Below, in pieces: positions 1-64,000 of a stretch of 64,000 bases of DNA. Under the pieces are notes generated by a model that searched no databases, was not told the DNA's origin, and saw only the letters and a list, made by a program, of their open reading frames with translations. Each line of letters opens with the position of its first letter. Position 1 is the stretch's first letter. Source of the DNA: Lachnospiraceae bacterium (GTDB lineage: Bacteria; Bacillota; Clostridia; Lachnospirales; Lachnospiraceae). The translations under genes were made by a program, and so were the position numbers. The stretch covers positions 1-64,000 of the forward strand of contig JAAUZJ010000038.1 in assembly GCA_014804695.1 (NCBI GenBank), read 5' to 3'.

Positions 1-654
1 ATGATTGCAGTGGCAGGCTACCTGAATTTCGCAGGCACAAAGGTAACGGATGAGGAAATTCTGACAGTTAACGGAGTTATTGAGACAGATGATATGGGAA
101 ATCTGGCATTGTCGGATGGAGATACGGATTACAGCGCATTGTTGGATTTGTCGGATGAAGACCTTGAGAATGCAGGCGGTGATATTTTGAGTCTGGATAG
201 TGATGTAGAGGTAATAAGTTCAGATACGAGCGATGAAGGAATAGAAGCGGTACTTGGAGATGAAGCACCGGGAGAAGCAGTTTTTACAGCATCTGCAGGA
301 ATGTCAACATTATCGGGAGCCAAGCTGCAGAAAGAGCAGACAAGGGCACAGAATAAGGAAACACTTTTAGAGATCATCAACAATGCCAATATCAGCGAAA
401 CCCAGAAACAGGAAGCCGTAGATAATATGATATCAATGACGGATATTGCCGAGAAGGAAACAGCTGCAGAGATCCTGCTTGAAGCAAAAGGTTTTGAGGA
501 TGCGGTTGTGAGCATTGACGGAGATACCGTAGACGTTGTAGTTAATTCTAAAGAATTGAACGAAGCACAGCGTGCACAGATTGAAGATATAGTAATCCGT
601 AAAACAGGAGTTAGCGCGGATGCAATTGTTATCAGTACGGTAAATTCAAACTAG
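1..654 (+). CDS. spoIIIAH: Stage III sporulation protein AH (SpoIIIAH), 5' end cut by window
   Basis: Forespore-engulfment channel component: in the family, SpoIIIAH sits in the mother-cell membrane and its YscJ/FliF-like C-terminal domain meets SpoIIQ from the forespore. Seen here: residues 1-12 (MIAVAGYLNFAG) look like the end of a membrane segment, then an acidic Ser/Asp-rich linker (about 15-100), then the conserved C-terminal domain from KETLLEIINN to ISTVNSN. The first ATG lies at base 1 and the family normally has about 15-20 more N-terminal residues with a basic start, so the true start is probably upstream of the window. The rest of spoIIIAA-AG would be expected further upstream. No frame disruption is visible. 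Confidence 0.85.
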   Translation: MIAVAGYLNFAGTKVTDEEILTVNGVIETDDMGNLALSDGDTDYSALLDLSDEDLENAGGDILSLDSDVEVISSDTSDEGIEAVLGDEAPGEAVFTASAGMSTLSGAKLQKEQTRAQNKETLLEIINNANISETQKQEAVDNMISMTDIAEKETAAEILLEAKGFEDAVVSIDGDTVDVVVNSKELNEAQRAQIEDIVIRKTGVSADAIVISTVNSN

Positions 655-674
655 GTGCATATTTGTAAGTTTCG

Positions 675-683
675 TGGTATACT
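675..683 (+). promoter_or_regulatory. Putative extended -10 promoter of deoB
   Basis: TGGTATACT gives an extended -10 (TG, one base, TATACT) with no good -35. The same block, TGGTATACTAATCAAA here, recurs nearly unchanged before the Asp23 gene (4972-4988). It sits just behind spoIIIAH, so deoB could be transcribed separately from the spoIIIA operon. A strong ribosome site AAGGAGG (714-720) follows. Confidence 0.4.
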
Positions 684-726
684 AATCAAAGGTTTGATTC
701 AGTAGTGAATATTAAGGAGGCAAAAG

Positions 727-1881
727 ATGAAAAGAGTTTTTCTGATAGTATTAGATAGCTTTGGAATAGGTGAAATGGAAGATGCGGCGGAGTATAACGA
801 TAAGGGAACGAATACTCTTAAGTCCGTATCTTCCAGTTCGTATTTTCATATGCCCAATATGGGGCAGCTTGGTCTCTTCAATTTGGACGGGGTAGATTGT
901 GGGGAAAAGGCCGCAGAGCCGGCTGCAAGAATTGCCCGAATGAAGGAAGCTTCAAAGGGAAAAGATACAACTATAGGACATTGGGAAATTGCGGGAATAA
1001 TATCTAAGAAACCATTACCGGTTTATCCTAATGGTTTTCCGGAAGATTTGCTGGGTAAGTTCAGTGAACTGACAGGCAGGGGTATACTTTGCAATAAGCC
1101 GTATTCGGGTACGGAGGTTATTAAAGACTACGGGGATGAACATGTAAGGAGCGGTAAACTTATTGTCTATACATCAGCGGATAGTGTTTTCCAGATTGCA
1201 GCACATGAAGATATTGTACCGGTAGAGACTTTGTATGAATACTGCCGCATTGCAAGGGAATTATTACAAGGAGAGCATGGTGTCGGAAGGGTTATTGCAA
1301 GGCCTTTTATCGGAGAAAGCGGCAATTACACAAGGACTCCCAGACGGCATGATTTTTCGCTTAAGCCTCCGGCCGTAACGATGTTAAACCAGTTAAGCGA
1401 AGCGGGTAAGAGCGTTATTTCCGTAGGAAAGATTTATGATATTTTTGCCGGAGAGGGAATAACCGAATTTACTTATACCAAGGGCAACGAAGAGGGAATA
1501 GAGAAGACTCTTGAGTATATGGATAAAGATTTTGAGGGCTTGTGCTTTGTAAATCTGGTGGATTATGATATGCTGTATGGACATAGAAATGATATTGACG
1601 GTTATGCCAAGGCGCTTAGCTATTTTGACGCGAAACTGCCGGAAATTTATGCTAAGCTTCGTGATGATGATATATTGATGATTACGGCAGATCATGGATG
1701 TGATCCGGGCTATACGGTGTCAACCGACCATTCAAGGGAGCATACACCATTTATAATGTATGGTAAGAATGTAGTACCTGGAAACCTTGGAACCAGAGAT
1801 ACATTTTCTGACATTGGTGTCACAATACTTGATTATTTTGGAATAAAACCGAAGTTTGAGGGAAAATCAATGCTAGGTTGA
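727..1881 (+). CDS. deoB: Phosphopentomutase
   Basis: Interconverts ribose-1-phosphate/deoxyribose-1-phosphate with the 5-phosphates in nucleoside salvage; cytosolic, alkaline-phosphatase-superfamily metalloenzyme. The N-terminus FLIVLDSFGIGEMEDA holds the first metal-binding Asp; TTIGHWEI is typical of DeoB; and the C-terminal ITADHGCDPG ... STDHSREHTPF carries the remaining metal-binding Asp/His residues. Length 384 matches the family (about 390). Start supported by AAGGAGG six bases upstream. In many Clostridia deoB sits near xerD; here it lies between spoIIIAH and asp23, with prfC following. Its stop codon is inside a long hairpin (1873-1905). Confidence 0.95.
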   Translation: MKRVFLIVLDSFGIGEMEDAAEYNDKGTNTLKSVSSSSYFHMPNMGQLGLFNLDGVDCGEKAAEPAARIARMKEASKGKDTTIGHWEIAGIISKKPLPVYPNGFPEDLLGKFSELTGRGILCNKPYSGTEVIKDYGDEHVRSGKLIVYTSADSVFQIAAHEDIVPVETLYEYCRIARELLQGEHGVGRVIARPFIGESGNYTRTPRRHDFSLKPPAVTMLNQLSEAGKSVISVGKIYDIFAGEGITEFTYTKGNEEGIEKTLEYMDKDFEGLCFVNLVDYDMLYGHRNDIDGYAKALSYFDAKLPEIYAKLRDDDILMITADHGCDPGYTVSTDHSREHTPFIMYGKNVVPGNLGTRDTFSDIGVTILDYFGIKPKFEGKSMLG

Positions 1882-1905
1882 AAAATCAGAGATTTTTCAA
1901 CTTAG
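1873..1905 (+). other. Long hairpin overlapping the deoB stop codon
   Basis: Arms CTAGGTTGAAAAATC (1873-1887) and GATTTTTCAACTTAG (891 bases after 1000, i.e. 1891-1905) pair over 15 bp with G-U wobbles around the three-base loop AGA. The deoB TGA (1879-1881) lies in the left arm. No U-run follows, so it is more likely an mRNA processing or stability element between deoB and prfC than a simple terminator. Confidence 0.6.
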
Positions 1906-1930
1906 TATTGGAAGAATGGAGGATAAAAAC

Positions 1931-3523
1931 GTGGGCAATTTTGCAGACGAAATTAACAGAAGAAGGACTTTTGCAATTATATCACATCCGGATGCGGGTA
2001 AGACAACACTGACAGAGAAGTTTCTTTTGTATGGAGGAGCAATTAATCTGGCGGGAAGTGTTAAAGGTAAGGCAACTACAAGGCATGCGGTTTCAGACTG
2101 GATGGAGATTGAGAAAGAAAGAGGAATTTCAGTCACATCATCGGTACTGCAGTTTCAGTATGACGGTTTTTGCATAAATATTCTGGACACGCCGGGGCAT
2201 CAGGATTTCTCGGAAGATACCTACCGTACGCTTATGGCGGCGGATTCGGCGGTCATGGTCATAGATGCATCTAAGGGTGTTGAGGCGCAGACCAGAAAGC
2301 TGTTTAAGGTGTGCGTTATGCGTAAGATTCCTATTTTTACGTTTATAAATAAGATGGATAGGGATGCTAATGATACTTTTGAACTCTTAGATGAAATTGA
2401 GAAGGAACTAGGTATTGCAACCTGTCCTATTAATTGGCCGATTGGCTCAGGCAAGGCTTTTAAAGGAGTATATGAGAGAGAAACGAGAAGTGTAATTACT
2501 TATTCGGATACGGAGAAGGGAACTAAAGAAGGACATGCTACACGGATTCCGGTTGATGAAGATGATACGCTTTTATCATATATAGGTGCAGAGGCCAAGG
2601 ACAAGCTTACCGACGAGATAGAATTATTGGACGGAGCAAGTGCGGAGTACGATTTGGAGAGTATTCGTGCAGGAGAGCTTACACCGGTGTTCTTTGGCTC
2701 GGCACTTACGAATTTTGGCGTAGAAATCTTTTTACAACATTTCCTCAAAATGACTACGACTCCGTTGCCGCGTAAGGCGGATACAGGTCTTATTGATCCT
2801 GTAGAAAATGAATTTTCAGCGTTTGTATTTAAGATTCAGGCGAATATGAATAAGGCACATAGGGACAGAATTGCGTTTATGCGAATCTGTTCGGGTAAAT
2901 ATGAGTCAAGTATGGAAGTTAAACATGTGCAGGGAAACAAAGTAATGAGACTTTCCCAGCCGCAGCAGATAATGGCCGATGAGCGCAAAATATTAACAGA
3001 GGCCTATGCCGGAGATATAATAGGAGTGTTTGATCCGGGAATTTTTTCAATAGGAGATACACTGTGTATGCCTAGGGAACAGTTCATGTATGAGGGCATA
3101 CCGACCTTTGCACCTGAGCATTTTGCAAGAGTGCGTCAATTGGATACAATGAAGAGAAAACAGTTTGTTAAAGGAATTACACAGATTGCACAAGAGGGAG
3201 CAATTCAGATTTTTCAGGAATTTAATACTGGTATGGAAGAAATAATTGTCGGAGTTGTCGGTGTACTGCAGTTCGATGTCCTAAAATACCGGTTGGAGAA
3301 TGAATATAACGTAGAAATCCGGCTGGAAAATCTACCTTATGAATATATCAGGTGGATTGAAAATAAAGAAATTGATTTGGACAGGCTGACAGGAACCTCT
3401 GATATGAAGAAAATTAAAGATTTGAAGGGTGACCCGTTGCTGTTATTTATTAATCAGTGGAGTATCGGAATGACAGTGGAGAGAAATGAAGGCTTAATCT
3501 TGTCTGAATTTGGTAGAAATTAG
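1931..3523 (+). CDS. prfC: Peptide chain release factor 3 (RF3 GTPase)
   Basis: Translational GTPase that recycles RF1/RF2 after termination. G1 HPDAGKTT, switch-I region ERGISVTSS, G3 DTPGHQDF and G4 NKMDRD are all present, followed by the RF3 domain-II and C-terminal domains (ending LILSEFGRN). Length about 530, normal for RF3. Start: an ATG at 1916 has no usable ribosome site, whereas GTG at 1931 follows TGGAGG (1917-1922) at 8 bases and gives the typical short N-terminus MGNFADEINRRRTFA; GTG is therefore chosen. It lies 50 bases after deoB across a hairpin. Confidence 0.93.
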   Translation: MGNFADEINRRRTFAIISHPDAGKTTLTEKFLLYGGAINLAGSVKGKATTRHAVSDWMEIEKERGISVTSSVLQFQYDGFCINILDTPGHQDFSEDTYRTLMAADSAVMVIDASKGVEAQTRKLFKVCVMRKIPIFTFINKMDRDANDTFELLDEIEKELGIATCPINWPIGSGKAFKGVYERETRSVITYSDTEKGTKEGHATRIPVDEDDTLLSYIGAEAKDKLTDEIELLDGASAEYDLESIRAGELTPVFFGSALTNFGVEIFLQHFLKMTTTPLPRKADTGLIDPVENEFSAFVFKIQANMNKAHRDRIAFMRICSGKYESSMEVKHVQGNKVMRLSQPQQIMADERKILTEAYAGDIIGVFDPGIFSIGDTLCMPREQFMYEGIPTFAPEHFARVRQLDTMKRKQFVKGITQIAQEGAIQIFQEFNTGMEEIIVGVVGVLQFDVLKYRLENEYNVEIRLENLPYEYIRWIENKEIDLDRLTGTSDMKKIKDLKGDPLLLFINQWSIGMTVERNEGLILSEFGRN

Positions 3524-3551
3524 TGTCACCCAATATGCAGAAGGTGATTTC

Positions 3552-4883
3552 ATGAAAAGAGTTTTTTGCTTATTTTTGAGTATGGTGGTTTTATCATTTG
3601 GTCTTGTTTATCTTAGGGGAACTGATGTAATTTCGATGTTTCCGGTATCAGAAAATGATGTGCAGGCAGAAATCGCGGATACAGGGACAGAAAATGAAAT
3701 AACTAATGTTATTAATAGTGGATCAGAAGATAAAGATACCAAGCCATATACTGCAACCGGACAAACAGTTCAGATACAAGAGGGCGAAGATATTGTAGTA
3801 TCAAAACGCTCAGATGTTTTTGCAGAAGCGGGAGAACTTAACAGTGATATCAGACAGAGCATTAGAGAAGAACAGGCTTCGTCCTATTCGTTTAGCCAGC
3901 TATCCGAAAAAGAGCAGGATATATATATAGAAATTTTGTGGACACTGCAGGGCTTTAGAGAGAATGTGAAACTATCAAGTCTGGATAATGATGAGATTTC
4001 CAATATATTTCAGTGCGTGTTGAATGACCACCCGGAAATATTTTATGTGGACGGTTATACTTATACTCAATATACGTTAGGTGATGTAATTAAGAAAATT
4101 ACTTTTACCGGAACTTACAGCATGGAGTCTGAAGAAGCTATAGAACGCCAGAAAAAGATAGATAATTATGTAAGCCAGTGCCTGGGTGAGTTATCGCAGG
4201 ATGCAGATGAATATGAGACGGTAAAGTATATCTATGAATATCTGATAAATCATACGGAATATGACAATTCCGCAGAGGACAGCCAGAATATCTGCTCGGT
4301 TTTCATAGATGGGAAATCGGTTTGTCAGGGATATGCCAAGGCAACCCAGTATTTACTGCAAGAAGCCGGAATAGAAGCGGTTCTCGTATTGGGAACGGTT
4401 TCGACGGGAGAAGGACATGCATGGAATCTGGTAAGCATAGACGGAGAATGGTACTATGTGGATACAACATGGGGAGACGCTTCATATCAGGCGGTAGGTA
4501 AGGGAGGCTCTTATTCCGAAGATAAGATACCGACGATTAATTATGATTATTTGTGTGTTACTACGGAGCAGCTTGGTAAGACTCATACTATTGATAATGT
4601 GGTAGACATGCCTGATTGCACATCCATGAACGATAATTATTATGTGAGGGAAGGCCTCTATTTTACATCAGTTGATGAAGAACAGCTATCAGGTATTTTT
4701 CAGGATGGGTATGATAAAGGCAGGACATATATAACCTTAAAATGCGCTTCGGAAGGAATTTATAATGAACTTCACGACAAACTTATTACAAATCAGGAAA
4801 TTTTCCATTACCTTGACTGTCCGGACGGAGTGGTTTCCTATACGGAGAATTCCGGGCAGTACAGCATGAGCTTTTGGCTTTGA
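3552..4883 (+). CDS. Secreted transglutaminase-like (papain-fold) protein
   Basis: N-terminal signal or membrane anchor (MKRVFCLFLSMVVLSFGLVY), an acidic linker to about residue 100, then a transglutaminase-like core around residues 205-320. Catalytic Cys is in SVCQGYAKA, His in GEGHAWNL and Asp in YYVDTTWGD, the Cys-His-Asp triad of the family. Probable role is cell-surface protein or peptide crosslinking/proteolysis; substrate unknown. ATG at 3552 is preferred because AAGGTGA lies 5-6 bases upstream. It begins 28 bases after prfC and ends before a terminator, so it is the last gene of the deoB-prfC block. The C-terminal 100 residues are not recognised. Confidence 0.75.
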   Translation: MKRVFCLFLSMVVLSFGLVYLRGTDVISMFPVSENDVQAEIADTGTENEITNVINSGSEDKDTKPYTATGQTVQIQEGEDIVVSKRSDVFAEAGELNSDIRQSIREEQASSYSFSQLSEKEQDIYIEILWTLQGFRENVKLSSLDNDEISNIFQCVLNDHPEIFYVDGYTYTQYTLGDVIKKITFTGTYSMESEEAIERQKKIDNYVSQCLGELSQDADEYETVKYIYEYLINHTEYDNSAEDSQNICSVFIDGKSVCQGYAKATQYLLQEAGIEAVLVLGTVSTGEGHAWNLVSIDGEWYYVDTTWGDASYQAVGKGGSYSEDKIPTINYDYLCVTTEQLGKTHTIDNVVDMPDCTSMNDNYYVREGLYFTSVDEEQLSGIFQDGYDKGRTYITLKCASEGIYNELHDKLITNQEIFHYLDCPDGVVSYTENSGQYSMSFWL

Positions 4884-4907
4884 AAAGCTATTAATAAGCA
4901 ATCAAAA

Positions 4908-4944
4908 ATGATTATAAGTTTATGGTATAATCATAAGTTTTTTT
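4908..4944 (+). terminator. Rho-independent terminator after the transglutaminase gene
   Basis: Arms ATGATTATA (4908-4916) and TATAATCAT (4926-4934), followed by AAG and a run of seven T. It closes the deoB-prfC block before the asp23 promoter. Confidence 0.75.
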
Positions 4945-4971
4945 ATAAGACTATGCAAAATTTATAAATTT

Positions 4972-4980
4972 TGGTATACT
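4972..4980 (+). promoter_or_regulatory. Putative extended -10 promoter of the asp23-nusB operon
   Basis: TGGTATACT is an extended -10, placed after a terminator and 30 bases before the next start codon. No convincing -35 at 16-18 bases. The following bases AAATCAAA resemble those at the deoB promoter. Confidence 0.5.
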
Positions 4981-5009
4981 AAATCAAATTGGAAGAATGG
5001 GGGATTTAT

Positions 5010-5396
5010 ATGGAACAGGAAATGGGTAAAAATACATTTGAATTACAGGAAGATGATAAGTTAGGCTCAGTTAAGATAGCGGATGACGTAGTAGCTATGA
5101 TTGCAGCGCTTGCGGCAACAGAGGTAGAAGGTGTTGCGGCTATGTCAGGAAATGTAACCAATGAGCTGCTTAGCAGGGTAGGCGTTAAAAATATGGCAAA
5201 GGGCGTAAGGGTAGAAGTTGTATCCAAAAAGGTAAAGATAGATTTGGCAATTATGATGGAGTATGGCTATAATATTCCCGCAACCTGTCAGCGCGTGCAG
5301 ACCAGGGTAAAAAACGCAGTTGAAAATATGACTGGTTTAGATGTAACGGACGTTAATATTCGCATAGCGGGAGTTAATGTATCTAAAGACAAATAA
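5010..5396 (+). CDS. Asp23/Gls24 family envelope stress response protein (AmaP/YqhY type)
   Basis: Small cytosolic or membrane-associated protein of the Asp23 family; in Firmicutes the copy next to nusB (YqhY-like) is linked to envelope and lipid homeostasis. The core GSVKIADDVVAMIAALAATE and the C-terminal VQTRVKNAVENMTGLDV block are diagnostic. Length about 128. ATG at 5010 is preferred over TTG at 4989 because GGGGGA lies 6-10 bases ahead. First gene of the run that continues through nusB, xseA, xseB, ispA, dxs. Confidence 0.85.
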   Translation: MEQEMGKNTFELQEDDKLGSVKIADDVVAMIAALAATEVEGVAAMSGNVTNELLSRVGVKNMAKGVRVEVVSKKVKIDLAIMMEYGYNIPATCQRVQTRVKNAVENMTGLDVTDVNIRIAGVNVSKDK

Positions 5397-5414
5397 GACG
5401 AAATAGGAGCCTAC

Positions 5415-5810
5415 ATGAGCAGAAGAGAATTGAGGGAACAGATTTTTAAACTTCTGTTTCGTATAGAATTTAATTCATTGGAAGAGATGCCCGAACAGGA
5501 GAAGCTGTTTTTTGAGGATGACTGCATTGCGGATGCTGAGGATGCGAAATATATTTCTTCCAAATATCAAAACATTGTGGAAAAATTAGAAGCAATTGAC
5601 AATATGCTGAATGAAAGGGCTGAGAATTGGGATACTGCAAGAATGGGAAAGGTGGATCTGACAATTCTGCGGCTTGCAGTATATGAAATGACTTATGATG
5701 ATGAAGTCCCGACCGGAGTCGCAATCAATGAAGCGGTAGAGCTTGCCAAGAAATTCGGACAGGATGCTTCATCCAGCTTTGTTAACGGCATTTTAGCAAA
5801 ATTTGCATAA
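5415..5810 (+). CDS. nusB: Transcription antitermination factor NusB
   Basis: All-helical RNA-binding protein that acts with NusE (S10) at boxA elements of rRNA operons. The N-terminus MSRRELREQIFKLLFR and the C-terminal block GVAINEAVELAKKFGQ ... FVNGILAKFA are characteristic. Length 131, normal. TAGGAG lies 7 bases before the ATG; 18 bases separate it from the Asp23 gene, so they are co-transcribed. Confidence 0.95.
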   Translation: MSRRELREQIFKLLFRIEFNSLEEMPEQEKLFFEDDCIADAEDAKYISSKYQNIVEKLEAIDNMLNERAENWDTARMGKVDLTILRLAVYEMTYDDEVPTGVAINEAVELAKKFGQDASSSFVNGILAKFA

Positions 5811-5838
5811 GTATTTACAAACTATAACAGGTGTTATC

Positions 5839-7059
5839 ATGCAGAATGTGTATACAGTAGCCCAGGTTAATTCATATATTAAAAATATGTTCACGCAGGA
5901 TTTTATGCTGCAGTCGATTTCGGTAAAGGGAGAGGTCAGCAATTGTAAATATCATTCATCAGGACATATTTATTTTACGCTAAAAGATGCTAAAGGTGCA
6001 ATCGCATGCGTTATGTTTGCCGGAAGCAGAAGCGGACTTAACTTTAGGATGATAGACGGACAGCAGGTTGTTGTAAGCGGAACAGTTGATGTATATGAGC
6101 GTGACGGTAAATATCAGTTGTACGCAAGGGAAATCAAACAGGACGGCGCGGGTGCGCTTTATGAACGCTTTGAGCGTCTGAAAGCTGAGCTTGAAGAGCG
6201 TGGTATGTTTGCGGCGGAATATAAGCAGCCCATCCCCCGTTATATCAATCGTCTTGGCGTGATTACGGCGCAGACAGGCGCAGCAGTCAGGGATATAATA
6301 CAGATAGCATCGAGAAGAAATCCTTACGTACAGATAATTCTCTATCCCGCGATTGTTCAGGGAGATATGGCGGTTCCAAGTATTGTGAATGGTATTCATG
6401 CAATGGAGCGCTTTAATGTTGATACGATCATAGTCGGAAGAGGCGGCGGATCAATAGAAGATTTATGGGCTTTTAATGAAGAAGCGGTGGCACAGGCGAT
6501 TTTTGACTGCCCTATTCCTATTATTTCTGCAGTCGGACATGAAACCGATACAACAATTGCAGACTTTGTAGCGGATTTGCGGGCACCGACACCTTCAGCG
6601 GCGGCAGAATTGGCGGTATATCCCATAGAGCGGTTAAATGACGAACTTAATGAATATGCATATACAATGCAGCGTCTGCTTAAAGGTCGTATAGATTTTT
6701 ACAGAGGGTGTTTGGAAAAGTACCAAATGCAGATTAAATACTTAAGCCCATCTAACCAAATCCGTGAAAAGCGTACATATATGCTTAAGTTAGAAGATAT
6801 GCTCTATGACAGTATGATTCGCAAGATTTCGGACAAGCGTCACAGCCTCGCGCTTTATATTGAGCAAATGAAAGGTTTATCGCCGCTTGAGAAACTTAAC
6901 CAAGGTTATTCATATGTCTCGGATATGCGGGGAAGAACAGTCTATAGTATAGAACAGGTTAAACCGGATGAGGAACTACATGTTTATGTAAAAGACGGTA
7001 TGCTCAATGCAAAAGTGACAAATAGGCAGAAAATATCATGGGAGGGTTCTTGTGAGTAA
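5839..7059 (+). CDS. xseA: Exodeoxyribonuclease VII large subunit
   Basis: Catalytic subunit of the single-strand exonuclease ExoVII. The N-terminal OB-fold domain (SVKGEVSNCKYHSSGHIYF, about residues 18-100) is followed by the nuclease core with IIVGRGGGSIEDLW, AVGHETDTTIAD and RAPTPSAAAEL, and a long helical C-terminal stalk. Length 406, typical. The frame opens at 5803, inside nusB, but ATG 5839 after ACAGGTG matches the family N-terminus MQNVYTVAQVNSYIK. It overlaps xseB by 8 bases. Confidence 0.95.
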   Translation: MQNVYTVAQVNSYIKNMFTQDFMLQSISVKGEVSNCKYHSSGHIYFTLKDAKGAIACVMFAGSRSGLNFRMIDGQQVVVSGTVDVYERDGKYQLYAREIKQDGAGALYERFERLKAELEERGMFAAEYKQPIPRYINRLGVITAQTGAAVRDIIQIASRRNPYVQIILYPAIVQGDMAVPSIVNGIHAMERFNVDTIIVGRGGGSIEDLWAFNEEAVAQAIFDCPIPIISAVGHETDTTIADFVADLRAPTPSAAAELAVYPIERLNDELNEYAYTMQRLLKGRIDFYRGCLEKYQMQIKYLSPSNQIREKRTYMLKLEDMLYDSMIRKISDKRHSLALYIEQMKGLSPLEKLNQGYSYVSDMRGRTVYSIEQVKPDEELHVYVKDGMLNAKVTNRQKISWEGSCE

Positions 7060-7297
7060 TAAAATTAAAGAAAATACAGATAATATAAATAAGGAACCTG
7101 ACATTTCTTTAGAAGAGGCTTTTGATCAGATAGAGAATGTAATAGAGCGTTTGGAGGAAGAAGATATTACCTTGGATGAGTCGTTTAAGGCATATCAGGA
7201 CGGAATGAAGCTTCTTGCTTATTGCAACGGGAAAATAGACAAGGTAGAAAAACAGGTACTTAAAATAAACGAAAACGGTGAACTGGATGAATTTTAA
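7052..7297 (+). CDS. xseB: Exodeoxyribonuclease VII small subunit
   Basis: Small helical subunit that coats the XseA stalk. Core SLEEAFDQIENVIERLEEED and LDESFKAYQDGMKL identify it. 81 residues, normal. GTG start, set by GGAGGG (7041-7046) at 5 bases; it overlaps the last codons of xseA, indicating translational coupling of the two subunits. Confidence 0.93.
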   Translation: MSNKIKENTDNINKEPDISLEEAFDQIENVIERLEEEDITLDESFKAYQDGMKLLAYCNGKIDKVEKQVLKINENGELDEF

Positions 7298-8189
7298 CGA
7301 AGAATTGAAAGAGAAAACACGCTATATTGAAGGGGTTTTAGACGCATATCTTCCAAAGGAAGAAGGATATCAGAAAACTGTTATTGAAGCTATGAACTAT
7401 TCGGTACTCGCAGGAGGGAAAAGACTGCGCCCTATGCTTATGGCAGAAACCTATAAAATGTTTGGCGGTGAAGGAAAGATTGTGGAACCATTCATGGCAG
7501 CAATGGAGATGATACATAATTATTCACTTGTGCATGATGACCTCCCTGCTATGGATAATGACGAGTATAGACGTGGAAGAAAAACGACGCATGCCGTATA
7601 CGGAGAGGGTATGGCAGTGCTTGCCGGAGACGGTTTACTAAACTATGCGTTTGAGACAGCCTGTTTGGCATTTGAAATGGCTGAAAACTATGAAAAATAT
7701 AAACAGACAGCTTATGCGCTTTCCATTCTTTCAAAAAAGGCCGGAATATACGGTATGATAGGCGGTCAGTGCGCAGATATTGAAGCAGAGGATTCTCAGG
7801 AAAGCGTAACCAAAGAACTGCTCCTTTTTATACATGAGCATAAGACGGCAGCACTCATACAGAGCGCGATGATGATAGGAGCAATTCTTGCCGGGGCGGA
7901 CAAGAAGCAGGTGGATGAACTGGAAAAATGCGCCTATAACATAGGAGTTGCTTTTCAGATACAGGATGATATTCTGGATGTCACCGGAAGTATTGAAGTG
8001 TTAGGAAAGCCCATTGGCAGTGATGAGAAGAACAATAAAATAACATATGTTACTATGCATGGAGTGGAAAAATCTAAGGAGAAGGTAGCTGAAATGTCAG
8101 GTGAAGCTATTGCTATTCTTAAATCTTTTCCTAAGAGAAATCTGTTTTTGGAGAAATTGGCAGAGCAGTTGATTTACAGGGAAAAATAA
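7287..8189 (+). CDS. ispA: Polyprenyl synthetase (farnesyl/geranyl diphosphate synthase)
   Basis: Condenses isopentenyl diphosphate with allylic diphosphates; supplies precursors for undecaprenyl phosphate and quinones. First Asp-rich motif VHDDLPAMDND, substrate-binding AGGKRLRP near residue 40, second Asp-rich motif FQIQDDILD. Length 300, normal. ATG 7287 is chosen over in-frame GTG 7278 because GGTGA lies at a usable distance; it overlaps xseB by 11 bases. Neighbour dxs supplies the pathway's first intermediate, so isoprenoid synthesis is clustered here. Confidence 0.92.
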   Translation: MNFNEELKEKTRYIEGVLDAYLPKEEGYQKTVIEAMNYSVLAGGKRLRPMLMAETYKMFGGEGKIVEPFMAAMEMIHNYSLVHDDLPAMDNDEYRRGRKTTHAVYGEGMAVLAGDGLLNYAFETACLAFEMAENYEKYKQTAYALSILSKKAGIYGMIGGQCADIEAEDSQESVTKELLLFIHEHKTAALIQSAMMIGAILAGADKKQVDELEKCAYNIGVAFQIQDDILDVTGSIEVLGKPIGSDEKNNKITYVTMHGVEKSKEKVAEMSGEAIAILKSFPKRNLFLEKLAEQLIYREK

Positions 8190-8200
8190 AGGTGAACACT

Positions 8201-10066
8201 ATGTTTTTGGAAAAAATAGAAAAAACCAATGACATTAAGGATATTGGGGCAGAGAATTATAATGCACTGGCTGAAGAAATCAGGGAGTTTTTGATTCAGA
8301 CCATAAGTGTGACCGGAGGGCATCTTGGCTCTAATCTGGGAGCCGTAGAGCTTACCATGGCACTGCATTTATTTTTGAATCTTCCGGAAGATAAGATCAT
8401 ATGGGATGTAGGGCATCAGTCATATACTCATAAAATTCTTACCGGAAGAAGGGATGGATTTATAAACCTACGCAAGTATGGCGGAATAAGCGGTTTTCCA
8501 AAGCGAAAGGAAAGCGATTGCGACAGCTTTGATACGGGGCACAGTTCTACTTCAATTTCGGCAGGACTTGGCATGGTTAAGGCAAGGGATATAAAAGGTG
8601 AAAAAAATACTATAGTTTCGGTAATCGGGGACGGCTCGCTTACAGGCGGCATGGCATATGAAGCCTTAAATAATGCCTCTCGTTTAGAGACTAATTTCAT
8701 CATTATACTGAATGATAATAATATGTCGATTTCCGAGAATGTAGGGGGCGTTTCCAAATATTTAAATAATATAAGAACCGCCGACATGTATCTGGACTTA
8801 AAAGAGGGCGTTTACAATTCACTGCATGGCAAGTCAAAGTACGGTGATAAAGTAGTATCGCAGATTCGGCGTGCTAAGAGCAGTTTTAAGCATCTGATAG
8901 TCCCTGGAATGTTTTTTGAAGATATGGGAATTACATATTTAGGGCCGGTGGACGGTCATAATATTCCGGAAATGCTGCGTATGTTAAAAGAGGCCAGAAA
9001 GGTCAGAGGCGCCGTACTTATTCATGCAATTACACAAAAGGGAAGGGGATACGGACCGGCGGAGCGTCATCCGGCGAGATTTCATGGTGCGGAACCCTTT
9101 GACATTGAGACAGGAATACCGAGCAAACCAAGGACTAAAGCTAACTATACGGATATCTTTTCTACGGTTATGTGCAAACTTGGACAAAGAGATGAGAATG
9201 TGGTGGCAATTACGGCAGCAATGCCGGATGGAACGGGACTTAAAAGGTTCCGTAATATGTATCCGGAACGCTTTTTTGATGTGGGCATAGCGGAAGAACA
9301 TGCGGTTACATTTGCAGCAGGACTTGCTGCGGGGGGACTTAAACCTATTGTGGCGGTATATTCTTCATTTTTGCAAAGAGCTTACGACCAGATCTTACAT
9401 GATGTCTGTCTGCAAAACCTACCGGTTGTCTTTGCTATTGATAGGGCAGGTTTAGTTGGGAGCGACGGAGAAACCCATCAGGGAATTTTTGATCTATCTT
9501 ATCTTTCCTCCATCCCTAATATGCATATTATGGCGCCTAAGAACAAATGGGAACTTTCCGATATGATTAAATTTGCTATTTTCTATTCTGCGCCGTTTGC
9601 AATACGTTATCCTCGGGGTGAGGCTTTTGATGGACTGCAGGACTACAGGGAACCTATTGTTTATGGTAAGAGTGAAAGCATTTATGAGGAAAAAGATATC
9701 ATGCTCCTTGCCGTAGGAAGCATGGTGAAGGTGGCATTGGACGTGCGGACTAAACTTAAAGAAATGGGATATTCCTGTTCTTTGACTAACGCGAGATTTG
9801 TTAAACCTATTGACGAAGATGCGGTGAAAAAAGCCTGTGATGGGCATAAACTGATTGTAACAATGGAAGAAAACGTAGCAAGTGGAGGCTTTGGCGAGAA
9901 AGTCAGGGAGTATGTGTACGGTCTTGATAATGATTCTAAGGTAATCTGCATTGCACTTCCCGACGAATACGTAGAGCATGGCAATGTGGAACTATTAAAA
10001 CAGGAAACCGGCATAGATGCAGATTCTATTGTTAAAAAAATAACAAATGAATGTAAAACAATGTAG
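8201..10066 (+). CDS. dxs: 1-deoxy-D-xylulose-5-phosphate synthase
   Basis: Thiamine-diphosphate enzyme joining pyruvate and glyceraldehyde-3-phosphate, the entry step of the MEP isoprenoid pathway. TPP-binding GDGSLTGGMAYEALNNA with ILNDNNMSIS, then the transketolase-like pyrimidine domain (FDVGIAEEHAVTFAAGLA) and the C-terminal transketolase domain. Length 621, normal. ATG 8201 follows AAAGGTGA at 6 bases; in-frame GTG 8192 lies within that ribosome site. An MEP pathway is therefore expected in this organism. Confidence 0.96.
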   Translation: MFLEKIEKTNDIKDIGAENYNALAEEIREFLIQTISVTGGHLGSNLGAVELTMALHLFLNLPEDKIIWDVGHQSYTHKILTGRRDGFINLRKYGGISGFPKRKESDCDSFDTGHSSTSISAGLGMVKARDIKGEKNTIVSVIGDGSLTGGMAYEALNNASRLETNFIIILNDNNMSISENVGGVSKYLNNIRTADMYLDLKEGVYNSLHGKSKYGDKVVSQIRRAKSSFKHLIVPGMFFEDMGITYLGPVDGHNIPEMLRMLKEARKVRGAVLIHAITQKGRGYGPAERHPARFHGAEPFDIETGIPSKPRTKANYTDIFSTVMCKLGQRDENVVAITAAMPDGTGLKRFRNMYPERFFDVGIAEEHAVTFAAGLAAGGLKPIVAVYSSFLQRAYDQILHDVCLQNLPVVFAIDRAGLVGSDGETHQGIFDLSYLSSIPNMHIMAPKNKWELSDMIKFAIFYSAPFAIRYPRGEAFDGLQDYREPIVYGKSESIYEEKDIMLLAVGSMVKVALDVRTKLKEMGYSCSLTNARFVKPIDEDAVKKACDGHKLIVTMEENVASGGFGEKVREYVYGLDNDSKVICIALPDEYVEHGNVELLKQETGIDADSIVKKITNECKTM

Positions 10067-10139
10067 CAAAAACTATGCATGCAAAACAATGTAAGCTAAA
10101 GCTATATAAGCATATGTGGATTATATATTGGGTATTTAA

Positions 10140-11012
10140 ATGAAAGAAAGATTAGATGTGATGCTTGTTAAGAAAGGATTGGCGCCCTCAAGGGAAAAGG
10201 CCAAAGCCATCATAATGACAGGCAGTGTTTTTGTAGACGGACAGCGGGAGGATAAGGCCGGAACCGCGTTTGAAGAGGAAAAAGTTCATATAGAGGTACG
10301 GGGAGAGGCTCCTAAATATGTAAGCAGGGGCGGTCTTAAGCTGGAAAAGGCAATGCAGGAGTTTCCCATAGACCTAACGGATGCCGTCTGCATGGATATA
10401 GGGGCGTCTACCGGCGGATTTACCGACTGTATGCTGCAAAATGGGGCAGTAAAGGTTTATTCGGTGGATGTAGGGCATGGACAGTTAGTCTGGAAGCTGC
10501 GTAACGACGAGCGGGTTGTATGTATGGAGAAAACTAACTTCCGCTATATGCAGCCTGAGGATATTGAGGATCGGCTGGATTTTGCCTCCGTGGACGTTTC
10601 TTTTATTTCCCTGACTAAGATTCTGATCCCGGCGAGGAATTTATTGAAAAATAATGCAAAAATGGTCTGTCTTATCAAACCCCAATTTGAAGCTGGAAAA
10701 GAAAAAGTTGGAAAAAAGGGAGTTGTCAGGGAACCTGAGATTCATGAAGAGGTCATAGGAAAGATAATTACCTATGCTGATATGATAGGATTTGAAATAA
10801 AAGGACTTTCTTATTCGCCGATCAAGGGGCCGGAAGGAAACATTGAGTATCTGGTTTTTCTTGAAAAAAGAGAAAACATTAAGGAAGAAATTGTCTCTCT
10901 TACAGAGTCGGAGGCTGAAGCAAAGCTGCAAGGACTTCTTAATAATGATATTGATATGAGTGATAATGATATTACGGATATTGTATATAGGGCACATCAG
11001 GAATTAGATTAA
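10140..11012 (+). CDS. tlyA: TlyA family rRNA (cytidine-2'-O)-methyltransferase / hemolysin-like
   Basis: N-terminal S4 RNA-binding domain (RLDVMLVKKGLAPSREKAK, residues 3-60), then a FtsJ/RrmJ-type methyltransferase with the SAM site VCMDIGASTGGFTDCML and the conserved DFASVDVSFISL. The family methylates 2'-OH of cytidines in 16S/23S rRNA in actinobacteria; the target in Clostridia is not certain. Length 290 is slightly long because of a C-terminal acidic tail (about residues 255-290). The conserved string with nadK and recN supports the call. Ribosome site weak; 73 bases separate it from dxs. Confidence 0.88.
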   Translation: MKERLDVMLVKKGLAPSREKAKAIIMTGSVFVDGQREDKAGTAFEEEKVHIEVRGEAPKYVSRGGLKLEKAMQEFPIDLTDAVCMDIGASTGGFTDCMLQNGAVKVYSVDVGHGQLVWKLRNDERVVCMEKTNFRYMQPEDIEDRLDFASVDVSFISLTKILIPARNLLKNNAKMVCLIKPQFEAGKEKVGKKGVVREPEIHEEVIGKIITYADMIGFEIKGLSYSPIKGPEGNIEYLVFLEKRENIKEEIVSLTESEAEAKLQGLLNNDIDMSDNDITDIVYRAHQELD

Positions 11013-11030
11013 AAACGGAGTATAAATTTA

Positions 11031-11834
11031 ATGAAAAACATTTTTCTTATTACAAATAAAGAAAAAGATCCTGAGTATAGTTATACTGATAAAATTAAGT
11101 CATATTTAGGCGCGCATGGGGTTGATGTTGTTTCTCATATGTCCGAAGCGGACTGTGTGATCGTACTTGGCGGGGATGGAACGCTGCTTAAAGCAGCAAG
11201 GGATATGATAGAATACGAAATTCCGTTACTTGGCATCAATCTTGGAACTCTTGGATACTTAGCGGAGGTGGAAAGCGGCAATATTGAGCAGGCGCTTGAT
11301 AAGCTTTTAACAGACAAGTATACAAGGGAAGAGAGAATGATGCTTTCCGGTACGGTTTTTCATAAGGGAAAAGAAGTAATACATGATTTTGCGCTTAATG
11401 ATATTGTAATTGCCAGATGCGGCTCTTTACAGATGCTCAAATTTAATATTTATGTAAATGGACGATTTTTGAATGGATACAGTGCAGACGGGATAATAGT
11501 GGCAACGCCAACCGGTTCCACCGGCTATAATATGTCTGCGGGCGGCCCAATCGTTGAGCCGTCGGCAAGTCTTATTCTGCTGACACCGATATGTCCGCAT
11601 ACGCTCAATACCAGAAGTATTGTATTATCGCCGGAAGATGAGGTTGTTATCGATATTCCGACAGGAAGGGAACGTGCTGTGCAGACTGTGGAAGCTAATT
11701 TTGACGGAACCCAGAATGTTACCTTGCAGACCGGAGATCGTATAGTTATAAAAAAAGCGTCTAAAACAACCGGAATACTTAAGCTCAATACGGAAAGTTT
11801 TTTGGAAATACTGCATAAGAAGATGGCAGATTAA
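11031..11834 (+). CDS. nadK: NAD(+) kinase
   Basis: ATP-dependent phosphorylation of NAD to NADP. GGDGTLLKAAR (residues about 46-56), NLGTLGYLAE and the diacylglycerol-kinase-like NAD-binding motif ATPTGSTGYNMSAGGPIVEP are all present. Length 267. It begins 18 bases after tlyA. In many Clostridia argR follows nadK; here recN starts 23 bases downstream and no ArgR-like frame exists between them. Confidence 0.95.
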   Translation: MKNIFLITNKEKDPEYSYTDKIKSYLGAHGVDVVSHMSEADCVIVLGGDGTLLKAARDMIEYEIPLLGINLGTLGYLAEVESGNIEQALDKLLTDKYTREERMMLSGTVFHKGKEVIHDFALNDIVIARCGSLQMLKFNIYVNGRFLNGYSADGIIVATPTGSTGYNMSAGGPIVEPSASLILLTPICPHTLNTRSIVLSPEDEVVIDIPTGRERAVQTVEANFDGTQNVTLQTGDRIVIKKASKTTGILKLNTESFLEILHKKMAD

Positions 11835-11857
11835 GGCTGCCAAAGGGGACAGGGAAT

Positions 11858-13543
11858 ATGTTAATAAGCCTGCATGTGAAAAATCTTGCTTTAATTGATG
11901 AAACCGAAGTATATTTTGGAAACGGACTGAACATAATGACGGGAGAGACCGGAGCCGGTAAATCTATTATTATCGGTTCCGTTAACCTTGCACTTGGAGC
12001 CAAGGCAGATAAAGATATGATACGTACCGGCGCAGATTATGCGCTTGTAGAGCTGGTATTTCAAGTTGAAAAAAAAGAACAGCTTGATAAAATACGCCGT
12101 ATGGAGCTTCCGGTTGACGATGATGGCACAATAATTCTGCAAAGAAGGATCATGTCCGGCAAATCGGTATGCAAAGTCGGCGGAGAATCAGTCAGTCTAA
12201 AGCAGGTTAAGGCGCTTGCGGAAATACTGATTGATATACATGGACAGCATGAACATCAATCGCTGCTTTCAGAAGTAAAGCAATTGGAAATTCTGGACTA
12301 TTATTCCGGAGAAGAACTGGTTGAAAGAAAGAAGCAGCTTAAGGATTGCTATGAAAAATATAAAGAAGTGACAAAAGAGCTTTCACAGAACGATGTAGAT
12401 GAAGAAACCAGAAAAAGGGAGGTTTCCCTTGCCGAATTTGAAGCTGCGGAAATAAGTGCGGCAGAACTTGAAATAGGAGAAGATGAGGAATTACAGAAAA
12501 TCTATCAGAAACTTTTAAATGCACAGAAAATACAGGAAGCCGTAACAACAGCGTACCAGATGAGCGGGTATGATAACGGCGGAGCCGGAGATGCTATCGG
12601 CAGGGCGATTAAAGAAATACGTTCAGTCGTTAATTTTGATGAGACATTAGAGGAATTTGAGAAACAGCTTCTGGACATTGACAGTTTACTGAATGATTAT
12701 AACAGGGCTGCAGCGGATTATCTTTCTGAGGCAGGCTTTGACGCAGAACTATTTGATAAGGTTGAAAAGAGGCTGGATGTAATCAATCATCTTAAGTCAA
12801 AATATGGCAATTCAATTGGAGAAATTCTTGCATATTATGAAAAATTGCAGGAAAAACTGGAAATGTATCAAAATTATGACGAATACAGACAGCAGCTTGA
12901 ACAAAAAGAGAAAAATCTAAAGACAGAACTTATTAAATTGTGTGACAGCGTATCCAAAATACGTAAAAAAAGCGCTGAAAACCTTGCGGATTCCATGAAA
13001 AAAGCCCTGGTAGACCTTAATTTTATAGATGTGGAATTTGAAATAAAGATTGATTCGTCTGAGGATAGAATAGGGGCTGATGGTTACGATCAGGCGGCAT
13101 TTATGATATCCACTAATCCCGGAGAGGCTTTGCGTGCGCTCTCGCAGGTTGCAAGCGGCGGCGAATTATCCAGGATCATGCTTGCCCTTAAGACGGTTCT
13201 TGCGGATAAGGACGAGATAGAGACTTTGATCTTTGATGAAATTGATACCGGAATCAGCGGTAAGACCGCATGGAAGGTATCGGAAAAAATGGGTATTCTC
13301 GGTCAGAAACACCAGTTGATCTGCATTACGCACCTGCCACAGATTGCGGCAATGGCGGATACGCATTTTTTGATAGAGAAATCACTGAAAGACGAGCGTA
13401 CAATTACACAGATCTGCGAGCTGGATGATGAAAGAAGCATTGAGGAGCTTGCAAGAATGTTGGGCGGCGCCGCTATTACCGAGAACGTATTGAATAATGC
13501 AAAAGAAATGAAAGATTTGGCAGCAAAATCAAAGCAATATTAA
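11858..13543 (+). CDS. recN: DNA repair protein RecN
   Basis: SMC-like ATPase recruited early to double-strand breaks. Walker A GETGAGKSII (about residues 29-38), a central coiled coil (about 150-370), ABC signature ASGGELSRIMLALK and Walker B TLIFDEIDTGISG near the C-terminus. Length 561, normal. It is co-directional with nadK at 23 bases and is followed by a terminator, so it ends the asp23-to-recN run. Confidence 0.95.
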   Translation: MLISLHVKNLALIDETEVYFGNGLNIMTGETGAGKSIIIGSVNLALGAKADKDMIRTGADYALVELVFQVEKKEQLDKIRRMELPVDDDGTIILQRRIMSGKSVCKVGGESVSLKQVKALAEILIDIHGQHEHQSLLSEVKQLEILDYYSGEELVERKKQLKDCYEKYKEVTKELSQNDVDEETRKREVSLAEFEAAEISAAELEIGEDEELQKIYQKLLNAQKIQEAVTTAYQMSGYDNGGAGDAIGRAIKEIRSVVNFDETLEEFEKQLLDIDSLLNDYNRAAADYLSEAGFDAELFDKVEKRLDVINHLKSKYGNSIGEILAYYEKLQEKLEMYQNYDEYRQQLEQKEKNLKTELIKLCDSVSKIRKKSAENLADSMKKALVDLNFIDVEFEIKIDSSEDRIGADGYDQAAFMISTNPGEALRALSQVASGGELSRIMLALKTVLADKDEIETLIFDEIDTGISGKTAWKVSEKMGILGQKHQLICITHLPQIAAMADTHFLIEKSLKDERTITQICELDDERSIEELARMLGGAAITENVLNNAKEMKDLAAKSKQY

Positions 13544-13574
13544 ATTAAAATATAAGATTTTTCACATAATAAAA

Positions 13575-13606
13575 AGGACATACTTATTTATGTATGTTCT
13601 TTTTTG
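13575..13606 (+). terminator. Rho-independent terminator after recN
   Basis: AGGACATAC and GTATGTTCT pair over about 8 bp around TTATTTAT, followed by a run of six T (13600-13605). It separates recN from spoIVB. Confidence 0.85.
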
Positions 13607-13701
13607 TATGGCTTAAATTGCCTGTAATTATGAATGGAAATATGGAAATGCTCTATAACAGTACATCTGTAGCAGTGAAGTAGAAAGGATATAGATCAGG
13701 T

Positions 13702-14973
13702 ATGAGTGAATATAAATTAAAAAATTATCGTAGATTTTTATATATATTGCTTGCCGCGTCCACGATAGCGTTATTGACAGCGGTGTACATGGACTACTGG
13801 AAAAAGGTGCCTTCTACAATTAAAATCCGTGCAGGAGTTGAGCAGCAGCTTGATTTTCATGTGCCTGCATCCGGTGAAATATATCAGGAGGAAGCGGTAG
13901 AGAGTCTTTCTACCCAGGTAGAGAGTCTGCATGTAAATTTTTCAAAAGGCGTTACGCTTAAGGCCAATCAAATAGATAACTATGTTATGGATCTGAAGCT
14001 TTTTGGTATTATTCCTTATAAAAGCGTAGATATTCAGGTTATTCAGGATAAAATGCTGACTCCGTCAGGCCTTCCAATAGGAATTTACGTTAAGACTGAA
14101 GGTGTGTTGGTGGTTGGTATAGGAGAGTTTAAAAACGAAAAAGGAGATACCATCTCGCCGGCCAACTATATTTTGCAGGCGGGGGATTATATTCTGGATG
14201 TTAATGGAGAACGGGTAGAAAATAAGAAACAATTTATATCAATGGTGGAAAATTCAGGCGGCGAAGAAATGATCATGGGCATTAGAAGAAATGACGAAAT
14301 TACGGAGGTAAAAGTCAAACCCGAAGGAAATCAAAACGGTGAATGGAAGCTTGGCATATGGATTCGTGATAACGCCCAGGGTATCGGTACATTGACATAT
14401 ATAGACAATGACAACACTTTTGGCGCTCTTGGACATGGAATAAATGATGTCGATACTTCCACGCTCATGCAGCTTGAAGAAGGGACTTTATATAAGACGG
14501 AAATAGTAGGAATTACAAGAGGCAAAGACGGATCCCCCGGGGAGCTTACAGGTTATATTGAGTATGAAAATGAAAATATAATCGGGGAAATAACCCAAAA
14601 TACGGCAGAAGGAATATTCGGTGTGTGCAGCAATGAGATAACAGAACATACGTTCTACGAACCGATTCCGATCGCTCTAAAGCAGGAGGTGGAGATTGGC
14701 CCGGCGCAGATTATCTGTTCGGTAACCGGAGAACCTAAGTTTTACGACATAGAAATAGAGGAGCTTCATCTTGAAAATGATAATGTAAACAGAGGACTGG
14801 TAATAAAAATTACGGATGAAGAACTTTTGACACTCACAGGCGGCATAATACAGGGAATGAGCGGTTCGCCCATTATACAAAACGGTAAGTTAGTCGGTGC
14901 AGTAACTCACGTGCTTGTGCAGGATGCGGCAAGTGGATATGGGATTTTTATTGAGAATATGTTGGTGCAGTAA
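13702..14973 (+). CDS. spoIVB: SpoIVB serine peptidase (S55 family)
   Basis: Forespore-secreted protease that in Bacillus cleaves SpoIVFA to trigger pro-sigma-K processing. N-terminal membrane anchor RFLYILLAASTIALLTAVY, a PDZ domain (about residues 125-205), and the S55 peptidase with His245 in GALGHGINDVDT and Ser389 in QGMSGSPIIQ. Length 423 is normal and all catalytic motifs seem intact. GAAAGGAT precedes the ATG by about 11 bases. It sits directly before spo0A, as in other endospore formers, but here that spo0A is truncated. Confidence 0.93.
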   Translation: MSEYKLKNYRRFLYILLAASTIALLTAVYMDYWKKVPSTIKIRAGVEQQLDFHVPASGEIYQEEAVESLSTQVESLHVNFSKGVTLKANQIDNYVMDLKLFGIIPYKSVDIQVIQDKMLTPSGLPIGIYVKTEGVLVVGIGEFKNEKGDTISPANYILQAGDYILDVNGERVENKKQFISMVENSGGEEMIMGIRRNDEITEVKVKPEGNQNGEWKLGIWIRDNAQGIGTLTYIDNDNTFGALGHGINDVDTSTLMQLEEGTLYKTEIVGITRGKDGSPGELTGYIEYENENIIGEITQNTAEGIFGVCSNEITEHTFYEPIPIALKQEVEIGPAQIICSVTGEPKFYDIEIEELHLENDNVNRGLVIKITDEELLTLTGGIIQGMSGSPIIQNGKLVGAVTHVLVQDAASGYGIFIENMLVQ

Positions 14974-15000
14974 CAAAAAAATCCATGCGATGCATAAATC

Positions 15001-15029
15001 TTCCATAGAACCCTAGTATTGTTTATAAT
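15001..15029 (+). promoter_or_regulatory. Candidate sigma-A promoter upstream of spo0A
   Basis: TATAAT at 15024-15029 with a poor -35 (TTCCAT) at 17 bases. A second TATAAT occurs at 15098-15103 but is only 12 bases from the start codon. No consensus Spo0A box or clear sigma-H site was seen. A small hairpin (GGAAATAA/TTATTTCC, about 15046-15072) lies between the two. Confidence 0.3.
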
Positions 15030-15114
15030 ATTGGTAGCATAAAATGGAAATAAAAGGAAACTTGTTATTTCCGGAAAAAACTGTGGGAAATCTGCAGTAT
15101 AATGGGGGAATTTT

Positions 15115-15639
15115 ATGGAACAATTAAATTTAACTGTAACTAGAGACAACGAAAATGTGTATCAGATTCTGAATAATTTAATGAATGGAGATAAAGAATT
15201 TCAGATTATGATAACGGTGCCATCAAGCAGAAATGAGAATATGGAGAATGAAATAAAGGCGGCTGCCAAGCTTGATACTTCTCACGATCTTGAAAGAGAC
15301 GTTACAAATATGATACATGAAATCGGAGTACCCGCACATATTAAAGGATATCAATATCTTCGTGAGGCAATAATGATGTCAGTTGAAGATGTGGAAATGT
15401 TAGGATCGATCACCAAGATTTTATATCCTACCATTGCTGCTAAATACCAGACTACTCCAAGCAGGGTAGAGCGTGCTATAAGGCATGCTATTGAGGTTGC
15501 ATGGTCAAGAGGAAAGATGGAAACATTGGACGCACTCTTTGGATATACCATCAATACCGGAAAAGGAAAACCGACAAATTCGGAATTTATAGCGCTTATT
15601 GCGGATAAAATCCGCCTTCAGTACAGAAGTCTTTTTTAA
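15115..15639 (+). CDS. spo0A: Truncated Spo0A: DNA-binding domain with a mostly deleted receiver domain
   Basis: Residues 60-174 are a textbook Spo0A effector domain ([46 protein letters not shown]). The full-length family is about 260-275 residues with an N-terminal phospho-receiver; this one has 174. Residues 1-35 ([20 protein letters not shown]...) still resemble the first beta-alpha-beta of a Spo0A receiver, but the acidic pair (normally Asp-Asp) reads Arg10-Asp11. The segment that should hold the phosphorylated Asp, the Thr/Ser and the Lys is absent. The frame is open, GGGGGA precedes the ATG, and only 141 bases separate it from spoIVB, leaving no room for a separate receiver. Function without phosphorylation is inferred, not shown. 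Confidence 0.9.
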
Positions 15640-15701
15640 TAATGTGCTCCGAATAATACAATTAATGGAAATTAATCCTTTTATTACCTTGAAAAATGAT
15701 G

Positions 15702-15755
15702 TATAATAAACGCAAGCTGACGCTTGCGTTGACAGAATTACTTTGTAATTCTGTC
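15702..15755 (+). promoter_or_regulatory. glgA leader: TATAAT box and two back-to-back hairpins
   Basis: TATAAT at 15702-15707 is followed by a 9-bp stem AACGCAAGC/GCTTGCGTT (15709-15730, TGAC loop) and an 11-bp stem GACAGAATTAC/GTAATTCTGTC (15731-15755, TTT loop). No T-run follows, so they are probably a stable 5' leader rather than a terminator. They may equally be terminating structures of spo0A lacking a U-tract. Confidence 0.5.
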
Positions 15756-15813
15756 GAGAAAATATAGTAAGGGCTTAATTTTTCTATAAGAAGATTATTT
15801 GGAGGGTTATTTC

Positions 15814-17259
15814 ATGAAGAAGATTTTATTTGTTGCATCTGAGGGTGTGCCGTTTATCAAGACAGGCGGACTGGCGGATGTTGTTGGTTCACTGCCTAAA
15901 TGTATTGATAAAGAGTATTTTGATGTAAGGGTAATTCTTCCCAAATATACCTGTATGACACAGAAAATGAAAGACTTATTGCAGTACAGGACACATTTTT
16001 ATATGGACTTTCATTGGAGAAATGAGTATGTAGGTATCCTTGAGGCGGAAGTAGACGGCATAAAATACTATTTTGTTGATAATGAATCATTTTTTAACGG
16101 ATTTAAGCCATATAGTGATAATGCACTGTTTGAGATTGAGAAATATGCTTACTTTTGTAAGGCAGTTTTATCAATCCTTCCGGTAATTGATTTCAGACCT
16201 GACCTTATCCATTGCCATGACTGGCAGACAGGACTTATTCCGGTATATTTAAAAGAAAGATTCCAGGGCGGGGAATTTTACCGCGGAATCAAGACTGTAA
16301 TGACTATTCACAATCTGAAATTCCAGGGTAAATGGAGTGTGAAGGAAGTACAGGAGATCACCGGACTTCCGAGTTATTTCTTTACAGCAGATAAACTGGA
16401 AGCATACAAAGATGCCAACCTTTTAAAAGGCGGTATTGTATATTCAGATGCTATTACAACCGTAAGTGATACCTATGCGGAAGAGATTAAGACCGCATTT
16501 TACGGAGAAGGCTTAAATGGCTTGCTTTGCGCAAGAGCCAATGATCTACGCGGTATTGTAAACGGCATTGATTATGATGACTTTAATCCTGAAACGGATA
16601 AAAATATTGACTTTCCATATAATGCAGTGAATTTCCGTAAGGAGAAAATTAAAAATAAACGTGCGCTGCAGGCTGAACTTGGTCTTACCCAGGATGACAA
16701 GACAATGATGATCGGTATTGTTTCAAGGCTCACCGGCCAAAAAGGTTTTGATTTAATAGCATATGTTATGGATGAACTTTGCAATGATAATGTTCAGATC
16801 GTTGTACTTGGTACCGGTGAAGAGCAGTATGAGAATATGTTCCGTCATTTTGACTGGAAGTATCATGGCAAGGTATCTGCTAATATTTATTACTCTGATG
16901 CTTTGTCCCATAAGATATATGCGGCAAGTGACGCCTTTCTTATGCCGTCGCTGTTTGAGCCATGCGGTTTAAGCCAGCTTATGTCACTTCGCTACGGAAC
17001 GATACCGATCGTGCGTGAAACAGGCGGTCTTAAAGATACCGTACAGCCCTATAATGAGTATGAGAGCAGCGGTACTGGCTTTAGTTTCGTAAATTATAAT
17101 GCGCATGAGATGTTGAGTACGATTCGTTATGCGGAGTCAATATATTATGATAAGAAGAGAGAATGGAACAAGATAGTTGACCGCGCCATGGCATCAGACT
17201 TTTCATGGTATGTGTCCGCTAAGAAGTATCAGGAAATGTATGACTGGCTGATAGGATAA
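15814..17259 (+). CDS. glgA: Glycogen synthase (GT5, ADP-glucose type)
   Basis: Transfers glucose from ADP-glucose to alpha-1,4-glucan. N-terminal GT5 domain with the ADP-glucose loop KTGGLADVVGSLPK (residues about 16-29) and a C-terminal GT-B half with PSLFEPCGLSQLMSLRYGT and RETGGLKDTV. Length 481, normal. ATG 15814 is placed by GGAGGG (15801-15806). No glgB, glgC, glgD or glgP is nearby, so it is not part of a local glycogen operon; MurJ/YtgP-like gene follows at 30 bases. Confidence 0.94.
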   Translation: MKKILFVASEGVPFIKTGGLADVVGSLPKCIDKEYFDVRVILPKYTCMTQKMKDLLQYRTHFYMDFHWRNEYVGILEAEVDGIKYYFVDNESFFNGFKPYSDNALFEIEKYAYFCKAVLSILPVIDFRPDLIHCHDWQTGLIPVYLKERFQGGEFYRGIKTVMTIHNLKFQGKWSVKEVQEITGLPSYFFTADKLEAYKDANLLKGGIVYSDAITTVSDTYAEEIKTAFYGEGLNGLLCARANDLRGIVNGIDYDDFNPETDKNIDFPYNAVNFRKEKIKNKRALQAELGLTQDDKTMMIGIVSRLTGQKGFDLIAYVMDELCNDNVQIVVLGTGEEQYENMFRHFDWKYHGKVSANIYYSDALSHKIYAASDAFLMPSLFEPCGLSQLMSLRYGTIPIVRETGGLKDTVQPYNEYESSGTGFSFVNYNAHEMLSTIRYAESIYYDKKREWNKIVDRAMASDFSWYVSAKKYQEMYDWLIG

Positions 17260-17289
17260 TTCGGAAAGTAGTAAGGACGGAATCTAAAC

Positions 17290-18924
17290 ATGGCACAACA
17301 GAAGAAGAAAGATAGCTTTGTGCTTCAGGCCGGAATCCTTGCGGCAGCCGGCATTATTGTCAAAGTGATAGGCCTGTTATATAGAAGCCCGCTCACCAGT
17401 ATTATTGGGCTGGAAGGAAACGGTTACTATAGTAGTGCAATTAATATTTACACAATAATTTTATTAGTTTCTTCGTACAGCATACCCTCTGCCATTTCAA
17501 AAGTCATTGCGCAGCGCTTGGCTTATAAGGAATATCGAAATGCCCAGAGGGTATTTCAGTGTGCTCTGATTTATGTGGTAGTGGTGGGGGGAATAGCCTC
17601 GATTCTGACGTTTTTCGGAGCTTCATATCTGGTAAAAGTAGATAATGCGGTTCCGGTACTGCGTGTTTTTGCGCCGACTATATTTTTTTCAGGGATACTT
17701 GGTGTGCTTAGGGGATATTTTCAGGCGCATGGCTCTATGGTGCATACTTCTATTTCGCAGATTTTAGAGCAGATTCTTAATGCAGCAGTAAGTATTTTTG
17801 CAGCATATATGCTTATCGGTATGGTGACGGACGGAAACGAAACAAAAAAGGCGGTCTATGGGGCTTCCGGCAGCGCACTTGGTACAGGCGCCGGCGTTCT
17901 TATAGCGCTTTTATTTATGTATGGGATGTATAGGCTTAATAGGGACATAATAAATAAAAGGATTAAAAGGGATCGTACGCCTATTCCGGAGAGTTACGCA
18001 GAGATATTTAAGGTAATAATAACAACTGTTACGCCATTTATATTAAGTACATTTGTATATAATTGCTCTACTGTTGTAAATATGTATATATATCAGCATA
18101 TTATGATAGATATGGCAGGAATGGATGAGGCGGTAGTGGTAATACAATATGGAATATTTGCAACTCAGGCCATTTCTATAGTAAATATCCCGATAGCGAT
18201 ATCGTCGTCAATGTCCTCCGCATCAATTCCTGCAATTTCCTCTACTTTTGCAACACATAGGGAAAATGAAACCCGTCATAAGGTGGGACAGGCAACATGG
18301 ATGACTATGTTAATAGCGATTCCCTCGGCGGTAGGACTGCTTGTGCTTTCTAAACCGGTTGTACAATTTATATATCCACAAAAAGAAGCTCTTGATACCG
18401 CGGCTAATGTACTCAGGGTATTAGCTGTCACCGTTATACTGTATGGACTCTCAACCCTGACTAATGCAGTGCTTCAGGGAATCGGAAAAGTTAATATTCC
18501 GGTAATTCATTCAGTTATAGCATTAGTGGTGCAGATTGTTATTCTGGTGCTTCTTCTTTTATATACGAAACTTGATCTGTATGCGCTGGCGGGTGCCAAT
18601 ATTGCGTACTCTTTTATGATGTGCATTTTGAACCATGCTGCGGTAAAGAAGTATTTAGCGTACAGTGAAGATATTAAGAAAACATTTCTTAAGCCCCTTC
18701 TGGCAGCGGCTTGTATGGGTGTCGCCGCATTAGGGATGTATAGTGCAGTTTATTATTTTGTGAAAATGAACAGAGTTGCCTTGATTGTGGCCATTGGAAT
18801 TGCGGCTGTGGTTTACTTTGTACTTATTATAGAACTAGGGGCAGTGAATGAAGAGGAGCTTAGGACACTGCCGAAGGGGGCGGCGCTTGTCAGTGTAGCG
18901 AAAAAGATGAGGTTGCTGAAATAA
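17290..18924 (+). CDS. MOP-superfamily flippase, YtgP/MurJ-like (polysaccharide biosynthesis/SpoVB family)
   Basis: Integral membrane protein of about 14 helices, 544 residues, N-terminal FVLQAGILAAAGIIVKVIGLLYRSPLTSI with the family's Arg-Pro turn. Length and N-terminus fit Bacillus YtgP, a lipid II flippase for peptidoglycan, better than SpoVB; a separate SpoVB-like gene is at 42804-44186. Substrate assignment (lipid II or another undecaprenyl-linked glycan) is inferred. A weak GC-rich terminator follows. Confidence 0.82.
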   Translation: MAQQKKKDSFVLQAGILAAAGIIVKVIGLLYRSPLTSIIGLEGNGYYSSAINIYTIILLVSSYSIPSAISKVIAQRLAYKEYRNAQRVFQCALIYVVVVGGIASILTFFGASYLVKVDNAVPVLRVFAPTIFFSGILGVLRGYFQAHGSMVHTSISQILEQILNAAVSIFAAYMLIGMVTDGNETKKAVYGASGSALGTGAGVLIALLFMYGMYRLNRDIINKRIKRDRTPIPESYAEIFKVIITTVTPFILSTFVYNCSTVVNMYIYQHIMIDMAGMDEAVVVIQYGIFATQAISIVNIPIAISSSMSSASIPAISSTFATHRENETRHKVGQATWMTMLIAIPSAVGLLVLSKPVVQFIYPQKEALDTAANVLRVLAVTVILYGLSTLTNAVLQGIGKVNIPVIHSVIALVVQIVILVLLLLYTKLDLYALAGANIAYSFMMCILNHAAVKKYLAYSEDIKKTFLKPLLAAACMGVAALGMYSAVYYFVKMNRVALIVAIGIAAVVYFVLIIELGAVNEEELRTLPKGAALVSVAKKMRLLK

Positions 18925-18931
18925 CTTGGTG

Positions 18932-18958
18932 GGGCGGACTTGTGCCGCCCTTCTGTTT
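18932..18958 (+). terminator. GC-rich hairpin after the YtgP-like gene
   Basis: GGGCGG (18932-18937) and CCGCCC (18945-18950) with a T-rich but broken tail TTCTGTTTCT. Probably a modest terminator; it overlaps the candidate promoter of the toxin gene. Confidence 0.55.
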
Positions 18959-18968
18959 CTGTTAAAAT
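18940..18968 (+). promoter_or_regulatory. Candidate promoter of the small toxin mRNA
   Basis: TTGTGC (18940-18945), 17-base spacer, TAAAAT (18963-18968). It would give an mRNA starting near 18975 with a structured leader containing CAGAGGGA/TCCCTCTG. Matches are moderate. Confidence 0.45.
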
Positions 18969-19069
18969 ACATCTATGGGGTACTGCCATAACGGGTAGGC
19001 GGTCAGTCCTTCTTTGCAGAGGGACTATCCCTCTGACAACGGGTAAATCCGGGAAAGGAGGGATTGCTT

Positions 19070-19162
19070 ATGAGTGATTATGAATTACTTACAGTCGTTC
19101 TGATGATCCTTGGGATTGTTGTGTCGATTTTGATAGCGTACATAAACCACACAAAAAAGTAA
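19070..19162 (+). CDS. 30-residue hydrophobic peptide, putative holin-like type I toxin
   Basis: Translation begins MSDYELLTVVLMILGIVVSI and ends YINHTKK: a short polar start, one membrane helix and a basic tail. This is the plan of the TxpA/BsrG/YonT-like and Hol-Tox small membrane toxins. The ribosome site AAAGGAGGGA, 8 bases before the ATG, is stronger than most in the window, a good sign for such a short frame. The stop codon is inside a terminator hairpin, and a convincing promoter points back at it from the opposite strand, as in type I toxin-antitoxin loci. Toxicity is inferred from architecture. Confidence 0.7.
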   Translation: MSDYELLTVVLMILGIVVSILIAYINHTKK

Positions 19163-19195
19163 CCGCCCCCAGCCACGGAATGCGGTTACTTTTTT
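19153..19195. terminator. Bidirectional terminator shared by the toxin mRNA and antisense RNA
   Basis: Arms AAAAAAGTAACCGC (19153-19166) and GCGGTTACTTTTTT (19182-19195) are perfectly complementary over 14 bp and give a T-run on each strand. It can end the forward toxin transcript and the reverse antisense transcript, whose 3' ends would overlap. Confidence 0.85.
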
Positions 19196-19244
19196 AGTAA
19201 CATAATTTTAGGGCTGACCGTCTATCGGCAGTATTCCCTTTTGT
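19153..19244 (-). ncRNA. Putative antisense RNA antitoxin
   Basis: Predicted from the reverse promoter at 19251-19279 and the shared terminator: a transcript of roughly 90 bases starting near 19244. It would be complementary to the 3' end of the toxin mRNA (as RatA is to txpA). Its 5' part also resembles the toxin mRNA leader (TACTGCC ... CGGTCAG occurs in both), so the forward strand carries an inverted repeat flanking the gene. No transcription evidence is available. Confidence 0.55.
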
Positions 19245-19250
19245 GTTTTT

Positions 19251-19279
19251 ATTGTAGCAGATTACCTCGCTCATGTCAA
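19251..19279 (-). promoter_or_regulatory. Consensus sigma-A promoter of the antisense RNA
   Basis: On the reverse strand: perfect -35 TTGACA (19274-19279), 17-base spacer, -10 TACAAT (19251-19256). No reading frame with a ribosome site follows it before the terminator, so a non-coding transcript is the simplest product. The stretch 19280-19430 towards the coat genes holds nothing else recognised. Confidence 0.8.
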
Positions 19280-19432
19280 ACACTGCGGTGAGGTAAAACC
19301 GCCATGTAAAAGTTACCTGTTATCCTCTGTTCAAACTCGTCAATTTTAGAAAAACTTTCGCAATGACACGTATAATCTTTATTTTGTTTAGGGATAATAT
19401 CTGTGACAAAATAAATTCAGGAGGTAATCAAA

Positions 19433-19618
19433 GTGGCAAATTTATCAGAATTGGAGTTACAGAATCTTCGTCATCTCATGGGCGGTTACGATGTGTCTCA
19501 TTGCAAAATGAAAGAGTACGCTGAGTGTGCAACGGACAGCCAGGTTAAGCAGTTTTTTGAAAAAGGTGCAAAAAACGCAATGCAGAACAAGCAGCAGTTA
19601 ATGGAATTTTTACGTTAA
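19433..19618 (+). CDS. Small coat-F-like protein, 61 residues
   Basis: GTG start after AGGAGGTAATC. The protein (LSELELQNLRHLMGGYD ... HCKMKEYAECATDSQVKQFF) is helical with charged repeats and resembles the N-terminal half of ferritin-like coat F proteins. It lies 24 bases before the longer coat-F gene, so the two appear to be partners, possibly halves of one four-helix fold. Expression in the mother cell during sporulation would be expected from the family; no sporulation promoter was identified with confidence. Confidence 0.65.
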   Translation: MANLSELELQNLRHLMGGYDVSHCKMKEYAECATDSQVKQFFEKGAKNAMQNKQQLMEFLR

Positions 19619-19641
19619 TATGGGAATGGAGGTAATGTAAT

Positions 19642-19902
19642 ATGCATATGCAGGAAAAAACAATGGTAGCAGATACGTTGACAGGAATCAACGGAGAGTT
19701 GGTGCGTTTCGGTGAAATGATTCCCCAGACGGAGAATAAGGAATTGAAGCAGACTCTGAAGCAGTTTAGAAATGCCTGCGAGCAGTCACAGGAAGAACTC
19801 TATCAGATCGCAAGAGAAAAATCTTATTATGTTCCGGCGGCTAAGGCTACACAGGCGGAAATTGATCATGTGAAGTCTTTATTTGCAGATAAAACTTTAT
19901 AA
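19642..19902 (+). CDS. Spore coat protein, coat F family
   Basis: 86 residues: DTLTGINGELVRFGEMI, then KQTLKQFRNACEQSQEELYQ and the C-terminal SYYVPAAKATQAEIDHVKSL. The tail with YYxPA is typical of CotF-type proteins in Clostridia. ATG 19642 follows GGAGGTAATG. Co-transcribed with the upstream small gene; a terminator follows at once. Confidence 0.78.
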   Translation: MHMQEKTMVADTLTGINGELVRFGEMIPQTENKELKQTLKQFRNACEQSQEELYQIAREKSYYVPAAKATQAEIDHVKSLFADKTL

Positions 19903-19909
19903 TTCATGG

Positions 19910-19945
19910 CAATAGAAAGCTCGCAGAGCATGATTTCTATTGTTT
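19910..19945 (+). terminator. Terminator of the coat gene pair
   Basis: CAATAGAAA (19910-19918) pairs with TTTCTATTG (19934-19942); an inner GCTC/GAGC stem extends it. Short T/A tail TTTAAAAAA. Confidence 0.65.
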
Positions 19946-19953
19946 AAAAAATT

Positions 19954-20000
19954 AAATCTTCCGTTAACATGGTAATATTTGGCATGTTTACGGAAGATTT
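19954..20000 (-). terminator. Terminator of rqcH (reverse strand)
   Basis: Arms 19954-19971 and 19983-20000 pair over 18 bp with one mismatch. On the reverse strand the hairpin is followed by TTTAATTTTTT, a good U-tract, so it serves rqcH. The remaining 20001-20137 is AT-rich with short repeats (ATGATATAAATA occurs twice) and no other feature was seen. Confidence 0.75.
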
Positions 20001-20137
20001 TGCTGTTGATATTCATTATGTTAACTAAAAGACGTAAATAGCGAATAGAATAAATAACAAATGATATAAATAGTGAATTAATATAAAATAGTAAATAAAA
20101 TAAGTAATGGATGATATAAATAACTCGCGATATTTAA

Positions 20138-21919
20138 TCATGTAATCTGTGTAAGTCCGGATATATCTGAATCAATCATCATAGAATAATTCGTATAATA
20201 TACTACAAATCCGGGTTTGGCACCGTTGGGCTTTTTAACGTCTTTCTTCTTGAGGTAGTCGATTTCTACCTTTTCCTGTTCCCGGCCTTTAGAATAATAG
20301 GCGGCAAGTCTTGCGGCTTCTTCAAATGTGGTGTCAGGAAGCTCCTTTCCTTCTGATTTGACGATCACATGTGAACCGGGCTTTTGTTTGGCGTGGAACC
20401 ACCAGTCGTTGCCGGTTGCAAATTTGAAGGTAAGCTCGTCGTTTTGGTAATTATTTTTCCCTACATACATATGAAAACCGTCAGAGCTGATATAGTGGAA
20501 AGGTTTGCTGGTAATTTTAGCCTTTTTACCGCCGCCGCGTCTGCGGATATAGCCGCTTTCAATAAGCTCTTCTTTGATCTGCACCAGATCCTCTTCCTGC
20601 AGGGCAATATCCAGGGCTGTAGAAATGGATTCGAGATGCTCGATCTCTTCTTTTACCTCGACTGTGAGTTCGGAAAGAGCCTCATAGGTTCGTTTTAGTT
20701 TACCGTATTTGTCAAAATATTTCTTGGCGTTTTCCGAAGCTGTAAGCGTTTCATCCAAAGGAATGGTAATGTTTTCATTGGTATAGTAGTTAAGCGCCTG
20801 CATTGACTTGGCGCCGGGTTCCACATTGTAACCATAGGTGTTGAGCAGCTCGCCGTAAATACGGTATTTATCACGTTTTTCCGTATCTTTGATCTGTTTT
20901 AGCTGTAAATCGTATTTTTTTACATTACGTTCTAATGCGGTCTGGACAATTTTTCGCAGATCAGCGGATTTCTGACGGATTCTGGTAATAGTGTTTTTTT
21001 CCTCATAATAATGCTCAAGAACTTCGCTGATTGTTGAAAAACGCGTGTTATTTTTACCTGAGTAAATACTCAGTGGGACAGCAGCAAACTCGATGGGTGT
21101 ATTGTTATCATATACTATGTTTGGTTCAAAACTGCCGTTTTTAATTTTTTCCATCATGGAAGATAGGTTTACATAAATATGTTCCAATGCAGTTTCATCT
21201 AATGCATTGGCGGGCATGTCCCCATCGACATCTGCACGGTAGCAGATCTCCTGGGCCATTATTGGTGATAGCCCTGTAAATGTGGTATATAATGCCTTGT
21301 ATGAAGGCTGAGGTATTAATGGAAATTTGTCCATAAAATCCTGCTTATTATGAATTAAATCAAGATTTAATCCTGATAAATCCGCCGTTTCGACCAATTC
21401 TAACGGATTTGATTTATTCTGTGTCTGAGGTATAAAATACTTCCTCCCTGGGAGCACTTCCCTGACAGAACTGACCATGCCGGAAATGTGTTTAATGCTG
21501 TCTATGATAACATCTTCTTCATTGCAGAATATAATATTGCTGTGTTTCCCCATTATTTCAATAACAAGTGTTTTTGCACAGAGGTCACCCATTTCATTAA
21601 GATGCTCCATGTGTATCCTGATGATACGCTCAAGTCCGGGCTGGGTAATGTCCAGAATACGTGCATTTTGAAGATGCTTTCTAAGCAACATACAAAATAC
21701 CGGTGCCGTCATGGGGCTTGGTTTGTTTTTATCGGTAAGATAAATCAGCGGAAGTGAAGCATCCGCAGATAAAAGCAGTCTGTACTGGGAACCGTTATTT
21801 TTAATTGTAATAAGAAGCTCGTCGGATTCAGGCTGGGCTATTTTATATATACGTCCGCCTTTTAAGCAGTCGTTTAATTCTTTTGCAATATTTGCAACAG
21901 TAATTCCATCAAAAGCCAT
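20138..21919 (-). CDS. rqcH: NFACT family ribosome quality control protein RqcH (Rqc2 homologue)
   Basis: Binds stalled 50S-peptidyl-tRNA complexes and drives C-terminal Ala tailing in Bacillus; older annotations call it fibronectin-binding protein. The N-terminus MAFDGITVANIAKELND and the NFACT-N block (AKTLVIEIMGKHSNIIF) are diagnostic; a central helix-hairpin-helix and coiled coil (about 280-430) precede the NFACT-R domain (GNDWWFHAKQKPGSHVIVK). Length 593, normal. It is divergent from yicC across 168 bases. Confidence 0.92.
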   Translation of the reverse strand: MAFDGITVANIAKELNDCLKGGRIYKIAQPESDELLITIKNNGSQYRLLLSADASLPLIYLTDKNKPSPMTAPVFCMLLRKHLQNARILDITQPGLERIIRIHMEHLNEMGDLCAKTLVIEIMGKHSNIIFCNEEDVIIDSIKHISGMVSSVREVLPGRKYFIPQTQNKSNPLELVETADLSGLNLDLIHNKQDFMDKFPLIPQPSYKALYTTFTGLSPIMAQEICYRADVDGDMPANALDETALEHIYVNLSSMMEKIKNGSFEPNIVYDNNTPIEFAAVPLSIYSGKNNTRFSTISEVLEHYYEEKNTITRIRQKSADLRKIVQTALERNVKKYDLQLKQIKDTEKRDKYRIYGELLNTYGYNVEPGAKSMQALNYYTNENITIPLDETLTASENAKKYFDKYGKLKRTYEALSELTVEVKEEIEHLESISTALDIALQEEDLVQIKEELIESGYIRRRGGGKKAKITSKPFHYISSDGFHMYVGKNNYQNDELTFKFATGNDWWFHAKQKPGSHVIVKSEGKELPDTTFEEAARLAAYYSKGREQEKVEIDYLKKKDVKKPNGAKPGFVVYYTNYSMMIDSDISGLTQIT

Positions 21920-22087
21920 ATAATAAGTACCGAACCTTTCTTTAATTTAATTTACATTCATCGTGATATAGATTCTACAATAATTCACGCTATTTTTCAA
22001 TCTCCGAATGCTTGACTAGATTATATGATTATCTTATAATAATATAGATTACCTATGAAAAATACGTCATAAGAAGAAGGTATTGCG

Positions 22088-22966
22088 ATGATTAAGAGCA
22101 TGACGGGTTTCGGCAGATGTGAGGTTGCCGAGGGAGACCGGAAAATTACAGTGGAGATGAAATCTGTCAACCACAGATATATGGATATAAATATTAAGAT
22201 GCCCAAGAAGTTGAGCTTTTTTGAGGCAGCAATCAGAAATGAGCTTAAAAACTATATCCAGAGGGGTAAGGTAGACATTTTTATCTCTTATGAGGACTTT
22301 ACGGAGTCGAATGTTTGCGTAAAGTATAATAAGGAACTTGCCGGCGAGTATATGAATTATTTAAAACAGATGGCAGAGGATTTTGCCCTTGACAATGATG
22401 TGAGGGTGTCGGCTTTGTCAAGATATCCGGAAGTTTTGATCATGGAAGAGCAGACTGTGGATGAGGAAGAGCTTTGGGTGCTGCTTAACAAGGCTATAAA
22501 AGGCGCGGCGGAGGCTTTTGTGGATACCAGGATCAGAGAGGGAGAGAATTTAAAGAACGACCTCATTGACAAGCTCGATGGCATGCTTACACATGTGGAT
22601 TATATTACGAAGCGTTCGCCGGAAATAATTGATGAATATAAGAAGAAATTGAAGGATAAGGTTAAAGAGCTGCTTGAAGACGCTCAGATAGATGAGAGCA
22701 GGCTGCTTATGGAAGTGACTATTTTTGCAGATAAAGTGTGCGTGGACGAGGAGTTAGTACGCTTAAGAAGCCATATTGAAACTACCAGAGACAGTTTGAT
22801 CCAGGGCGGAGGCATAGGCCGCAAGCTTGACTTTATAGCGCAGGAGATGAATCGTGAAGCCAATACGATTCTTTCCAAAACAAGCGATTTGGAAATCTCC
22901 AATCGTGCAATAGAGTTAAAAACTGAGATAGAGAAAGTTCGGGAGCAGATTCAAAATATTGAGTAA
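22088..22966 (+). CDS. YicC family endoribonuclease
   Basis: The N-terminus MIKSMTGFGRCE and the C-terminal GRKLDFIAQEMNREANTI ... SNRAIELKTEIEKVREQ are the two signatures of YicC/YloC proteins, recently shown in other bacteria to act as endoribonucleases. Length 292, normal. First gene of a tight run yicC-remA-gmk-rpoZ-rimO-pgsA, the standard Firmicutes order. Confidence 0.92.
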   Translation: MIKSMTGFGRCEVAEGDRKITVEMKSVNHRYMDINIKMPKKLSFFEAAIRNELKNYIQRGKVDIFISYEDFTESNVCVKYNKELAGEYMNYLKQMAEDFALDNDVRVSALSRYPEVLIMEEQTVDEEELWVLLNKAIKGAAEAFVDTRIREGENLKNDLIDKLDGMLTHVDYITKRSPEIIDEYKKKLKDKVKELLEDAQIDESRLLMEVTIFADKVCVDEELVRLRSHIETTRDSLIQGGGIGRKLDFIAQEMNREANTILSKTSDLEISNRAIELKTEIEKVREQIQNIE

Positions 22967-23003
22967 CGCACGTTATTTATAATTGGCAAGGTGGTATACA
23001 ACA

Positions 23004-23291
23004 TTGGGAAGACTTATTAATATAGGATTTGGCAATGTGGTTAATACAAGCAAGATCATATCCATAGTAAATCCTGATTCCGCACCTATTAAACGATTGG
23101 TGCAGAAAGCCAAGGAAACAGGGCTTGCTATAGACGCGACGCAGGGCAGAAAAACCAAGGCGGTTCTTATTATGGAGAATAGTCAGGTTGTATTATCAGC
23201 GCTGCTTCCTGAGACTATTGCAGGCAGGGCACAGGCGGATAATTCGGATTCAAAAGCACAGTCAGAGAATGGAGATACAGATGAAGCATAG
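23004..23291 (+). CDS. remA: RemA-like DNA-binding regulator (DUF370)
   Basis: RemA proteins are small ring-forming DNA-binding regulators (biofilm matrix genes in Bacillus). LINIGFGNVVNTSKIISIV and the ATQGRKTKAVLIME block are diagnostic. The frame is open from TTG 22983, but TTG 23004 follows AAGGTGG (22988-22994) at about 9 bases and gives the family start LGRLINIGFG, so it is preferred. The 20-residue C-terminal tail rich in Ser/Asp is longer than usual and overlaps gmk by 11 bases. Confidence 0.88.
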   Translation: MGRLINIGFGNVVNTSKIISIVNPDSAPIKRLVQKAKETGLAIDATQGRKTKAVLIMENSQVVLSALLPETIAGRAQADNSDSKAQSENGDTDEA

Positions 23292-23916
23292 TGGTATTTT
23301 GATCGTAGTTTCCGGTTTTTCGGGAGCCGGCAAGGGCACATTAATGAACAGGCTGATAGAGGAATATGATAATTATGCATTGTCCATATCGGCTACAACC
23401 AGAGCGCCAAGGCCCGGCGAACAGGACGGAAGAGAATACTTTTTTTTGGATAAAAAGGAATTTGAGCAAAGGATAGAGGACGGCGGTTTTATAGAATATG
23501 CCTGCTACCTCGATAATTATTACGGAACTCCCAAGGATTATGTAAAAAAGCAGCTTGAGGCAGGGAAAAATGTAGTATTGGAAATCGAGATACAGGGCGC
23601 TATGAAAATTAAAAAGCAGTTTCCCGAAGCCCTGCTTTTGTTTGTGATGCCGCCCGATGTAGCGGAGTTAGAGCGCAGGCTTAACGGAAGGGGTACTGAG
23701 ACACCGGAAGTTGTGGCTAAACGCCTTAGGCGTGCGTCCGAAGAGGCAGAGGGAATAGAAGAGTATGATTATATATTAATTAATGATGATTTAGAAACAT
23801 GCGTGCAGAAGCTTAACGAGATTGTTGGGGCAGCTGGCAGCGCACCATATAGGAATGAGGAATTTATTGAAAATATCAGAGCAGAGCTTAATGTTCTTGC
23901 GAAAGGAGAAAAATAA
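23281..23916 (+). CDS. gmk: Guanylate kinase
   Basis: ATP-dependent GMP to GDP. P-loop VVSGFSGAGKGTL (about residues 8-20), GMP-binding TTRAPRPGEQDGREYFF, and LINDDLETC near the C-terminus. Length 211. ATG 23281 is set by GGAG at 6 bases and by the P-loop position; the frame is open 93 bases further upstream inside remA but those residues are not gmk-like. Stop overlaps the rpoZ start (TAATG). Confidence 0.95.
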   Translation: MKHSGILIVVSGFSGAGKGTLMNRLIEEYDNYALSISATTRAPRPGEQDGREYFFLDKKEFEQRIEDGGFIEYACYLDNYYGTPKDYVKKQLEAGKNVVLEIEIQGAMKIKKQFPEALLLFVMPPDVAELERRLNGRGTETPEVVAKRLRRASEEAEGIEEYDYILINDDLETCVQKLNEIVGAAGSAPYRNEEFIENIRAELNVLAKGEK

Positions 23917-24197
23917 TGTTACATCCATCTTACACAGATTTAATGAAAGTAGTAAACAGTGAGGTTGAGGAGGGCAACGAGCCGGTAGTAAGCAGTCGTT
24001 ACTCAATAGTTATGGCTACATCCAAGCGTGCAAGACAGCTTATTGCAGGTGATGATGCGCTTGTAGAAAACTTTGAGGGCAGAAAGCCGCTTTCAGTTGC
24101 AGTAGAGGAGTTAGACCAGGCCAAGATAAAGATTATGAACGAAGAAGAAGATAGTGATGGAGAAAATGCAGAAGAACAGCAAGACACAGAAGAATGA
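23916..24197 (+). CDS. rpoZ: RNA polymerase omega subunit
   Basis: Small RNAP assembly subunit binding the beta-prime C-terminus. MLHPSYTDLMKVVN, SSRYSIVMATSKRARQL and KPLSVAVEELDQAKI are the family signatures. 93 residues with an acidic Glu/Asp tail. GAAAGGAG lies 6 bases upstream; TAATG overlap with gmk suggests translational coupling. Confidence 0.94.
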   Translation: MLHPSYTDLMKVVNSEVEEGNEPVVSSRYSIVMATSKRARQLIAGDDALVENFEGRKPLSVAVEELDQAKIKIMNEEEDSDGENAEEQQDTEE

Positions 24198-25515
24198 TAA
24201 AATACTGTTTGTTTCTTTAGGCTGTGATAAAAATCTGGTTGATTCGGAAATGATGCTTGGACTGTTGTCCGAAAAAGGCTATGAATTCACCGATGATGAG
24301 ACCGAGGCGGATATTGTAGTCATAAATACCTGCTGTTTTATCAACGACGCTAAGCAGGAGAGTATAGATACGATTCTTGAAATGGCAGAGCTTAAGAAGA
24401 ACGGCGAAATTAAGAGGCTTGTTGTAGCAGGCTGTCTTGCGCAGCGTTACAAAGAAGAGATACAAAAAGAAATTCCGGAAGTTGATATTATAATCGGCAC
24501 TACTGCGATCGATGAGATCGCAGAGGCACTTAATGAGTTAAAAAATCATTACAAGGCGCTTGATAATGCACCGCTTACGGATACAAAACGTATTATTACT
24601 ACAGGCGGGCACTATGCTTATTTAAAAATTGCCGAAGGCTGTAACAAACACTGCACTTACTGCATTATACCTAAGATACGCGGCGCTTACAGGAGCGTTC
24701 CGATGGAAAGTCTTTTAAACGAGGCCCGTAATCTTGTAAACAGTGGTGTTAGGGAACTGATCCTTGTGGCACAGGAGACCACAATCTACGGTATTGATTT
24801 ATATGGAAAAAAGATGCTGTCCGAACTCCTTCGCAGGCTTTGTCTGATAGAAGGTCTTGTCTGGATTCGTATTTTATATTGTTATCCCGAAGAAATTGAT
24901 GATGAACTGATACAGGTCATTAAGACAGAACCTAAAATCTGCAATTATCTGGATCTGCCAATCCAGCATGGCAGTGATAACGTGCTTAAACGTATGGGGC
25001 GTAACACTGACAGCCGCGAACTCGTTGAAATAATTGAGAAGTTAAGAAGTGAAATTCCTGATATATGTTTAAGGACCACGCTTATTACGGGTTTTCCCGG
25101 AGAGAGCGAAGAAGAACATGATGAACTGATGGATTTTGTGGACCGGATGGAATTTGACCGTCTGGGAGTCTTTACTTACTCGCAGGAAGAAGATACACCT
25201 GCAGCAATGATGTCTGGTCAGCTTTCTGATGAAGTTAAGGAAGAGAGAAGGATGCAGCTTATGGAATTGCAGCAGGAAATTGCCTTTGATGCGGCGCTTG
25301 CCATGAAAGGAAGAGTTGTAGACGCCATGATTGAAGGCAAAATTGCGGACGAGGATGCATATATTGCAAGAACCTATAAGGATGCACCTAATGTGGACGG
25401 TTTCCTTTTTATAAATACAAACAGGGAACTTATGACAGGTGATTTTGTAAAGGTAAGAATCACCGGAGCTTATGAATATGATTTGATTGGAGAATTAGAA
25501 GATGAATCTGCCTAA
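24166..25515 (+). CDS. rimO: Ribosomal protein S12 methylthiotransferase RimO
   Basis: Radical-SAM methylthiotransferase modifying the conserved Asp of S12. N-terminal UPF0004 domain cysteines in SLGCDKN, NTCCFI and AGCLAQR; radical-SAM CNKHCTYC (about residues 157-164); C-terminal TRAM domain ending RITGAYEYDLIGEL. About 449 residues. Starts at 24154 (GTG), 24157 and 24166 are all possible; 24166 is chosen for its position after GGAG. It overlaps rpoZ by 32 bases. CoaBC and PriA, which often separate rpoZ from rimO, are absent here. Confidence 0.93.
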   Translation: MQKNSKTQKNDKILFVSLGCDKNLVDSEMMLGLLSEKGYEFTDDETEADIVVINTCCFINDAKQESIDTILEMAELKKNGEIKRLVVAGCLAQRYKEEIQKEIPEVDIIIGTTAIDEIAEALNELKNHYKALDNAPLTDTKRIITTGGHYAYLKIAEGCNKHCTYCIIPKIRGAYRSVPMESLLNEARNLVNSGVRELILVAQETTIYGIDLYGKKMLSELLRRLCLIEGLVWIRILYCYPEEIDDELIQVIKTEPKICNYLDLPIQHGSDNVLKRMGRNTDSRELVEIIEKLRSEIPDICLRTTLITGFPGESEEEHDELMDFVDRMEFDRLGVFTYSQEEDTPAAMMSGQLSDEVKEERRMQLMELQQEIAFDAALAMKGRVVDAMIEGKIADEDAYIARTYKDAPNVDGFLFINTNRELMTGDFVKVRITGAYEYDLIGELEDESA

Positions 25516-26035
25516 TAAGTTGACGATGTTTCGTGTAATACTTATACCTTTTTTTGTAGTATTTTTATTGGTTGACATAACTTCTGTAGATAATTGGATA
25601 GCACTTGCTATTTTTATAATTGCGAGCCTAACGGATTTGCTGGATGGCAAGATTGCAAGGAAGTACAATTTGGTAACTAATTTTGGCAAATTCATGGATC
25701 CTTTGGCGGATAAGCTGCTAGTCTGTTCCGCATTGGTTTGTCTGGTAGAACTTGAAAAAATTCCTGCATGGGTAGTTATAATTATTATTGCGAGAGAGTT
25801 TATTATCAGCGGTTTCAGACTGATTGCCTCAGATAACGGGGTTGTAATTGCTGCAAGCTATTATGGTAAATTTAAGACAACGTTCCAGATACTTATGATC
25901 TGTTTAATGATTGCGGATATAGAAGCTATAAGTATGCTGACGTTGGTAGTTATGTGGATAGCGGTTATTCTCACGGTAGTTTCATTGATTGATTATCTTG
26001 TTAAAAATAAGGATGTTATGAAGGATACAAAATAG
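25502..26035 (+). CDS. pgsA: CDP-diacylglycerol-glycerol-3-phosphate 3-phosphatidyltransferase
   Basis: Makes phosphatidylglycerophosphate for acidic phospholipids. Catalytic CDP-alcohol phosphotransferase motif DLLDGKIAR ... GKFMDPLADK, four to five membrane helices, 177 residues. Starts MNLPNKLTMFRV, overlapping rimO by 14 bases. Confidence 0.93.
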   Translation: MNLPNKLTMFRVILIPFFVVFLLVDITSVDNWIALAIFIIASLTDLLDGKIARKYNLVTNFGKFMDPLADKLLVCSALVCLVELEKIPAWVVIIIIAREFIISGFRLIASDNGVVIAASYYGKFKTTFQILMICLMIADIEAISMLTLVVMWIAVILTVVSLIDYLVKNKDVMKDTK

Positions 26036-26088
26036 TAAGATAAGGTGTTACCTGGTGTTTCGGCTTGTGAAAGGAAAAAGGTAGAAGG

Positions 26089-27357
26089 ATGATAGTAGAG
26101 ATTATTTCAGTTGGAACCGAAATTCTGCTTGGCAATATAGTTAATACCAATGCAGCTTATCTCGCAGAAAAGTGCGCAGCGCTTGGACTTTCCTGTTATT
26201 ATCAGGATGTGGTAGGCGATAATGAAGAGCGGTTGCTTGATGTTATTAAAATGGCGCTCTCAAGAGCGGATATACTACTGCTTTCAGGAGGTCTTGGACC
26301 TACGCAGGACGACTTAACCAAAGAGACAGCGGCTAAGGCACTTGGCAGAAACCTATATCTGCATGAACCAAGCAAAGAGATGATTACTTCCTTTTTCCAA
26401 AAAAAAGGACTTGAAATTACGGAAAATAACTGGAAACAGGCTATGATGCCGGAAGGCTGTATAGTTGTTGATAATCCTAACGGCACAGCGCCTGGGGTTA
26501 TTATAGAAGATAACGGAAAGCATGTTGTGCTTATGCCGGGGCCGCCTAATGAAATGGTTCCGATGTTTGAAAACGCGATCATGCCATACCTTAATGAACT
26601 GGAGCCTGGTATTATTTATTCCCAGACCGTAAAAATATGCGGTGTGGGAGAGAGCAAGGCGGAGTCAATGGTGGAGGACCTGATAAATGCGCAGGATAAT
26701 CCGACAATTGCAACCTATGCCAAGACCGGAGAGGTGCATCTTCGTGTGACAGCAAGGGCGGAGGGTGAAAAAGAGGCTAAGAAGTTAGTTAAGCCTGTAG
26801 TAAAGGAATTAAAAGGACGTTTTGGAAACAATATATATACAACACAGGAAGATGTTACTTTAGAAAAAGCTGTGGTAGAGCTTTTATTGGCGAATCATCT
26901 GACGGTCAGTACGGTAGAATCCTGTACAGGGGGGATGCTGGCGGCAAGGCTCATAAATGTGTCGGGTGTTTCGGAGGTGTTTAAAACCGGCTATATAACG
27001 TATTCCAATAAATCTAAGCATAAAATACTTGGAATTAAGAAGACGTTATTGGAGAAGAAGGGAGCGGTAAGTCCCGAAGTGGCAAAAGAGATGGCTAAGG
27101 GGGCAGCTCTTTTTGCTAAATCTGATGTAGCAATCGGTATAACAGGAATTGCAGGTCCTGAAGGCGGCTCTGAAGAGAAACCCGTAGGTCTTGTTTATAT
27201 TGCCTGCAGCGTATGCGGGCGCGTAGAGGTTAAGGAATATCATTTTTCGGGCAATAGGATGAAGGTCCGCGAGAGCAGTGTTTCAGCCGCATTGTCACTT
27301 ATGCGTGAGTCGATTCTTGCGTACTATAGTGAAGTGACTTTTGGAGAAAAGAAATAG
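26089..27357 (+). CDS. cinA: CinA-like protein (competence/damage-inducible; NMN deamidase domain)
   Basis: N-terminal MoaB/MogA-like domain (EIISVGTEILLGNIVNTNA, GGLGPTQDDLTKE), C-terminal PncC-type nicotinamide-nucleotide amidase domain (VSTVESCTGGMLAARL, GITGIAGPEGGSEEKPVG). Length 422, normal two-domain form. The usual neighbour recA is not adjacent: about 6.9 kb of accessory genes lie between. Confidence 0.93.
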   Translation: MIVEIISVGTEILLGNIVNTNAAYLAEKCAALGLSCYYQDVVGDNEERLLDVIKMALSRADILLLSGGLGPTQDDLTKETAAKALGRNLYLHEPSKEMITSFFQKKGLEITENNWKQAMMPEGCIVVDNPNGTAPGVIIEDNGKHVVLMPGPPNEMVPMFENAIMPYLNELEPGIIYSQTVKICGVGESKAESMVEDLINAQDNPTIATYAKTGEVHLRVTARAEGEKEAKKLVKPVVKELKGRFGNNIYTTQEDVTLEKAVVELLLANHLTVSTVESCTGGMLAARLINVSGVSEVFKTGYITYSNKSKHKILGIKKTLLEKKGAVSPEVAKEMAKGAALFAKSDVAIGITGIAGPEGGSEEKPVGLVYIACSVCGRVEVKEYHFSGNRMKVRESSVSAALSLMRESILAYYSEVTFGEKK

Positions 27358-27380
27358 TTGAATCGTAAGAGAAGAAAGGT

Positions 27381-29030
27381 ATGGTTGTTGAAATGAATGA
27401 TCAGGAACAATTAAATGTATGTCCCAGGTGTGGGGCAGTTCTTAATAGTGGTGTATGTCCAAGCTGTGGATATGAGGCTCCTAAGCAGGAAGAGCAGATT
27501 GACAGTGTAATTTATAATGCGCCGAATGTATATCAGTCGCCGGTGGAGAAGGACATATATCAGTCTCCGGGTACAGAAGTAGTACCTCGTGATACGGGCG
27601 GAAGATTTTCTGGAAATCAGACTGGGTATAGTGATTATAATAATACCCAGAATAACAGCGGATATAATGTGACACCGTATCAGAGTGGAAATAATAGTTA
27701 TGTCTATGGCAATCCATACCAAAACGCAGGAAATATGTATGGAGAGAGCGGGAACCCATATCAGAACGCTGGTAATACTTATCGCGAAAGTGTAAATCCA
27801 TACCATAATACAGGCAATATATATGGTGGAAGCAACAATCCATATCAGAACACAGGAAATATGTATGGAAACAGCAATCCATATCAAAATACCGGAAATA
27901 CATATGGAAACGGCCAGTTTTCCAACAACACAAATACATATGGCGGCTCGCAATTTTCTAACGCCGGAAATAATTATGGTAAAAATCCATATCAGGGTAA
28001 TAATGTATATGGCGGAAATCCTTATGCGTATGATTATGGATATAATAATCCGTATAGTCCGTATGCAGCGCCTCAGAAAAAGAAATATACAGGCTTGATC
28101 ATAGGCATTATTGTTACAGTGGTTGTCCTTTTCTTTATAGCTCTTTTTGCATTATTTTACAATGCATTTAATAATATTGCGGAAAAAGAAAATGATAACA
28201 ACCGTTATGATTCGTATTATGATGATTACTATTATAATTATGATGATGATTACTATTATAATTATGATGATGATTTTTACGGTTATGACCCTGATTATGG
28301 CTATGATTATTATCCGGATTACGGCTATGGTTATGATTATGACTATGACTACGACTACGATTATGACTTTGATGATGACCATGATTATGATGCAGATGAG
28401 TATTATACGCTTCATAACGATGATAAGAAGGGATTGGACTATACAATTGACTGGGAATATTATGACCATGAGACAGATAATGACAATGTGGCAATCTCAG
28501 TTAAGTATCCGGTAATTGTAGGAGATAAAATTCCTAATATTGATAAATTGAATGAGACTATTGCGGATGAAGTTACAGTCATTACAAAGTATTATGAGGA
28601 AGACTACTCAAAGTATATGCTTGATGAAGATAATTACTTTATAGCTACTTCTGAAGGATATATAACCTATATGGGTGAGGACGTCCTGAGTATCGCTTTT
28701 TCAGAATATATTTATTCAGATTATTATTATGCCGCTACTTTATACTGCATCAATATTGATATGAAGGATGGTGTTGTTATGAGCAATACCGGCATCATTG
28801 ATGTTAACGATGACTTTTCTGTTGATTTCAGAAAAAGGAGCGATAAGCAGAACGGTACAATTGAAGGACTTACATTGATGACCGATCAGGAAATTACCAA
28901 ATACCTGACTTCTGAGGATAATCTGATCATTTTCTATACGCCTCAGGGACTGGAAGTAGGTTTTAACTATGACGATGGCTGGGTGACCGTTACTTACAAA
29001 GATTACGAAGATTTTTTGAAAATATTCTAA
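27381..29030 (+). CDS. Membrane protein with zinc ribbon, Asn/Tyr/Gly repeats, Tyr/Asp tract and RsiV-like C-terminal domain
   Basis: Domains in order: zinc ribbon CPRCGAVLNSGVCPSCGYE (residues about 14-32); a Gln/Asn/Gly/Tyr-rich region (50-230) with five tandem 13-14-residue units NPYQNxGNxYG; one membrane helix (about 236-262); an extreme Tyr/Asp low-complexity stretch (about 272-345, runs of DY); a C-terminal domain (350-549) resembling RsiV/DUF3298. The order implies a cytosolic zinc ribbon and repeats, with the acidic tract and sensor-like domain outside. Function unknown. ATG 27381 is used, but ATG 27393 is also possible because the ribosome site AAAGGT abuts 27381. It lies in the accessory block between cinA and recA. 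Confidence 0.7.
   Translation: MVVEMNDQEQLNVCPRCGAVLNSGVCPSCGYEAPKQEEQIDSVIYNAPNVYQSPVEKDIYQSPGTEVVPRDTGGRFSGNQTGYSDYNNTQNNSGYNVTPYQSGNNSYVYGNPYQNAGNMYGESGNPYQNAGNTYRESVNPYHNTGNIYGGSNNPYQNTGNMYGNSNPYQNTGNTYGNGQFSNNTNTYGGSQFSNAGNNYGKNPYQGNNVYGGNPYAYDYGYNNPYSPYAAPQKKKYTGLIIGIIVTVVVLFFIALFALFYNAFNNIAEKENDNNRYDSYYDDYYYNYDDDYYYNYDDDFYGYDPDYGYDYYPDYGYGYDYDYDYDYDYDFDDDHDYDADEYYTLHNDDKKGLDYTIDWEYYDHETDNDNVAISVKYPVIVGDKIPNIDKLNETIADEVTVITKYYEEDYSKYMLDEDNYFIATSEGYITYMGEDVLSIAFSEYIYSDYYYAATLYCINIDMKDGVVMSNTGIIDVNDDFSVDFRKRSDKQNGTIEGLTLMTDQEITKYLTSEDNLIIFYTPQGLEVGFNYDDGWVTVTYKDYEDFLKIF
27711..27917 (+). repeat. Five in-frame 39-42-bp tandem repeats
   Basis: Units at 27711, 27753, 27795, 27837 and 27876 encode NPYQNAGNMYGESG-like peptides; unit four is one codon shorter. 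The DNA units have diverged at third positions and some first positions, so the repeat is maintained at protein level. Degenerate copies (NPYQGNNVYGGNPYAYDY) continue downstream. Confidence 0.85.
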
Positions 29031-29074
29031 ATTAATGTCTTTTTATGAATGTTTAAATAAAGAGGATATTATAA

Positions 29075-29347
29075 ATGGAAAAGGAAAAAAGGTTAACGGT
29101 TGTTATAATAATCCTGGTTTGGGCAGTTGGTTTGGCGTGCGCTATATTTTATGTGAATAATAAATATAGTTATAAAGTACCAATTAATCACTTTATGGAT
29201 GCACTAAATAATAAAGATATTTCAGAAATGCAAAAAGCATTTCATGAATAAACTGTAAAAGGAAAAGATCACGAGGAAAAAGACAATGCTGGATTTATAG
29301 TAGTAAAAATTAATAACAAATGGTATTTTTTGCATAACCAAATATAA
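29075..29347 (+). pseudogene. Small membrane-anchored protein gene broken by an in-frame stop
   Basis: ATG 29075 opens MEKEKRLTVVIIILVWAVGL, a basic start plus one membrane helix, then KVPINHFMDALNNKDISEMQKAFHE and a TAA at 29249-29251. The same frame continues without interruption to 29347 and encodes KDHEEKDNAGFIVVKINNKWYF, which looks like the beta-strand end of DUF4878/DUF5105-type lipoprotein domains. The part between is shorter than such domains normally are, so an internal deletion plus a stop is likely. Upstream GAGGATATT is a usable ribosome site. Alternatively only the 58-residue first part is made. Confidence 0.55.
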
Positions 29348-29411
29348 TGTTCAGTTTTTTATATAAATTATTAAGTTATATTGCACCACAACCTTTTTTA
29401 TTTTTAAGAAT

Positions 29412-29471
29412 AAGACTACTGTATAAATTGTATAATTTGTTTATGTGATTTATACCGTAGTCTTTTTTATT
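29412..29471 (+). terminator. Terminator-like hairpin just ahead of the ABC exporter
   Basis: Arms AAGACTACTGTATAAA (29412-29427) and TTTATACCGTAGTCTT (29449-29464), one mismatch, then six T. The exporter's start codon is only 22 bases beyond, so a separate promoter cannot fit after it. TATAAT at 29431-29436 lies in the loop, so transcription may start inside the hairpin, or the hairpin attenuates read-through. Confidence 0.65.
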
Positions 29472-29492
29472 CAAAGGAGCGGGAATATTATT

Positions 29493-30197
29493 ATGGGTTC
29501 ATTTGTAGAGTTTAAGAATGTCAGTAAAACATATCATATGGGAGAGGTGGACATTCAGGCACTGACGGACGTTAATTTCACAATTGAAAAAGGAGAATTC
29601 TGCGTGATAGTAGGTGCCTCCGGTGCCGGTAAAACGACAATTCTGAATATTCTTGGCGGAATGGACAGTTTATCAAGTGGACAGGTACTGCTGGACGGGG
29701 TGGACATTTCGTCCTATAACAGTAAGAAACTGACCGCATACAGACGGTTTGAGATTGGTTTTGTGTTTCAATTCTATAATTTGGTTCAGAATCTGACAGC
29801 TTTGGAAAATGTGGAGCTTGCCGCACAGATTTGCAAGGAGCCGCTGGACGCAAAGACTGTCCTTCAAATGGTCGGTTTAAGGGATCGTGCCGATAACTTT
29901 CCGGCGCAGTTGTCCGGTGGAGAGCAGCAGAGAGTTGCAATCGCAAGGGCGCTTGCAAAGAACCCGAAGCTTCTGCTCTGCGATGAACCGACAGGTGCAC
30001 TTGACTATAATACGGGAAAAGCTGTTTTGAAGCTGCTGCAGGATACCTGCAGACAGGAGAAGATGACTGTTGTAGTCATTACGCATAATCAGGCATTGAC
30101 AGCGATGGCGGATAGGATTATTACTGTGAAAAACGGCACGGTCCGGAAGATGGAGTTAAATGAACATATCGTGCCGATAGAAGAGATAGAGTGGTAA
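29493..30197 (+). CDS. ABC transporter ATP-binding protein (MacB/LolD-type)
   Basis: ATPase of an FtsX-type (MacB-like) exporter. Walker [11 protein letters not shown]-loop [20 protein letters not shown] (typical of the LolD/MacB class), signature [15 protein letters not shown], Walker [14 protein letters not shown]-loop VITHN. About 234 residues. ATG 29493 follows AAAGGAGC; an upstream in-frame GTG at 29445 lies in a hairpin and is rejected. The partner permease begins 18 bases after the stop. Confidence 0.93.
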
Positions 30198-30215
30198 AGT
30201 GTGGGAGTTGAATGA

Positions 30216-33200
30216 ATGGGTAGTACATTAATAAAAACTACACTCAGGGAAATCAAAGGGAGCATGGGGCGTTATCTGGCGATTTTGGCAATTGTAATGC
30301 TTGGAGTGGGTTTTTTTGCAGGGTTGACTATAACGAAACCGGCGATGATCGAAACGGAAAATGATTACCTTCTGGAACAGAATTTCTTTGATTTCAGGCT
30401 GTTGTCTACAATCGGTTTTACACAGAAAGATGTGGATAAATTGGCGGCAATGGAAGAAGTTGCGGATGCAGAAGGCACGCTCTGCGTGGATGCGCTGTGT
30501 GCCGTAGACGGTGGAAACGAATCGGTCTTTAAAGTTTTGGCGGTGCCAGATCAGATTAATCAGCTTGTAGTTACGGCAGGAAGGCTGCCGGAGCATGCCG
30601 ATGAATGTGTTTTGGATGCAGGTCAGTACACAGAGAGCGCCATAGGTTCCCAGGTGAGTGTTACCGATACAAATGAGGAAGATACCTTGGAAATGTTTGC
30701 AAACCGTACTTATACGGTGGTAGGAATTGTGCAGTCTCCCTGTTATATTAATTTTGAAAGGGGAACTGCCTCTATCGGCGACGGTAAAATAACTGCATTT
30801 GTCTGTGTACTGAAGGATGCCTTTGACTGTGATTATCTGACGGATATTTATCTGACAATGAAAGAAAAGTATGATGTATACTCGGACGAATATGAAGATT
30901 ATATAGATTTGATTCAGGATGGCATGGAAGATAAGGCGGAGGAACTTGTACAGGTAAGATATGAAGAGCTGGTTTTGGAAGCGCAGGATAAAATTGAGGA
31001 TGCGCAGAAAGAGCTGAACGATAAGAAGGCGGAAGCAGAGGAAGAGTTAGATAAGGCAGCTAAGGAAATTGCGGACGGCGAGCAGGAAATCGCAGATGGC
31101 GAGCAGGAGCTTATAGACGGTGAAAAGGAGATAGCCGATTATGAGCGGGAAGTTGCAGACGGAGAAGAGAAAATACGCGACGGCGAGCGGGAAATCCCGG
31201 ATAAAGAGCAGGAAATTGCGGATGCTGATGAGGAAATTGCTTTGCATGTATGGGAGATTTTTTCGGGGGAACAGGAAATCGCACATGGGTGGTATCTGCT
31301 GGAACAGGCAAAAGAGCAGTTAACCGAGAAGGAAAATGAATTATCAGAATACGAAGACAAGTTGAGTCAAGGTGAAAAAGAATTATCGAAAAAACAGGCA
31401 GAATTAGACGAAAAAGAATCTGAATTAAATAAGAACGAAGAAGAACTAAACGCAAAGGAAGCGGAACTTAATATGCAGGAGGCGGCGTTGGCAACGCAGG
31501 AAGCAGAACTGGCGGCACGAGAGGCAGAGCTGATGGCACAGGAGACAGAGCTGATAAAGAGTGAGGCGGAGCTGGATGCAATGAAAGATTTGATTCCGGC
31601 GTCGGACTATGAGGCAAAAAAGCGGCAGATAGAGGAAGCTAAAACACAGATTCAAGTCGGAAAAGCACAACTTCAGGCAGGAAAAGAACAGCTCCAGGCA
31701 GCAAAAGCACAAATACAGGCAGGGAAAGAGCAGATACGGCAGGGAAAAGAACAAATACAGGAAGGAAAGGCACAGATTCAGGCAGGAAAAGAGCAGCTTC
31801 AGGCGGCAATGCGTCAGTTGCAGGAAGGAAAACAACAGATAAAGGATGGAAAAGCTCAGATACAGGAAGGTAAAGATGAAATTGCTGCCCAGGAAAGGTT
31901 TCTGAAAAAAAGTGAGGAGGAGCTTGTCTCCGCTAAATCAGAAGTAACGAATGCAAGAAAGGAACTGGAAGAGGGACGTGCAAAGCTTGAGAACGGCAAA
32001 AAAGAACTTGCCGATTCTAAGGAAGAGCTTGCCAAAGCCAAAAAGGAACTTGCTGATGCAAGGATAGAATTGGAAGACGGCAGGAGTGATATTGCAGACG
32101 GAAAAGCAGAGCTTGCCGACGCTAAAAATAAGTATGAGGAAGCAAGAGCGGATTTTGAAGTGGAGGTAGCAGATGCGCAGGATAAAATTGATGACGCACG
32201 GGAAGAACTTGCGCAGCTGGAAGAACCGGATCAGTATGTGTTGACCAGAAATTCCAATATCGGCTATGTTTGTTATGATAGCGATGCCAGTATTGTAGCG
32301 GCAATTGCGAATGTGTTCCCGGTATTTTTCTTTCTGGTAGCAGCGCTGATATGTATGACCACGATGAATAGGATGGTGGAGGAGCAAAGAACTCAGATTG
32401 GTGTGCTGAAAGCCCTTGGTTACGGAAACGGCGCGATTATGGGCAAGTTTTTATTCTATGCCGGAAGTTCGGCGCTCGTCGGTGCAACTCTCGGATGTCT
32501 GATTGGTATGTGGCTGTTTCCGAAGGTAATATGGGAAGGATATGCCATTATGTATAATATGGGAGAAATAGAATATGTTTTCGATTTCCGGCTTGCACTG
32601 CTGTCACTGGCAGCTGCGCTTCTTTGTTCCGTCGGCGCAGCGTATTTGTCGTGCCGTTATGAATTATACAGTGCGCCCGCAAATCTGATCCGTCCGAAGG
32701 CACCAAAGTCCGGCAAGCGGATTTTTTTGGAAAAGATTACGTTTCTATGGAGCCGGATGAAGTTTTTGCATAAGGTTTCTGCGCGGAATATTATAAGATA
32801 CAAGAAGCGTTTTTTCATGATGATACTTGGTATCAGCGGATGTACGGCGCTGTTATTGACAGGATTTGGCATTAAGGATTCCGTTACGAATATAGCGGAT
32901 ATGCAATATGAAAGGGTACAGATATATGATATCGGTATCAGCTTTACAGAAGATCAAAGTGATGCGGATATGGATAAACTGACACAAGACACCCAGGATA
33001 TTATTGCAGATATCGCCTGTCGGTACGAGGAAATGGTGGATATGGATTTTGGGGGAAAGACCAAATCGGTGTATCTGGAAATTCCGGAGAGTGTAGAGGA
33101 ATTTGACGCCTTTTTCAATTTGCATACGGAGTCGGGTGTGGAAATTGCCTATCCGAAAGCAGGTGAGGCGGTATTGACGGCAAAAATTGCGGAAAACATG

Positions 33201-33890
33201 GGAATTAAAGTCGGTGATGAAGTTGTTTTGAGAGACAATGATATGAATCAGTTGACGGTAGTTGTTTCCGCCCTTTGCGAAAATTTTGTTTATAATTATA
33301 TTTATCTGAATAGGGAAACTTACGAGAATCAGCTTGGTATAGAACCGGAATATAAGAGCGCTTGTGCAAACGTCATAGAAGGTGTGGATGTGCATGAGGC
33401 GGCAGCAGCCATTGCCGATAGGAAAAACGTGCTTGCAGTTTCTGTAACGGAGGATATGCGCTCAAGAATTGCAAACATGATGGAAAGTATGGATTATATC
33501 GTTCTTTTGATCATTGCCTGTGCGGGAAGCCTTGCCTTTATCGTACTCTATAATCTTACCAATATTAATATTACCGAGCGTATTCGTGAGATAGCGACCA
33601 TTAAAGTGCTGGGCTTCTATGCTAAAGAAACGGCGGACTACGTTTTCAGGGAAAACATGGTATTAACAGGTTTGGGCGCCGGAGTCGGGCTGTTGCTTGG
33701 AAAATGGCTGCATTGGTTTGTTATGTATCATATCAATATTGATATGCTTTCCTTCAAGACACTCATCCGTCCGGTCAGCTATATATGGAGTCTGCTCCTT
33801 ACCTTCTGCTTTGCTGTATTCGTGGATGTGGTGATGTATCGGAAGCTTGATAAAATTAATATGGCGGAATCACTTAAGTCTATTGAGTAG
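30216..33890 (+). CDS. FtsX-like ABC permease with giant coiled-coil extracytoplasmic domain
   Basis: 1224 residues. N-terminal helix LAILAIVMLGVGFFAGLTI, an outside domain to about 240, a continuous Glu/Lys/Gln/Ala coiled coil from about 250 to 668, then two FtsX blocks (helices near 700-830 and 1080-1215). The coiled coil includes a repeat array built on GKEQLQAAKAQIQAGKEQI-like heptads near residues 475-560 and several IADGEQEI units near 285-325. Such MacB-like exporters with coiled-coil inserts are common in Lachnospiraceae; the substrate is unknown. Operon with the preceding ATPase. Confidence 0.88.
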   Translation: MGSTLIKTTLREIKGSMGRYLAILAIVMLGVGFFAGLTITKPAMIETENDYLLEQNFFDFRLLSTIGFTQKDVDKLAAMEEVADAEGTLCVDALCAVDGGNESVFKVLAVPDQINQLVVTAGRLPEHADECVLDAGQYTESAIGSQVSVTDTNEEDTLEMFANRTYTVVGIVQSPCYINFERGTASIGDGKITAFVCVLKDAFDCDYLTDIYLTMKEKYDVYSDEYEDYIDLIQDGMEDKAEELVQVRYEELVLEAQDKIEDAQKELNDKKAEAEEELDKAAKEIADGEQEIADGEQELIDGEKEIADYEREVADGEEKIRDGEREIPDKEQEIADADEEIALHVWEIFSGEQEIAHGWYLLEQAKEQLTEKENELSEYEDKLSQGEKELSKKQAELDEKESELNKNEEELNAKEAELNMQEAALATQEAELAAREAELMAQETELIKSEAELDAMKDLIPASDYEAKKRQIEEAKTQIQVGKAQLQAGKEQLQAAKAQIQAGKEQIRQGKEQIQEGKAQIQAGKEQLQAAMRQLQEGKQQIKDGKAQIQEGKDEIAAQERFLKKSEEELVSAKSEVTNARKELEEGRAKLENGKKELADSKEELAKAKKELADARIELEDGRSDIADGKAELADAKNKYEEARADFEVEVADAQDKIDDAREELAQLEEPDQYVLTRNSNIGYVCYDSDASIVAAIANVFPVFFFLVAALICMTTMNRMVEEQRTQIGVLKALGYGNGAIMGKFLFYAGSSALVGATLGCLIGMWLFPKVIWEGYAIMYNMGEIEYVFDFRLALLSLAAALLCSVGAAYLSCRYELYSAPANLIRPKAPKSGKRIFLEKITFLWSRMKFLHKVSARNIIRYKKRFFMMILGISGCTALLLTGFGIKDSVTNIADMQYERVQIYDIGISFTEDQSDADMDKLTQDTQDIIADIACRYEEMVDMDFGGKTKSVYLEIPESVEEFDAFFNLHTESGVEIAYPKAGEAVLTAKIAENMGIKVGDEVVLRDNDMNQLTVVVSALCENFVYNYIYLNRETYENQLGIEPEYKSACANVIEGVDVHEAAAAIADRKNVLAVSVTEDMRSRIANMMESMDYIVLLIIACAGSLAFIVLYNLTNINITERIREIATIKVLGFYAKETADYVFRENMVLTGLGAGVGLLLGKWLHWFVMYHINIDMLSFKTLIRPVSYIWSLLLTFCFAVFVDVVMYRKLDKINMAESLKSIE

Positions 33891-34233
33891 GGCAAAGGGC
33901 CGGGTAGATGCGGCTGTCTTTGTAGATATGAAAAGATAAATAAAATACTTGCCCTAAATGGCAATATATGATAAATTAAGCATATCAAAAGGAAAGTCCG
34001 CAGCTATTCTTATTTGTTATGATAGAAAGTTTTCAAAACGTATCTTGTCATATATTCAAATCCGGCAGCCCGCCGCGAATTCGACGCAAAAATCCATAGA
34101 TTATTTATAATATGAAAAAATTATACGAATATGAAAAATTTTATACGGATCTGTATAAAATTTATGCGAAACCGCATAAAGGGTTGTTTATTGGACTTAT
34201 AAAATGATAAGATGGCAGTATAAAAATTAAGTG
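33891..34233 (+). other. Intergenic region between the ABC permease and recA
   Basis: 343 bases without a gene. A weak hairpin lies just behind the permease (CAAAG ... CTTTG, about 33893-33925). Two further perfect 8-bp hairpins lie at 34139-34160 (TTTTATAC/GTATAAAA) and 34161-34180 (TTTATGCG/CGCATAAA). No U-run follows them. Nothing else recognised before the recA promoter. Confidence 0.6.
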
Positions 34234-34282
34234 TTGACAAAATCGAACATTTGTTTTATTCTAATATTCAGAACAAATGTTC
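34234..34282 (+). promoter_or_regulatory. recA promoter with two SOS (LexA) boxes
   Basis: TTGACA (34234-34239), 17-base spacer, TATTCT (34257-34262). A LexA-type box GAACATTTGTTT (34245-34256, one mismatch from GAAC-N4-GTTC) fills the spacer, and a perfect box GAACAAATGTTC (34271-34282) sits at the start of transcription. Both fit the Gram-positive consensus. LexA repression of recA is the expected result. Confidence 0.9.
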
Positions 34283-34315
34283 TCACAGGTTATGGAAAGG
34301 ACATGGTTATTAATT

Positions 34316-35392
34316 ATGGAAAGAGAAGAGAAGTTAAAAGCATTGGATGCTGCCATAGGGCAGATAGAGAGACAGTTTGGCAAGGGCGCGGTTATGAAAT
34401 TAGGCGACCCATCAGTGCAGATGAATGTTGAGACGATTCCGACAGGTTCTTTAAGTCTGGATCTCGCACTTGGTCTTGGCGGAATTCCGAAGGGCAGGAT
34501 CGTGGAAATCTATGGTCCTGAATCAAGTGGTAAGACAACCGTTACACTTCATATGATTGCAGAGGTACAGAAGAGAGGCGGCATTGCAGGTTTTATTGAT
34601 GCCGAGCATGCGCTTGATCCTGTTTATGCCAAGAATATAGGCGTTGATGTAGATAATTTATATATATCGCAGCCGGATAACGGAGAACAGGCGCTTGAAA
34701 TTACCGAAACAATGGTGCGTTCAGGCGCGATAGATATAGTTGTTGTAGACTCTGTTGCAGCACTTGTTCCGAAGGCTGAAATTGATGGAGATATGGGTGA
34801 TTCCCATGTCGGTTTACAGGCAAGACTTATGTCGCAGGCTCTTCGTAAACTTACCGGTGTTATCAGTAAATCCAACTGTACGGTTGTTTTTATTAACCAG
34901 CTGCGTGAGAAAGTCGGTATTATGTTTGGAAACCCTGAGACCACTACAGGCGGCCGTGCGCTGAAGTTCTATTCTTCCGTAAGACTGGATGTCAGAAGGA
35001 TAGAGTCTTTGAAACAGGGTGGCGAAGTGATCGGAAACAGAACAAGGGTAAAGGTTGTTAAGAATAAGATTGCGCCTCCGTTTAAAGAGGCTGAATTTGA
35101 TATTATGTTCGGAGAGGGTATTTCCGTTGTCGGGGATATTCTGGATCTGGCAGCCGAGAATGGAATTATCAATAAGAGCGGGGCATGGTATGCTTACGAA
35201 GGTAATAAGATAGGACAGGGCAGGGAGAACGCTAAACAGTATCTGAAAGATAACCCGGTAGTTTGTGAAGAAGTAGAACGTAGAGTCAGGGAGCTTTTTA
35301 ATTTAGAAGTGGAAGCTCCGAAGGAGGATAAAGAGAGTACAGAGAAACCCTCTTCTAAGAAAGCTTCCAAAGAAACGGATGCTGAAAAGTAA
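34316..35392 (+). CDS. recA: Recombinase RecA
   Basis: Strand-exchange protein and LexA co-protease. Walker [48 protein letters not shown] and the C-terminal acidic, Lys/Ser-rich tail. ATG 34316 gives [16 protein letters not shown] (358 residues). ATG 34292 is in frame and could add eight residues; GGAAAGG is far (15 bases) from 34316, so the start is not fully settled. The leader is very similar to that of mnmA (44296-44332). Confidence 0.96.
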
Positions 35393-35443
35393 AATGTTTC
35401 TGCGGGGGAAGAGGAATAGATTGAAAAAGGCGTGGTTATTAGT

Positions 35444-36061
35444 ATGATAGTAACGGAAATTTTGGCTATTACAAAGTCACGATATAAGGTTGTTCTTGAT
35501 GGAAATATTCAATTTGTGCTGTATAAAGGAGAACTTAACCGTTATCATATAAAACAGGGAGAAGAAGTTTCGGATGAGGCGTTTCAAAGCATTTTTCATG
35601 AAATCCTTCCCAAAAGAGCGAAACTGCGCTGTATGAATTTGTTAAAGTCAAGGGATTATACTAAAAAGCAGCTTGAGGACAAGTTAAAGCAGGGCGGATA
35701 TCCGCCGGATATTGTAAGCGAGGCCCTCTCTTATGTGGAGTCCTATGGTTATATTGATGATGAACGGTATGCAAGAAATTTTATAGAGTACAATATAAGT
35801 TCTAAGAGCAAAACCCGTATCGAAAACGATCTTATGAAGAAGGGCATTGGGAAGGAACTTATCAGAAAGGCATTTGATGAATTAGAAGATATCGGAGTGG
35901 AAATAGACGAAGAGGGAATGATACATAAGCTTTTACATAAAAAAAATTATAATGTACAGACCGCTACTAGTGACGAAAGGCGTAAAATGTTTGCATTCCT
36001 CTACAGGAAGGGTTTTCATTCTGACACAATCTGCAGAGCACTTCTACTTGACATAACATGA
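35444..36061 (+). CDS. recX: Regulatory protein RecX
   Basis: Inhibitor/modulator of RecA filaments. Three-helix repeats with SRDYTKKQLEDKLKQGGY and DERYARNFIEY are typical. About 205 residues. ATG 35444 preferred; GTG 35432 is in frame. Directly behind recA (51 bases), so probably under the same SOS promoter. Confidence 0.9.
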   Translation: MIVTEILAITKSRYKVVLDGNIQFVLYKGELNRYHIKQGEEVSDEAFQSIFHEILPKRAKLRCMNLLKSRDYTKKQLEDKLKQGGYPPDIVSEALSYVESYGYIDDERYARNFIEYNISSKSKTRIENDLMKKGIGKELIRKAFDELEDIGVEIDEEGMIHKLLHKKNYNVQTATSDERRKMFAFLYRKGFHSDTICRALLLDIT

Positions 36062-36185
36062 TTTTAGAGGTAGAATTAGTATGTTGTATTCTGTATTTTG
36101 CTAATTAGGGTGTTTTTGTTTAAACATTCTATCATAGTATTATAGATATGTACAATGAAAACTAAATAAGGAGGTGCTCCTGTAA

Positions 36186-37742
36186 ATGCCTAGTATTGTG
36201 ATAGCAGTGATAGCAATAGTCATTACTCTGGTAATATCTATTCCGCTCACAGCGATTTTGGCAATCAACTATCATAAGAAAGTTGAATCAGTCAAGCTTG
36301 GAAATGCGGATGAGAAGGCCAGGGAGATTATTGATGAAGCTCTTAAGACGGCTGAGACAAAGAAGCGTGAAGCGTTACTTGAAGCTAAAGAAGAAACAAT
36401 TCGTACTAAGAATGAATTGGACAAGGAAATCAAGGAACGTCGTGCAGAAGCTCAAAGATATGAGCGCAGGGTTCAGCAGAAGGAAGAGAACATTGATAAA
36501 AAATCTGATGCTATTGAGAAAAAAGAAGCAAGCTTGGCAGCAAGAGAAGAATCCCTTGCTAAACAGCGTGAAGAAATTGCAAAACTAAACGAGCAAAGAT
36601 TACAGGAACTGGAACGAATCTCAGGTCTTACCTCCGAACAGGCAAAAGATTATTTGTTGAAAATTGTTGAAGATGAAGTAAAACATGAAACTGCTGTCAT
36701 GATTAAAGAAATTGAGAGCAGAGCAAAGGAAGAAGCAGATAAGAAAGCGAAGGAATTTGTAGTAACAGCCATCCAAAGATGTGCTGCGGATCATGTTTCT
36801 GAGACAACAATATCTGTTGTACAGCTTCCGAATGACGAAATGAAGGGAAGAATTATCGGTAGAGAGGGACGAAATATCAGAACTCTTGAGACTATGACAG
36901 GTGTTGATCTTATTATAGACGATACACCCGAAGCAGTTATTTTATCCGGCTTTGATCCTATTCGTCGTGAGGTGGCGAGAATTGCGCTTGAGAAACTTAT
37001 TGTAGATGGACGTATCCATCCAGCCAGAATAGAAGAAATGGTTGAGAAGGCGCAAAAAGAAGTAGAAGTAATGATAAAAGAAGAGGGTGAAGCCGCTACA
37101 CTTGAAGTGGGTGTACATGGTATCCATCCGGAACTTGTCAGATTACTTGGAAAAATGAAGTTCAGAACCAGCTATGGTCAGAATGCATTAAAACATTCAA
37201 TTGAGGTTGCGCAGTTATCAGGACTGCTTGCTTCAGAGATGGGCTTGGACGTAAGATTGGCTAAGCGTGCAGGTCTGCTGCATGATATTGGTAAAGCAGT
37301 GGATCATGAAATGGAAGGTTCGCATATTCAATTAGGTGTTGAACTTTGTAAAAAGTACAAGGAATCACATGTTGTTATCAATGCAGTTGAGTCTCACCAT
37401 GGAGATGTTGAGCCTCAGAGTTTAATTGCGTGTCTGGTTCAGGCGGCAGATACTATATCAGCTGCAAGACCGGGTGCAAGAAGAGAAACATTAGAAACAT
37501 ATACAAGCAGGTTAAAACAATTAGAAGACATTACAAACAATTTCAAAGGTGTTGATAAATCTTTTGCTATTCAAGCAGGTAGAGAGATTCGTGTTATGGT
37601 AGTTCCAGAACAGATTACGGATGCAGACATGGTATTGCTTGCAAGAGATATTTCCAAGCAGATTGAAGCTGAATTGGAATATCCGGGCCAGATCAAGATT
37701 AATGTGATCCGTGAGAGTCGTGTTATCGACTATGCTAAATAG
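36186..37742 (+). CDS. rny: Ribonuclease Y
   Basis: Membrane-anchored endoribonuclease initiating mRNA decay. N-terminal membrane helix (residues 2-24), coiled coil (about 30-190), KH domain ([17 protein letters not shown]), HD domain with [12 protein letters not shown]. Length 518, normal. AAGGAGG lies 11 bases ahead of ATG. A strong terminator follows. Confidence 0.96.
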
Positions 37743-37748
37743 TACTTA

Positions 37749-37786
37749 AAACTCTGTAGAGAAATCTACAGAGTTTTTTAATTTTC
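37749..37786 (+). terminator. Terminator after rny
   Basis: Perfect 12-bp stem AAACTCTGTAGA/TCTACAGAGTTT with GAAA loop, followed by TTTAATTTT. Confidence 0.92.
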
Positions 37787-37897
37787 CACTTGTTTTCATG
37801 CGAGTAATGTAGTAGAATAAGTTGCAGTGTATGATTGTATACAATAATGCAATCCGGAAAAACATAAAAATACTTTCATAGCATGGAGGAGAAAATT

Positions 37898-39181
37898 ATG
37901 AAACCATACAAAGAGATGAGCAAAGATGAACTTGTATCATTGAAAGCGGAACTTGATAAGAAGTTTGAAGAAGCAAAAAGCAAAGGGCTCAAATTGGATA
38001 TGTCCAGAGGAAAACAGTCTACGGCACAGCTTGATATGACAATGGGCGTTATCGGTACTTTGGATTCCGGTTCTGAACTTAGAACGTTGGACGGCGTTGA
38101 CTGTAGGAATTATGGTTTGTTGGAGGGTATTCCGGAAGCAAGGCATTTGTTGGGCGATATGATGGGTGTTCCGGCTGAGAATGTGCTTGTATATGGAAAC
38201 TCAAGTTTAAGTGTCATGTATGATGCGATCTCTCATTCCATGATACATGGTGTAATGGGTTCCACTCCATGGTGCAAGCTTGATAAAGTGAAGTTTTTAT
38301 GTCCGGTGCCGGGATATGACAGGCATTTTAGGATTACGGAATATTTCGGTATTGAGATGATCAATATACCAATGACAGCAGAAGGTCCTGATATGGATTT
38401 GGTAGAAAAATATGTAAATAGTGACGAGGCAGTAAAAGGTATCTGGTGTGTACCGATGTATTCAAACCCATCAGGTATTTCCTATTCGGATGAAGTGGTA
38501 AGAAGATTTGCCAATTTAAAACCCGCAGCTGGGGATTTTAGAATTTATTGGGACAATGCATATGCTATCCATCATTTATATGATGATAAGCAGGATGAGA
38601 TCCTGGAAATTTTAAGTGAATGTGAGAAAGCCGGGAATCCCGATATGGTGTATGAGTTCTGTTCTACGTCCAAAGTTACTTTTGCGGGCGGCGGAATTGC
38701 GGGAATGGCTTCTTCTCTTGCCAATGTAAAAGCAATTAAGGAGTCCATGTCTGTACGGACGATTGGTTATGATAAGATTAACCAGCTTCGTCATGCGAGA
38801 TATTTTAAAGATAAAGCAGGATTATTGGAGCATATGAAGAAGCATGCTGAAATTATCCGTCCTAAATTTGAGGCAGTTTTAAATGTTTTAGATAAAGAAA
38901 TCGGTGGTCTTGAAATCGGAGAATGGACGAAACCTGTAGGAGGATATTTTATCTCCTTTGACGCGATGGATGGATGCGCTAAGGCAATAGTCGAGAAGTG
39001 TAAAGAAGCAGGTGTTATTTTAACCGGCGCAGGCGCTACATTCCCTTACGGAAAAGATCCCAGGGACAGAAATATCCGTATTGCACCGACATTCCCTACA
39101 CCGGAAGAGATGGCGGCGGCAACCGACTTGTTTGTACTGTGTGTTAAGCTGGTAAGCGTGAATAAACTGCTTGAAGCATAG
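37898..39181 (+). CDS. PLP-dependent aminotransferase, aspartate aminotransferase-like (MocR/AspT type Ic)
   Basis: 427 residues. The N-terminal LKLDMSRGKQSTAQLDMT and the lysine-containing FCSTSKVTFAGGGIAG match the large aspartate aminotransferase subgroup (AspT-like) that lacks a DNA-binding domain; PMYSNPSGISYSDEV and YWDNAYAIHHLY are the cofactor-binding Asn/Asp-Tyr segments. Likely interconverts aspartate and oxaloacetate; substrate not proven. ATG 37898 is preferred over 37883, which forms the ribosome site GGAGGAG. Confidence 0.85.
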   Translation: MKPYKEMSKDELVSLKAELDKKFEEAKSKGLKLDMSRGKQSTAQLDMTMGVIGTLDSGSELRTLDGVDCRNYGLLEGIPEARHLLGDMMGVPAENVLVYGNSSLSVMYDAISHSMIHGVMGSTPWCKLDKVKFLCPVPGYDRHFRITEYFGIEMINIPMTAEGPDMDLVEKYVNSDEAVKGIWCVPMYSNPSGISYSDEVVRRFANLKPAAGDFRIYWDNAYAIHHLYDDKQDEILEILSECEKAGNPDMVYEFCSTSKVTFAGGGIAGMASSLANVKAIKESMSVRTIGYDKINQLRHARYFKDKAGLLEHMKKHAEIIRPKFEAVLNVLDKEIGGLEIGEWTKPVGGYFISFDAMDGCAKAIVEKCKEAGVILTGAGATFPYGKDPRDRNIRIAPTFPTPEEMAAATDLFVLCVKLVSVNKLLEA

Positions 39182-39264
39182 TGGACGATTAAATTCGTGC
39201 CGCTGAATAATATTTTTGCAATTACCAATTACCTATAGTAATATTATATAAGGGGGTGACATCT

Positions 39265-39801
39265 ATGGACAAATTTGAACGTCTCGAAAGAACCTTAGTG
39301 CATAAGGGAGCAATTATAGACTATTATCAGGACACCGTAAAGGTGCCTAACGGAAATGTGGTAAAGTGGGATTTTATTGGACATAAGGGCGCGGCCGCGG
39401 TAGTGGCAGTAGGAAATGACGGGAAACTGCTGATGGTGAGGCAATACCGCAATGCACTGGATAGAGAGACAATAGAGATACCCGCGGGCGGGTTGGAAAG
39501 CATTGAAGAACCGACGGATGCAGCAGCCGCAAGGGAATTGGAAGAGGAGACCGGATATAAAGCGGGTAGGCTTGAGTTGTTGATTACCATACGGACTACA
39601 GTGGCATTTTGCAACGAAAAGATAGATATTTATGTAGCAACCGATTTAAAACCAAGCAAACAGCATCTTGATGAGGACGAATTTATCAATGTGGAGGCTT
39701 ATGATATTGAAGAACTTACACAGATGATTTATGACTGCAAAATTCAGGACGGAAAGACAGTCGCGGCCTTGATGGCATATAAAGATAAATATTGCAAATA
39801 G
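39265..39801 (+). CDS. ADP-ribose pyrophosphatase-type Nudix hydrolase
   Basis: Nudix box around GGLESIEEPTDAAAARELEE plus ETGY, complete. Homologue of NudF, which commonly neighbours spoIIM and xerD in Firmicutes, as here. About 178 residues. ATG 39265 after AGGGGGTG (39251-39258). Confidence 0.9.
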   Translation: MDKFERLERTLVHKGAIIDYYQDTVKVPNGNVVKWDFIGHKGAAAVVAVGNDGKLLMVRQYRNALDRETIEIPAGGLESIEEPTDAAAARELEEETGYKAGRLELLITIRTTVAFCNEKIDIYVATDLKPSKQHLDEDEFINVEAYDIEELTQMIYDCKIQDGKTVAALMAYKDKYCK

Positions 39802-39859
39802 TGTGTATACCCTTTTTTTAACTAACATATATTTAGATAGTTAGAAAGAGGGTATGTTT

Positions 39860-40465
39860 ATGTTATTAAAGCAAACAAACAAGACAGGATATTATCTGCT
39901 GTATCTGTTTATGTTAGGGCTGTTTTTGGGCATAGTTTTTGTAAATATCAAGCATGATATCTGGATAAAGGACGACGGCCTGTTAAGCAGCGCAATGATG
40001 AAACAGTTACAAAACAGCGAACCGGACGGCAGTTACTTATTGGGTTACATTGTAAAACACAGGCTTTCGGTAATATTGATTGTCAGTATGCTTGCATTTA
40101 CAATTATAGGCCTTCCAATAGTTTGTGCATACGTATGTTATCTGGGCGTAAGCGCAGGGTGTATGTTGTCGGTAGCTGTAATACGTTATGGCGTCAGGGG
40201 ACTTTTTTTCATGGCGGCAGCAATTTTTCCACAGGCTTTTCTTCTTATTCCGGCGTATTTTCTGCTGTTTATATGGAGTCTGGACTGCAATAGGAGCTTA
40301 TATGGCAGGGTTGACGGACTGGAGGGGAGATATTTTCTTGGCAAACAGTTTATATTGAGCAGGGGAGTACAGCTTTTAGGAATTCTCGTTCTCGTTATTA
40401 TGGGGTGTGTGGTGGAGAGTTATGTAAACAATCAAATTGTGCATTTTGTGTTAAGATTTTTTTAA
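39860..40465 (+). CDS. spoIIM: Stage II sporulation protein M (SpoIIM)
   Basis: Membrane component of the SpoIIDMP peptidoglycan-remodelling machine for engulfment. Four to five hydrophobic helices; the central IGLPIVCAYVCYLGVSAGCM and FFMAAAIFPQAFLLIPAYFL are family-like. About 201 residues. AAAGAGGG (39845-39852) fits ATG 39860 better than 39854. The order nudix-spoIIM-xerD is conserved and supports the call. Confidence 0.85.
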   Translation: MLLKQTNKTGYYLLYLFMLGLFLGIVFVNIKHDIWIKDDGLLSSAMMKQLQNSEPDGSYLLGYIVKHRLSVILIVSMLAFTIIGLPIVCAYVCYLGVSAGCMLSVAVIRYGVRGLFFMAAAIFPQAFLLIPAYFLLFIWSLDCNRSLYGRVDGLEGRYFLGKQFILSRGVQLLGILVLVIMGCVVESYVNNQIVHFVLRFF

Positions 40466-40600
40466 AGAAATTTAAAAATTTTTTAAAATTTTTAATATAT
40501 TTTTTTCTAGATATGGTAGACATAATTTTTTATAAAAACGATATGTTGTGTTTTGGTGAAAAAGTGTTAAAAATGCCCTAAAAATCGGGAAAAAATCCAT

Positions 40601-40629
40601 TTGCTTTTCTTAAAAAATCTGCTTATAAT
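40601..40629 (+). promoter_or_regulatory. Promoter of xerD
   Basis: TTGCTT (40601-40606), 17-base spacer, consensus TATAAT (40624-40629), 58 bases before the start. The upstream 40466-40600 is very AT-rich with A- and T-tracts, which may act as an UP-like element; no clear terminator of spoIIM. Confidence 0.75.
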
Positions 40630-40686
40630 GTTTAATGGACATTGGTTTCATTAACATAAAACCATATAAGAAAGGTTTCCGGATTT

Positions 40687-41571
40687 ATGGAAAAAGAGAT
40701 AACGGCGTTTATATCATATTTGCATGATATTAAGAAAACTTCAGACAATACTGAAATGTCATATAGGCGCGATTTGGAAAAGATGTATCACTTTATGTTA
40801 CAAAAGGGTATATCTGGCGTTACGGCTATGACGGAGGAGGATTTGACCTCATATATAAAGTATTTGGAAGATAATCATTTTGCTGCGGCTACGATTTCGC
40901 GTAATGTAGCTTCTATTAAGGCGTTTTACCATTTCCTGATGCAGGAAGGTATTGTGTCTAAAGATGCTGCCGAGAAATTAAAATCGCCCAAAATAGAGAA
41001 GAAAATGCCGGGGATACTCTCTCCTGACGAGGTAGTAAGACTCTTAGAACAGCCAAGTGGGAATTCGCCTAAGGAAATTCGTGATAAGGCAATGCTTGAG
41101 CTTCTATATGCAACCGGAATACGTGTTACTGAGCTTATTACACTTAAAATGACGGATTTAAATATGAAAATGGGCGTGCTTATCTGCAAGGACTCCAATA
41201 AGGAGAGGTTGATTCCGTTTGGAAATGCAGCCAAATCAGCCTTAGAAAGATACCTTAAAGATGCCCGCGAAGATATGATGGAAGATAAAAGTTCGGAAAT
41301 ACTTTTTGCAAACTGTTCAGGAAAGCCTATGAGCAGACAGGGATTCTGGAAGCTGATCAAGTTTTATGCAAATAAAGCGGATATTAAGGCCGATATCACT
41401 CCGCAGACGCTCAGACATTCATTTGCGGCGCATTTGGTGGAAAACGGCGCGGACTTAAAGAGTGTACAGGAAATGTTAGGCCATTCGGACATATCGACAA
41501 CACAGATATATGCGAACTTAAATTACAATCACATAAAAGATGTATATGCAAAAGCTCATCCGCGAGGATGA
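40687..41571 (+). CDS. xerD: Site-specific tyrosine recombinase XerD
   Basis: Chromosome-dimer resolution at dif with XerC. N-terminal SAM-like domain (to about 110), catalytic Arg in LLYATGIRVTEL, the HxxR pair in TLRHSFAAHL, His in MLGHSDISTTQIY with the nucleophilic Tyr. Length 294. AGAAAGG lies upstream. The last codons (KAHPRG, stop) form a hairpin. Confidence 0.9.
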   Translation: MEKEITAFISYLHDIKKTSDNTEMSYRRDLEKMYHFMLQKGISGVTAMTEEDLTSYIKYLEDNHFAAATISRNVASIKAFYHFLMQEGIVSKDAAEKLKSPKIEKKMPGILSPDEVVRLLEQPSGNSPKEIRDKAMLELLYATGIRVTELITLKMTDLNMKMGVLICKDSNKERLIPFGNAAKSALERYLKDAREDMMEDKSSEILFANCSGKPMSRQGFWKLIKFYANKADIKADITPQTLRHSFAAHLVENGADLKSVQEMLGHSDISTTQIYANLNYNHIKDVYAKAHPRG

Positions 41572-41655
41572 GCTTTATCAATTCTGTATGGCAGTAAATA
41601 TCCCGCGAGAATTTGCAGAGCAAATTCTTGCAACTCAGGGCACCAGCCCTGAGTT
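41551..41655. other. Three consecutive hairpins between convergent xerD and aroF
   Basis: AAAGCTCATCC/GGATGAGCTTT (41551-41576, GCGA loop) overlaps the xerD stop. AGAATTTGC/GCAAATTCT (41608-41628) and AACTCAGGGC/GCCCTGAGTT (41632-41655) follow, the last overlapping the aroF stop. U-runs are short, so they may act as weak terminators for both genes. Confidence 0.7.
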
Positions 41656-42683
41656 TATTCGTATTCTGCAATATCATATATCAGGCGTTCTGATGCCTCC
41701 CAGCCAAGACAGGGGTCTGTGATTGATTTGCCATAGACGCCGCCGCCTACCGGCTGACAGCCTTCTTCTATATAACTTTCTATCATAACTCCTTTTACCA
41801 GTTTATAAATATCCGGACTTAACTTTCTGCTGTGCATGACCTCTTTGACTATTCTTATCTGTTGTTCATATTCCTTATTGGAATTGTTATGGTTGGCGTC
41901 AATTACGCAGGCTGGATTGACAATGTCACGCTCGTTATATAGTGTTAAAAGTCTGATAAGGTCTTCATAGTGATAGTTCGGGATACTTTGTCCATTTTTA
42001 TTGACTGCTCCACGAAGTACCGTATGCGCAAGCGGGTTTCCCGATGTCCTGACCTCATATCCACGATAGGTAAAGGAGTGTGGATGCTGCGCCGCATAGA
42101 CTGAATTAAGCATTACCGAGAGTGTGCCGCTGGTTGGATTTTTCATTCCGCTTGCAATATCAAAACCGCTTACGGTCAAACGATGCTGCTGGTCTTCGAC
42201 AGAACGCGCACCGATTGCGACGTAGGAAAGGATGTCTTCCACATATCCCCAGTTGTCGGGGTAGAGCATTTCATCGGCAGCGGTCATTTCTGAAATTTCC
42301 ATTGCATGTATGTGCATCTTGCGCATTGCAATAAGCCCTGCGGTAAAATCAGGCTTTTTCTCAGGATCAGGCTGGCTGACTATACCTTTATAGCCTTCTC
42401 CGGTGGTTCTGGGCTTATTTGTATATATTCTCGGAATCAGGATGAGTTTGTCTTTGACTTTCTCGTTTACCTCTGTGAGGCGGCTTATATAATCGCAGAC
42501 TGCATCTTCGTTGTCAGCGGAACAAGGTCCGATTATAACCAGAAATTTATTACTCTTTCCGCTGATTACATCAGCGATTTCCTTATCGCGTTGTTTCTTT
42601 AACTCTGCAAGTCTTTCCGGAACGGGAAACTGCGATCTTATTTCCTCCGGAGTTGGGAGTTGGTTTACATAATGAAAAGACAT
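41655..42683 (-). CDS. aroF: 3-deoxy-7-phosphoheptulonate (DAHP) synthase, class I alpha
   Basis: First step of the shikimate pathway: PEP plus erythrose-4-phosphate. FLVIIGPCSADNEDAV, IPRIYTNKPRTTGEGYKG and DANHNNSNKEYEQQ are class I-alpha (AroFGH) landmarks. Length 342. Reverse strand, convergent with xerD; it has its own consensus promoter and stands alone, no other aro genes near. Confidence 0.93.
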   Translation of the reverse strand: MSFHYVNQLPTPEEIRSQFPVPERLAELKKQRDKEIADVISGKSNKFLVIIGPCSADNEDAVCDYISRLTEVNEKVKDKLILIPRIYTNKPRTTGEGYKGIVSQPDPEKKPDFTAGLIAMRKMHIHAMEISEMTAADEMLYPDNWGYVEDILSYVAIGARSVEDQQHRLTVSGFDIASGMKNPTSGTLSVMLNSVYAAQHPHSFTYRGYEVRTSGNPLAHTVLRGAVNKNGQSIPNYHYEDLIRLLTLYNERDIVNPACVIDANHNNSNKEYEQQIRIVKEVMHSRKLSPDIYKLVKGVMIESYIEEGCQPVGGGVYGKSITDPCLGWEASERLIYDIAEYE

Positions 42684-42733
42684 GTTGTGAGGTCTCCTTT
42701 GTAATGTTGTTTAGGTGTTTATTAACTCTTGAT

Positions 42734-42762
42734 ATTATAGTATATTGTTGATATAGTGTCAA
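42734..42762 (-). promoter_or_regulatory. Consensus promoter of aroF
   Basis: Reverse strand TTGACA (42757-42762), 17-base spacer, TATAAT (42734-42739): both hexamers perfect. It gives a leader of about 45 bases. No attenuator or T-box is visible in so short a leader. Confidence 0.9.
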
Positions 42763-42803
42763 AGCATAGTTGTAAGATTTAGCAACTCATTCTTTCTTTG
42801 CAA

Positions 42804-44186
42804 TTATCCCTGCCTGTATAACCTGCGCGATATCCTAAGCGCCGACACACAACAAAGCAGCGTCTGCAGCATCTGGCTTGCCAGCGTCCCCCACAGATAC
42901 CCTTTGATCCCCCATACCGGAATAGCAAAAAAGACAAACAGCAGCCGTACGATCAAACTTATAATGCTATATAAAAAGGTAAGTGCGGTTTTTCCAAGGC
43001 CGTTTAAGATGCTGTTCAGCGTGCTTGCAACGTACATAAAGGGGCAGATGAAGCTAAGCGTCAGGATGAAACTTCCGGCAAGCTCGCTGTTGTATAGTAT
43101 TCTGCCGGCCATGCGTCCGAACATGAGAAAAAGCGCGGTACAGGCGAAACCTAAGAGCAGGCAGTATTTGATAGATTTAAGTATGGCTTTGGTTACGGTG
43201 TGGCTGTTTCCGTTTGCATCGGCTTCAGAGACGATGGGCAGCAACAGGACAGAGATGGAATTAGTGAGCGCGGACGGAAACAGGATGAGGGGAAGGCTCA
43301 TTCCGGTCAGGACACCGTAGACGCCAAGCGCATCTGCGTTGTTTAGTCCGTAAGCCATGAGTCTGTTAGGAATAAAGACTGCCTCTATGCTTTGTAAAAT
43401 GTTTATTAGTATACGGTTAGACGATAATGGAACTGCCAGTTTGAGCAGATTGCCTAGAATCTGGCTATAGGTTGCAGTAATAGAGGCTTTGGTTGAGGAG
43501 TATCCTTTGGATGAGGATATAGCTTTTACGGCGTGCCATCCGAATATGTGATATGAGCGAACCAGTATAGCTATAACGGAAACTATCATGGAAGCGCTTT
43601 CGCCGATAACAAGCCCGACCACGGCGAAGCTGATAGTAGGCGTAAGGTTGTGTTTAAGGCATATGTGATAAATCAGATAGACGGAGCCCACGCGTACAAC
43701 TTGTTCGGAAAGCTGCGAGAGGGCGGGGATGGTGGTCTTTTTAATACCATAAAAATATCCGTTTATACAAGAATGAACTGTAGCCATAGGGATAGAAAGT
43801 GATATAATACGAAGTAGGGGTGCGGTGCGCGCCTCTAACAGAAAGGTTACGGCTATCCATTCGGAGTACTGGTAAATAAAAAACATACAGGCAAAAGAAA
43901 CGCCCATGGAGAATACAAAGCCTGCCCACAGGGTGCGGAAGGAACTTTTGTAATCATGGGTGGAGGTTTCGCTTGCCACATATTTGGAAATAGCGGTCTG
44001 TATGCCTGATACAGTCAGGGAAAACGAAAGCGCGAGTACAGGGGAAATGAGCTGGTAAATGCCCATGCCTTCCGCGCCAAACACCTTCGAAAGAAATATA
44101 CGATAGAAAAAGCCGATAAATCGGCTGAGCAGTCCGGTAACAGTCAAAATTACCGTTCCAATAAGGAGTGGATTTTTACGATGCAT
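42804..44186 (-). CDS. spoVB: Stage V sporulation protein B-like flippase (SpoVB)
   Basis: MOP-superfamily membrane protein, about 12 helices, 460 residues; N-terminus LIGTVILTVTGLLSRFIGFF and FGAEGMGIYQLISPV typical of SpoVB, proposed to flip lipid-linked cortex peptidoglycan precursors. It is shorter than the YtgP-like paralogue at 17290-18924. Reverse strand, ends 120 bases from the aroF start. Start codon ATG 44186. Confidence 0.82.
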   Translation of the reverse strand: MHRKNPLLIGTVILTVTGLLSRFIGFFYRIFLSKVFGAEGMGIYQLISPVLALSFSLTVSGIQTAISKYVASETSTHDYKSSFRTLWAGFVFSMGVSFACMFFIYQYSEWIAVTFLLEARTAPLLRIISLSIPMATVHSCINGYFYGIKKTTIPALSQLSEQVVRVGSVYLIYHICLKHNLTPTISFAVVGLVIGESASMIVSVIAILVRSYHIFGWHAVKAISSSKGYSSTKASITATYSQILGNLLKLAVPLSSNRILINILQSIEAVFIPNRLMAYGLNNADALGVYGVLTGMSLPLILFPSALTNSISVLLLPIVSEADANGNSHTVTKAILKSIKYCLLLGFACTALFLMFGRMAGRILYNSELAGSFILTLSFICPFMYVASTLNSILNGLGKTALTFLYSIISLIVRLLFVFFAIPVWGIKGYLWGTLASQMLQTLLCCVSALRISRRLYRQG

Positions 44187-44329
44187 ATATCACCAATGGG
44201 GATATTTGTTGTTTTATAGTATGCGATAAATTTGTAGATAAGAACAATTATCGCATATTTTGGGCAAAGCAAGAGCATTAGAGTGGAAAATAAAATTTCA
44301 CATGTTATGGAAAGGCTAGGTTATTAATT

Positions 44330-45415
44330 ATGAAAGAAAAAGTAGTAGTCGGAATGTCGGGAGGGGTGGATTCCTCTGTGGCTGCATACCTTTTAAAAGA
44401 GCAAGGTTATGACGTGGTCGGGGTTACGATGCAGATATGGCAGGATGAAGAGGTGCAGACGCAGGAAGAAAACGGTGGCTGCTGCGGTTTATCGGCCGTG
44501 GAGGATGCAAAAAGAGTGGCGGCTAAGCTTGGGATTCCGCACTATGTAATGAACTTTAAGAAAGAATTTAAGGAAAGTGTTATAGATTATTTTGTGGAGG
44601 CGTATTTAAAGGGGCAGACGCCCAATCCGTGCATTGCGTGTAATCGCTATGTAAAGTGGGAGTCTATGCTTAAGCGGAGTATGGAGATCGGAGCGGATTA
44701 TATTGCGACAGGTCATTATGCCAGAATCATCAAACTTGAGAATGGCAGATATGCCATCAGAAACTCCGTTACCGAAGCAAAAGACCAAACTTATGCGCTT
44801 TATGGACTGACGCAGTTTCAGCTGTCGCATACGCTGATGCCGGTAGGAGAATATACAAAGGATGAGATACGTGAAATTGCAGTAAGAGAGGGCTTTGATG
44901 TAGCACATAAACCGGACAGTCAGGAAATCTGCTTTATTCCGGACAATGATTATGCAGCTTTTATTGACAGAGAGGCCGCAGGCAGGGTGCCGGGAAAAGG
45001 GAATTTTGTGACAAAGGACGGTGAGGTTTTAGGAGAGCATCTTGGAATCACGCATTATACCATAGGACAGAGAAAAGGACTTGGGCTGTCTATGGGACAT
45101 CCTGTTTTTGTATGCGAAATCAGGTCGGAAACCGGAGAGGTGGTAATAGGTGAGGCTGAGGATGTTTGGGGCGATACTTTGTTATGTAAACAAATTAATT
45201 TCATGGGAATGGAAGACTTAAGAGAGCCAAGAGAGGTAATTGCCAAAATACGTTATGCGCACCGCGGGGAACGCTGCATGATTGAGAGAGTGGATGAAGA
45301 TACAATAAGATGCAGCTTTAAGGCACCTGTGCGGGCGATAACACCGGGGCAGTCAGTTGTCTTTTATGAAGACGGGTATGTTCTTGGGGGCGGTGTTATC
45401 ATAAAATCTATATAG
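44330..45415 (+). CDS. mnmA: tRNA 2-thiouridine(34) synthase MnmA
   Basis: Thiolates U34 of Lys, Glu and Gln tRNAs. PP-loop [17 protein letters not shown], active-site Cys in [11 protein letters not shown] and Cys in [25 protein letters not shown]. Length 361. The leader matches that of recA almost base for base and contains a six-codon frame (ATG 44307 to TAA 44327) ending two bases before the mnmA ATG. Confidence 0.95.
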
Positions 45416-45444
45416 GAGATTACAAAACTCCTTTCCGATACTCA

Positions 45445-45525
45445 GAATTCAGACACTATAAACAAAAAAAGGGGCGACTTCGCTCCTGCGGTCGAGCCCC
45501 GTTTTTGTTTATAGTGCCTGAATTC
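45445..45525. terminator. Very long bidirectional terminator
   Basis: Arms of about 30 bp (45445-45475 and 45496-45525) are nearly perfectly complementary, from GAATTCAG at the outside to GGGGC/GCCCC next to the loop, with A- and T-tracts inside. It separates mnmA from the convergent PHP gene and can end both. Confidence 0.88.
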
Positions 45526-45559
45526 GTGGCATTTGATAATCGTTTCGAATCGCCTAAAA

Positions 45560-46375
45560 CTATATTTTATGAAATTCTGCACTCCTTTTTTCAAAGGTAG
45601 TGTAATATTTAAAGCCACAGTCCTTCAAAATACTGGCAGCAGTGTCATAATTTGCGGCGATTTTTTCGGGAGTATGGGCATCCGAGCCGACAGTTATTAT
45701 TTCACCGCCAAGTTCCCTATAACGGCGGATAATGGCGAAGCATGGAGTGTTTTCATATGTTCCTTCAAGTGTTTTGGTGTTTAGCTCGATTCCTTTTTCG
45801 TCTGAAATCAGCTTTTCCAGAATTTTATCAAGTATGTCCTGATATTGTTCATATGAAAAGGTTCCGTTTCTGCCTGGACCGTAACGGAAGATGTAGTCTA
45901 AATGTCCGTAGACGTCAAAGTTACTAAAGACTTTAATATTGTCAAGCACCGATACATAGTATTCGCGGTATGCTTCCTCAAGCGTTTTGCCTTCAAAAAA
46001 ATCAGGATAAAACGGATCCATACCGTTGCAAAGGTGCGAAGAGGCGATTATGAAGTCATATTCATGCGCCTTGGCAAATGCGGAATTCTTTTTTGCAATA
46101 TGGGGCTGAAGTCCAAGCTCTATTCCGAACAAAACATTTATTTTATCTGCGTATTTTTCTTTATATTTCAGTAAATCATAAAGATAAGAGTCGGGATTTA
46201 CTTCAAATTTACCGGCCGGTTCATTTTCAGAGATCGGATAATCGAAATCCTGATGCTCGGTAAAGCACATCCCGGTCAAACCTAAGTTTATTCCCTGAAT
46301 GATCATTTCTTCCATAGGAGTGTCCGAATCTCCAGAGAAAGAGGAGTGAAGATGAAAATCTGATGTAATTGGCAT
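45560..46375 (-). CDS. PHP-domain phosphatase, HisJ/histidinol-phosphatase family
   Basis: Metal-dependent PHP hydrolase: SDFHLHSSFSGDSD (first HxH), CFTEHQDFDYP, GIELGLQPH, GSDAHTPEKIAANYD near the C-terminus. Length 271, similar to HisJ (histidinol phosphatase). No other his genes nearby, and the family includes other phosphoesterases, so the substrate is uncertain. AGGAGGGTT precedes the ATG on the reverse strand. Confidence 0.82.
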   Translation of the reverse strand: MPITSDFHLHSSFSGDSDTPMEEMIIQGINLGLTGMCFTEHQDFDYPISENEPAGKFEVNPDSYLYDLLKYKEKYADKINVLFGIELGLQPHIAKKNSAFAKAHEYDFIIASSHLCNGMDPFYPDFFEGKTLEEAYREYYVSVLDNIKVFSNFDVYGHLDYIFRYGPGRNGTFSYEQYQDILDKILEKLISDEKGIELNTKTLEGTYENTPCFAIIRRYRELGGEIITVGSDAHTPEKIAANYDTAASILKDCGFKYYTTFEKRSAEFHKI

Positions 46376-46395
46376 AATAACCCTCCTTTTTCACA

Positions 46396-46448
46396 TGTGT
46401 AAAATTTATTTTACACATTATTATAGAATATAATATTAAGAAGCGCAA
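46396..46448 (-). promoter_or_regulatory. Promoter and palindromic operator of the PHP gene
   Basis: Reverse strand: TTGCGC (46443-46448), 17-base spacer, TATAAT (46420-46425). Immediately downstream is a perfect inverted repeat TGTGTAAAAT-TT-ATTTTACACA (46396-46417; arms of 10 bases, 2-base centre). Its position over the transcription start suggests a repressor site; the regulator is unknown. Confidence 0.65.
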
Positions 46449-46635
46449 GATGATGAAATTTGCATTGTTTTTTTAGTATTAGTAATATATTTTCTATTTG
46501 TAGATATAATGTGAATGGTAAATAAGTAAAAGAATGCAGGGTGAATTTACCATTTTAGGTACTTTTTGCATAAACTTCCAATTATTTCTTATTTTCATCT
46601 TGAATTTTTAGGACAAATTAGTTAAAATAATTTTG

Positions 46636-46653
46636 TTGACAAAATTTTGTCAA
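46636..46653 (+). promoter_or_regulatory. 18-bp perfect palindrome at the gap promoter
   Basis: TTGACAAAATTTTGTCAA is fully self-complementary and contains a consensus -35 at its left end. A -10 at 17 bases would be AAAGAT (46659-46664), which is weak. It lies about 90 bases upstream of gap; an operator for a glycolytic regulator is possible. The rest of 46449-46742 shows AT-rich sequence and a second possible TATAAT near 46507. Confidence 0.55.
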
Positions 46654-46742
46654 TCTGAAAAGATGTGCCTTCCTTTGGAGACGCTTATATTTTTCAGACT
46701 GGCAGAACAATATATATAATATATTTTTAGGAGGAAACAATA

Positions 46743-47744
46743 ATGGCAGTAAAAGTAGCAATCAATGGTTTTGGTCGTATTGGTCGTCTTGCATTCAGAC
46801 AGATGTTCGGTGCAGAGGGATACGAAGTAGTAGCAATTAACGATTTGACAAGCCCTAAGATGCTTGCACACTTGTTAAAGTATGACTCTTCACAGGGTAG
46901 ATATGAAAAAGGCGACACAGTTTCAGCCGGAGAAGATTCTATTACGGTTGACGGAAAAACTCTTAAGATTTACAAAGAGCCAGATGCAAACAATTGTCCT
47001 TGGGGCGAACTTGGAGTAGACGTAGTATTGGAGTGCTCCGGTTTCTATACCTCTAAAGAAAAAGCACAGGCACACATCAATGCCGGCGCTAAGAAAGTTG
47101 TTATTTCTGCTCCTGCAGGAAATGATCTTCCTACTATCGTATACAATGTTAACCACACAAAGCTGACAAAGGATGATACAATCATTTCCGCAGCATCCTG
47201 TACAACAAACTGCCTTGCTCCTATGGCAAAGGCTCTTAATGACCTTGCAACAATCAAATCCGGTATCATGAGCACAATTCATGCATACACAGGTGATCAG
47301 ATGATTCTTGACGGTCCTCAGAGAAAAGGTGACCTTAGAAGATCACGTGCAGGCGCTATCAATATCGTTCCTAACAGCACAGGCGCTGCTAAAGCAATTG
47401 GTCTTGTTATTCCTGAACTGAACGGAAAACTTATCGGTTCTGCACAGCGTGTTCCTACACCTACAGGTTCAACAACAATTCTTGTAGCAACAGTTGAGAA
47501 GTCTGTAACCAAGGATGAGATCAATGCAGCTATGAAAGCAGCAGCTAATGAGTCCTTCGGATACAATGATGAAGAAATCGTATCTTCTGACGTTATCGGT
47601 ATGAGATATGGTTCACTCTTCGATGCTACACAGACTATGGTAGGCGAAGACAATCTGGTACAGGTTGTTTCATGGTATGACAATGAAAACAGCTACACAA
47701 GCCAGATGGTGAGAACAATCAAATACTTTGCTGAATTAGGCTAA
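46743..47744 (+). CDS. gap: Glyceraldehyde-3-phosphate dehydrogenase, type I
   Basis: NAD-dependent oxidation of glyceraldehyde-3-phosphate. Rossmann start [17 protein letters not shown]; active-site Cys in [38 protein letters not shown] at the end. Length 333. AGGAGG is upstream. Codons are strongly biased (many GCA, ACA, AAC), as for highly expressed genes. A terminator follows, then pgk and tpiA. Confidence 0.97.
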
Positions 47745-47781
47745 TTATTAAGAGTGTAATAAATTTAAGCTAAGATCTATC

Positions 47782-47817
47782 AAGGTCCGGCCTCGTTGGG
47801 CCGGGCCTTATTTTATT
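47782..47817 (+). terminator. GC-rich terminator between gap and pgk
   Basis: AAGGTCCGGCC (47782-47792) pairs with GGCCGGGCCTT (47799-47809), then ATTTTATT. The pgk ribosome site begins right after it, so pgk-tpiA expression probably depends on partial read-through from gap. Confidence 0.85.
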
Positions 47818-47836
47818 AGGAAAAGGAGAAATAAAA

Positions 47837-49060
47837 ATGGCATTAAATAAAAAATCCGTAGATGATATTAATGTAAAAGGAAAACGCGTTCTGGTAAGAT
47901 GCGACTTTAACGTTCCGTTAAAGGGCGGCGAGATTACAGATGAAACCCGTATCGTTGCAGCGCTTCCTACAATAAATAAACTCATTAAAGACGGCGGCAA
48001 AGTTATTCTTTGCTCACATCTTGGTAAAGTTAAGAACGGCCCTAACGAGGGTGAATCACTTGCACCTGTTGCAAAGAGACTCTCAGAGAAGCTTGGCAAA
48101 GAAGTTAACTTTGTTTCAGATTACAATGTAACCGGTGATGCGGCTACAGCAGCAGTTGAGGCTATGAACGAAGGTGATGTTGTACTTCTTCAGAACACAC
48201 GTTTCCGTGGTTCAGAGGAAACTAAGAACGGCGAGCAGTTCAGCAAAGAGCTGGCTGACCTTGCTGATGTTTATGTATGTGATGCTTTCGGTTCTTCTCA
48301 CAGAGCTCATGCATCCGTTGCCGGAGTTACCAAATTCATATCTGAAAAAGGCGGAGAGAACGCTGTTGGTTACTTAATGCAGAAGGAAATTGACTTCCTC
48401 GGAAATGCTGTAGAGAATCCGGTAAGACCTTTTGTTGCTATTCTTGGCGGCGCTAAGGTTGCTGATAAATTGAATGTTATTAACAACCTTTTGGAGAAAT
48501 GCGACACCTTGATAATCGGCGGTGGTATGGCATTTACCTTCTTAAAAGCAAAAGGAATGGAAGTAGGTAATTCACTTGTTGATAATGAGAAGTTAGATTA
48601 CTGCAAAGAAATGATGGATAAAGCTGATAAGCTTGGCAAAAAGCTTTTACTTCCTGTAGATACAACTATTGCTGATCATTTCCCGGATCCTATTGACGGA
48701 CCTATCGATGTAGAGGTTGTAGCAGCAGATAAGATTCCGGCTGATAAGGAAGGTCTTGATATCGGTACAGAAACAGCTAAATTATACGCAGATGCTGTAA
48801 AATCAGCTAAAACTGTTGTATGGAACGGACCTATGGGCGTATTCGAGAATCCTACACTGGCAAAAGGTACTATTGCAGTTGCAGAATCTCTTGCAGAGAC
48901 AGACGCTACTACGATCATCGGCGGCGGCGACAGTGCAGCAGCAGTAAACCAGCTTGGATTTGCAGATAAGATGAGCCACATCTCAACAGGCGGCGGAGCA
49001 TCACTTGAATTCTTAGAGGGTAAAGAATTGCCAGGCGTAATGGCAGCTGATGATAAATAA
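47837..49060 (+). CDS. pgk: Phosphoglycerate kinase
   Basis: Glycolytic ATP generation from 1,3-bisphosphoglycerate. [41 protein letters not shown] and the C-terminal [15 protein letters not shown] ... [18 protein letters not shown]. Length 407, slightly longer than the usual 395. AAAGGAG is upstream. 17 bases before tpiA. Confidence 0.97.
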
Positions 49061-49077
49061 GAAAGGGGATAATTAGT

Positions 49078-49827
49078 ATGGCAAGAAAGAAAATCGTAGC
49101 CGGTAACTGGAAGATGAACATGACTCCCAGTCAGGCTGTTGAACTTGTAAATACTTTAAAACCGCTTGTTGCAAGCGATGAAGTAGAAGTTGTATACTGT
49201 GTACCGGCAGTTGATATCGTACCGGTTGTAGAGGCAGTTAAAGGCAGTAATGTAGTTGTAGGCGCTGAGAATATGTATTTTGAAGAAAAAGGCGCTTATA
49301 CGGGAGAAATTTCCGCAGCTATGTTAGTTGATGCAGGCGTTAAATATGTTATTATCGGACACTCTGAGAGACGTGATTACTTCAAAGAGGACGATGTGCT
49401 TTTGAATAAGAAGGTTAAAAAAGCATTTGAGGCTGGTCTTGTACCGATTTTATGCTGTGGTGAGTCATTAGAGCAGCGTGAGACAGGCGTTACACTTGAT
49501 TGGATTAGATTACAGATTAAGTCAGATTTACAGGGAGTAAGTGCAGCGCAGGTTGCAAGCATGGTAATTGCATATGAGCCAATCTGGGCTATTGGAACCG
49601 GTAAGACAGCTACTACCGAGCAGGCTCAGGAAGTATGTAAAGCTATTCGTGAAACTATTGCAGAGATTTACGACGAGGCAACGGCTGATGCTGTACGTAT
49701 TCAGTATGGCGGTTCCGTAAATGCGGAGAATGCTGCTGAATTGTTTGCACAGCCTGATATTGACGGCGGTCTTGTTGGCGGTGCGTCTTTGAAAGCGGAT
49801 TTTGGGAAGATCGTTAATTACAAATAA
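49078..49827 (+). CDS. tpiA: Triosephosphate isomerase
   Basis: NWKMN at the start with the catalytic Lys, [11 protein letters not shown] with the electrophilic His, [15 protein letters not shown] with the catalytic Glu, [15 protein letters not shown] phosphate-binding loop. 249 residues. Co-transcribed with pgk. The next glycolytic gene (gpmI) often found here is absent; an accessory island follows. Confidence 0.97.
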
Positions 49828-49872
49828 TAAGATAATTGCAAAATTCTGATAATTAGAGAATGCAGTAAAATA

Positions 49873-49912
49873 GGGGTATCAAGGGAAGTTAATTCCTTTG
49901 GTATCCCTTTTT
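49873..49912 (+). terminator. Terminator after tpiA
   Basis: GGGGTATCAAGGGAA (49873-49887) and TTCCTTTGGTATCCC (49893-49907) pair over 15 bp with three G-U wobbles, then TTTTT. The right arm's 14-base core recurs in the terminator at 52233-52278. Confidence 0.88.
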
Positions 49913-49968
49913 AATGTATTTGAGTTTGATTAACTATCAGATGTAGATTGAGAAAGAGCGTAGAACTT

Positions 49969-50145
49969 TTATGAATTGGAAACAGCCCTTTTACGCTTGT
50001 ATTCTTCGATCACTGCCATCATTTCCTTACTCTTCTGAATACTTTTCTGCAATTGTGCTTCATCAACTTTATGATTCGGATCTGGAGTAATTATTTGCAA
50101 AGGTTCAAAACTATATATTAAATCGTTCAAAGATGATTTTTTCAT
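49969..50145 (-). CDS. Hypothetical protein, 58 residues
   Basis: Not recognised. MKKSSLNDLIYSFEPLQI then an amphipathic helix rich in Lys/Glu (LQKSIQKSKEMMAVIEEYKR). The ATG at 50145 has GTGAGGT 7 bases upstream on the reverse strand. It starts 17 bases after the JAMM-like gene on the same strand, so the two form an operon and may act together. Confidence 0.55.
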   Translation of the reverse strand: MKKSSLNDLIYSFEPLQIITPDPNHKVDEAQLQKSIQKSKEMMAVIEEYKRKRAVSNS

Positions 50146-50162
50146 AATCAATACCTCACTTT

Positions 50163-50618
50163 CTACCGATAATATAATCCTGCTTCACTGCATTTTGCCA
50201 AAAAAGTTAATGTTGCCATATACACTTCCGAACTTGGAGAATTTCTTGTTAAATTTTGTATACACTCTCTAAACAGAAGAAAAACTTTATCATAATCAAA
50301 ATCCTTATCTCTTTTCAGATAATGGACTGTACCCTGATTCGATACTACCACTATCACCTCAAGCATAGGATGCTGAACAAAAAACTGCACATCTTCCAAT
50401 GAAAAAGTCTGTGTTGATGGATGATTATGCAATGGATCGGGTTTTCCCAAATCGCAGGTAAGAGCAACTTCATTACTATCATTGCTTTCTTTAGAAATAA
50501 CCAACACGTTTTTTGCCAGTTCCTGCATAATTTGATTTTGTTCATCTGTAAAACCATAATATTCAATAAGCGGAACTTTATCTATCGCAATATCATTTAT
50601 ATTATAGCAGAAAGGCAT
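50163..50618 (-). CDS. JAMM/JAB-like metalloprotease-fold protein, phage/toxin-associated type
   Basis: 151 residues. DPLHNHPSTQTFSLEDVQFF has the HxHP-x5-S-x2-D pattern close to the JAMM zinc motif (HxHP, Ser, Asp), and SNDSNEVALTCD upstream can supply the Glu. The same N-E-V and HNHP...FS..D arrangement is known from small domains on phage minor head and polymorphic-toxin proteins. This copy stands alone with no phage genes around. Activity is inferred; the spacer between HxHP and Ser is one residue shorter than in RadC or AfJAMM. Operon with the 58-residue gene downstream. Confidence 0.55.
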   Translation of the reverse strand: MPFCYNINDIAIDKVPLIEYYGFTDEQNQIMQELAKNVLVISKESNDSNEVALTCDLGKPDPLHNHPSTQTFSLEDVQFFVQHPMLEVIVVVSNQGTVHYLKRDKDFDYDKVFLLFRECIQNLTRNSPSSEVYMATLTFLAKCSEAGLYYR

Positions 50619-50706
50619 CTAAAATACACTATGTTTTTCCGTTTTGTTCCAATCTACTAATTCAACTAAACATATAATACGGTCTATAGACTGTTTTAAG
50701 CAAAAC

Positions 50707-50735
50707 TTGACACTAAGTAAAACTTTATATAAAAT
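50707..50735 (+). promoter_or_regulatory. Promoter of the XRE regulator gene at 50786
   Basis: Consensus TTGACA (50707-50712), 17-base spacer, TAAAAT (50730-50735), about 50 bases before the start codon. Confidence 0.75.
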
Positions 50736-50785
50736 AAATAATAGCTTTGTGTTATAAATAAAAATTATTTGATATTATAAGAGTG

Positions 50786-51763
50786 ATGAATATGAGTAGA
50801 TTTATTAAGCAATGTAGAATAAATGCTGGCTTGACCCAGGAGCAGCTGGCAGAGAAAATGGGAGTATCTAATGTTTCCGTTCAAAATTGGGAAAGCGGGA
50901 GAACAAAAATAGAACTTGGCAGATTCACGGAACTTTCTTCAGTTTTTAATGTTCCGGTGGAGCAGTTGATAAAAGAAATGTTGATAGAGGAGGATAAAAA
51001 ACGTCCTGATATATGGCCAGGCTTTCTTTTTGATCAGGATACGAACGATATCATCGATACGCTTCATCTTAACTATGCCCAGCAGGATCTTTTTGGACTT
51101 CTGTATATTTATGACTCGGAATATTTGAAGAAGACTGAGATTGATTTTAATTCTCTGTATGAAGATTTGAAACTGATACCATATGGTTTCATAGAGAAGG
51201 TAGGCAGTATTCAATTTATGAATCAGGTGGATGGTCTTCATAAGGTGATAAAGTATGTGAAAGCAGAATTTCTTATGAAAGTGCTGAAACAAAATCCAGA
51301 AGCAGAATTTAATGTAAAAAAATTATCAAAAGAGCTTATTTGTGAATTTATCGATAAAGGTTTTAAATCGGTCGATGATTTCGCTTTAAGTTTCGATGAT
51401 CCAGAAAGATATGAAGGTGAAGATGGACTCTATTTTCATATATCTATGAAAAAAGCGAGGATAATCCTTCCTGTTTTGGAACAGTATGGACCTGTTCATA
51501 TTACTGATGGTAAATGGGCAAATGCAATAAGAGATGATATTTCAGAGGAAGTACTTTCAGCTATTTTGCAGATGTGTGGGTTTGATCCGGAGCTTTGGAA
51601 AGATGATTATTACAAGAGAAAAATTAGCATTTCGTATATATACCACGCTATTAAGAAGGTAACAAATTATTATCCAGTGTCAAATAAGGGGGCGGATGAT
51701 TGCTGGATGTTGGATATAAATGAAAAAGGCCGGCAATTATTGGAGTGGTTTAGGGAAAAATAA
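50786..51763 (+). CDS. XRE-family regulator with a large uncharacterised C-terminal region
   Basis: N-terminal helix-turn-helix (FIKQCRINAGLTQEQLAEKM, VSNVSVQNWESGRTKI, residues 3-60) followed by about 260 residues that I do not recognise, mostly helical with FDDPERYEGEDGLYFHISM and two winged-helix-like stretches near 240-320 (HITDGKWANAIRDDISEEV). Length 325. The start is ATG 50786 or the next ATG 50792. It is followed at 29 bases by a broken gene, its probable partner. Confidence 0.65.
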   Translation: MNMSRFIKQCRINAGLTQEQLAEKMGVSNVSVQNWESGRTKIELGRFTELSSVFNVPVEQLIKEMLIEEDKKRPDIWPGFLFDQDTNDIIDTLHLNYAQQDLFGLLYIYDSEYLKKTEIDFNSLYEDLKLIPYGFIEKVGSIQFMNQVDGLHKVIKYVKAEFLMKVLKQNPEAEFNVKKLSKELICEFIDKGFKSVDDFALSFDDPERYEGEDGLYFHISMKKARIILPVLEQYGPVHITDGKWANAIRDDISEEVLSAILQMCGFDPELWKDDYYKRKISISYIYHAIKKVTNYYPVSNKGADDCWMLDINEKGRQLLEWFREK

Positions 51764-51792
51764 AATTTAATTATAATGCTAGGAGAGAAGAT

Positions 51793-52282
51793 ATGAATAA
51801 GATTAAATATGATGCTGATTATATCAGTTACGTTGAATCGGGAGAATCTGCAGCAGTGTTTGTGGCAAGAGATATTGTCAGATCAATTGACACATCAGGA
51901 ATGTGGATAGATATTTTGAATCTTAAAGGAGATAAGAATGATGATGACAGATGAGATTTTAAGCATTTCACTATAGAGTTATTTCCGAGAAGAAAATATC
52001 CACAATATCCTGATGGTATAAGCGATGAAGATAAAAAATATATCACATGGAAAACTGCACATGAAGATATTTTAGAGCAGAGAAGTCGTGGATATAAGGG
52101 AACAAAATTCATGATTATTCCAAAGCTGGTTAATCGAAACCAGGGAAAATACAGGAAGATTCCGTATGAACCTAAGTGGGATTATAATATATTGGCAATA
52201 AAGCGATTATGATGAATTGATAAATGCGGTAGAAAAAGGGATACCAAAGGAAAGAGATTTCCTTTGGTATCCTTTTTTGTAA
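51793..52282 (+). pseudogene. Partner gene of the XRE regulator, broken by a TGA and a frameshift
   Basis: ATG 51793 (after AGGAGAG) opens MNKIKYDADYISYVESGESA and runs to TGA at 51952-51954. The frame then stays open for 85 codons (DFKHFTIELFPRRKYPQYPD ... KWDYNILAIKRL) to 52212. The TGA stands where a Trp (TGG) would read naturally (DDDR-W-DFKHF). Near 52204 the coding signal moves to another frame that reads DYDELINAVEKGIPKERDF and ends at 52282 inside the terminator. Thus one nonsense and probably one single-base shift. Family unknown; intact length would be about 160 residues. Confidence 0.65.
52233..52278 (+). terminator. Terminator closing the island, near copy of the tpiA terminator
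   Basis: A 21-bp stem (52233-52253 with 52258-52278, GAGA loop, one wobble) ending in a T6 run. It shares GGGATACCAAAGGAA with the complement of the tpiA terminator arm. Confidence 0.9.
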
Positions 52283-52348
52283 TATTGGCTTTGCAGGCAA
52301 AAGATCAAAATCCAAGAGAATTGTACAGTTAGATATATTCGTGTATTG

Positions 52349-52376
52349 TTGACAAAATTAAACAAAATGATAAAAT
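52349..52376 (+). promoter_or_regulatory. Promoter of the BspA-like gene
   Basis: TTGACA (52349-52354), 16-base spacer, TAAAAT (52371-52376). A leader of about 80 bases and AGGAGGTAAGG precede the start codon. Nothing else is seen in 52283-52348. Confidence 0.75.
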
Positions 52377-52465
52377 ATATATATTAAACGATAAGAAGAT
52401 GAAGGTGAGATACTAGCAAGTGTATGGTATCTTGGCAAGGATAATAGGATAACAGGAGGTAAGGC

Positions 52466-55400
52466 ATGAAGAAGAAACAATTATTGAAAAAAAGGGCGTT
52501 AGCTCTTGCAATCAGCGTAGCTATGGTATTTGCATCGGTAGATACGTATGCTGTGCATGCAGAGGAAACAGGAAATTTCACAGTGGTGGAGTCGGGTGAT
52601 GTTCCCTTGGATACGCGTGAAACAGAAACTGTGGCTTCAGAAATGGATTCAGATTCTACAGATAGTTTGGGTACAGTGGAAGAAACGAATACTGCAAGTG
52701 AATTGGATGCAGCAGAAGAAACAGATTCTGCGAGTGATTCCGATGCCGCAGAAGGAAAGGAAGATGAAATAGAGGGAACGCAGCAACCATCAGATGACTC
52801 GACTGAAGAAACGCCGGAAAGTAATATTGAAGAAGCAGGCGTTGATGATGTAGAGATTATGGCTTCCGGAGACGATACTATATTGTACGAGGGAACAACA
52901 AATGATATTTCATGGAAAATTAATTCGCGCGGGAAACTTACTATAGAAGGAATCGGGGATTATAAACTGGACAGCACGGGAATCCCGGCATGGTGTAATT
53001 ATAATTACAGGAAGAAAATCACATCGGCGGAGGTGAATGTAATGGGTATTACCTCCACCCAATCTATGTTTGCTTATTGCAGCAGTATGACGAGTGTTGA
53101 TCTGTCAAATCTGGAGACGAGTAATGTCACAGATATGAGTAGGATGTTTTATAACTGCTGCGCTCTGACTGAAGTGGATGTAAGCAAGTTTGACACAAGC
53201 AAGGTTACAGATATGAGTTCTATGTTTGATAACTGTAATGAGTTGACTGAAGTGGATGTAAGCAGGTTTGATACGAGCAAGGTCACAGATATAGGTTGGA
53301 TGTTTTCGAGCTGCTATAAACTGGCCGGTTTGGATGTAAGTAAGTTCAATACGAGCAAAGTCACAGATATGAGTTGGATGTTTTCTGGCTGCTTTGAGCT
53401 GACCAATTTGGATGTAAGTAAGTTTGATACAAGTAATGTCACAGATATGAGCGATATGTTTTCGAGCTGCCATAAGCTGACGAGGCTGGATGTAAGCGGG
53501 TTTGATACAAGGAAAACAACTAGTTTCCATGGTATGTTCTATGGTTGCAACAGCCTTGCCAGTCTGGATGTAAGTAACTTCGATACAAGCAATGCATATG
53601 GTTTTTCCGACATGTTTTCCGGTTGCAGCAGCCTGAAGAATTTGGATGTAAGCGGTTTTGATACAAGTAAGGCTACAGTTATGGTTGCGATGTTCCGGGA
53701 CTGCAGCAGCCTTGTCAGTTTGGATGTAAGCGGCTTTGATACAAGTAAAGTATTGCAGACTAACGATATGTTTAATGGCTGCAGCAGTCTTACCAGTCTG
53801 GACGTAAGCGGTTTTGACACAGGTGAAGTCATATATGCAAATCATATGTTTACAGATTGTAAGAAGCTGACCAGCTTGAATGTATGCGCTTTTAATATGT
53901 CGAACTCTTCTGAGGCTTCTTTCGAGGGTATGTTTAGCGGATGTGAAAGTCTGACCAGTTTGGATGTAAGCAGTTTCGATACGTATAATATGGACAATAT
54001 GAAAGAAATGTTCAAAGGCTGCAAGAGTCTGACCAGTCTGGATTTAAGTAGTTTCAGGACAGGAAAGGTTACGGATATGAGAAACATGTTTCAGGACTGC
54101 AGCAGCCTCGTCAGCCTGAATGTAAGCGGCTGGGATACATATCTGCTTAATTATGTGGGGCACATGTTTGAAGACTGCAGTTCCCTTACCGGTTTGGATA
54201 TAAGCAGTTTCGAGCTGGCTAATTATAAAAGCGGCGGGGAAACCATGCTGTCCGGGTGTGATAGCCTGTCCTATATATGTACACCGCTTAAAAGCAACTT
54301 CAATATATCCCTGCCGATATCAGCAGACGGCACAGACCATTGGTATCAGGAAGACGGCAGTGAATGTACGTACCTGCCTGCTAACACTATTGTATATAGA
54401 AACGGATACCCCGGAGATGAATCCGGAGAAACGAAGAAAGTTGCATTTGTCTCAGGCATAACGGTAAATAACAAAATTTATGACAAAACTCCGGCTGCAT
54501 ATGAAGGAAGTCCGGTCGTGAAGGATGCAGAGGGAAATACCATATCCGGTCTTTCACTGTCGGGCTGCTCTTATAAAGGAACGCTTGCAGATGGCAGTGC
54601 CTATGTAGAATCTTCTGATGCGCCTTCACAGGCAGGAAACTATATGCTATCCATTGTAATGGCGGGAGACAGCGTAGATAACTACAATATACAAAATACA
54701 TCCTATGCCTTCACTATTAAACCGAGGACACTGACAATAACTGCACCATCAGTTTCCATTGAAACAGGTGAAGCATTGCCGGCATTATCAGAGATGAATT
54801 ATACAGAGGATGGGATGCTTGAAGGCGAGAGCCTTGTCACAAAGCCACAGTTTAAATACAGTGTGGAGAATATCGACACATCTAAGGCAGGGCGTTATAA
54901 GATTATCCCATCTGGCGGGGATGCGGGAAATAACTACCAGATAAAATATATAAACGGAACGCTGACAATAGGCAATCCCGATTATGTTCCGCCGGAAGTT
55001 TCAGAGGACGATTCATCCTATGAAGACGCACAGAGGACTGACTTGAGTATGGCGGACTTAAAAGCATCCATATCTGCGGTAAAAGCCAAGAACTATGACG
55101 GCAATCCTTATGAGCCCACTGTAAAGGTTACGGTGACTGAGAACAAAAAAAAGAAAACGCTTACGGAAGGCACGGATTACAGGGTATTGTATGAAGACAA
55201 CATAAATGCCGGAACCGGAAAGGTTATTATAAGGGGAAACGGGATATACAAAGGAGAATTGACAAAAACCTTTACGATCAAACCAAAGTCCATCAAGAAA
55301 CTGAAGGTCATAGTGGGAAATGTGACAGAAAATATAACAGAGACGGATATCACAAATGGGGTTGTTGATTTGCCGGTCTATGTCTATGACGGGAGAAAAC

Positions 55401-56200
55401 TTCTCACGAAAGAAAAAGATTACAATCTGACATTCAAAGCGTCGAAGGCAAAAACGGTAACCTTAAATATAGTAAGTATACAGGACAGCAATTATACAGG
55501 CACCACCACAGCTAAGATAACAATATATGAAGGTATTGATTCGTCCCAGATCATCAATCCGGCAAATGTTACGTTGGAATATAAGGAAGCGTTATACACA
55601 GGCAAAGTAATAAAACCTAGTGTGACAGTAAAAATAGGTGATGAGGCGCTTACGAATAAAGACTACAAGGTGCAGTACCAGAATAACAAAAATGCGGGGA
55701 CTGCTTATGTAATTGTTACGGGCAAGGGAGTATACAAAGGTAAGGTTGTAGTGCCATTTGTGATCACACCTGATAAAACATCTGTTTTGCAAATAACGAA
55801 CACGATCAAGGCAAAAACCTACAACGGAAAGCTGCAGAAACCGTCTGTTACAGTAAAAGTGGGAAAGACCAAACTTAAAAAGAACCAAGACTACACAGTT
55901 TCCTATACCCAAAATCTACATGCGGGAACAGCTACAGTAAATGTAACCGGAAAGGGAAACTATGTTGGGACTGCCACACAGACGTTTACCATCAATCCAC
56001 AGAAAATATCAAAAGTTTCTGTAAAGGGAACCTGGAAAGGCGGACTGACTTTGAGTTATGGAAGCAGAAAATTAATTCCGAACACCGACTACACTGTGAA
56101 ATGTGAATCAACTACAAAAAGTAAAGCTAATGTTAAAATAACTGCCATTGAGGGTGGTGATTTCACAGGCAGCATGACCAAGTCTGTGAAACTACAGTGA
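52466..56200 (+). CDS. BspA-type surface protein with DUF285 repeats and Ig-like modules
   Basis: 1244 residues, secreted. Signal peptide (Lys-rich start, ALALAISVAMVFASVDTYA, cleavage near residue 33), acidic Ser/Thr linker (40-130), about 16 leucine-rich repeat-like units (roughly 195-600) of form LDVSxFDTSxVTDMxxMFxxC, then MBG/YDG-type modules (650-840) and three to four Ig-like repeats of type NKDYKVQYQNNKNAGTAYV with GKGxYKGKV (870-1240). BspA-family proteins mediate adhesion or host interaction in oral and gut bacteria. No LPXTG or other wall anchor is visible at the end (MTKSVKLQ), so attachment is unclear. Own promoter and terminator. Confidence 0.9.
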   Translation: MKKKQLLKKRALALAISVAMVFASVDTYAVHAEETGNFTVVESGDVPLDTRETETVASEMDSDSTDSLGTVEETNTASELDAAEETDSASDSDAAEGKEDEIEGTQQPSDDSTEETPESNIEEAGVDDVEIMASGDDTILYEGTTNDISWKINSRGKLTIEGIGDYKLDSTGIPAWCNYNYRKKITSAEVNVMGITSTQSMFAYCSSMTSVDLSNLETSNVTDMSRMFYNCCALTEVDVSKFDTSKVTDMSSMFDNCNELTEVDVSRFDTSKVTDIGWMFSSCYKLAGLDVSKFNTSKVTDMSWMFSGCFELTNLDVSKFDTSNVTDMSDMFSSCHKLTRLDVSGFDTRKTTSFHGMFYGCNSLASLDVSNFDTSNAYGFSDMFSGCSSLKNLDVSGFDTSKATVMVAMFRDCSSLVSLDVSGFDTSKVLQTNDMFNGCSSLTSLDVSGFDTGEVIYANHMFTDCKKLTSLNVCAFNMSNSSEASFEGMFSGCESLTSLDVSSFDTYNMDNMKEMFKGCKSLTSLDLSSFRTGKVTDMRNMFQDCSSLVSLNVSGWDTYLLNYVGHMFEDCSSLTGLDISSFELANYKSGGETMLSGCDSLSYICTPLKSNFNISLPISADGTDHWYQEDGSECTYLPANTIVYRNGYPGDESGETKKVAFVSGITVNNKIYDKTPAAYEGSPVVKDAEGNTISGLSLSGCSYKGTLADGSAYVESSDAPSQAGNYMLSIVMAGDSVDNYNIQNTSYAFTIKPRTLTITAPSVSIETGEALPALSEMNYTEDGMLEGESLVTKPQFKYSVENIDTSKAGRYKIIPSGGDAGNNYQIKYINGTLTIGNPDYVPPEVSEDDSSYEDAQRTDLSMADLKASISAVKAKNYDGNPYEPTVKVTVTENKKKKTLTEGTDYRVLYEDNINAGTGKVIIRGNGIYKGELTKTFTIKPKSIKKLKVIVGNVTENITETDITNGVVDLPVYVYDGRKLLTKEKDYNLTFKASKAKTVTLNIVSIQDSNYTGTTTAKITIYEGIDSSQIINPANVTLEYKEALYTGKVIKPSVTVKIGDEALTNKDYKVQYQNNKNAGTAYVIVTGKGVYKGKVVVPFVITPDKTSVLQITNTIKAKTYNGKLQKPSVTVKVGKTKLKKNQDYTVSYTQNLHAGTATVNVTGKGNYVGTATQTFTINPQKISKVSVKGTWKGGLTLSYGSRKLIPNTDYTVKCESTTKSKANVKITAIEGGDFTGSMTKSVKLQ
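53064..54270 (+). repeat. Tandem DUF285 (BspA) repeat array
   Basis: About 16 in-frame units of 69-75 bp, recognisable by GATGTAAG (DVS) and by ATGTTT ... TGC (MFxxC). Units have diverged at codon level; most keep DTS and MF. The antisense frames appear open because of the repeat. Confidence 0.85.
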
Positions 56201-56266
56201 TGGAAAAGTAATAATTAAAATGAAACAATTAGTCAATTTGTTTCTTAATGATTGAGAGAAAATCGG

Positions 56267-56305
56267 GAACCTTGTAGGGAATCAAAACCACAAGGTTCTC
56301 ATTTC
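56267..56305 (+). terminator. Terminator after the BspA-like gene
   Basis: GAACCTTGT (56267-56275) pairs with ACAAGGTTC (56290-56298), followed by TCATTTCTTTCT. Confidence 0.7.
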
Positions 56306-56392
56306 TTTCTGCTTATATAAAGATTCAGCTGCTATAAAGTACAATTTAAAACTAAATCCTATAATAAAAAAATAGTTCCAAGTTATAGCATA

Positions 56393-56458
56393 TTGTTGAA
56401 CAATATCAACAAAACGTGATTAAAAAACAGACATTTTGTTGATATTATTAAACAACAA
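56393..56458 (+). promoter_or_regulatory. Imperfect inverted repeat, probable XRE operator
   Basis: TTGTTGAACAATATCAACAA... (56393-56414) and its complement at 56434-56458 (ATTTTGTTGATATTATTAAA...) share TTGTTG...ATATCAACAAAA in inverted orientation, ending 16 bases before the XRE gene's start. A self-regulation operator is the usual arrangement. Confidence 0.55.
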
Positions 56459-56474
56459 GTAAGGAGGGAACAAC

Positions 56475-56837
56475 ATGCTTGATTTGGAACTGTATTTAAA
56501 GGATGTCGGGAAAAGAATCATGGAAAGACGCAAGAAACTGGGACTGACACAGGAAGCTTTAGCAGAACAAAGCGATTTGACAACGCAGTTTGTTTCCTAT
56601 GCAGAATCGGGGAAACGTGGAATGAGACCGGAGAACCTGATGAAGATTGCTGCAGCACTTGGAGTAAGTACGGATTATATTTTGACTGGGGATATCATAG
56701 ATAAGGACAAGCTGCTGCTGTCGGAGAAACTTGGGCAGTTGACTGCTGAAGAGGTGAGGCTTGTAGAAGGAATTATCGATCAGTGCATAGAGTTATATCA
56801 TAGGGATGAATCTGAAAATAAAACTGCAGGTATATAA
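56475..56837 (+). CDS. XRE-family transcriptional regulator, 120 residues
   Basis: Helix-turn-helix RIMERRKKLGLTQEALAEQS ... FVSYAESGKRGMRPENL (residues 14-65), then LGVSTDYILTG and a helical acidic tail (LTAEEVRLVEGIIDQCIELY). AAGGAGG is upstream. It stands alone between the BspA-like gene and upp and probably controls itself; other targets unknown. Confidence 0.82.
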   Translation: MLDLELYLKDVGKRIMERRKKLGLTQEALAEQSDLTTQFVSYAESGKRGMRPENLMKIAAALGVSTDYILTGDIIDKDKLLLSEKLGQLTAEEVRLVEGIIDQCIELYHRDESENKTAGI

Positions 56838-56936
56838 AGGCTGAAACTATTGATAAACGGCATATTTTATAGTAATATAATAAATATTGATATATTGCTA
56901 CAAATTTACAAAAAGAACAATGGAGAAACACATATT

Positions 56937-57566
56937 ATGGCTGAAACATTTATTATGGAACACCCTTTGATACAGCACAAAATAGGCTATATCAGACGCA
57001 TTGAAACGGGAACAAAGGATTTTCGCCAGACAATTAAGGAAATCTCAATGCTCATCTGCTATGAAGCGACCAGAAATCTGCAGCTTGCTGACGTGGAAAT
57101 TGAGACACCTATCTGTAAGACAACGGTAAAAGAACTGTGTGGCAAAAAGATGGCGGTAGTGCCGATTCTCCGCGCCGGTCTTGGCATGGTAGACGGCATT
57201 TTGGAGCTGATACCGACAGCCAAAGTCGGACACATCGGGTTGTACCGCGACCCTGAAACGCTGGAACCGGTCGAATATTATTGCAAGCTTCCGGCTGACT
57301 GTGCAGAAAGAGAAATCTTTGTAACGGATCCCATGCTTGCTACCGGCGGCTCTTCTGTAGCGGCAATCCGCATGCTGAAAGAAAGAGGCTGCCAAAAAAT
57401 CCATTTTATGTGTATTCTGGCTGCCCCGGAAGGCGTTGCGAAAATGCAGGAAGCTCATCCGGATGTGGATTTATATATAGGTGCATTGGATGAAAAATTA
57501 AACGAGCACGGTTATATTGTTCCCGGATTGGGAGATGCCGGAGACAGGATTTTCGGTACAAAATAG
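56937..57566 (+). CDS. upp: Uracil phosphoribosyltransferase
   Basis: Salvages uracil to [42 protein letters not shown]-binding [16 protein letters not shown], and [13 protein letters not shown] at the end. About 209 residues. The frame opens at 56850 but those residues are not family-like; ATG 56937 with GGAGA 10 bases upstream is chosen. Confidence 0.95.
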
Positions 57567-57582
57567 TGAAAATGAAAAGTTG

Positions 57583-57622
57583 GAGGGGCTGTCGCACTAA
57601 AATAGTGCTTCGGCCTCTTTTT
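57583..57622 (+). terminator. Terminator after upp
   Basis: GAGG ... GCACTA-AAA-TAGTGC ... CCTC with T5 tail (57618-57622). A second small hairpin GGACAG/CTGTCC lies at 57633-57657. Confidence 0.75.
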
Positions 57623-57687
57623 CTTAACATAAGGACAGTTCGCGGAGCGTGCTGTCCGTTGTTTGTGTAAACCTTATGCTTTTTGTA

Positions 57688-57727
57688 TTGACAACTTATC
57701 TAAAAATGTATATATTGAATATATACA
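57688..57727 (+). promoter_or_regulatory. Promoter overlapped by a perfect palindromic operator (GntR/YtrA type)
   Basis: TTGACA (57688-57693), 17-base spacer, TATATT (57711-57716). The inverted repeat TGTATATATT / AATATATACA (57707-57716 and 57718-57727, one-base centre) covers the -10. A GntR-type dimer bound here would block its own promoter and the downstream transporter operon. Confidence 0.8.
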
Positions 57728-57762
57728 ATATTTCATATACTTACGCGTAAAGGAATAATCAT

Positions 57763-58146
57763 ATGGACATTATTATCAGTAACAGCTCAGGCGTGCCTCT
57801 TTATGAACAGATAGAAGAACAGATAAAGAGACAGATTATGACAGGTGAGCTGAATGAGGGGGAGGCGCTTCCCTCAATGAGAATACTTGCAAAAGAACTG
57901 AAGATAAGCATTATCACAACCAAACGTGCTTACGAAGACCTTGAGAGAGACGGCTTTATCGAGTCTGTTACAGGAAAGGGCAGTTTTGTCAAAGGCATAA
58001 ACAGTGATATCGTTAAGGAAAATATGATGTTTGCCATTCAGGAGCTGCTTGAAACGGCAGTGGATAAGGCTGTTGTGGGCAAAGTTAGTCTTGACGAACT
58101 GCAGGAGATGCTTAGGCTTCTATACGAAGAAAAAGGTGAAAAATAA
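57763..58146 (+). CDS. GntR-family regulator, YtrA subfamily
   Basis: 127 residues: winged-helix domain GVPLYEQIEEQIKRQIMTGE ... LPSMRILAKELKISIITTKRAY, then the short YtrA-type dimerisation tail with no ligand-binding domain. Such regulators control adjacent ABC-2 exporters involved in antibiotic or cell-wall stress. Here the ABC-2 operon follows 68 bases later, and a palindrome covers the promoter. Confidence 0.9.
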   Translation: MDIIISNSSGVPLYEQIEEQIKRQIMTGELNEGEALPSMRILAKELKISIITTKRAYEDLERDGFIESVTGKGSFVKGINSDIVKENMMFAIQELLETAVDKAVVGKVSLDELQEMLRLLYEEKGEK

Positions 58147-58214
58147 ATTTTTCACCTGCGAGTTTGTGCTTACGCCCAAACATCGCGCGTTGTGAGAAAG
58201 GCATGGGGATTAAA

Positions 58215-59108
58215 ATGGAAGAGATAACAAATGTAATTGAAATTAAAGGTGTGACAAAGGATTATGGGGATTTTAAATTGGATAATATAAGCTTTGCCGT
58301 ACCTGAAGGCTCGGTATGCGGATTTATCGGGCAAAACGGTGCCGGAAAGACAACCACGATCCGGATCATTCTGGATGCTATTAACAGGGACAGCGGAGAA
58401 GTCTATGTGTTTGGAAAGAGTATTGATAAAGACTCGGCGGCGCTTCGTGAAGACATAGGAGTTGTTTTTGACGAGATGGGTTTTCACGATTTTTTAACAG
58501 CCAGACAGATCAATACGATCATGAAAAATGTATATAAAAACTGGAATGAGGAAAAATATTTTGAATATCTGAAATACTTTTCACTCCCGACTAAGAAAGC
58601 CTGCGGTTCTTTTTCACGGGGAATGAGAATGAAGCTTCAGATTGCCGCGGCGCTTTCCCATGAGGCTAAGCTGCTCATTATGGACGAACCTACCAGCGGT
58701 TTGGACCCTGTTGTAAGAAATGAGGTACTTCAGATTTTTCGTGAATATGTAGTTAAGGAGGATCACACGATTCTATTATCTTCCCACATTACAGGAGACT
58801 TGGAAAAACTGGCGGATGAGGTCGTATTCATTGACGGCGGTAAAATCGTGCTGCAGGGAAATAAAGATGAAATACTTGAAAAACATGGGATTCTTAGATG
58901 TAAAAAGGATGAACTGGGGACTATAAGCGAATCTTTGATCGTGTCAGCGGACATTTCAAGTCTTGGAGCCGAGGTTTTGGTAAACGACAGAAAAGCCGCA
59001 GGGAAGCTATATCCGGATATGGTTATAGAGCCGGCGGGACTTGACGAGATTATGATACATTATGTAAACCAAACAAAAGGATTCAATGCGGCGGAAAGGC
59101 AGGACTAA
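58215..59108 (+). CDS. ABC-2 transporter ATP-binding protein (BcrA/YtrB-like)
   Basis: Walker A GFIGQNGAGKTT, signature GSFSRGMRMKLQIAAAL, Walker B LLIMDEPTSGLDP, H-loop ILLSSHITGDLE. 297 residues. ATG 58215 is chosen because GGGG lies 6 bases upstream; the frame is open back to 58164 without family residues. Drives the two permeases directly downstream. Confidence 0.93.
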   Translation: MEEITNVIEIKGVTKDYGDFKLDNISFAVPEGSVCGFIGQNGAGKTTTIRIILDAINRDSGEVYVFGKSIDKDSAALREDIGVVFDEMGFHDFLTARQINTIMKNVYKNWNEEKYFEYLKYFSLPTKKACGSFSRGMRMKLQIAAALSHEAKLLIMDEPTSGLDPVVRNEVLQIFREYVVKEDHTILLSSHITGDLEKLADEVVFIDGGKIVLQGNKDEILEKHGILRCKKDELGTISESLIVSADISSLGAEVLVNDRKAAGKLYPDMVIEPAGLDEIMIHYVNQTKGFNAAERQD

Positions 59109-59110
59109 AT

Positions 59111-59878
59111 ATGAGGGGATTATTGATTAAAGATTTTTTCTGCCTGAAAAAGCAGCTGATAAATTATGGATTTATCATTGTCGGGGTTATTGTGATTTCC
59201 GTTATGTTTATCCTGAGTTATAACTTTGGAAATGTTCATGCAGGCTTTGTGGAGATAATGGAGTCCGAGCAGAATAATGAGACGGACGTCATGCTCATTG
59301 CAAGAAGTGCGATGCTGATATTCATGCTGATGCCGCTTGCGTGTATGGCAGATGTGGTAAATTTGTTTACGGATGATGAAAAGGCCTCTTTTTATAATGT
59401 GGCTGCGTCATTTCCGCTTTCAATTGGCAAAAGAGTGGCTTGCAGATTTATAACCGGGTATTTGTTCATTGCCATTGGTGTAGCGATTGATATAATAATG
59501 ACTGTTATTTTATCGTTTATGACAGATATCATTTCTTTAGGAATGTTTTGCAATGTGATCATATCTTTTGCATCGCTCATGTTGATGTATATCAGTATAT
59601 GTATTTTTTCAGCATATTTATTGGGAAACAAGGGAACTACATATATAGCTGTGATCCCGCTTTTGATAGGAGTGGTGGTTTATGTAGCCGCTAATTTTGC
59701 AAAATTAAATGATTTCATAACCGGTGTCAATGACGGCGCTCTATTGGAACTATATGAGCAGGCAACGGAGTTTATCTTCCATAAATCATATATTCTGTTT
59801 ATAGCTGCAATCATTATATCCGGCGTAAGTTATTTGGCGGCAGTGTATATAGCCGGAAGAAAGCGGGAGGTGGCATAA
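59111..59878 (+). CDS. ABC-2 type permease, first
   Basis: 255 residues with about six helices; N-terminus LLIKDFFCLKKQLINYGFII typical of bacitracin/lantibiotic-type ABC-2 permeases, with FSAYLLGNKGTTYIAVIPLL. Begins 3 bases after the ATPase stop. Its stop TAA overlaps the start of the next gene. Confidence 0.85.
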   Translation: MRGLLIKDFFCLKKQLINYGFIIVGVIVISVMFILSYNFGNVHAGFVEIMESEQNNETDVMLIARSAMLIFMLMPLACMADVVNLFTDDEKASFYNVAASFPLSIGKRVACRFITGYLFIAIGVAIDIIMTVILSFMTDIISLGMFCNVIISFASLMLMYISICIFSAYLLGNKGTTYIAVIPLLIGVVVYVAANFAKLNDFITGVNDGALLELYEQATEFIFHKSYILFIAAIIISGVSYLAAVYIAGRKREVA

Positions 59879-60678
59879 TGGCAGGACTGTTGTATAAAGA
59901 TTTTATCGGGATCAATGGAAAACGGATTGTATGGATTCTGATTGGCGCTACGTTACTGTTTCTGATATTAAGGTTTGTATTTCCGGGAAATGTGGACACG
60001 GTTTTGGGATTTGGCATGGTTGAAAACGAAGCAGGAGAACTGGTGGAAATGACAGTCGGAGATTTTAGTGATTCTTTTCTGGTAATTATACCTATGATCT
60101 TAATAGCCAGTGGCATTGCGCTGCCATCCACATGGACAAGTGCCATCTGTAGAAATGATGAAAAGAATAAAACGAGACAGTTTACCAGAACGCTGCCGCT
60201 TGATAAAAATGCATATATTGCATCAAAATACATATTTATCGGAATTGCCGTTTATGTTTTGTTTTCACTGGAAACGGTATGGATCATGATATTTAACAGT
60301 GTGGCTGGAAATAACAATTGCAGTGAGCTGATAGCAGCTATTTCCCAATTGTTGATAGTATTCAGCGGTATCTCTATTTTGCTTGCGTCTATAGAACTAC
60401 CTTTTTTCCTTACACTTGGAGTAAAAAAGGGAAGCTTACTAAAGATTGCTATTTTAGAGGGGCTTGCCTTTTTGGCGATAGCGTATTTGTTTTTCGGTAA
60501 TCTGAAAGTTTTTGAGAATTTTGATATCATCGTTTTTTCAGACTGGTGTAAAGAACACTTAGTTGTTGTAGCGCTTATTTCCATTATTTCTCCGATTGTG
60601 GATATTTTCATTTATTGGCTTTCCTACCGGATTACCTGCAGGATCAATCAAAACAGGGAGGTAGAAATTGATGGATAG
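59878..60678 (+). CDS. ABC-2 type permease, second
   Basis: 266 residues, six helices, N-terminus GLLYKDFIGINGKRIVWILI parallels the preceding gene, so the transporter probably is a heterodimer. GGGAGGTGG lies before the ATG. It overlaps the CPBP gene by 8 bases. Confidence 0.85.
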   Translation: MAGLLYKDFIGINGKRIVWILIGATLLFLILRFVFPGNVDTVLGFGMVENEAGELVEMTVGDFSDSFLVIIPMILIASGIALPSTWTSAICRNDEKNKTRQFTRTLPLDKNAYIASKYIFIGIAVYVLFSLETVWIMIFNSVAGNNNCSELIAAISQLLIVFSGISILLASIELPFFLTLGVKKGSLLKIAILEGLAFLAIAYLFFGNLKVFENFDIIVFSDWCKEHLVVVALISIISPIVDIFIYWLSYRITCRINQNREVEIDG

Positions 60679-61585
60679 AAAAACAGAGACAAAGAGACTT
60701 ATGCTTTATCTGGCGTTTGCATTCGGCTTAACATGGGTTATCTTTTTTGCTTATATTCTTTCGGGCAATATCTGGGCGGCAGACGGTGAGATTTCCGCTA
60801 TGGACCAGTTTGTGTGTCTTGGAATGTTATGTCCGGCTTTGGCAGCGTTACTAACAAGATATGTGACAAGAGAAGGATTTGCTGTTACAGGTAAAGATTC
60901 AATGCTTCTCGGAATCAGTTTTAAAGATAAGAAGTGGGTATATTTTGTGCTTGCCATGTTCCTGCCCTGGCTCTATTTTGAGCTTGGGAATGCTTTAACG
61001 CTTATTATTTCTCCGAATGCTTTTGATATTAATAAACCGGAGCTTTTGGAATTAGCAGATAACGAATGGGCGATAATCTATATACAGCCGATAGTAGCCA
61101 TTGTTTCCGGTGTGATTGCGTCTTTTGCAGCATTTGGTGAAGAGGCCGGCTGGCGGGGATATATGATGCCCAAGATGATAAAATTATGGGGCGTTAAAAA
61201 AGCGGTCATAATCGGCGGAATATTGTGGGGAATATGGCACTGGCCGTTAACCTATGTGGGGCATAATTTTGGCATCGGATACTTTGGATATCCGTTTACA
61301 GGATTTGTGAGTATATGCCTGATGTGTGTGTTTATGGGGATCATTCTTACCTTTGTGACCTACAAGTCCGGTTCCATATGGCCGGCAACGATTCTTCATG
61401 CAGTAAATAACGGTTCACCGTCCATTCTTCAATATTTTATAAATTATGAAAAAGTGGACGGCTGGCGTTCGGACAGGGTGGTATCATTTCTTATATATTT
61501 GCTGCCTATGATGGTGATTGGAGGATTTTTGTTGGTGAAAGGAGATATGGATAATGAAATTAAAGAACATTTTGATTGTGGTTAA
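60671..61585 (+). CDS. CPBP family intramembrane metalloprotease
   Basis: Eight or so helices; motif 1 GEEAGWRGYM (EExxxR), motif 2 GILWGIWHWPL, motif 3 TILHAVNNGS, as in CAAX/Abi/bacteriocin-immunity proteases. 304 residues. GGGAGGTAGA is upstream; start codon is ATG 60671 (TTG 60668 less likely). Coupled to the exporter, suggesting a role in peptide-antibiotic immunity. Confidence 0.88.
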   Translation: MDRKTETKRLMLYLAFAFGLTWVIFFAYILSGNIWAADGEISAMDQFVCLGMLCPALAALLTRYVTREGFAVTGKDSMLLGISFKDKKWVYFVLAMFLPWLYFELGNALTLIISPNAFDINKPELLELADNEWAIIYIQPIVAIVSGVIASFAAFGEEAGWRGYMMPKMIKLWGVKKAVIIGGILWGIWHWPLTYVGHNFGIGYFGYPFTGFVSICLMCVFMGIILTFVTYKSGSIWPATILHAVNNGSPSILQYFINYEKVDGWRSDRVVSFLIYLLPMMVIGGFLLVKGDMDNEIKEHFDCG

Positions 61586-61919
61586 AGATATTGAAAAGTC
61601 GAAACAATTTTATCACGACCTGTTTGGTCTTGATGTGGTGCTTGACAATGATGGTAACGTGATTTTAACGGAAGGGCTTGTACTTCAGGACGAAAAAATC
61701 TGGAAAGAATTTTTGGGGAAAGATATTATTCCGAAAAGCAATTCCTGCGAACTGTATTTTGAAGAACAGGATATAGAAGCGTTTATTGAAAAGCTGGAAA
61801 AAACATATCCTTCGGTTCAATATGTCAACCGGCTTATGACGCATAGCTGGGGACAAAAAGTAATCCGTTTTTACGATTTAGACGGTAATCTGATTGAGGT
61901 AGGAACGCCTATGGCTTAA
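61554..61919 (+). CDS. VOC (glyoxalase/bleomycin-resistance-like) protein
   Basis: 121 residues: KNILIVVKDIEKSKQFYHDL, CELYFEEQDIEAFIEKLE, KVIRFYDLDGNLIEVG. Two beta-alpha-beta-beta-beta units with His and Glu positions of VOC metal ligands. Overlaps CPBP by 32 bases, last gene of the operon. Probably a small-molecule-binding or resistance protein; substrate unknown. Confidence 0.82.
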   Translation: MKLKNILIVVKDIEKSKQFYHDLFGLDVVLDNDGNVILTEGLVLQDEKIWKEFLGKDIIPKSNSCELYFEEQDIEAFIEKLEKTYPSVQYVNRLMTHSWGQKVIRFYDLDGNLIEVGTPMA

Positions 61920-63935
61920 TTAAACATCAGCACGCAGCAAAGGAAGACTGATCGTAAACGTCGATCCTTCCCCTTCTTTGGAAAATGCATTTATCTCGCC
62001 TGCATGTTCCAAAATAATAGCGCGAGTGATGGCAAGCCCTAATCCCTGCCCGCCTTTATCGCTTCGGGTGGTGTAGGAACGGCGGAAAATATTTGGAAGG
62101 TCTTTTTCCGGTATGCCGCAGCCGGTATCTGAAATGGCTATATAGGCAAATGCTTCATCTGTTGTAAGAGAAAGCGTTATTTTACCATCCGGCGGAGTAA
62201 AATCGGCGGCATTATATAAGAGGTTTTCCAATGCACGGAAAAGCTGTTCTTTACTTGCCATAATGCGACAGGGGCGAGAAGTAATATTTTTAAGAAAATT
62301 TGGCCCGTAAAGTTCTATGATAGGGCGGCAGTTGTGATAAAAATCCGAAAGGAAGGTATTTAACAGCATAGGCTCCATTTTGGCAGGAGAGCTTGTCTGA
62401 GCAGCTATTTCCTGAATGGATTTAAGGCGTTCGGATAAAATATTGCACTGTTCCTCTATGTGAATCATTCTCCTATGAGTGTCCTCATCCAGCATAATAT
62501 CATTCAGGCGTATAATCTGTGCCATATTCGAGAGGGATGTGAGGGGAGATTTCATATCATGCCCTAATTCTGCGATCAGCTGTCCTCTCTCCATGAGAAG
62601 CTTGTGCAGATGTTCTGTTTTTTCCTCGACTTCTTCCTGCAGGTGAAGATTAAGCTTTATATTTTCCTTTGCCATTTCCCTGTTGCGCTGCACCATCAGG
62701 ATGGCGAAAGCAATAACCATGCAAAATGCACCATATTCTTCAGGGTAAGCGCCGGCAAACGGTTCATAGTATCCGATTGTCAGAACGCTGTAAAACAGGC
62801 AGACGCCATTTGCAGTAGCGGCAGCAAGAATGGTTTTTACGTGAAGCAGCCCTGCAAAGCCACCTGAAACTGTCAGACTGATAAGAAAGAATGCCATTAT
62901 GGCCTTGTACCATGAAATGAATGGTCCATACCATAGTATAAGACTGGGAATAATAGGAAATACAAATAAAGGCGCGATGATAACAATTCCGCAGACTCCT
63001 AAAGAAATAAAGTTAAGCGTTTTTTTCAGGCGTTTAAAACCGTTTGGCAAAAAGAACAGGAGGGCAATCTGTATGGAAAAGTAAATGCCAAGTATAGCGG
63101 CAGCGTCTTCTAAGGCATAAAGTGTGCGCACAAGCGGTACGCCAAACAGTCTTAAGAAGGGATAGCATATTCGCAGTGCAAAGGAGAGGCTTAACATGCC
63201 AAAGTAAAATGTGGCAGAGTTGTAGCCGTTTTTTTTGTGCTCCCAGAGTACGATGCAAAATAAAGAGAGTGTGAGTGATGAAAAAAACAACAGTCCATAG
63301 ATGAGCATACGGGCGGCAATAAGGTGGCTGACGCTGTCAGCATCTCCTATTACGGGTGGATACCAGATTCCGCCATAATAGTGGGAATAATTGGCAGTTT
63401 GGATAATAAGCTCCGCTTCGCCGTCAAGAAAAAAGGAATAAGCGGTATCTTTAACAAGAGGAACATACGTTCTCATAGGCACATAATTATCCAGAGATAC
63501 ATTGCCTGTTTCGCCCAGGCAAAGTCCGTTTACATAAACCCTGGAGGCACAGAGAGGCTCCTGTAGATAGAGCATGATATTACCATTGCCTTGCAGATGC
63601 AGACGCCATGTGGAGACACCGTATGGATTTTTGTCCTCATGGAATAAGGCAAGGTTTGGATATTCGCCTGCCCATGTGCTATAATAAGAATGTGTTCCCG
63701 TAGAAAAATCGTCCGGAAGGAGCAGAATGTCCGGATAAAGTTCCCATCCGTCTACAAGGGAACAATAACCATTTTCTGGAATTATGCAAAGATTGTCTTG
63801 TGTCAGGACTGCCTTTGTTATATATTTATTATCGTAGGTGTTAACTGTTAACAACCCTAGCAGGATTAAAATAATTGTACCTGCGATTACCAGAATTGTT
63901 TGAAAAGCAGATTTATTAAGTATAGTCTGTTTCAT
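61920..63935 (-). CDS. Sensor histidine kinase with 7TM-DISM-type input domain
   Basis: 671 residues. One N-terminal membrane helix (12-32), an extracytoplasmic jelly-roll-like domain (35-205, with SRVYVNGLCLGETGNVS) as in 7TMR-DISMED2, seven helices (about 210-420), coiled coil, HisKA with ELGHDMKSPLTSLSNM (His near 458) and HATPase with ENLLYNAADF, DTGCGIPEKD, GGQGLGLAI. Reverse strand, stop abuts the VOC stop. TAGGAGGATT lies upstream of the ATG. No response regulator is inside the window; it may lie beyond 64000. Bases 63936-64000 hold no other recognisable feature. Confidence 0.88.
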   Translation of the reverse strand: MKQTILNKSAFQTILVIAGTIILILLGLLTVNTYDNKYITKAVLTQDNLCIIPENGYCSLVDGWELYPDILLLPDDFSTGTHSYYSTWAGEYPNLALFHEDKNPYGVSTWRLHLQGNGNIMLYLQEPLCASRVYVNGLCLGETGNVSLDNYVPMRTYVPLVKDTAYSFFLDGEAELIIQTANYSHYYGGIWYPPVIGDADSVSHLIAARMLIYGLLFFSSLTLSLFCIVLWEHKKNGYNSATFYFGMLSLSFALRICYPFLRLFGVPLVRTLYALEDAAAILGIYFSIQIALLFFLPNGFKRLKKTLNFISLGVCGIVIIAPLFVFPIIPSLILWYGPFISWYKAIMAFFLISLTVSGGFAGLLHVKTILAAATANGVCLFYSVLTIGYYEPFAGAYPEEYGAFCMVIAFAILMVQRNREMAKENIKLNLHLQEEVEEKTEHLHKLLMERGQLIAELGHDMKSPLTSLSNMAQIIRLNDIMLDEDTHRRMIHIEEQCNILSERLKSIQEIAAQTSSPAKMEPMLLNTFLSDFYHNCRPIIELYGPNFLKNITSRPCRIMASKEQLFRALENLLYNAADFTPPDGKITLSLTTDEAFAYIAISDTGCGIPEKDLPNIFRRSYTTRSDKGGQGLGLAITRAIILEHAGEINAFSKEGEGSTFTISLPLLRADV

Positions 63936-64000
63936 GATAATTGATAATCCTCCTAAAATACCGATAAAGGAATAGTTATATGAAAAACAAATGTAAAATC

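Follow-up and report, generated by a model that had tools for sequence, protein, structure and literature searches.

The spo0A gene of a Lachnospiraceae bacterium, carried on the first 64,000 nucleotides of contig JAAUZJ010000038.1 (the whole of this stretch is termed the window below), encodes a protein in which a complete DNA-binding effector follows a short N-terminal remnant of the receiver domain, here called the head. We propose, with a probability of roughly 0.6, that it represents a phosphorylation-independent form of Spo0A with a receiver cut in a single event, which still drives spoIIG and whose activity depends on how much of it is present and on the head, through which it would assemble with itself or bind a partner.

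In a Pfam-A search of the 174-residue protein at an E-value of 0.001 or better the sole match was a complete Spo0A_C domain at residues 63-166 (157.7 bits), with none to the receiver domain (PF00072). The NCBIfam profile TIGR02875 (spore_0_A) aligns residues 44-170 with positions 133-259 of its 262 positions, at 208 bits against a cut-off of 200, and both sequence and fold comparisons closely match the effector to the structures 1FC3 and 1LQ1. In phmmer searches residues 1-31 to 1-48 align with the N-terminal start of many full-length Spo0A receivers; what is left of the receiver is 37 residues comprising beta1-alpha1-beta2 only, with the first aspartate of the acidic pair (D10) changed to Arg, the second (D11) retained, and the segment bearing the phospho-acceptor absent. 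Among 85 other Spo0A loci, aligned without selection by motif, D10 is present in 79, D11 in 82 and the phospho-acceptor Asp in 83, the remaining two being one gene cut by a contig end and one with Glu at this position. The initial annotation of this DNA had described an intact frame with a ribosome site, a conserved effector, a receiver reduced to its first beta-alpha-beta with the acidic pair altered to Arg-Asp, and the loss of the phosphorylation-site segment, and on all these points the comparisons bear it out (Table 1). By locus and effector the ORF is thus a true orthologous spo0A, which departs from the family in the receiver: with full-length Spo0A (TIGR02875; Spo0A_C, PF08769) it shares the locus, the effector and a TIGR02875 score above the cut-off, and it differs in lacking the receiver past beta1-alpha1-beta2 together with the phospho-acceptor, in having Arg or Lys for D10 across its relatives, and in the new consensus of its head. 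The segment that we take to be the DNA-recognition helix is largely invariant in the alignment.

Table 1. Coordinates of the truncated spo0A gene, its parts and its neighbours in the window
Feature	Position	Strand	Basis
recN-like gene, upstream neighbour (presumptive name)	11858..13543	+	ORF, SMC_N; upstream of spo0A in relatives
spoIVB, upstream neighbour, complete	13702..14973	+	Peptidase_S55 and TIGR02860 above cut-off
Ribosome-binding-like GGGGG, 6 bases 5' of ATG	15104..15108	+	sequence
spo0A, receiver-truncated form, 174 aa	15115..15639	+	ORF, Spo0A_C match, TIGR02875 208 bits
Head, 37-codon N-terminal module: putative remnant of receiver beta1-alpha1-beta2, new consensus with R10 and D11	15115..15225	+	alignment with full-length receivers, conservation, dN/dS
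Linker of variable length (20-47 residues across the relatives) with a dN/dS of about 0.38	15226..15288	+	
Effector region, Spo0A_C (Pfam match 15301-15612)	15289..15636	+	resembles 1FC3 and 1LQ1 by sequence and fold
Presumed DNA-recognition helix segment	15451..15504	+	sequence; largely invariant in alignment
glgA-like (glycogen synthase) gene, downstream neighbour (presumptive name)	15814..17259	+	ORF; conserved position in relatives

The gene order in the window is recN-spoIVB-spo0A-glgA, where the SMC_N-bearing gene is presumed to be recN and the downstream gene glgA. The latter lies downstream of the truncated spo0A in 41 of 42 loci and of other spo0A genes in 45 of 55, and, since it is found 3' of both alike, the truncated spo0A locus is the ancestral one. 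A linkage of spo0A with glgA special to the truncated clade was also considered and rejected, as the arrangement is family-wide. Upstream, spoIVB is retained in the window and in some relatives; in most other truncated loci SpoIVB was not found within the upstream stretch examined. The interval between spo0A and glgA contains, at 15710-15755, two inverted repeats (acgcaagc...gcttgcgt and gacagaattac...gtaattctgtc), which are either terminator-like or a binding site.

All 60 genomes of the genus that were searched, that of the window included, contain a PF08769 match, and in 56 of them the main Spo0A_C copy lies in a frame of 175-226 aa (31 of these 56 were read as sequence, plus G042 as locus L162). 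The exceptions are G045, whose main copy is broken into two, and G017, G024 and G051, which show only the second gene discussed below. To the family at large we applied a sample of 200 genomes from 199 genera, using PF08769 searches of 80 and a further 80 genomes followed by reading of the sequences; 38 of the 199 genera stayed outside these searches, 16 being full-length and 22 weak by a first family screen. The truncated form was found in 16 of the 198 other Lachnospiraceae genera sampled, represented by G061, G077, G085, G091 (with an in-frame TAG), G136, G137, G149, G156, G161, G193, G220, G227, G238, G240, G241 and G249. Ninety-nine genera were taken as full-length (frame of at least 249 aa) and 42 as lacking Spo0A, 40 of the latter being without a PF08769 match at threshold. 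Not counted as truncated were G206 (gene cut by a contig end), G173 (receiver present, frame stopping at a contig end) and G256 (another effector type), and the loci L110, L126, L153, L170 and L171 are likewise not of the truncated type, though they appear on the automatic list of 77. Where the relatives bear names they are mostly Lachnospiraceae MAGs, some labelled Acetatifactor.

This comparison with close relatives, one of the checks proposed at the outset, shows a structure common to 56 of the 60 genus genomes and to 16 other genera; and because these other genomes share it, a loss of about 270 bases in assembly, raised as the possible undoing of the initial annotation, is excluded. The idea that the gene is an assembly artefact or a pseudogene, which nothing in the window favours and for which only single broken copies elsewhere (G045, G091) could be cited, has practically no probability left, as 73 truncated loci carry the same head in 58 distinct head sequences, under purifying selection and within one clade; relatives with the same structure exclude it. 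In G045 the truncated spo0A is broken into split matches (C25:92757-93067), and in G091 (L146:5439-5972) the in-frame TAG of spo0A is accompanied by a TAG in the SpoIIE match of the same genome.

A phylogenetic tree built from 155 Spo0A_C domains gathers the truncated proteins in one clade with support of 99/98 (the 41 truncated rows of the tree exclude L162, itself truncated, and L153 is a cut gene). The full-length proteins nearest to this clade are L055 (from G196), L088 and L089. Three further full-length proteins on long branches, L115, L116 and L128, are placed inside the clade at weakly resolved forks, and because of them we regard a single origin of the truncation as likely, short of proof. 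A tree of RecN and SpoIVB, which rests on the 6 truncated loci that alone hold both genes, also unites these in one clade (SH-aLRT 100).

The initial annotation had viewed the residual receiver as eroded, which is at odds with the features of the head across the clade. A KEFQI motif occurs 26 residues after the initial Met in 70 of the 73 truncated loci, and it is the linker beyond that varies in length. In an alignment of 33 heads M1, D11, L22, F29, I31, I33 and V35 are invariant, and several positions have acquired a state distinct from that of full-length Spo0A: residue 10 is Arg, Lys or Gln in 69 of 70 truncated proteins (D11 being present in all 70), residue 33 is Ile in 70 of 70 as against Gly in 78 of 85 full-length loci, and residue 35 is Val in 68 of 70 as against Ala in 78 of 85; Pro follows at residue 36 in 66 of the 70. 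By the Nei-Gojobori method the head has a dN/dS of 0.080 (bootstrap 0.056-0.150), compared with 0.382 (0.279-0.497) in the linker and 0.039 (0.024-0.049) in the effector, as calculated from the 69 of 73 loci with all three regions, in which 98 of 2346 pairs were usable, 26 of them for the linker. Over these 98 pairs synonymous change in the head approaches saturation (pS 0.70), and in the 26-pair subset the head dN/dS is 0.072. At matched effector divergence, conservation of the head is close to that of the corresponding stretch in full-length receivers, the respective values being 0.58 and 0.48 at an effector identity of 0.85, 0.59 and 0.54 at 0.90, and 0.61 and 0.63 at 0.95, with the full-length side of the comparison consisting of 75 of the 85 loci, picked by their acidic pair. 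Given its near-fixed length, new consensus and a dN/dS of 0.08, the head is not eroded and appears to be a repurposed, strongly conserved module rather than a product of decay. The view that the gene is under selection has held, with the low dN/dS extending over both head and effector.

AlphaFold2 modelled the effector well and assigned low confidence to the head (block means of 50-63, with one helix at residues 12-24); no fold for the head, and neither a dimer nor a pocket, was obtained from the model. Such a poor model is as might be expected of a segment that folds only in a complex, and equally of a shallow alignment. The conservation of the head suggests a gate or an element of assembly.

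A competing view holds that the truncated Spo0A is constitutive and controlled by its amount alone, the head being left over as a structural element, for instance one that aids stability or solubility. Sad67 is a small deletion in the receiver of B. subtilis Spo0A. It is reported to be active without phosphorylation and to induce early sporulation genes, though in rich medium this allele by itself produced no efficient sporulation, spores needing a second condition (PMC4689505). Similarly, the DNA-binding domain of C. difficile Spo0A is described as binding spo0A and sigH DNA by itself, and spoIIAA, spoIIE and spoIIGA DNA with low affinity (PMC3485338). Both precedents favor activity of an effector freed of its phosphorylation control, and the window protein would resemble Sad67 in acting without phosphate and resembles the C. 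difficile domain in being a receiver-free effector. Neither is a full parallel, as the former is a laboratory allele, whereas the window clade lost most of the receiver in nature and conserved the remnant, and the latter is an engineered fragment without a head module. Moreover, a fixed length and invariant D11, L22, F29, I31, I33 and V35 beside a freely varying linker are hardly to be expected of a mere leftover, and viral homologues do without a head (the motif is found in none of 13 viral frames read, 3 of which are full-length proteins). We rate the purely constitutive reading as less likely than not.

A search of the genome of the window with PF08769, at a completeness of 92.96%, yielded two matches, the truncated spo0A and an effector-only gene, and no full-length spo0A. 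The second full-length copy for which the initial annotation had advised searching, and which would have told against its reading, was accordingly not found at this completeness; by the same token its suggestion of a dominant competitor is unlikely, because the genome shows no full-length Spo0A to compete with. Phosphorylation control could in principle act in trans, through a separate receiver protein that binds the head and gates the effector. The conserved head might well dock such a partner, and the genome has at least 50 receiver matches. However, among the matches listed the best other receiver is 35% identical to the full-length Spo0A receiver used as query, and the best in 10 truncated-type genomes are 32-38% identical, compared with 58-59% for the full-length Spo0A receivers of two other genera; no split-off Spo0A-like receiver was thus found among the matches listed for these 10 genomes, and two of the truncated-type genomes, G240 and G061, show just 9 and 17 receiver matches among those listed. 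A few relatives do possess diverged regulators joining an intact-looking receiver to a weak Spo0A_C-like end (frames of 263-278 aa; L332 and L334-L337), namely G038, the only one of the 60 genus genomes to do so, and G149, G241 and G137 (the last with two), that is 3 of the 16 other truncated genera; at the search threshold the genome of the window showed no such regulator. Scoring 38-84 bits as against about 155-160 for Spo0A, they are a kind separate from Spo0A and far from it. Control in trans is on these grounds very improbable. The remaining longer Spo0A_C frames of the relatives are two more stand-alone effectors (G061, G156) and one weak match (G052).

Presence of spo0A is used as a marker of sporulation potential (PMC8340488, PMC11536998), and it is pertinent to ask what the truncated form regulates. 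SpoIVA is encoded by 30 of 32 truncated-type genomes, in each of them above cut-off (15 of 16 from the genus and 15 of 16 from the other truncated genera, the absences being in G020 and G249), by 24 of 24 full-length genera and by 1 of 24 genera taken as lacking Spo0A. All 32 truncated-type and all 24 full-length genomes have SpoIIE matches with an E-value of about 2e-55 or better, as does one of the genera taken to lack Spo0A, though the curated cut-off is reached in none of the 80, full-length genera included. Each of 30 genomes, of which 21 are of the truncated type, has SpoIIGA above cut-off, and SpoIIAA has matches in the same number (21 of 21 truncated), one being above cut-off. Nine of the truncated-type SpoIIAA matches contain stops, eight at the natural end and one, in G238, internal; in addition to the TAG codons of G091, G238 has stops in both its SpoIVA and its SpoIIAA match.

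A spacer of 21-22 bp between the promoter elements marks the Spo0A-dependent spoIIG promoter of B. subtilis. Upstream of spoIIGA the best promoter-like match has the form TTGACA-N21/22-TATAAT with at most 2 mismatches in 20 of 21 truncated genomes (18 with a spacer of 21 and 2 with 22) and, with a 21-bp spacer, in 8 of 8 full-length genomes, while single-base shuffles of these upstream regions gave the 21-bp spacer in 8 of 580 and the 22-bp spacer in 4 of 580; in the genome of the window the match is TTGACA-N21-TATAAT without mismatch. Exact 0A boxes (TGTCGAA) lie upstream of spoIIGA in 7 of 21 truncated genomes (0 of 6 genus members) versus 6 of 8 full-length ones, and the relaxed TGTCRAA, which overlaps the TTGACA element, in 13 of 21 and 7 of 8. 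At spoIIAA and spoIIE neither group showed a clear excess of 0A boxes over shuffles, the upstream regions being misplaced where the locus is clipped. The truncated clade thus retains sporulation genes and the spoIIG-type promoter spacing.

These data bear on the alternative that sporulation is lost or nearly so, with the truncated Spo0A serving as a regulator of stationary phase, storage or surface polysaccharide and the sporulation genes surviving as relics. SpoMAG is reported to have classed all 24 Lachnospirales MAGs that it tested, including an Acetatifactor MAG, as non-sporulating (PMC12536801); because every MAG of this order received the same call, the result says little of the present clade. 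Loss might further be read from the SpoIIE matches of the clade, which begin only at profile position 410-429, from the missing SpoIVA in 2 of 32 genomes, from the stops in sporulation genes of G091 and G238, and from SpoIVB, not found in the upstream stretch examined of most truncated loci. Against this, the clade as a whole retains core sporulation genes together with the 21-22-bp spoIIGA promoter, SpoIVA is kept by just one of the 24 genera taken as lacking Spo0A, and G065, G074 and G112 have a short SpoIIE as well although their Spo0A is full-length. We accordingly consider loss of sporulation rather unlikely. The short SpoIIE proteins of the truncated clade are encoded in frames of 386-495 aa (L202-L212, compared with L183-L201), and SpoIIE without a membrane-like segment was seen in 5 of 9 loci with full-length Spo0A and 5 of 6 of the truncated type.

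The second Spo0A_C gene in the genome of the window (C15:10746-11054; L182:10686-11081) encodes a 125-residue protein consisting of the effector alone, with a QKVERAIRNAIEVSW-type segment in place of the recognition segment of spo0A. By score, a second short-frame Spo0A_C match exists in 58 of 60 genus genomes; as read by sequence, a QKVERAIRNAIEVSW-type companion is found in the genome of the window and in 15 of the 16 other truncated genera (L163-L177), all but G238. In the Spo0A_C tree this second-gene group is not strictly one, as it is joined by L161 and L178, whose branches are very long. No short frame from 77 full-length genera exceeds 46% identity to the companion, whereas three truncated-type controls reach 62-64%. 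This co-occurrence would be consistent with the companion being a working partner or antagonist that forms a pair with the truncated Spo0A. Yet the companion is mostly situated among genes for surface polysaccharide: of 16 loci examined, 14 have glycosyltransferase-like genes nearby, 10 an initiating-sugar-transferase-like gene and 4 a chain-length-like gene, and gmd-like, fcl-like and manC-like genes each occur at 5, the names of these neighbours being our presumptive assignments. With this setting, the changed recognition segment and no companion found in G238, a local regulator is the simpler account, and the companion indeed looks like a local regulator of surface polysaccharide; a functional pair we judge improbable.

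Effector-only Spo0A homologues are also reported from gut phages (Schwartz et al. 2023, PMC10294663), and they share with the window protein the kept effector and the absent receiver. They differ in that the viral frames read lack the head, whereas the window gene is a chromosomal spo0A at the ancestral locus. In 14 phage records the matches begin at query residue 34 or later, except for one weak match from residue 19. A phage origin of the window gene was ruled out on account of its ancestral chromosomal locus and its receiver-derived head. Other stand-alone Spo0A_C proteins of Lachnospiraceae, too, are effectors without a receiver, but they have other sequences and stand beside a separate spo0A in most genomes read, G115 being without one. 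Among the papers listed in literature searches, none names in its title or the opening of its abstract a chromosomal receiver-less spo0A in Lachnospiraceae. In viral contigs 33 of 50 matches cover only the last part of spo0A (from residue 102), often near a contig edge (L292, L294-L298, L300, L301 and L305-L329 are such 3'-part matches), as if proviruses integrated at the 3' end of spo0A.

Returning to the preferred reading of a phosphorylation-independent Spo0A, we envisage that the receiver was cut, most simply once, to the 37-residue beta1-alpha1-beta2 module, and that phosphorylation of Asp would no longer control the protein. Its intact effector would bind 0A-type sites without phosphate and would still activate the spoIIG-type promoter along with a sporulation or stationary-phase program, at a level that depends on protein abundance and on the conserved head. 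Rather than holding the effector in check pending phosphorylation, the head most likely mediates dimerisation or the docking of a partner. The initial annotation had offered constitutive activity or the need for another trigger: a phosphate-independent or otherwise triggered form is still the best reading, because the gene is in frame, under selection and without the phospho-acceptor, and 'constitutive' now stands as just one option within it. Spo0A is the textbook case of a developmental decision taken by phosphorylation, and the sequence comparisons point to a clade-wide loss of this control in the master regulator of sporulation, well beyond a single window. Bacteria of the truncated clade probably have another means of starting the program, and models of clostridial sporulation built on orphan kinases need not hold for them. 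A clade with sporulation genes and a spoIIG-type promoter but an acceptor-less Spo0A would show that the decision can be rewired to another input; it offers a natural test of the role of the receiver, with the head as a short conserved motif to target. As a broader speculation, which we advance tentatively and think more apt to fail than to hold, at least 17 gut Lachnospiraceae genera might start the Spo0A program without a phosphorelay, one deletion having created the selected head module and, with the companion sited among polysaccharide genes, the sporulation and matrix outputs being split between two phosphate-free proteins.

Several further Spo0A_C forms were encountered in the family. 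The stand-alone effectors of G061 (L338:892-1626) and G156 (L339, frame 886-1422 on the minus strand) carry an N-terminal stretch like a diverged copy of the head. A third form, from a Roseburia-labelled MAG (L126:3583-4194), has the receiver cut later and Glu for Asp at the phospho-acceptor. An independent receiver truncation, in which beta1-alpha1 and the acidic pair are kept, is present in G117 (L214, frame 3846-4391 on the minus strand), where full-length Spo0A is also encoded. G115 (L217-L220) has no canonical Spo0A, yet it encodes SpoIVA and shows a strong SpoIIE match as well as five stand-alone Spo0A_C genes of diverged sequence. In several other genera two full-length spo0A-like genes stand in tandem, less than about 1 kb apart, at G155:C22, G207:C6, G226:C19, G230:C11, G179:C13, G120:C6 and G094:C82. 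Finally, the one-contig genome G135 (C1) has nine Spo0A_C matches, of which eight lie in short frames and one contains an internal stop.
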